Origin: Saccoglossus kowalevskii
Taxonomy: Eukaryota > Hemichordata > Enteropneusta > Harrimaniidae
NCBI RefSeq assembly: GCF_000003605.2
Contig: NW_003112971.1
Coordinates: 64,245-89,683, forward strand
Length of the DNA stretch: 25,439 nt
Direction of reading: 5' to 3'
A model generated the notes under the pieces. It searched no databases, was not told the origin of the DNA, and worked only from the letters and a program-made list of their open reading frames with translations. A program made the translations under genes and the position numbers. Positions 1 to 25,439 of this stretch are shown in pieces. The stretch's first letter is position 1; every line of letters starts with the position of its first letter.

Positions 1-1409
1 GTTAATTTCCTAATTTCAATTTCACATTTGAAAGTGTCTAAGCTGAGATTAAGATTTTGGTATTTGTTAATAAAATAAGTCTTGATGTACTTAAATTTGT
101 GTACATAATCAGGATTTATTAATTTTTTCATCCATTTTAATCGAAGGGCGTCTCTTTTTGTTTTAAGATCAATCAGATTGAGACCGCCATTTCTCACTGT
201 GCTGGTAATAACGTCATACTTAACAATGTGACTACTATTGATCGATATGAATGAAGTGATAATGTTCTTAAACCTGGTTAACAAATTATCTGAGATTGGC
301 GTAACGAATAGTAGGTAATAAAATGACGACGCAACTAGACTGTTAATAACAATCAGTTTTCCTCGCAGAGATAGACGTCGACGTTTCCATTGATTTAACA
401 CATTTTCTGCTTTGTCAATTTTTCTCTTCCAGTTTGACTCTAAAATATTTTCATTAGTATTAGCGATGTTGACACCGAGTATGCTAATTTTGTCATTACT
501 GTAAATTGCAGGTATCGGAGTATCAGTGCGCCCTCTGTTGCTGCCAATCCACAGTCGTGGCCTGGGACACAACAAGTCTGGTCGTCCGATATAATTGAGC
601 TGAGAACATTGCGTAGACGGAACTCCAACATCTTTGAAATAAGTTTGTAATCTACGTTTACAAGCGAGATCGGGCGCCAGCTAGCAATAACACGTTTATC
701 ACAATCTTTCTTTGGGATCAGTGTAATGACGCTCGTGCGTAAACTATGGGGCAATATGTCGTTTTCATAAATGAGATTTGTTATATCCGTGAAATCATCC
801 CAAATGTCCGACCAGAAACATTTATACCACTCTACGGTCAGACCGTCAATACCTGGCGATTTATCGTTTACAATTTTAGAGAGTACCAGACAAAAGTCAA
901 TTTAATTGCATCGTGATCGCTAAAAGGGAATTAAATTATTTTGCTTGAAGTACAGCAGCGTAACTTCTCAGCTGATACCAGACAGTAATCGATTCGGCTT
1001 TGGCATAATTGCTGGTCAATAACCCCCCGCCATGTGAATTCACGCTGAGATGCATGCTGAGCTCTCCAAATAACAATCAAGGATTTTTGTTATAAAAATG
1101 TTTTTAAATAGTCTCTAGAACGATCTTTATAAAACAATATATCAGATTTATCGAGGTCTTGATTTATAACACAATTAAAATCTCCAATTATTATGTTTGG
1201 GCGATCGTTACATAAAAATTGACCAAGGTGTTCATAAAAAGCGTCGTCTTTCTGTCATATTGTTGGGGGCATATACATTAATCAAATTAATATAATTATC
1301 ATCGATATCCAGTGTGACTTGGAGAAGCCTTCCTGGAAAAGTGAGACTCTCACTATAATCTGTTACAGTTATACCGGATGTTTCCGATACAAATATGGTT
1401 TTCCGAATT
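1..1409 (-). pseudogene. Retrotransposon ORF2 (endonuclease and reverse transcriptase), internally deleted and cut by window edge
   Basis: ORF2 of L1/Tx1-like elements nicks the target and reverse-transcribes the element RNA. The C-terminal half of an APE-type endonuclease is readable at about 1400-900: VYAPN, IIIGDFNCV (about 1174-1190), SRIDYCL (about 985-1005) and FSDHDAI (about 901-927). The RT begins at once with KSPGIDGLTVEWYK (about 820-865), so the usual long linker is gone. RT motifs ITLIPKKD, SWRPISLVNVDYKLISK and DQTCCVPG follow (to about 570). The frame then jumps to LWIGSNRG-like sequence (about 555), ISILGVNIAN (about 470-500) and an open C-terminal domain (WKRRRLSLRGKLIVINS, about 350-400; GGLNLIDLK, about 165-190) that runs off the left edge. 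The segment with the RT catalytic aspartates is missing, as is the N-terminal endonuclease half, so the protein cannot work. Confidence 0.85.
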
Positions 1410-2645
1410 ACTTGTGATCAGTTTGGGTCAGTGATGGCATCTTTCGGTTTAAATTTTGTATGTAATTGTTCAATGTTTGGTTTTGGTGCGATTTTTTTCC
1501 TTCGATGACTCTGTGGAGTACCAGGCTCGTTCTCATGAATCATGCTGCCGTTTTTTGGTTACTCTCTTTCTTTGGTCGTCTTTGACAGTTGCTTCATTGT
1601 CTGAAAGGTGGAGGTTGTGAGATGCCAAGTCCGGACGGCTGCAATCATCAGTCTCTTCCGCATTTTCAAACCCGAAATCTTCCGTTTCGTCCATACCGTC
1701 GCTGTCATATTCGTTATTAGGTTTTCTAGCATTCTCATCGCCGGTGTCATTCGTTCTCTTTAAACTTGTCTTCATTGGTGTTCCATTATTTTCCTCAGTA
1801 GATTCGACTTGCTTAACGACTGCTTTCTTTTCCGCATAGTCTCTAACAGAACTATAACAATGACGTGCAATATGACCATTTTCTCCACATTCAATACACT
1901 TGCGATTTTCACAGATTCTCTCTGTATGACCTAATTGTTTACAGATTTTACACATATAATTAGGACAGTCGTGAATAACGTGACTTTCACTTAAACAATT
2001 GTTACATAAAGTGTATGCTGATTGTTATGTAATAAACGAGTGTATGGCCCATTGTCCTCAAACTTGATTGCATAAGGCAGTGACTTAACACTTGCAGGGA
2101 ATTCAACACGAACAAAGCGAGTACCATTTTCAACAGAGGGGGCCTCTCGGTAGTATTTGTGTAACACTGGGCTTCTAATTGTGCATCCAAATTGTTCCAA
2201 ATGGCATGTAATTACTTCGTCCTGAATATAAGCAGGAACGTTGAAAAATGATACTGTCATGAAGTTTCGGCTCACACCATGAACTTCACACTCAACACCA
2301 TTAATAGCAATGCCTTGTTCGAGTAAGAGTTCAACAGACTCGGTAGAAATTTGCAGACTCGGTAGTTATTTGCAAAAAAACTATAATATTAATACATGCT
2401 AACACAGATTCAGCTCTGCATGCTCCGTGTACAGCCTCAATGACATCCAAAGCTTTGAAACTATAATCTACAATGGTTACCGTGTTGTCTCTTGTGGCAT
2501 GTGGTCGCCGAGTGCCTTGAGCACGAGGGCGGCCATAATGGCCTAACCTCTCGTACAGCGCTGGAAGAAAACACTGGTCACAGAAGGCCTTTCCTTGGTA
2601 CCACGAAATAAAAGTAAAAAACGACTTATGGTGGTGGAACAGCAC
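1410..2645 (-). pseudogene. Retrotransposon ORF1 (RRM-like plus three CCHC zinc knuckles), frameshifted
   Basis: This is the nucleic-acid-binding ORF1 protein of the retrotransposon. The first block (2645-2331) starts at an ATG. The second block (2275-1991) contains an RRM-like pair of strands, VSFFNVP and GTRFVRVEF. The third block (about 2020-1533) carries three CX2CX4HX4C knuckles beginning CNNC, CKIC and CIEC, the last two being CKICKQLGHTERIC and CIECGENGHIARHC. Between blocks one and two, about 18 bases containing ACCGAGTCTG are tandemly duplicated (about 2335-2370) and shift the frame. A second one-base shift near 2015 falls within the first knuckle. A further shift near 1533 lets a basic tail (RRKKIAPKPN) run on to a stop near 1410. 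The arrangement resembles the RRM-plus-CCHC ORF1s of Tx1-type elements and ZCCHC3-like host proteins. It is not a working gene. Confidence 0.85.
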
Positions 2646-2730
2646 TACAAATCACTGTGATTAACACGGGATGGCTATCACGTAACACGGTGATCAGCAT
2701 ATGCTGGAGCACCAGTTGAACACGTCCTAC

Positions 2731-2772
2731 TCGGACGAGAACTGCTGTCATCTGAAATGGTTTGGCGTAGGC
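2731..2772 (-). rRNA. 5S rRNA gene, 5' part only (nt 1-42), interrupted by the retrotransposon
   Basis: Read on the minus strand, 2772 to 2731 gives the first 42 bases of a 5S rRNA gene: GCCTAC at the 5' end, CCAAACCATT, then CAGTTCTCGTCCGA. Homology to 5S stops after the CCGA at nt 42, and retrotransposon leader sequence follows at once. The missing 3' part would be expected beyond the element's 3' end, outside the window. The internal promoter boxes (about nt 50-97) are therefore separated from this start. Confidence 0.85.
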
Positions 2773-2870
2773 TGATTATTTGTCAGAATTGGATGTCATT
2801 TAATACTTAGACTGGGTAAAAAATCTTGGGGGAAAAGTGAGCATGTACTGTGGAATAAAAATGTTGATGC
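2773..2870 (-). promoter_or_regulatory. 5S intergenic spacer, unit 1
   Basis: This ~98-bp spacer separates the full-length 5S copy from the interrupted one. Read in 5S direction it starts just past the 3' end with a T5 run suited to RNA polymerase III termination. It ends with TTAAATGACATCC about 30 bases before the next 5S start, where many invertebrate 5S genes carry a TATA-like element. It is clearly related to the spacer at 2994-3090. The promoter role is inferred from position only. Confidence 0.55.
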
Positions 2871-2993
2871 GCCTACGTACTGCACGTGGTATGCCCAGCT
2901 GGTCTCCCATTCAAGTACTAACCACGCCCGATGTAGCTTAACTTCAGTGATCGGACGATAACTGGTGTATTCTGCAATGGTTTGGCTGTGGTC
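2871..2993 (-). rRNA. 5S rRNA gene copy, full length, possibly decayed
   Basis: The minus strand from 2993 to 2871 reads as a complete 5S rRNA of about 120 nt. Diagnostic blocks are TCGTCCGATCACTGAAG, GTTAAGCTACATCGGGC (A box), GGTTAGTACTTGAATGGG (intermediate element and C box), GAGACCAGCTGGGCATACCA and a 3' end GTAGGC. The transcription-factor IIIA-type internal control region looks intact. The 5' end reads GACCAC instead of GCCTAC, giving about two mismatches in helix I against the 3' GTAGGC, plus a one-base insertion near the start. It may therefore be a weakly decayed copy, or the edge of a real cluster. A run of five T lies about 10 nt past the 3' end (2861-2857). A 5S-headed SINE is an alternative, but no tRNA- or LINE-like tail follows. 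Confidence 0.85.
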
Positions 2994-3090
2994 TGACCAT
3001 TCGTCAGAATTTGAAGGCCATTTAATGTTTCGGCTAGGCAAAACATCTCGGGAAAAGGTTAGTATGTATGGTGGAATAAAAATGTTGATA
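2994..3090 (-). promoter_or_regulatory. 5S intergenic spacer, unit 2
   Basis: This 97-bp spacer lies between the 5'-truncated and full-length 5S copies. It shares with the other spacer the T5 run after the 5S 3' end, a GGAATAAAAATGTTGAT block (plus strand), and CAGAATT and CATTTAAT blocks before the next 5S start. Gene plus spacer gives a repeat unit of about 220 bp, a normal size for a compact 5S tandem array. Confidence 0.55.
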
Positions 3091-3172
3091 ATCCTACTGC
3101 ACATGATATTCCCAGCCGGTCTCCCATGCAAGTACTAACCACGCCCGATGTAGCTTAACTTCAGTGATCGGA
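3091..3172 (-). rRNA. 5S rRNA gene copy, 3' part only (about nt 38-120)
   Basis: The minus strand from 3172 to 3091 matches the full-length copy from TCCGATCACTG through the A box, intermediate element and C box to a 3' end GTGCAGTAGGAT. The stretch around GTTAAGCTACATCGGGC is identical to the neighbour, so these are close paralogues. All 5S homology upstream of TCCGA (5' about 37-42 nt) is absent and replaced by unrelated sequence from 3173 on. The break falls at the same place where the retrotransposon entered the first copy. A T5 run follows the 3' end (3082-3078). Confidence 0.8.
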
Positions 3173-3440
3173 TGAGTGACGTTTCCACAATATAGGTCAT
3201 TGTGACGTAATGCAATTTCAGAATATGCATCTCAAAAGGATTGGCCCAAAAATGTTTTTTTTTTTGGCCCAATAATAATTTTTAATTTTGGCATCGCCCC
3301 TGGTGTGAAACCTTGGGGTAAACCTGGTGTAAGGACTTGATTTAGCATAGATGCCTGCTTGTAATAAAAAATGCGGAAAAAAAATTTGAGCACTTATCTA
3401 TCTTCTGCTGGCTGTCTGAGAACAAGAACTGCATTCTTTG
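3173..3440. other. Unassigned sequence upstream of truncated 5S copy
   Basis: No coding signal. The stretch carries a T11 run (about 3255-3265) flanked by direct copies of TTGGCCCAA. By analogy with the left side it could be the 3' end of a second element that entered a 5S gene, but nothing in it identifies a retrotransposon tail. Confidence 0.3.
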
Positions 3441-4550
3441 AAAAACTAGCAGCCTGTTGGATGAGATAGCTCCGCTGTTGTCAATGCACATTTCAATTAA
3501 AGAACTGAAGATATCATCCGAAAATGAACAATGTGTATGGTATTAAAGCAATCGGACTTGTTGTTTTCAAAAAAAAATCAAAAATATAACTTTTTATCAA
3601 AAATACTCATCAAAATAAGATAATTAAAGAACAAAATCATCACGAAATGAACAAATCTGAGAGAGGTCTACCTGTAGTACCTATGTAGTATATATAATAT
3701 CATAGCAATTTAATAAACTTGCGGTTTTTAACAAGAAGTCGAAAATATCACTTTTTACCAAAAATATTCATCAAAATTAGAGAATTAAAGATATCATCAC
3801 GAAATGAACAAATCTGAGAGAGGCCCACTTGTAGTACAACATGTAATATCACTTTTTACCAAAAATGACAAAAATATTCATCCAAATTAGAGAAATGTAG
3901 ATATTATCACAAAATGAACAAATCTGAGAGAGGTCCACCCAAGGTACCTACATAGCAAGTATCAAAGCATTTGGGCTAGCGGTTTTCAAGAAGAAGTCGA
4001 AAATAGCCATTTTTACCAAAAACGACAAAAATATTGGCTATAAATAAGACAATTGAACATATCCACACGAATTGAACAAATCTAAGAGAAGTCCACATGT
4101 AGTACCTACATATGTAATATCAAAGCAATCGGACTTGCAGTTTCTAACAAGAAGTCGAAAATATCACTTTTTACCAAAAGTGACAAAAATATTCATCCAA
4201 ATTAGAGAAATGTAGATATTATCACAAAATGAACAAATCTGAGAGTGGTCCACCCATGCTACCTACAAACCAAGTATCAAAGCATTTGGGCTAGCGGTTT
4301 TCAAGAAGAAGTCGAAAATAGCATTTTTTTACCAAAAACGACAAAAATATTGGCTATAAATAAGACAATTGAACATATCCACACAAATTGAACAAATCTG
4401 AGAGAGAACCACCCAAGGTACCTTCCTAGAATATTTCACAGCTATACAGTTTGTTGTTTTTAAGAAGAAGTCGAAAATGTAAAGTTGACGTCGGCGGCCG
4501 CGAACAATCAGTAATACTACAACCTCCGCTCGACATCGGAGCTAAAATAT
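3441..4550 (+). repeat. Composite repeat element with ~157-bp tandem monomers, long copy
   Basis: The element begins with TAGCAGCC...GAGATAGCTCCG and contains six recognisable monomers. An anchor word AATGAACAAATCTGAGAG recurs at 3649, 3806, 3916, 4074, 4231 and 4390, giving steps of 157, 110, 158, 157 and 159 bp. Each full monomer also carries TATCACTTTTTACCAAAAA and AAGAAGTCGAAAAT. The end has a short GACG/CGG-type simple stretch (4489-4503) and a terminal hairpin (CTCCG, loop, CGGAG) followed by CTAAAA. A unique left flank, ~160-bp core monomers, a microsatellite and a terminal hairpin resemble the Pearl/BIV160-type non-autonomous Helitron-like elements of molluscs. That assignment is inference. 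No ORF is present. Confidence 0.75.
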
Positions 4551-6865
4551 GGCAGTCAGTTGGCCATTTTTAATCCAATCCGAAAAATAAAATGACATGC
4601 ATCAAGGTTCCAGTGTATTTAATGTATGTAAAAAGTTTAAGCAGAATTTATCCATGCACAACTAAGGTCTAGTTCCAGTAAAGTGAAAATGTGTGATTTT
4701 AATGTACTTTTTGTTTTAAAATGGCTGCCAACTTGAAACTTTCAAGAATAAGTCATGAATGACTCAGCCTTCGCTAGTTGTCATTCTAAGGTTGCATGGA
4801 CATAAATTGGCAAACGTGATTTCTATGGCATTTTCAAGTTTATAGCACTCTCCATCCAGGTCAGCATTATTCTCAGCAAGAAAACCAGATAGCACCAAAC
4901 CCAGTACAACAGGTAAAATGACAAGGAAGTATAAAAATCAGATCTGCAAATATGTAGAAGAGTCAGTGTTTTGTCTGTTTGGATAAACTAGTTTGTGGCC
5001 CTGGATTAGTTCCAATATCTCTAATGAGGACAAGAGTACTTCTCATATGACAATGATACAAGTAAAGTGCAAAAATCCAGAAAAAATATTATCAAGTTTT
5101 TATTATCATACATTAATACAAATCCTGTATGTACAGAGCAACACATATTTATACTTTGGTTGACAGCACTACTCAAAGTAAAAAAAGAGAACCTGCGAAA
5201 CTTTATACAATTGTCAGACACGCAGCGAATAGTACCGATGTGTTTTGTAATACATGCAGTTCCAGTGGCTTTGCTTTCTGATAAAAAAATTCTGGCTCTG
5301 CACCTGCAAAACAAAAAAACAAACAAAAAAACATTTAGTCGAAAGTAAGCAGAGGTTGTAGCATATGTGCTCCCAATGGCTGTTAAATTTAATTAAAAAG
5401 ATATTTGAGTCCTTTTGGTACGAAAAAATATTACCTAATATATTTAAACCAACCAGAAAGAAATTGCAGTTCACACTGTACTATTTTAAACATGTTCTAC
5501 CTTAGTCTAGGATGAACTAATTCACCAGTCTGTTTCCACTCTACAAAGTTGTCAAATTAATATTCACGTGATTCTGAGTACTTGTGTTTTCAATGTCATT
5601 AAAGTCTGACCAGGGATATGCAGAAAATTTCACTTGAGCTGAACCAAATGGATGCCAAGTTATCTAAAAAAAAAAAAAAATACATTTAATATATATGCAG
5701 ATAGAAGTGCATAGAAAACTAATCAGCAGAGGTAGTGATCATGTTAGTAGGCTAAGTGTATGTCAAGTTCCCTTTGAACTAGATTGCAGTGTTCATTCCA
5801 GAAAATTGTCTCAGATTGGCTGCTAATTTGCATACTAATTAACATATTGTAGTTGTATTTTTTAAATAAAGATTTACTGTATACAGTGAAACAAATTTAG
5901 ATAATTAAAATGGGATATATTGCCAAAAATATATTAGTTAATATTGTTAACTGTTTACAATTATATAAAAAAATATCTGGAGTTTTGAAAAAAAAGTATG
6001 ACTATTAAGTCAACATTATTAAAATTGGGGATTACGTGAATTTGACCCCCTCCCTAATCTTGTTCCTCTGCTCCCTTAATAGCTTGGCGCGCGTGCTGGT
6101 AATTTGCATATTGCCTTGTAGTCCTTAGGTTGAGGGGGTCCCCGTGTGCATGAGAGGCCCCCTAAATTTCTCTTCATATTTTTGAAGTACACCATGTGGC
6201 ACATCAAAAATGTTTGGGTAGACTTTGGGTAACCCGGCAATAACCGAGAAAATTACGTCATAAGCCACGCCCATTGGTGCTTTTTTGGAACTGATATTTA
6301 GGGGCAGGGGAAACATAAATCACTGTATTTTTGAAAGTATAAACCACAGAATAAAATACCCCTTAAAATGTTTGTATTTGAGTACTCTATTCATTCAAAT
6401 AATCATTATGCAAATTAGTATGTTAATGAGGTCATTCAAGGTCAAAGGGTCACGAAAATCCGATAGGAGTGAAAATTTGACTGTTGCTTAAAAATACCCA
6501 TCCAAATCATAGATTAATCTACTTTGACATTTGTGATGCATGGAAATGTTAGAAGAGATGCTACTGATTGTTTTGATATCCATTTTAGGCTCTTTTATGC
6601 CAGGGAAGGAACATTACATAATATAAATTGAAAAATGTAGTAGCTCTGTAATGTTACTATTATAGTGTATAAGTACATGACATTGTACTAAAGTGTATAT
6701 ATCCATTTTTTCATTAATTAGTGACAAAGTATTATCCCCATAGCCACTTTAACTATTTCAAACTGGATTTTTTTTTACCCATACCTATTACATGTATCCA
6801 TGTGCTTTATCACTAAGGATTCACACTGCACAGATGCAGTCATACACAGTGAGTTGTCCAAGATT
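4551..6865. other. AT-rich intergenic DNA without recognisable gene
   Basis: I find no protein or RNA gene. The sequence just right of the composite repeat (about 4551-4740), including TTTTTAATCCAATCCGAAAA, resembles 22960-23000 near the other copy, so part of this may belong to the same repeat family. A-rich simple sequence lies at 5308-5335 and 5666-5681. Several TGCAAATTAG-like words (5824, 6104, 6411) belong to a dispersed family. A 93-codon ORF at 5067-5348 has no motif and is probably chance. Confidence 0.5.
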
Positions 6866-7200
6866 TCAACTGTGAATTGAACCAGATGGATTCTTGCATT
6901 GTACACTTCGCTCATCTTCCTGGAGACTTTGGCACTTGCAGAAACTTATGCAAGGAAGTCCACCTTTGCGACAGGCACATCTGTCATTGCTGCATTTCTT
7001 GCAGTTGCAGAGGATTGTATACTCTTCAGGAATTGGTATCTGGCCTTTAATTGGCAGCAAAAGTTCATCTGCATTCTTGAAGCCAAAGGCAGTTGGATTC
7101 AGAAGTGTTGGCTTATGGGGGTGTAACAATGTCACCATTTCATAAGTTGTGTAATAGGCTCTACGGATGTGCAGTTGTACTGCATGGCTAGTTTGGGGAA
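6866..7200 (-). pseudogene. Academ-like protein, C-terminal CXC (Cys8/9) zinc-binding domain
   Basis: The C-terminal frame reads YYTTYEMVTLLHPHKPTLL, then PIPEEYTILCNCKKC, SNDRCACRKGGLPC, ISFCKCQ, and after ten residues a last CKNP before a stop at 6866. The spacing of nine cysteines resembles the tesmin/TSO1 CXC fold, which binds zinc and DNA. In transposons of this type such a cluster has been described as a Cys8 zinc finger. No cysteine of the core cluster seems to be lost. The frame joins the nuclease part only after a shift at about 7195. Confidence 0.7.
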
Positions 7201-7956
7201 GCTAATCGAACGAAAACCCCTTTGCTGTGATGGTAAGTGTAGTCCCGTAGTTGATCCATTATTGTGCACGTGGTATTCCTTTTAAGCATTTGAACCAAGT
7301 ATGCCTCGCAGGATGCTGTAAAATTATCAGTACAACTTGGTGCAGAATCAAAATCACTGAGATACTCCAATGGATTCGCGCTCAAGGCTGCATGATTTGT
7401 CCCCACTTTGCTGGTATAATCACAGCCAGTCAATGTATGCACTAAGGGTAGCAAATAGCAAAGGTCCTTTCCGATTCCTGGTGCCAGTATGTGAATTGGA
7501 ATGTATCTTGTAGAATCCCCAACACCTGCTCTAATCCAAAGTTCCCTCAGACCTTCAGAATTGAAAATATCCCAGTAGTGCATGAGAAGAACAAACACAT
7601 CTGTGTCACCAGACAAGACAACAATACGTTGAGTTGCACTACTCACTGCATGCTTTTCATGTGGGATGATTCGAGCATCGGCCTCTTCTACATCAGGACA
7701 CAGGTCTGGTATTTCAGCAGAATTGCCATCCATGGCGCCCTTGCATGCACCAGAAAAGTAACTTGCCACAACATGAACTGAGGAAGGTGTCTCTATTCCA
7801 CGCGTCATGGCCTGAGTGTGAAGTGACATCTGTAGTTTCAGTTTATTGTTGCCGGATAACCAGAATCTGTCCATTTCTTTGGGCAAAGGTATGTAAAGTA
7901 TGGAGTTCATTTCAATGGGGGCTTTGTTCTGATTTCTCGATTTCTCTCTGAATCTT
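7188..7956 (-). pseudogene. Academ-like protein, XPG/PIN-like nuclease domain
   Basis: The longest intact piece (240 codons from the ATG at 7910, with an open lead-in) carries three acidic motifs typical of the PIN/XPG/FEN1 nuclease fold. They are EEADARIIPH, IVVLSGDTDVFVLLMHYW and LTGCDYTSKVGTNHAAL. The last resembles the DYT motif and following helix-hairpin region of XPG/FEN1. Between them lie ELWIRAGVG and RYIPIHILA, which recur in the family. All expected Asp/Glu residues are present, so this domain would be plausible as an enzyme even though the surrounding gene is broken. The following residues pass into a frameshift at about 7190-7200, after which HIRRAYYTTYEMVTLLHPH continues the protein. 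Confidence 0.65.
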
Positions 7957-9125
7957 TTATTGAACCCTCGACATAAAAGTCAAACACCAAATCTGTCTGT
8001 CAGTCTTGTCTGACCCCCGACTAACCACAGTGATGCAGTCCAGGAACTGTTCACAAAACTCATGGTATATCAGCTCCCACATTGCCACAAATCTCTTCTT
8101 CCTTGTGTTGCCAATGATTCCAGATGAACTCTTTTGCGACCTATTGATTGTCAGCTCTAAGGCCATATCAGCACCTACTGCATTGAACTTCCCGTGTGTT
8201 CTCTTCACCACAAATTTACCATCAATGAAGGCCTGATATACGGCTGGTGCTTTCTCTGGTAGCTTGTGCATAGCCTCCAGGTATAAAGAACACCATCTTA
8301 GGTACTTTCTTGAATCGAAGGCTGCAAAGATGGGAAGCAAGACCTGAACAGCTTGGAGATGCAATGCCCAATATGTCAGCACGAACATGGTTTTCAACTT
8401 GCTGAATTAGGTGGATGAATGTGTCCCAATACTTGAAGGTTTCATTAGTGCTCCTTGCATGATCATTGAAATGGTTAGAGTTGCTGAAGAGATCACAGCT
8501 CTTTTCCTGAAAATTCTGAAAAGTGGCTGCACTTTCTCTGCTTGATGAAGCAACCTTTATCTTTAGGTCCAACAACATATCCAGTTGCTCTTTGTGCATC
8601 TCTAGGTTGTCACTTGCCTTGAAAAACGCTTCCCACTGTAACCACAATAATGCCTCCTTCAATAACTGCAACCCTTTCAATGACCTGCTGTAGTTCTTTC
8701 CACCAAGGACAGAGTCAACGACATTTACTCCAAAGGTTGCACTCTCCACAAGGATGCTTTCTGCTCCACTTCCTTTCAGGTATTTCCCCAGACAGCCAAG
8801 GGTCACCTTCGCTATATGGAATGATCCCATGCATAGCACAATGTCTTGAAATTCCTCTGGACGAATCAACTGGATTTCACGTGCTATCTGGTAGACACCC
8901 TCATCACATGTCACAGGTAGCTTCTGCTGGTCAAGGTGCTTGAGTGTTCCATTGACGTTCTTTAGAGCAGTATAGACTGTATCATACTGTGTCACGGGGT
9001 ATGGGAGAACTGGGAGGAAACACTCTCTTCTTGGAAATGTCTTTCTCAGATAAAACAGCATTGGTTTCTCTCCAAGCTGGCATAGTCTGGTCAGTCGGTT
9101 TGATGTTGACGGAGGTTTGGTTTTC
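7957..9125 (-). pseudogene. Academ-like protein, transposase-like core
   Basis: After a frameshift near 9010-9030 the frame reads LPYPVTQYDTVYTALKNV, CDEGVYQIAREIQLIRPEEF, CMGSFHIAKVTLG and ESILVESATFG, then GGKNYSRSLKGLQLLKEA. A further shift near 8380 leads to LHLQAVQVLLPIFAAFDS, KYLRWCSLYLEAMHKLP, GKFVVKRTHGKFNAVG, TINRSQKSSSGIIGNTRK and AMWELIYHE. The acidic residues in CDEGVY and ESATFG and the FH pair lie in blocks that are strongly conserved in this family and could belong to a catalytic RNase H-like fold. I cannot assign the catalytic residues with confidence. The frame is lost again near 7960. Confidence 0.6.
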
Positions 9126-9133
9126 AGACAAGT

Positions 9134-10102
9134 CTAATCGAGCAAGAGACCAAGCCAGATCCTTTGACTTTCAGCCTTCAGAAGGTCCTGATCCACTAGG
9201 TGAGTTTCAGTGGCATAGTCTGCTGAAAGGTCGGCCCTTTTAGCCGGTTTGTAGAATGGTTGAAGTTCTTGGCACTTGAGTTCACAATCAAAGGTCTTTG
9301 GGTCATGCTCAGTCCTTGTCTCTAATATCCTTGGTTTTTCCACCTTTGAGCCATCATCATCTTGGAACAGCACACTCACTGTGTCATGACTACCCCCAAT
9401 ACCGGATAGGGTTGCCTCATCATGATCAAAATTATCAAAGGCAGAAATAGTAAACTGAGAACTGCCAAAATGGCTTGGGAAGGGAACCTCATCACTACTC
9501 GACTCAACTATAAATCTACCCATATCATAGCGATAACGCTGTTCATAACTAATGCATAGCCCATATCTGTTGAAGCTCGTTATCAAAGTAGCACTCTTGC
9601 ATGCATCATAAATTGCCTGACTATTCATTATATGCAAATGTGTCCTTTTCCTACCAAGGTGAAGAATATAATACAAAGTTTGAGTTAGACCTTGCACTTA
9701 CATTTTTGTTCAGAAACCCCTACACCACAGTCATTCTCATCATCAGGGAAATCAGCTACACCCTTAGCTAACCTTTTTGAAGCAATAGCAAATGAATCAA
9801 TGTCAAAGTTATACAATACAGCAAAGAACTTCAGGAGTGGCTCTGGTACAACCATATTTGCAGTTCCAGTTTCTAAGTCATTTGCATCACAGAACCTGTC
9901 TTGTAAATCAAAATCTAATTCTAACAGACATTGTCTTATTGTCTCAGCACACTGTCGAATAGGGTCCGTGCTGCGAATAGTTTCTGCAAGATTTTCTGCT
10001 GTTACACTCCTACTGAAAAACATCTGAGATCTATTGACTTGTTTTGGCTGAGACAAGGAAATCTCAGAACCAAAGTGTTCAGTTAGAAGAACCTTTACTT
10101 CA
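9134..10102 (-). pseudogene. Academ-like protein, N-central part
   Basis: Two overlapping frames continue the protein. The first (to 9685) contains KVLLTEHFG, NRSQMFFSRSV and an acidic tail DDENDCGVG. The second (9697-9134) contains GRKRTHLHIMNSQAIYDACK, LITSFNRYGLCISYEQ and an acidic, conserved-looking stretch FDNFDHDEATLSG with GGSHDTVSVLFQDDD. The switch between frames occurs at 9685-9697 around CKCKV and is a one-base shift. The segment ends at a frameshift near 9125. No enzymatic motif is recognised here; the assignment rests on colinearity with the parts on both sides. Confidence 0.6.
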
Positions 10103-10834
10103 GTTCAGTTCAGTGTTTATAAGATCTCTGACCTGACTTAGTTCATATTCATCACCATTCCGAATCCCAGTCTCTATATCTGGCACCACTGTTGACCATG
10201 CCCTTTTTTATGATTAATTGGCTGAATAACCGCTGGCCTTGCTTTTGCACGATCAAATTTTGATATGTAAGTCCTGATGCAGTGTTTGTGACAGAATAGT
10301 TCTGCTCCAAATATGGAATATTCATCTTGTAAATCACATGTGCAACTATATACATCATCCTGTAGAAAAACAGTAGCTTCTAAGAATTTCCTAGCCCTAT
10401 CTGTTTCTGAAATTCTAAATTTTTCGTACACATTTTGATGCTTGACATGCGTACATATTACACATTTTTGGCTGTAGATGTCACAACGAGGACTAGGAGG
10501 AGAACGGGGTAAACCCCGTGATCGCACTCTATGCAGTTCTGGTTCATCAGAGCGTTCGGCTGAGGGTGACTGATCACTTCTTTTTTCTGTTATCAAATTT
10601 AATGTTTTTCGCATGTGTACTTCTTGTAACAATAATTTGTCATGTGATATACGAAATGCTTCTCATGATCACCAAGTCCTTCCAAATGTCTGCAGCTTCA
10701 CGTATGCATTTCCTACCATGTGGGTTGCTGATAGTTGGGTCAGACGTTGTTGTTTGGCAAATAATACATTTCTCGACAGAAGGCGATTCTGCTGGGGAAG
10801 GCAACAGTTTCACTCCACTAGTGCCAGCCTCCAT
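10103..10834 (-). pseudogene. Academ-like protein, N-terminal Cys/His-rich part
   Basis: An ATG at 10834 opens a segment with CIICQ and, after a frameshift near 10640-10660 (the new frame reads ISHDKLLLQEVH), a segment with CVICTHVKHQNV. Next come KFRISETDRARKFLEA, DDVYSCTCDL and a Cys/His cluster, IFGAELFCHKHCIRTYISKF (about 10240-10310). Paired CxxC and CHKHC motifs suggest a zinc-binding DNA-recognition module. The frame shifts again near 10170 (IETGIRNGDEYELSQVRD). It is then disturbed near 10105 by a CTGAA-type short repeat (ACTGAACTGAACTGAAG) that probably arose by replication slippage. The zinc-binding role is inferred from residues only. Confidence 0.6.
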
Positions 10835-11934
10835 TTTAGGTATGTGCTGTCATTCCCTGAAATTGACCAAATGAAATCATAAGATGTCTACTACTATAAC
10901 AACATCAGCGAACAGTCATACATTACAGGATGCAATGGACAGCTATTTGTTTTTGTTTACATCTTACATACATTTACACATACAAAGTATTGGCACATAG
11001 TGGCCTACCAGGTACCTGTAAGCACATGATATGTTTGTACACTGCATGCTTTGAACTTGAACTGTTTATCTAATTACTTGATCTTTTAAAGCGAGAAATA
11101 CTTACATTTTTGCAATGTAACCAGTTTTTTTTTTTAGTTTTTAGAAAGCTTCATATGGATGGGGATGGATTCCAATTCCGGTAATTTTTACAATTCCTTA
11201 TGATTCCTTTCGCAAAGCATTATCTCATTATCTGCTCTTAAAACCAAGAAGTTGTGTGGTGCCACTTATCAAACTAAGATATTAACACCATCTTCTGGGG
11301 AAAATTTAAACTGAAAGACTTACCTTCATTGAAATAAAATTTCCAAAGCAAGGGGATTAAGGATGTTTCTCTCATCGGGTTCTGCAGCACTTTGCCTCTG
11401 AAGAATTCGAAAGAGATTTGTTGTTTTCCCACCTTCTTGCAAAGATTTCTTTGTTTCAAAAGTGTGGCAAACATTTTAATGGCACAAGCAAGATTGCACA
11501 CTACGCTTATGCATATACTGTATAACACTAGCATTAGGGAATTTTTCAACTAATATCATGACACGTAATTTGGCATAAATTGACCTGAAAGGTGTATCAA
11601 ATTTATTATTGGCATCTCTTCTAACATTTCCATGCAGCACAAATGTCAAAATAGATGAATATATGATTTGGAAGGGTATTTTTGAAGAAACATAAATACG
11701 GCTGTAAATAGCTGATTGGGAAAATGTGTCTCTGTTGACAGAGGTTCGATTTACAGATAAACTTCAGCACCGGTAGGTTCCGGTATCGATCACGGGTGTA
11801 GTAATTTCTCCGGCACTCGGGTATCATATTAACTTCAAAGGTAATTTAAAAGTAATGATAGATTCATTGATATTGAATTATATGGAACGCCAAGACTACC
11901 TTCTGCACTCAAAAACGGCAATACGCTGCTGGTT
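10835..11934. other. AT-rich DNA without recognised gene
   Basis: This contains the presumed upstream flank or promoter of the transposon gene (from 10835). Minus-strand ORFs at 11274-11549 (91 codons) and 11621-11827 (68 codons) have no motif I recognise and are probably chance. No terminal inverted repeat matching the left flank of the transposon was found by eye. Confidence 0.4.
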
Positions 11935-12412
11935 TTATAATATACGATACAGAAACTTTAATATACGACCCAAAACCATTAATATATGATGCAAATACTT
12001 TATTAAACGATGTAGAAACTTTAATATATGAAGCAGAAATTGTAATCTATGACGTGTAAATTGTAATATACCACGCAGATAATTTAATACACGATACAGA
12101 AACTTATATGACACAGAGAATTTAATATACGATGTGCAAAATGTAATTCTATATACAACGTAGAAACGTTGCACATTTTATTATACAACCCAGAAACTTT
12201 AATGTATGCTGCAGATATTTTAGTATACGTTGTAGAAACTTTAATATATGACGTAACAATTTTAATATACGACCCAGAAACTCTAATATATGTTGCAGAA
12301 ACTTCAATATACGATATAGAAACTTTATATGATGCAGAAACTTTAATATGTGATGTGCAAAATTTAATGTGAGAAACAGATACTTTAATATACGATGTGC
12401 AAAGGTATATGA
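11935..12412. repeat. 21-bp minisatellite
   Basis: About 22 degenerate copies of a 21-bp unit, near consensus GATGCAGAAACTTTAATATAT, follow head to tail. Neighbouring units such as those at 12009-12092 keep the 21-bp step exactly; a few have lost 3-6 bases. Because 21 is a multiple of three and the unit has few stops, open frames exist on both strands. On plus they read as heptads near DVETLIY, on minus near SYIKVSA. The substitutions are not obviously confined to third codon positions, so I regard it as a noncoding minisatellite. Confidence 0.85.
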
Positions 12413-12632
12413 TGTTGTGGATGGCGCTCATCATACATGTATGAACTGAGCATTCTCAGAATTGTCTTATAACCAGCCATCTTTGATGAACTGCAGGTAG
12501 CAGGCACGTCAGTAGAGATGGCAGGCCCTTCTGTTGATTCATCTGTCATGTCTGATGTCTTTATGACTCTTTATTTAGAGACTTGTAAACAAATGTTCCA
12601 GGAAAAAATAAAAGTCCTGATATTGTGGAACA

Positions 12633-12977
12633 GTTCCTGAGTTGGAATATCTTATCAAATACAGTCGAAAAGACATGATGGCCTTTAGGATTAAATGTTC
12701 AACATTCGGAGGTCAATCTCCTGTGCGAGTTCAAATGGAAGGAGGCGTTCCAGGGTATTTCATCCCTAAATCTGTCCTGGTGAATTTATGGGATGAAGAT
12801 TTCGCAATAAAAGAAATTGCTCGCATGTTTGCTGTATCAGAAATGACTATTTACAGAAGAATGTCACGGCATGGTTTGAGCAAGTTGAATTTTAGTGATA
12901 TAACTGATGAAGAGCTTGACTTGCATGTTAAGATTAAAGTGCCTGTGAAATGGCTGCTATTTTCACGCCTAAAATGA
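12633..12977 (+). pseudogene. Integrase-core family protein, N-terminal helix-turn-helix part
   Basis: The frame is open from about 12633 with an ATG at 12642. It encodes GYFIPKSVLVNLWDEDFAIK, then EIARMFAVSEMTIYRRMSR, HGLSKLNFSDITDEELD, and ends at 12977. The IA-x-x-x-x-VS-x-x-T-I-x-R pattern is a classic helix-turn-helix. The sequence matches in layout the N-terminal region of large animal proteins that carry a D,D-35-E integrase core domain and are spread as repeats in fish and invertebrates. The usual continuation toward the first catalytic Asp is missing: after DLHVKIKVP the sequence diverges and stops. The matching C-terminal part lies 2 kb downstream on the same strand. Confidence 0.65.
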
Positions 12978-13133
12978 TCAATTGATACATAAATATTATT
13001 AATTTTTATGTTTCTAAGCATGAATTATTTTTTTTTAAGTGAAAAAATGTGTTTTAAACCCAGTCTATGGCAACTTTATTTTTGTATATTTTAAAACGAG
13101 ACTCCTCATTAGCTTCTCATTTGCATACAGAAA

Positions 13134-13159
13134 TTCCCCTTGTGACGTCAGAAGGGGAA
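13134..13159. promoter_or_regulatory. 26-bp near-palindrome with central CRE, octamer nearby
   Basis: The sequence is TTCCCCTT, G, TGACGTCA, G, AAGGGGAA. The outer arms are exact reverse complements and the centre is a perfect cAMP-response-element octamer; only the two flanking G positions fail to pair. Eight bases upstream lies ATTTGCAT (13119-13126), the POU-factor octamer. The combination looks like a promoter or enhancer, but no downstream gene is evident, so function is inference. Confidence 0.4.
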
Positions 13160-13884
13160 GTCGCATGGCAGCTTGCATTGCCGATACGTGTAAATAAGGC
13201 AAATTTCTTGTGCAGTTTTCTCGTCTTTGACTATATTGTCACTTATGTACTTGTTCGTCCAGGAAGAATGGACCATAATGAACACATAGTATCAATTTTT
13301 GATGCACGGGGTTGAGTTAGATGCGAAATATGTCCGTTCTGGTGTAGCTGGTCACCGTGATCGTCACCGGCGCACGTTTGTACACTGTTGTTGGACAAAA
13401 TAGAATTTGACGTCGGAATTATGTTATTTAGCAGGTTACTAGGCATGTCACTACACTGTTTTATTTCATCGATCGTCTGAGTAAAACTTTCAAATTAAAA
13501 TAAAAGAGAACATATTTTGACATTCTAAACATTAGACTATAGTGATCACTATAAAATAATTAAAAAAACGACAAATCACAGTTACTAAATAAATGACAGC
13601 CGCGTGGAAATAAATTGACATTTTGTTGAAATAGGTGAACGCGTCGGGTCTCGGCGAGAGCAAGTGCGTTAAAAGCGGCGTTTAATTGGATAACAAAAAT
13701 AATCGAGTTCGACACACATACAGATAAATTCAGAGTGGATTCGAGTTAGCTTGATCCATGGCGTGATTGTCATAATTATAACATCGTATTAAAACTTTAT
13801 TTGGTGGAAAGACATTGACCAAGCCCGGATTCTTATTTCATAAATTATTACGCAGATCAAGCTGCAAGCATGGAGGTAAAAAAG

Positions 13885-13934
13885 NNNNNNNNNNNNNNNN
13901 NNNNNNNNNNNNNNNNNNNNNNNNNNNNNNNNNN
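13885..13934. other. Assembly gap (50 N)
   Basis: Fifty consecutive N. A round number like this usually marks a join of unknown size between contigs, so distances across it are not reliable. Confidence 0.98.
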
Positions 13935-14966
13935 AACAGGTGTGAATTTGACATTCAACACCAATTACCAAACAATTCAGAAACTTTTAGCCTTCGAAAA
14001 TGAAAACAGTTAGCAGTGTGTAAGGGCTGTGTAATTTCCTGTTTGTCCGACGCTTCGTTTTCGTGTCACTGTCAAAATTATTGCTACCTTTTACTTAACA
14101 GGGACTAAATGGTCTCTATAAAACGAGCAGGATCGCAAAAAAGTCAACTCATTTGAAACACTTGCCGGATGTCTCTCTCTCTCTCTTCTGAAATCCGCCT
14201 TGGTGATCATGGGCTGGTCCGGAATCTATTTCTTTCAAAAGTGTTGCGCCAGGTTTACGTTGTCGGCGTTTCTCTTTAAACCTAGTCGTTTTTTTTATGG
14301 ACGAGGACAGTTGAATCATGGAACGATATAGTTCCATGGTTGAATCATGGAGGTATGGTTGAATGAATCTAAGGTTAAGTGATGTCGCACCTTCGGGTCG
14401 ATTAGAAACGTGTGAATAGATACACTATGGCTATACGTTTCACTGCAACTGCCCACAACACCACATCTAAAAACTCTCTCTCAAAAAAAAATAAAATAAA
14501 ATAGACAAAAAAAAAGAGAAAAAACGCCGACCGAAAAATGTATATCGTTTAAAAGTATGTATACTGAATGATCAGTGTTATTACGGCTCAGGTGTATGAC
14601 TTCCTCTCACATTTTGTCATTTGGTGGCGCACTTTCGGCGAGAGTCGGAAATCCGGAAACAGTCGACCGTTTCACGATAGGTGGGCGTGGCTACAACATG
14701 AGAAATATTCCAAATTTACTTGGATACGAGTAATCATTTTCAACAAAAAAATCAATAACTACCCTTTTCAGTGGGACACAGATCTAAAATGGGAAACGTG
14801 AGGGTGGGCATTGCACAGGCACTTTAAGGAAATCAGCAGCGAGTTCCCAAATTGTGGAGAAAACATGTTGAAACAGTTACTTATATGAAGAAATGTGAAA
14901 GTTCAACGTATGCGATTAAGAGACAGTATTCATAGAGTGGATGGAGTGGGGTGAAATCAAGGATGA

Positions 14967-15597
14967 GTGGAAGGTTGCAGAGAAGAGTTTACAACATGCA
15001 AGGTCCAAATCATTTATGGCATATCGATACAAACCATAAGCTGGTTCATGACACATTATGGTTTGCCGTGTCGTGTCCGTAGTGACAAAGAGTTGGAAAA
15101 TGTTGCCATAGCCGAATATATGCTGATGAAGCGAGGTCTCAACAGGGGCAGCATCATCACTGGAAACAGTGTTCACAACCAGAGCATGGAGAGATTGTGG
15201 AGGGATGTTTATGAAGGGGTCCTCAGTTTGTATTATGATTTCTTTTACTTCATGGAGGACAAGAGTATTTTAGACCCTCTTGATGGAGGGGCATATTGCA
15301 ATTCTACATTATGTATATCTTAGGAAGATTAACACGAAAATGGAGATGTGGAGAGATGCATGGTCTCGTCATCGCATGTCAACATGTCAGTCCTCGCCTA
15401 TGCGACTTTTTGCTGCCGGACAATTCCAAAATCCCATTGGACTTGATTTAATTCTGATCTTGAATAACAACAAAAACACATATTTGATTCACCATCAAAG
15501 ATATCTAGATGTCTTGGAAACTGAGATCCCACAAGATTGGACCTCCAACAATTACGGGATAGACATGTTCCTCAGGGCATTGCAATTAACAAATTAG
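14967..15597 (+). pseudogene. Integrase-core family protein, C-terminal D-x34-E part, frameshifted
   Basis: The first frame (14967-15323) reads [39 protein letters not shown] and [19 protein letters not shown]. Asp in RSD and Glu in MERLW are separated by exactly 34 residues, matching the second and third acidic positions of an integrase/transposase catalytic triad. A frameshift near 15285-15300 moves the protein to a second frame ending at 15597: [40 protein letters not shown] and onward. The first catalytic Asp and its surroundings are absent. The family is often annotated as integrase core domain protein; the specific transposon class is unknown to me. The part is dead unless an unseen intron repairs it. 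Confidence 0.75.
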
Positions 15598-15839
15598 AAC
15601 TATGAATGCCAGTCATTAATCTCTATAATGACTCCTTCTAAAGATGATTGGGCAAGACAAAGACATTTTACTAGTGACAATAGTGTAAGAATATTTATTG
15701 TCAAATCTAGCATAACATTTGAACTGTAAGCGCAAGGAATAGTGAATTGGAACAATTAATGATCTGAATAATTATCAGCACCCTACTTTGATGGCAGCAT
15801 ACTTCCTCACTCCACCTTGCAAAAACAGCTTAGCAATGC
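15598..15839. other. Short unassigned spacer
   Basis: AT-rich sequence between the integrase fragment and the minisatellite. It could hold the 3' end of the transposon, but no inverted repeat was identified. Confidence 0.3.
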
Positions 15840-16430
15840 AAAGCATTAAACAATCTTCCAAGCAACCAATCATAAATCTGCCAGCCACTCAGTTAAATCA
15901 ATCAATCAAGCAAGCAGACTTTCAATCAACCTGTCAACCAACCAATTACCAAAGTAGATGATCTTGTCAATCATCCAATTTGAAAATCAATTCATCCAGC
16001 CAACTAGTCAACTGCCCATCTACCAGTCAGTCAAAGAATTAATCAACCAGTCAACCAACCAAGCAACCACAGATCGGTCAACCATACAGCAAACAGCCAA
16101 TCAAACCAATCAATCAACCAGTCAGTCAACCAATCATTCAGCTAATCAACCTGTCAACCAACCAAACAAGCAGCAAATCAATCAACCACAGATCGGTCAA
16201 CCATACAGCAAACAACCAACCAATCAACCTGTCAGTCAACCAACCAATCACCCAGTCAACCAATCATTCAACAAATCAACCAAACAAGTAGCAAATCAAT
16301 CAACCACAGATCGGTCAACCATACAGCAAACAGACACTCAATCAACCTGTCAATCAACCAGTCAGTCAATCAATCAATCAATCAACCAGTCAGTCATCCA
16401 CCCAACCAACCAACCAGTTAACATACCTCA
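15840..16430. repeat. CAAC/AATC-type minisatellite with ~118-bp higher-order period
   Basis: The stretch is made of degenerate tetranucleotides (AATC, CAAC, CAGT). Within it a longer unit recurs: AGATCGGTCAACCATACAGC begins at 16071, 16190 and 16308, so the period is 119 then 118 bp. The tetranucleotide phase leaves a 164-codon open frame (15958-16452) rich in Asn, Gln, Ser and Thr. It is a by-product of the repeat, not evidence for a protein. Confidence 0.85.
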
Positions 16431-17069
16431 GTTTTTAAACTTAGATTTTTAGAATCAAACATCATACATTGTATTGTGCTGACATTATAATTATCAATAA
16501 GCAAACAATGAACAAGATAACACTTTAATCAAAGAACTCCCATGTGCTGAGAGTATTGGAAACACATTTTTGTCTGCTATTCGAGATGCACAACATGAAA
16601 AACTGTGATTCACAATATCAAAATTTATAATACATACAGAAAATAAATTTGATTTTTCATCAATGGTTTTTAGTCTAATTTATTCCACAGCACCTGAGTA
16701 CCTGTGCGTTGCATTCAATTTAAATCTGATTTTTTTTAGATATCAGAAATGGGCTAATAGATAATCAATATGCATGTTTATCAACATTGAAATAATTGTG
16801 TCTGTGGATTACCTCAATGAACCAAATGAATTATTATACAAATTAAGCAATTATTAGGCATAGATTTAGGTCTGTATATTGTTTCAGGGTGCACAAGTAC
16901 AAAGTTTAATTATAATGTGATGATTAATCCTAACTAAATTAGTGGCAAACTGAAAAGTAAATTATTATGCAAATTAGGTAATTATTATAGATGTATGTGA
17001 TCCCATAAGCGTTGAAGTAAGTGGTTGCCATAGGATCGAGGGTTGGGGTATATACATCGTATCACTAGG
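16431..17069. other. AT-rich DNA with dispersed-repeat words
   Basis: No gene seen. The part at about 16840-16990 has ATTATTAGGCATAGATTTAG, AGGTCTGTATATTG and TTATGCAAATTAGG, related to the repeat at 20560-20790. Confidence 0.4.
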
Positions 17070-17815
17070 ATCGATGATACTCCGCATCACCCCAAAAGCG
17101 TGGCTCACTGAGTCGTTACGGATAAAGACTCTGAGAAACTGCCCGAGGTACCGGCTGTATCAGACGTGAGCAAACTGTCTCCTTTCAACTTAAATAAGTG
17201 AGCGAGAGCATGTTTGACTGTGCATTCCATGACAGGTTCGGTTCCTTCTGGGGACGCCTGTGGGTCGGGCAAGAAGGGGAGTCAAAACCCACATCGGAGC
17301 CTGGACTCAAGGGTAAATTCCTCAGTCAGGTACCGCGTGACAAACCCTGGCTACCTGAAAGTAGGGGGGAGGCGCAACGTGTGCCCTGACCCGAAGGCCC
17401 TGCCCCGAAATCGGAGGCTTGGCTGCCAGCATCCCTATTGGCATTCAGTGCCCGAGGTCCCAGTCCAACTAGCCTGAGCCTCGGCCTCACCCAAATCAGC
17501 GGGAGAGTCGCGGCTGGGAATGGAGGGTTCCCTGGAAGAGACATGTTGTGAATGCGAGTGATGCTTTTGTGTTTCGTCCTGCTTGCCGACCGAGGGGGCG
17601 CAGTGGAGACAGCTTGCCCCGACTGTATCTGATCTACCTGGCCTGCCAGAGACGCAATTTGCCCCAACAGTCCTTCGACCAAAGCCCTCATCTCAGAGGC
17701 AAATCCGGCGCCGTGCGAGGACGGATCCAGAAAGTGACCCGCAACAGGCCCCATAGAAGTTAAGACCTCCAGGGGCACAGCCTCGCTGTAGCTGGTAAAA
17801 TCGGATAAACCACCA
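17070..17815 (-). pseudogene. Gag-like fragment of a retroelement, frameshifted
   Basis: This minus-strand stretch is clearly GC-richer than its surroundings. From about 17815 one frame reads VVSGGGLSDFTSYSEAVPLE, VLTSMGPVAGHFLDPSSHG and ASEMRALVEGLLGQIASLAG with QVDQIQSGQAV, a probable short coiled coil. The frame then decays through proline-rich sequence (to 17326). In another frame at about 17250-17090 it gives EPVMECTVKHALAHLFKLKG and DSLLTSDTAGTSGSFSESLS. The lack of enzyme motifs and the helical, Ser/Pro-rich character suggest a Gag-like structural protein of an LTR or DIRS-type element, but I do not recognise the family. The leader (17816-18540, containing TATATAG near 18460-18470) may belong to the same element. 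No reverse transcriptase is present in the window. Confidence 0.4.
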
Positions 17816-18640
17816 CCTGAAACAACAGACTGTGAGGATGCCCTCTAATCAGCGGGGGGAGACCGAAAAATATTGGTACCTCCACCGTCGGGCTCCTACT
17901 CGACGTCTCAGTTCACAAAGTACCGGTAGCCGACTGAGGACTTTCCACCCATGCCAACGCACAACTCACTTTAACTGATTTTTACTGGACGTGCGACCTT
18001 GCTGTGAAAATACGAGCGACGCCATCAGTCTCAGCAATTTTGCATGGCTCTGGAAAACATCCCAGGCCTCAGAACTCCAGTGAAAAAACACACACCTTCT
18101 AGGCAAAAACCTTGAACCCCGCATGCAGTCACGGCAAAAATAGCGACCACGCTAACAACCTAAGCCAGAAACCCGGACAGGAAAAAGCAGGCCTTCCAGG
18201 CAAAGCTGCTAAATTTCATCGCTATCGATGCAGAGATAAAAAAGAAGGAGCCAGAAGTGATTATCTGGCTATGATGGCGCTGCCACATGGCCTCGGGCAC
18301 GTGGTACATGACGTAAGCAAAACAAATCTTGGGGGCATGGGGCTTCCCCTGACCTAAATTTTATCTCTCCGTCATTGGCAGAATCGCTGATTAATGCCTA
18401 CAGTCATTTTGACTGAGCGGAGTCTATCGTGAGTAATTGAATGTAGTGAATAGAATTTAATCTATATAAGCCTTGTGCAAAGAAAGATACAGTCCCGGAA
18501 TACAATATCCTCAGACAAAAATGATGCTGGTTTCCTCAGTGGTTAGACTGGCGCAAGCGCAATAAGTTATGCCAGTTGACGAATAGACGAAAAATAATCT
18601 AGAAGCCTTCATCAGACTTCGTCTGCGAAGGTTAATTAGG
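17816..18640. other. Possible leader of the gag-like retroelement
   Basis: This moderately GC-rich stretch lies upstream (minus sense) of the gag-like fragment. It contains a TATA-like TTATATAG on the minus strand near 18463-18470 and a short plus ORF at 18112-18357 without motif. A long terminal repeat could lie here, but no second copy exists in the window for comparison. Confidence 0.3.
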
Positions 18641-21379
18641 TAGGTCTACCATATATCAACATAAACCCAATGTAAATACATGTATTTCTTTTAATAATAA
18701 TTTTAAAATTCTTGCACTTTATAGACAACCAAAGTATGTATACACTTGTCATGATTTTATTTTACTTACATACGTGTATATACATTGACCTTGCACATAA
18801 AAGGGAAACACACACGGATAGGTGGCACTACATCAAATTTAATGTCTCATAAAAAGTCCATGTCACAGAAATATACACAATGAATAGGGGCAGAGGAATT
18901 TGCCAATTTTGAAAAATACAATTTACAGTAAGACATGTAAATGTCTCCGTTTAATTGAAAAACAACATGAGTACTGATGAGTTTTTTACAAGTGGTGTGC
19001 AGTAGCACATATAATTAGTATGGTTGTTTTTTATTTAATTCAGATACATAAATAATTACTTTAAAAAACATGTCATTGAAGCTCAATTAAATAATAAATT
19101 CACCAAAAAGCATGTCTTGCCTAGTTATGTGTATAAGCCTGATATCTCATGGAAAATGATATTTTGTCATTTTATTTGAAGTATTAACCTGTTTAACGTG
19201 ACAATCACAGCACATATCATGGTGCCCCTTAGAGACATAACATGTGGTAAATTTAAATAATGTTCACGTGATATATCATTGAGGAAGTCTTCCTTTGGTC
19301 ACAGGTTATTCTAGCCTTAATAAATAAAAATGTCAGATGAACCACTTCAAGCAACTCTGAAACATCTATCAATGTGTAGAGGAAGCAAGGTGGGCAACTG
19401 TTCTAAACAAATCAAGAAATTAAATTTTGCACTATGTGGAACCTATAGAGGGTCAGAATATGTTGTCTGTACAATAATATTTAAAGTTTATGTGCCTACA
19501 TGTATTATAAAATGCATAAAATATAAATACAACTATGATCACTTTTGAAAGCAATATAATTTGATTTGGTGGGCAAGCCATTTACATGTATATTAAGTCA
19601 ATACAATATAAAATAAATAACTATATACTCTTGGATGAAAAATTGTGATCCTATAAACAGACTCCTACAAACTAATGAAGTTCATTTTGTGATACCAGAA
19701 TTTTACACACCATTGATATAGATTTTTATGATATCTGCACAATATGCAATTTCTAAAAGTAGAACAATTTGCTTTCACTGCAGGTTCTGCTGTCAAGATA
19801 ATATAGACATAATTTGCCAGCAGAATCGTACATTATAATTCACACACATGGCCTGCTAATGCAGTTTTTCCCATTCATTCTGACTATCCATGGATGCTTT
19901 CAACAGGTGACTCATAACATGCTTGTCTGTAACCAATGTCCATGAGAGTGTGTTTATCCTATAATACACTCTCGTTGATACAGAACAGATTATCTTCAAC
20001 CACAGTACATTGCAAAGTATGAGATATGTACATAAGGTAACTGGCAAGAATTGTCTTAAAAACTAAATTTTGTTGTGGTATAGGTAAAGAATTCAAATTG
20101 AAATTAAAACAGTAGCATATATAAATGCAATACAATATTGTATATTACGTTCTTTATATTTCATTTTTGTTTGTTAGGAAAATAAGTACCCAACTAGTAA
20201 TTAACTTTGATACAGAGTATATCAATGATTGTTATGGTGTCTGATTTAACAATTTTGTGCAAATACTGAACATGTCCTAGAGCTAAATTGTCTAAAATGA
20301 TTTACTAGGATACACATGCAAATATTGCTTAATAATTTGTATTTGTGTTTTTTTAAATATTTCATGATTTCCCTGGTCAAGTCTTGGATTTGACATATGA
20401 AATGATCTGTAGGCTGGTTCCAAGTAGCTATGGGTTAACAATTATAAATATTTAATCAAATAAGGACCATATACATGTATGATGACTTGATGTTTTGGTC
20501 ATATATCTTGTCAGACACAACTTGCATGTCCCTATCGGCAACATAACTTATATCATATTGACTTTAACCAAAATCTAATCAGGTTTTTGCATTATCCCAG
20601 GGCATCTATGTACCACGTTTCATCAAAATCTGTTGAATGGCAATTGTGAAACAAATGAAAATGCCTAAAATGTGCTAATCAATATGCAAATTAGGTTATT
20701 AATATGCATAGATTTTTAACAAAAAATTAATCAGGTCTGTGAATAGTGATGGAGCATCTATGTATCAAGTTGAAAACATCAGCAGATGAGTGTTTTGGGG
20801 TTGAAAACAAAGACTGTGATGGTGAATTCTGATAATAAAATTCAGAATACAATATCCAGCGAAAACTTGTAAATAACCTTGTCATGAATAACATCACAAT
20901 ATTTCAAGAGCACTGAGCACACCAGGCACATTGATTGAAACAGGCAAAAAATAGTACTTAATAATACCATAAATATCTGTCTTCATCCAAATTTTAATAA
21001 CTGTAGTATACACAATGTACACATTTTATATTTATTTCACAAAAATATTGTATCTGAAACAGGATTGGTTCGCTTCAATTACTAAATACATTTTCACTAA
21101 TATGAGAAAAAAAAGATGCAATTTAAGTTGCAAAGAGACCACACCTATGAAAAACCTGAAATTTATAAAACTGATAAAATCATCTTAATGAAGAGGTAAA
21201 AGTATCGCACATGCCGTTCCGAGTTGAAACATTTTTACCAAAATTAAATAAAATCAAACATTAAATCAACAATCATAATCTTTTAAATTACCTAGCATAA
21301 CATTCTTCCTGAGCTGAATTTGTACTCCAAAATAGGTAAAATAAAGACTTATATTAGTAATAGCATTTGGTTTCAAAAG
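18641..21379. other. Gene-poor AT-rich region
   Basis: No protein domain or RNA gene recognised. Short ORFs at 19330-19548 (plus) and 19856-20047 (minus) carry no motif and are probably chance. A dispersed repeat dimer lies at 20560-20790. Confidence 0.5.
20560..20790. repeat. Dispersed repeat dimer with 152-bp step (ATGCAAATTAGG family)
   Basis: TAATCAGG followed by GCATCTATGTA and CAAGTT/CACGTT-like sequence occurs twice, at 20576 and 20728 with GCATCTATGTA at 20602 and 20754, so the step is 152 bp. Between them is CAATATGCAAATTAGGTTATT. Related words are at 16840-16990. Confidence 0.55.
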
Positions 21380-21905
21380 TTGCGTTCACGCACAGCTCTT
21401 TACTATGGGCTAAGAGGTCAAATTACTTAGCCTGTCCTAAGAAAATTTGCATGAATGCTAGCACGGGCTAAGGAGTGCTAAGTACATGTAAAATCTGATC
21501 TGATCTCAAGACGCGGCACAGACCCTTAGCACGGGCTAACGAAGTGAGCGTGAATGCTTAGTCCAGGGCTAAGCGCCATTTGGTGTAAATATTTTGCACG
21601 TGATCGAATATATGCAACTTTCTCATTTCCAAAATGGCAACAGAGCTCAGTGTGTACGAAACTTTGTTCCCTCGCAAAAACTGGAGCAACGAAAAGACAA
21701 AAGCCTTACTGAGTGTATGGAAAAACGGCGAGGATTTTTTGTACACTGTGGCTTAACAACTGATAACGCCCCTTAGCCAATGCCACAGTTTCTTCACCAG
21801 ATTGTGCCCGTGCTAATGTCTGGCCCTCCCAGTTCGTGGACACAATTGGGTCTAGCCAAAATGAAAATACGTGTACCTAAATCAGCTTAAATCTTAGCCC
21901 GTACT
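21380..21905. repeat. Inverted-repeat-rich segment with CACGGGCTAA-like words
   Basis: Related words occur in both orientations: GGGCTAAG (21407), GCACGGGCTAA (21461), TTAGCACGGGCTAA (21526), CTTAGTCCAGGGCTAAG (21557), GCCCGTGCTAA (21806) and CTTAGCCCGTAC (21893). GCGTTCACGC at 21382 and GCGTGAATGC near 21548 are inverted with one mismatch, and could end a ~180-bp MITE-like unit. No target duplication is clear. Confidence 0.5.
21634..21756 (+). CDS. Myb/SANT-like (trihelix) N-terminal ORF or first exon, 40 codons
   Basis: An ATG in good context (AAAATGG) opens a 40-codon ORF ending in TAA. The middle reads KNWSNEKTKALLSVWKNG. The pattern W-S-x-E-x-T-x-A-L-L-x-x-W is the first helix of Myb/SANT-like DNA-binding domains found in MSANTD-type host proteins and in the accessory protein of Harbinger transposons. 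Helices two and three are not present in the same frame, so this is a truncated relic or a first exon spliced to something not seen. A reading frame this short could be chance, but the motif match is specific. Confidence 0.45.
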   Translation: MATELSVYETLFPRKNWSNEKTKALLSVWKNGEDFLYTVA

Positions 21906-22327
21906 TTGTGTAGCGTTTTTTCATGAGAAATCTTAACAAGTTACAAAATCCATGAAACTCTACTATACGAGTGCAAAAATGCAGCATTACTATTTTGAAG
22001 AGAATAAATGGAATGAACTAGATATAACCTAGTGAATTTTCCATCACTTTAGCCATGTTTTACAATACATTCATATATATATACCAGCAACAAACTCCCT
22101 GATAACAAAGATGATCACTATAAGAAATCACTGTTTAATAGTACTATTGTTTCAAAGTTTATCCACTGCAAACTGTTTGCCCCTGAAGTGGACACTGCTT
22201 CCAGACAGTCTTCAGATCTTTAATTTCTGTACACTTGAAGTCAACATTATCCTCAGTGGCTCACAAAAGGGGTAACATCGATACCTAATTAGTCAAATCA
22301 GTGATATACACTGTACTGACATGTGAA
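21906..22327. other. Putative 3' untranslated/downstream region of the nuclear receptor
   Basis: This AT-rich stretch lies directly after the receptor stop codon on the minus strand. I see no convincing AATAAA hexamer in minus sense in this part, so the transcript end is not fixed. Confidence 0.35.
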
Positions 22328-22611
22328 CTAGGAAGTGTCAGCATTTTGGGACATACCAGAGTACATCTCTTCATCCATATTGAATATTTCCGATATAAGA
22401 GGGAACATACTTTCATGATTAGGTAGTTTGAACTCGTTTAGGTCATCAATGTGATTCTGGACCAGTTCTCTGACTTCTGCCAACTTGACAACTAACTTGG
22501 CAAAGAGTACTTTGTCATCCGGGTGATTCGTTTTACAGGATGCTTGCAAGGTGAGAAGTATTTTCTGCTGTATTAGCTCTACTGCATTTGGATGCTTCAG
22601 TTCTGGACGAT
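22328..22611 (-). CDS. Nuclear receptor, last coding exon (LBD C-terminus with AF-2 helix)
   Basis: The exon starts after an acceptor TTTGTAG at 22612-22618 and ends with a TAG stop at 22328-22330. Joined to the upstream exon it completes a GAT codon and reads SSDRPELKHPNAVELIQQK, the conserved D-R-P turn and following helix of nuclear-receptor ligand-binding domains. Near the end, MFPLISEIFNMDEE holds the AF-2 (helix 12) pattern hydrophobic-hydrophobic-x-Glu-hydrophobic-hydrophobic (LISEIF). Its Glu is the coactivator charge-clamp residue. The motif is close to that of LXR/FXR-type receptors and unlike REV-ERB, which lacks helix 12, so a ligand-dependent activator of subfamily NR1 is likely. 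The tail after helix 12 is short. Confidence 0.9.
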
Positions 22612-24204
22612 CTACAAAGTGAAATATGTAAATATTAATATGTGAAAATAAAATTATATTAATCAGAGAAAACCAGACGGAAATGAGTCAGTCATTTTGA
22701 AACAAAACTTGAAATGAACATGATTATGAAATTTGACCTGATGCACAATGTAGCCGACTGCAAAATTTGGCATTTTGAATCTAATTATGTTTCTATTATG
22801 TCTAATGTACCAAGGTTGAACAATTTTGATGAATTTAAATGGTTGCCAATCATCATACGAATACATATGAATATATATATATATAATATATTGAACAGGA
22901 TTGGTCAAGACATGCAAAATATGATCCTGGAAAAACATTCATTAAAACAAAAATGGCCACGCATTATTCATTTTCAATCCAATCTGAAAATATGTGTGTG
23001 ACATAATGTATGATGTTTATTTAAAGTTTGAACATAATTGATACAACAGCAATATGGCTCTGAAAGAGCAGTCATTAAAACAAAAAATCCCTGTCTCCCA
23101 GTCATAATTTTTGAAACCAAGCTGAAACATAAAATGAAATGGATTAAGATCCCATTGAGCCAAATATATGTAAGAACATATAGAACACTTTTTTTTGAAA
23201 CTCAAATTATTATCCAACTCAGGAGACCACCAGTGGTGGTCTTGCAGTTAGAAAGTGCTCAAGGTTCTTTGTGTAATAAGATGTTTGTATGAAAAGGATT
23301 TTCTCCACACAAAAATGCCAAATTCAACCAAATTTTGTGATTTAATGTTACCCAAACAGGTTTTTTGGCTGTAGAAGTTTGGTATTCTTTCCTGAGTTTG
23401 TAAGAATTTAAAACAAGCAGCCAGTTGGCTGAGATAGCTCCGATGTTAGAAATGCACATTTCAATTAAAGAACAGAAGACATCATTAGAAAATGAACAAT
23501 ATGTATAGTATCAAAGCAATGGGACTTGCTGTTTTCAACAAGAATTCAAAAATATCACTTTTCACCAAAAATGACAAAAACAATCATCAAAAATAGATAA
23601 TTGAAGATAACACCACGAAATTAACAAATCTGAAAGAGGTCAACATGTTTACCTATATATGTAATATGAAAGCAATTGGACTTGTAGTTTTTAACAAGAA
23701 GTCAAAAATATCACTTTTTACCAAAAATGACAAAAATATTCACCAATATTAGAGAATTAAAGATATCATTACAAAATGAACAAATCCGAGAGAGGTCCAC
23801 ATATAGTACATATATATGTAATATCAAAGCAATTACACTTTTTACCAAAAATGACAAAAATATTCACCAAAATTAGAGAATTGAAGATATCACTACAAAA
23901 TGAACAAACCTAAGAGAGGTCCACCCAAAGTACATATACACCAAGTATCAAAGCATTCATGCTTGTAGTTTTCAAGAAGAAGTCGAAAAAGTAAAACATT
24001 GACACGGACGACAGACAATCACTCATATGATAAGCTCTGCTCGACAAAGTCGACAGTAGAGCCAAAAAACTGTTTCTCAACATGTTTCTAATTAGATGTA
24101 CATACTAAGATTTGTTTTGGATATACAGATAAAACAATATATTTGACTATGATTTAGAGTGGATTAAGCCATAGTAATCATTAGTACTTCATGAAAATAC
24201 CTAC
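22612..24204 (-). other. Nuclear receptor intron (phase 1), containing a composite repeat
   Basis: The donor is G|GTAGGT at 24205/24204 and the acceptor TTTGTAG at 22612. The split codon G+AT restores Asp in the DRP motif, so the junction is well supported. The intron is 1,593 bp and holds the short composite repeat (about 23410-24065) in its donor-proximal part. The rest is AT-rich with a TA repeat near 22871-22888. Confidence 0.85.
23410..24065 (+). repeat. Composite repeat element with ~156-bp monomers, short copy in receptor intron
   Basis: It begins AAAACAAGCAGCC...GAGATAGCTCCG like the copy at 3441. Anchor words (GAACAAATC-like) lie at 23494, 23622, 23778 and 23902, giving steps of 128, 156 and 124. 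It ends with an ACGG-type stretch and a hairpin (GCTCT, inner CTCGAC/GTCGAC, AGAGC) near 24032-24061. It lies on the same strand as the left copy, opposite to the receptor gene, and has fewer monomers. Confidence 0.75.
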
Positions 24205-24964
24205 CAGATGAAAGAATTGTTGCTGCCTCCAGCAGTGAAAATTCAGCCCGACTCAGATGAAAAGAATTTATACTTCGAGTGAAATTAAGTGTTTTTTGAG
24301 CAGAGTTAAAAAATCCAGAATAAAGCATGATATCCAAGTTCCATTCAATTCCAACAATGTCATCAACGACACAGTTTTTCTCAGGCAGAAAGGTTTCTCC
24401 CATACGAAACATCAAGACTTCCAATATTGCAGCTTTTATAAGCACAGCTTGGTCTTCATAGTCCAAATATCTAAATTCCGGTAATGTTTTTGCAAACTGC
24501 ACTGTCTGTCGTATAACAACCCCAAGTACAGCCATATTAAACACAATGAGTTCACTTTTATCAAAGCATGGTAGCATAGGTGGCATGCCACCTCCAAAGT
24601 TTGGCAACGCTGCAGCCCCTTGAACTTGACTTTGTGAGTTTTCCCCAAACTGACATGGATATTCGTCCGTATCAAGTTTCTCTTGTTTGATCTCAACATT
24701 GCTTAAATTTGGTCCCTGGCTCTGTGGATTTGGAAATTGGAAATCAGGCATTGTGCTGCTGAATGTTTTCCAAACATCTGGCAATGGAGGAAGCTTTGTT
24801 TTCATACTATCAGGCACTAGGCAACTGTTCTCCGGCTGCTCTGATTTACAAAACATGTTCTTGTCCATTTCTTCTAAATTCATTAAAGGTGGTGGCCCAT
24901 TTTTTGCAGCCATCTTGAAAAAATCTGAAATACCCTTCGCGACTTGCTGCAGCCTTTCAGATGT
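24205..24964 (-). CDS. Nuclear receptor, penultimate coding exon (hinge and first part of LBD), NR1-like
   Basis: Preceded by a pyrimidine tract and acceptor (TTTTCTGTAG, 24965-24974), the exon is open in frame from its first codon (TSERLQQVAKGISDFFK) and is 760 bp long, leaving one base for the next exon. About 120 residues of hinge, poor in order and rich in Pro and Gln, include a sumoylation-type motif VEIKQEKLD. The ligand-binding-domain signature follows: TVQFAKTLPEFRYL, DYEDQAVLIKAAILEVLMFR, then FLPEKNCVVDD and HLSRAEFSLLEAATILSS. The FAK...F..L...DQ..L pattern is the family signature, and its Lys is the coactivator clamp partner of the helix-12 Glu. Similarity is to subfamily 1 (LXR/FXR/E75-like); I cannot fix the orthologue. 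The DNA-binding domain is not in the window. The ATG at 24913 (AAGATGG) has a strong context and could start a shorter isoform. Confidence 0.9.
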
Positions 24965-25439
24965 CTACAGAAAACAGAAAAATAAGTTTTATGAATCACT
25001 ATATAAGTACACAAATTACTAATAAAATTTAATTTTATTTGCTTTGAACACTGGGTGGTGCTATACCCATTTAGGATTTCATTGATTTTTGAGCTGCCTG
25101 TATAGGTGTTCTTTTTGTACTTTCCATCACTTGTATATATAGAGTGGTCTAATTGTCCAAATGAACATACATAGGAATTTAAATTAAGCCCTTGAGCATA
25201 TAAACAATTTTCCTTCTATGGTATCGGTAAAGGGCCAATAACTGAAAAATCTATTAGAACAAATATATACCTGTACATGCAGTGGTGTTATAGTACAAAA
25301 GGACATACATCAGTATTTAAACTGTAAAGCGTCTGTCATTCAAATCTGAGCATAAGTGCACAGATATATATACTGGAAGCCACTCAATTTGGGATGTTAG
25401 GAATTTTCAACATTTGATGATTGTTTAGCATTCGTGAAG
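24965..25439 (-). other. Upstream intron of the nuclear receptor (partial)
   Basis: AT-rich sequence right of the acceptor site with no coding signal. The exons for the zinc-finger DNA-binding domain should lie further right, outside the window. Confidence 0.6.

Follow-up and report, generated by a model that had tools for sequence, protein, structure and literature searches.

The window, by which we mean the whole 25,439-nt stretch of Saccoglossus kowalevskii DNA analysed here, contains a retrotransposon joined to the remains of a 5S rRNA gene. On the minus strand, positions 2772-2731 correspond to nt 1-42 of a diverged 5S gene, and a decayed retrotransposon follows directly (Table 1). An Rfam search places 5S on the same strand at 2874-2993 (69 bits) and 3091-3205 (43.5 bits), and TRF reports a 217-bp period across 2731-3176. 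Elsewhere in the window, 24164-24964 of the minus strand hold an exon encoding the ligand-binding domain of a nuclear hormone receptor (Pfam PF00104; best PDB match NR1D2); as such receptors are animal genes, the exon points to an animal host.

Table 1. Features of the retrotransposon and the adjoining 5S units in the window.
Feature	Positions	Strand	Basis
5′ leader, starting (GA)GTAGGACG at the 5S junction	2537..2730	-	Alignment of five junctions
ORF1 before the zinc knuckles, RRM-like by eye	2033..2359	-	Read by eye; no Pfam match
ORF1 zinc-knuckle part, three CCHC by eye	1533..2024	-	Pfam weakly supports two
Apurinic-type endonuclease remnant, interrupted, in two frames	1093..1417	-	NVYAPN and GDFN in translation
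Reverse transcriptase, N-terminal part	555..901	-	Pfam RVT_1, E 1.4e-7
Region after the reverse transcriptase core; element continues into the assembly gap	3..554	-	Comparison with the C2313 copy
5S, first 42 nt, cut at the insertion point	2731..2772	-	88% to a host unit; array homology stops
Neighbouring 5S unit, diverged	2874..2993	-	Rfam RF00001, 69 bits
Second neighbouring 5S unit, cut at about own nt 35	3091..3176	-	Rfam; array homology ends at 3176

The element reads leftward from the 5S junction. Its leader start, (GA)GTAGGACG, is the counterpart of AAGATGGACG in the four other 5S-joined copies described below. The likely ORF1 start codon lies at 2536-2534 (minus strand), and the frame is broken between there and 2359. 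The part of ORF1 before the zinc knuckles gave no Pfam match; within the zinc-knuckle part, zf-CCHC (E 6e-4) and zf-CCHC_2 (E 0.005) both score below the curated cut-off. NVYAPN and GDFN, which we take to be apurinic-type endonuclease motifs, occur in two broken endonuclease pieces, neither of which has a Pfam match. Searched against the PDB, the reverse transcriptase piece matches five sequences at E up to 0.1: four are named LINE-1 ORF2p (1.5e-13 to 1.7e-13) and the fifth is 8c8j, an RNA-directed DNA polymerase (1.1e-13). The piece is thus closest to LINE-1 ORF2p, four of the five matches being human LINE-1, as in an element of the L1 superfamily. The catalytic core of the enzyme is missing at about 554, where a related copy on another contig (C2313) carries RVT_1 sequence between the two corresponding pieces. 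Because its frames are broken and the catalytic part of the reverse transcriptase is gone, the window copy is dead. A run of N lies directly left of the window, and the 3′ end of the element and its 3′ flank fall in this gap. The motif QTCCVPG resembles a Tx1 hallmark, and a Tx1 label is likely.

We searched the host assembly (572 Mb), in which the window is C691:64245-89683. With window 2646-3210 as the query there were at least 317 matches (37 of 370 candidates scored), and the fetched loci contain tandem 5S units of ~216 bp. Agreement among 453 distinct aligned 5S stretches averages 95% per column, where one unit may be counted twice if loci overlap. Against one host array unit, 2731-2772 is 88% alike to 5S nt 1-43. 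We number by the host's own consensus, which is the Rfam model plus one base, so that own nt 41-43 are standard nt 40-42; the window copy counts 42 nt, against own nt 43, because it is without one base. The 5S matches in the arrays score 50.8-96.1 bits (Rfam; 46 matches at three loci); the 69-bit copy of the window is inside this range, and the truncated 43.5-bit copy is below it. Judged by these alignments, the 5S copies of the window are a diverged, short relic of the host ~216-bp array. The first-pass annotation had proposed that the target was a tandem 5S unit, and the two neighbouring Rfam matches, the TRF period and the host arrays bear this out. The host arrays themselves look heterogeneous: on C1979, two-unit stretches are ~84-93% alike to the unit pair of another contig.

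Homology between the window and the host arrays stops at the junction. Across 30 loci, 222 HSPs end at 2731, 26 at 2734 and 9 at 2733, among the 15 commonest end positions, which together comprise 297 HSPs. At the far side of the relic, the Rfam match to the second unit reaches 3205, but homology to the host arrays stops at 3176, at about 5S nt 35. We considered 3176 as the 3′ junction of a second insertion and rejected it: there is no join of an A-rich tail to CAGTTCTC, and since 3177-3420 is a different, unrelated dispersed repeat with 22 further genome matches, 3176 marks no second insertion of the element. Most matches of this repeat fall short of 3177 by some 40-90 nt.

The junction in the window is one of five. 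A genome search with the leader and ORF1 found, besides the window, copies on C93 and C1979; those on C404 and C3607 were found through a 17-base junction pattern, and that on C2313 through its reverse transcriptase. At two mismatches the 17-base pattern is not significant (33 matches versus 44 for the reversed control), and we used only matches with no or one mismatch (three, all on 5S contigs), together with their context. The five 5′ ends of the window, C404, C1979, C3607 and C2313 join 5S at one site. The last 5S base is own nt 41-43, which is ambiguous because the four other copies read CC-A-AGATGGACG where 5S reads CC-G-A-TCACTG. In C404 and C1979, CTCGTCC is followed by AAGATGGACG, and C2313 is likewise with one extra G; C3607 has CTCATCC and then AAGATGGACG; in the window CTCGTCC is followed by GAGTAGGACG, and in intact 5S by GATCACTG. 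The initial claim that the element begins exactly after 5S nt 42 therefore needs loosening: a junction inside the gene at nt 42, with no overlap, stands, and its position is ambiguous by 2 nt.

Although the ORF1 of the C1979 copy is only 66% alike to that of the window, its junction with a 5S array lies at the identical point. Over the first 520 nt of the element, C404 and C3607 agree at 513/520 positions, C404 and C1979 at 517/521, and C3607 and C1979 at 512/521; over the upstream 300 bp of 5S array the same pairs agree at 267/300, 276/303 and 253/302. The elements are thus 98-99% alike and their 5S flanks ~84-91%. Since the flanks differ far more than the elements, the three look like insertions in different 5S units, and it follows that the 5S stretch is target and not element. 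Used as a query for this second family, the leader and ORF1 start of C404 returned three copies at 99-100%, all three of which abut 5S arrays.

Next in that search came C4406 at 77%, then lower matches on C4002, C1531 and C1131. The C4406 copy has a complete 5′ end, with a leader 84% alike over 63 nt, and directly upstream of it is satellite DNA and not 5S, only GTCC being in common. (A satellite-like repeat of ~157 bp also occurs in the window, at 3845-4423 and 23499-23938, and is of the same kind as that directly upstream of the C4406 copy.) Of the complete 5′ ends read, five of six are therefore joined to 5S at own nt 41-43, C4406 being the exception. The copy closest to that of the window, on C93 (85-93% in three matching stretches), is not at 5S. 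It is without the first 51 nt of the leader and ends inside the endonuclease; considered as a counter-example to 5S specificity, a fragment cut at both ends says little. Near it lies a stretch resembling tRNA-Val by eye, and ARAGORN called no tRNA in the two fetched loci related to C93 (L055 and L056).

At the 3′ side, three ends on C2313 have an A-rich tail followed by 5S from own nt 28 (ACCAGTTTTCATCCG), 30 (CAGTTCGCGTCCG) and 30 (CAGTTCTCGTCCG). The first-pass annotation had guessed that 5S would resume at about nt 38-43, and the three ends place the re-entry further upstream. With the 5′ junction at 41-43 and re-entry at 28-30, the target duplication is ~12-14 bp, or up to 16 bp if the A at nt 28 belongs to 5S and not to the tail. 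On the same contig, a 5′ junction at 3773 and a 3′ junction at 9328 bracket one stretch, which shows both copies of the duplication, CAGTTCTCGGTCC and CAGTTCGCGTCC. A reverse transcriptase piece within it (5S_C2313B5, C2313:5788-7001) groups with LINEs not seen at RNA genes; there is probably a second LINE inside this insertion, so that two insertions may have recombined at this locus. The assembly shows directly the 5′ and 3′ junctions, the 5S units that continue past both, the A-rich tails and the duplication.

Part of the group shares a conserved hairpin before the tail. In the last ~50 nt of one C2313 element (C2313A) it has 10 bp and a folding energy of -15 kcal/mol (z -5.1); it is strong also in C343 (z -4.7) and C1497 (z -5.4) and weaker in C3746 (z -2.5), and a similar-looking end, C2313C, folds no better than chance (z -0.85). 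A genome-wide search with the 31-base hairpin pattern at up to three mismatches gave four matches, on C2313 (5S), C1433 (decayed 5S), C1497 and C343, against none for the reversed control; the other two C2313 3′ ends do not match it. The C1433 copy is 80% alike in the 3′ region, and a decayed 5S (nt 62-102, 85%) lies 26 nt after its hairpin.

Other members of the group end in or near tRNA genes. On C1497 the tail re-enters tRNA-Leu(TAA) at gene nt 25, with intact tRNA-Leu genes on both sides. On C343 the tail is followed by TGGTTAGGACATTGCGTTGTGGTCGC, which by eye we take to be tRNA-His from about nt 16; neither ARAGORN nor Rfam called this truncated gene. The changed form of the hairpin on C3746 lies ~100 bp upstream of tRNA-Arg(ACG), and the C1852 copy is within a tRNA-Val array, without a readable 3′ end. 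Among seven 3′ ends of the group, three are thus in 5S at own nt 28-30, one is beside a decayed 5S, two are in tRNA genes and one is ~100 bp upstream of tRNA-Arg. A further 3′-end match lies on C304; the counts given here, 5′ and 3′, cover the ends that were read.

A reverse transcriptase search returned 143 matches, and loci were taken for the best 20. The in-genome tree comprises 19 of these 20 (three are pieces of the C2313 contig), the window and C1433; it is built from gapped, query-anchored pieces and is midpoint-rooted, with modest support at key nodes. In it, the copies inserted in 5S and those in tRNA genes fall into a single group. The tRNA copies C343, C1497 and C1852 stand together at 0.999 and nest within the 5S copies, on nodes of only 0.69-0.82. 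Three of the 19 loci hold 5S, three a called tRNA, two U1 and four U5, two of the latter just below the Rfam cut-off; ARAGORN and Rfam call no RNA gene at the remaining 7, C343 among them.

The U1- and U5-inserted elements, for which the junction evidence is from 3′ sides, stand further out in the tree than the 5S/tRNA group. The C3935 element ends in the tail CCTAAAACAAAAATA, after which U1 begins at nt 37-38; the U1 part aligns to intact U1 over 129 nt with one mismatch. A search in which 40 of 109 candidates were scored placed a second instance of this join at C876:342-602, on the margin of a U1 array spaced at ~790 bp; as the two joins are identical over 261 nt, they could be one locus assembled twice. 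A different C876 copy is joined to the U1 upstream region and has a different, truncated 3′ join.

In U5, the tails on C2012 and C191 are followed by TCGCCTTTTACTAAAG, which we take to be loop I. LINE 3′ ends on C2012, C191 and C3795 run into loop I within U5 arrays. We searched with a query of the element's last 271 nt plus 40 nt of U5, for which 40 matches were scored of 57 candidates: 5 cover the whole query, 7 combine the element's last 26 nt with U5, and the other 28 start at the junction and cover U5 alone. Among the matches listed, all 12 that hold the element's end continue into U5, on three contigs; some of these joins may be copies made by array duplication. The U5 genes score 40.6, 40.6, 39.8 and 36.1 bits against an Rfam cut-off of 40, as expected because the start of the gene is cut away. 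Long open ORF2 frames occur in some of these U5 copies; in one, ORF2 stays open for at least 914 aa within the sequence fetched and is closest to LINE-1 ORF2p. The reverse transcriptase of the U5-inserted relative matches LINE-1 ORF2p at E 5e-54 versus R2 at E 6e-18.

We conclude that the window very probably holds an old, dead non-LTR retrotransposon of the L1 superfamily, probably with an apurinic-type endonuclease, of a kind that inserts at one site in tandem 5S genes. Site-specific insertion into 5S had been claimed at the outset, and five 5′ junctions and three clean 3′ junctions support it. LINEs insert by target-primed reverse transcription (TPRT), and the junctions suggest how this would proceed here. 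The ORF2 endonuclease would nick the 5S antisense strand at about own nt 29/30 (standard 28/29), and the freed 3′ end would prime reverse transcription, starting at the A-rich tail of the element RNA. In some copies this tail comes after the conserved hairpin, to which we would ascribe a role in this step. The sense strand would be cut ~12-14 nt further on, at own nt 41-43, and full-length cDNA joined there. The predicted product is 5S from nt 1 to 41-43, the element, an A-rich tail and 5S from nt 28-30 on; we infer the order of the nicks and direct recognition of the DNA by the endonuclease. The internal promoter of 5S lies at own nt ~50 onwards. An insertion leaves it on the 3′ side of the element, so that an interrupted gene, though it keeps its promoter, is not expected to yield 5S RNA.

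Could the 5S stretch instead be part of the element, a 5S-derived promoter head as in 5S-headed SINEs? Such a head would account for a clean join that keeps its position in all five 5S-joined copies. However, 5S spacer and further 5S units continue upstream, the flanks differ by ~9-16% between copies where the elements differ by ~1-2%, 5S resumes at the 3′ ends with a duplication, and C4406 has a 5′ end without the 5S stretch; among the six complete 5′ ends read, none outside a 5S array still carries 5S nt 1-42. The continuing arrays, and flanks ~84-91% alike beside elements 98-99% alike, exclude the possibility, raised with the original claim, that 5S nt 1-42 belong to the element, and we regard a promoter head as highly improbable. 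A chance rearrangement between a LINE and the 5S relic would suit the decayed state of the window copy and its missing 3′ side, but the same junction is found at four other places in the genome with related leaders. Because the junction recurs, chance is excluded as an explanation, and we give it next to no credence.

The specificity for 5S is not absolute in the group, as C4406, C93 and the tRNA relatives indicate. The expectation that copies would have 5S at their flanks is borne out at five of the six complete 5′ ends and not at C4406, the C93 fragment or the two relatives with the same 3′ hairpin in tRNA genes. The tRNA cases invite a different account, in which host factors tether the element to genes of RNA polymerase III, by analogy with the proposed tethering of TRE5-A by TFIIIB, and 5S sequence itself is not recognized. 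Relatives with the same 3′ hairpin do end in tRNA-Leu and a tRNA-His-like gene, and tRNA genes are also near C3746 and C1852. Against tethering, the positions inside 5S are fixed to a few nucleotides at both ends, tethered elements reportedly land away from the gene (PMC5911963, PMC3706591), and a more distant relative re-enters U1, described as Pol II-transcribed (PMC11075544), at one place. We therefore consider tethering unlikely and prefer site-specific insertion into 5S.

It is more likely than not that the spread of one LINE lineage in this genome went by changes of target among multicopy small-RNA genes: elements with the same 3′ hairpin occupy fixed sites in 5S, tRNA-Leu(TAA) and a tRNA-His-like gene, and deeper relatives, ORF2 still being open over a long stretch in some, occupy fixed sites in U1 and U5 loop I. 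In 5S, U1 and both tRNAs, though not in U5, a GTT follows the 3′ junction at a distance of 1-4 nt, a likeness noticed post hoc; the change of target may have gone through this short shared sequence next to the nick.

We conclude that the window element belongs to an already known kind, the 5S-specific LINEs; related elements in different small-RNA genes of one genome are the more novel part. By 2015, the transposons reported in snRNA genes were only Keno and Utopia (U2), Dada-U1 and Dada-U6, according to PMC4640811, and LINEs in U1 and U5 would be new if that statement still holds. Among the titles and abstracts listed by searches of open-licence literature, Repbase apart, none mentions a LINE in U1 or U5. 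One lineage in 5S and tRNA, and further out U1 and U5, is a natural series within one genome, which bears on how LINE endonucleases gain, keep and change their targets. With insertion ends defined to a few nucleotides and a duplication of ~12-14 bp, the site is directly testable.

Among known systems, Mutsu is the name of non-LTR retrotransposons that reside in the 5S rRNA genes of zebrafish (Kojima and Fujiwara 2004, cited in PMC11202950 and PMC3706591), with two ORFs and a length given as about 5.5 kb (PMC11202950). Compared by description only, the element here is alike in being a non-LTR retrotransposon with two ORFs in 5S rRNA genes; the host of Mutsu is the zebrafish, whereas ours is another animal with its own 5S. 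In Tribolium freemani, Jockey-like elements are reported to interrupt the 5S arrays regularly, a further case of ~5-kb LINEs within invertebrate 5S arrays (PMC11202950). Those elements are assigned to Jockey in that report, whereas the reverse transcriptase here matches LINE-1 ORF2p.

Keno, with an apurinic-type endonuclease, and Utopia, with a restriction-like endonuclease, are both described in U2 snRNA genes and are likewise LINEs with a fixed site in a multicopy small-RNA gene (PMC4640811). Keno probably has the same type of endonuclease as the element here; the target of both is U2, whereas here it is 5S and, in relatives, tRNA, U1 and U5. TRE5-A and other Dictyostelium LINEs are reported to sit near Pol III genes, and TRE5-A resembles our element as an L1-clade LINE associated with such genes, including extrachromosomal 5S (PMC5911963). 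It lands tens of bp upstream of the gene by the same account, whereas the element here is inside the gene at a fixed place. The Dada superfamily shows the same pattern of related families in different small-RNA genes: its members are described from various tRNA, 5S and snRNA genes, and their targets changed from one sequence to another that resembles it (PMC8869645). Dada is a DNA transposon with duplications reported as 6-7 bp (PMC8869645), whereas the element here is a LINE with an A-rich tail and a duplication of ~12-14 bp.
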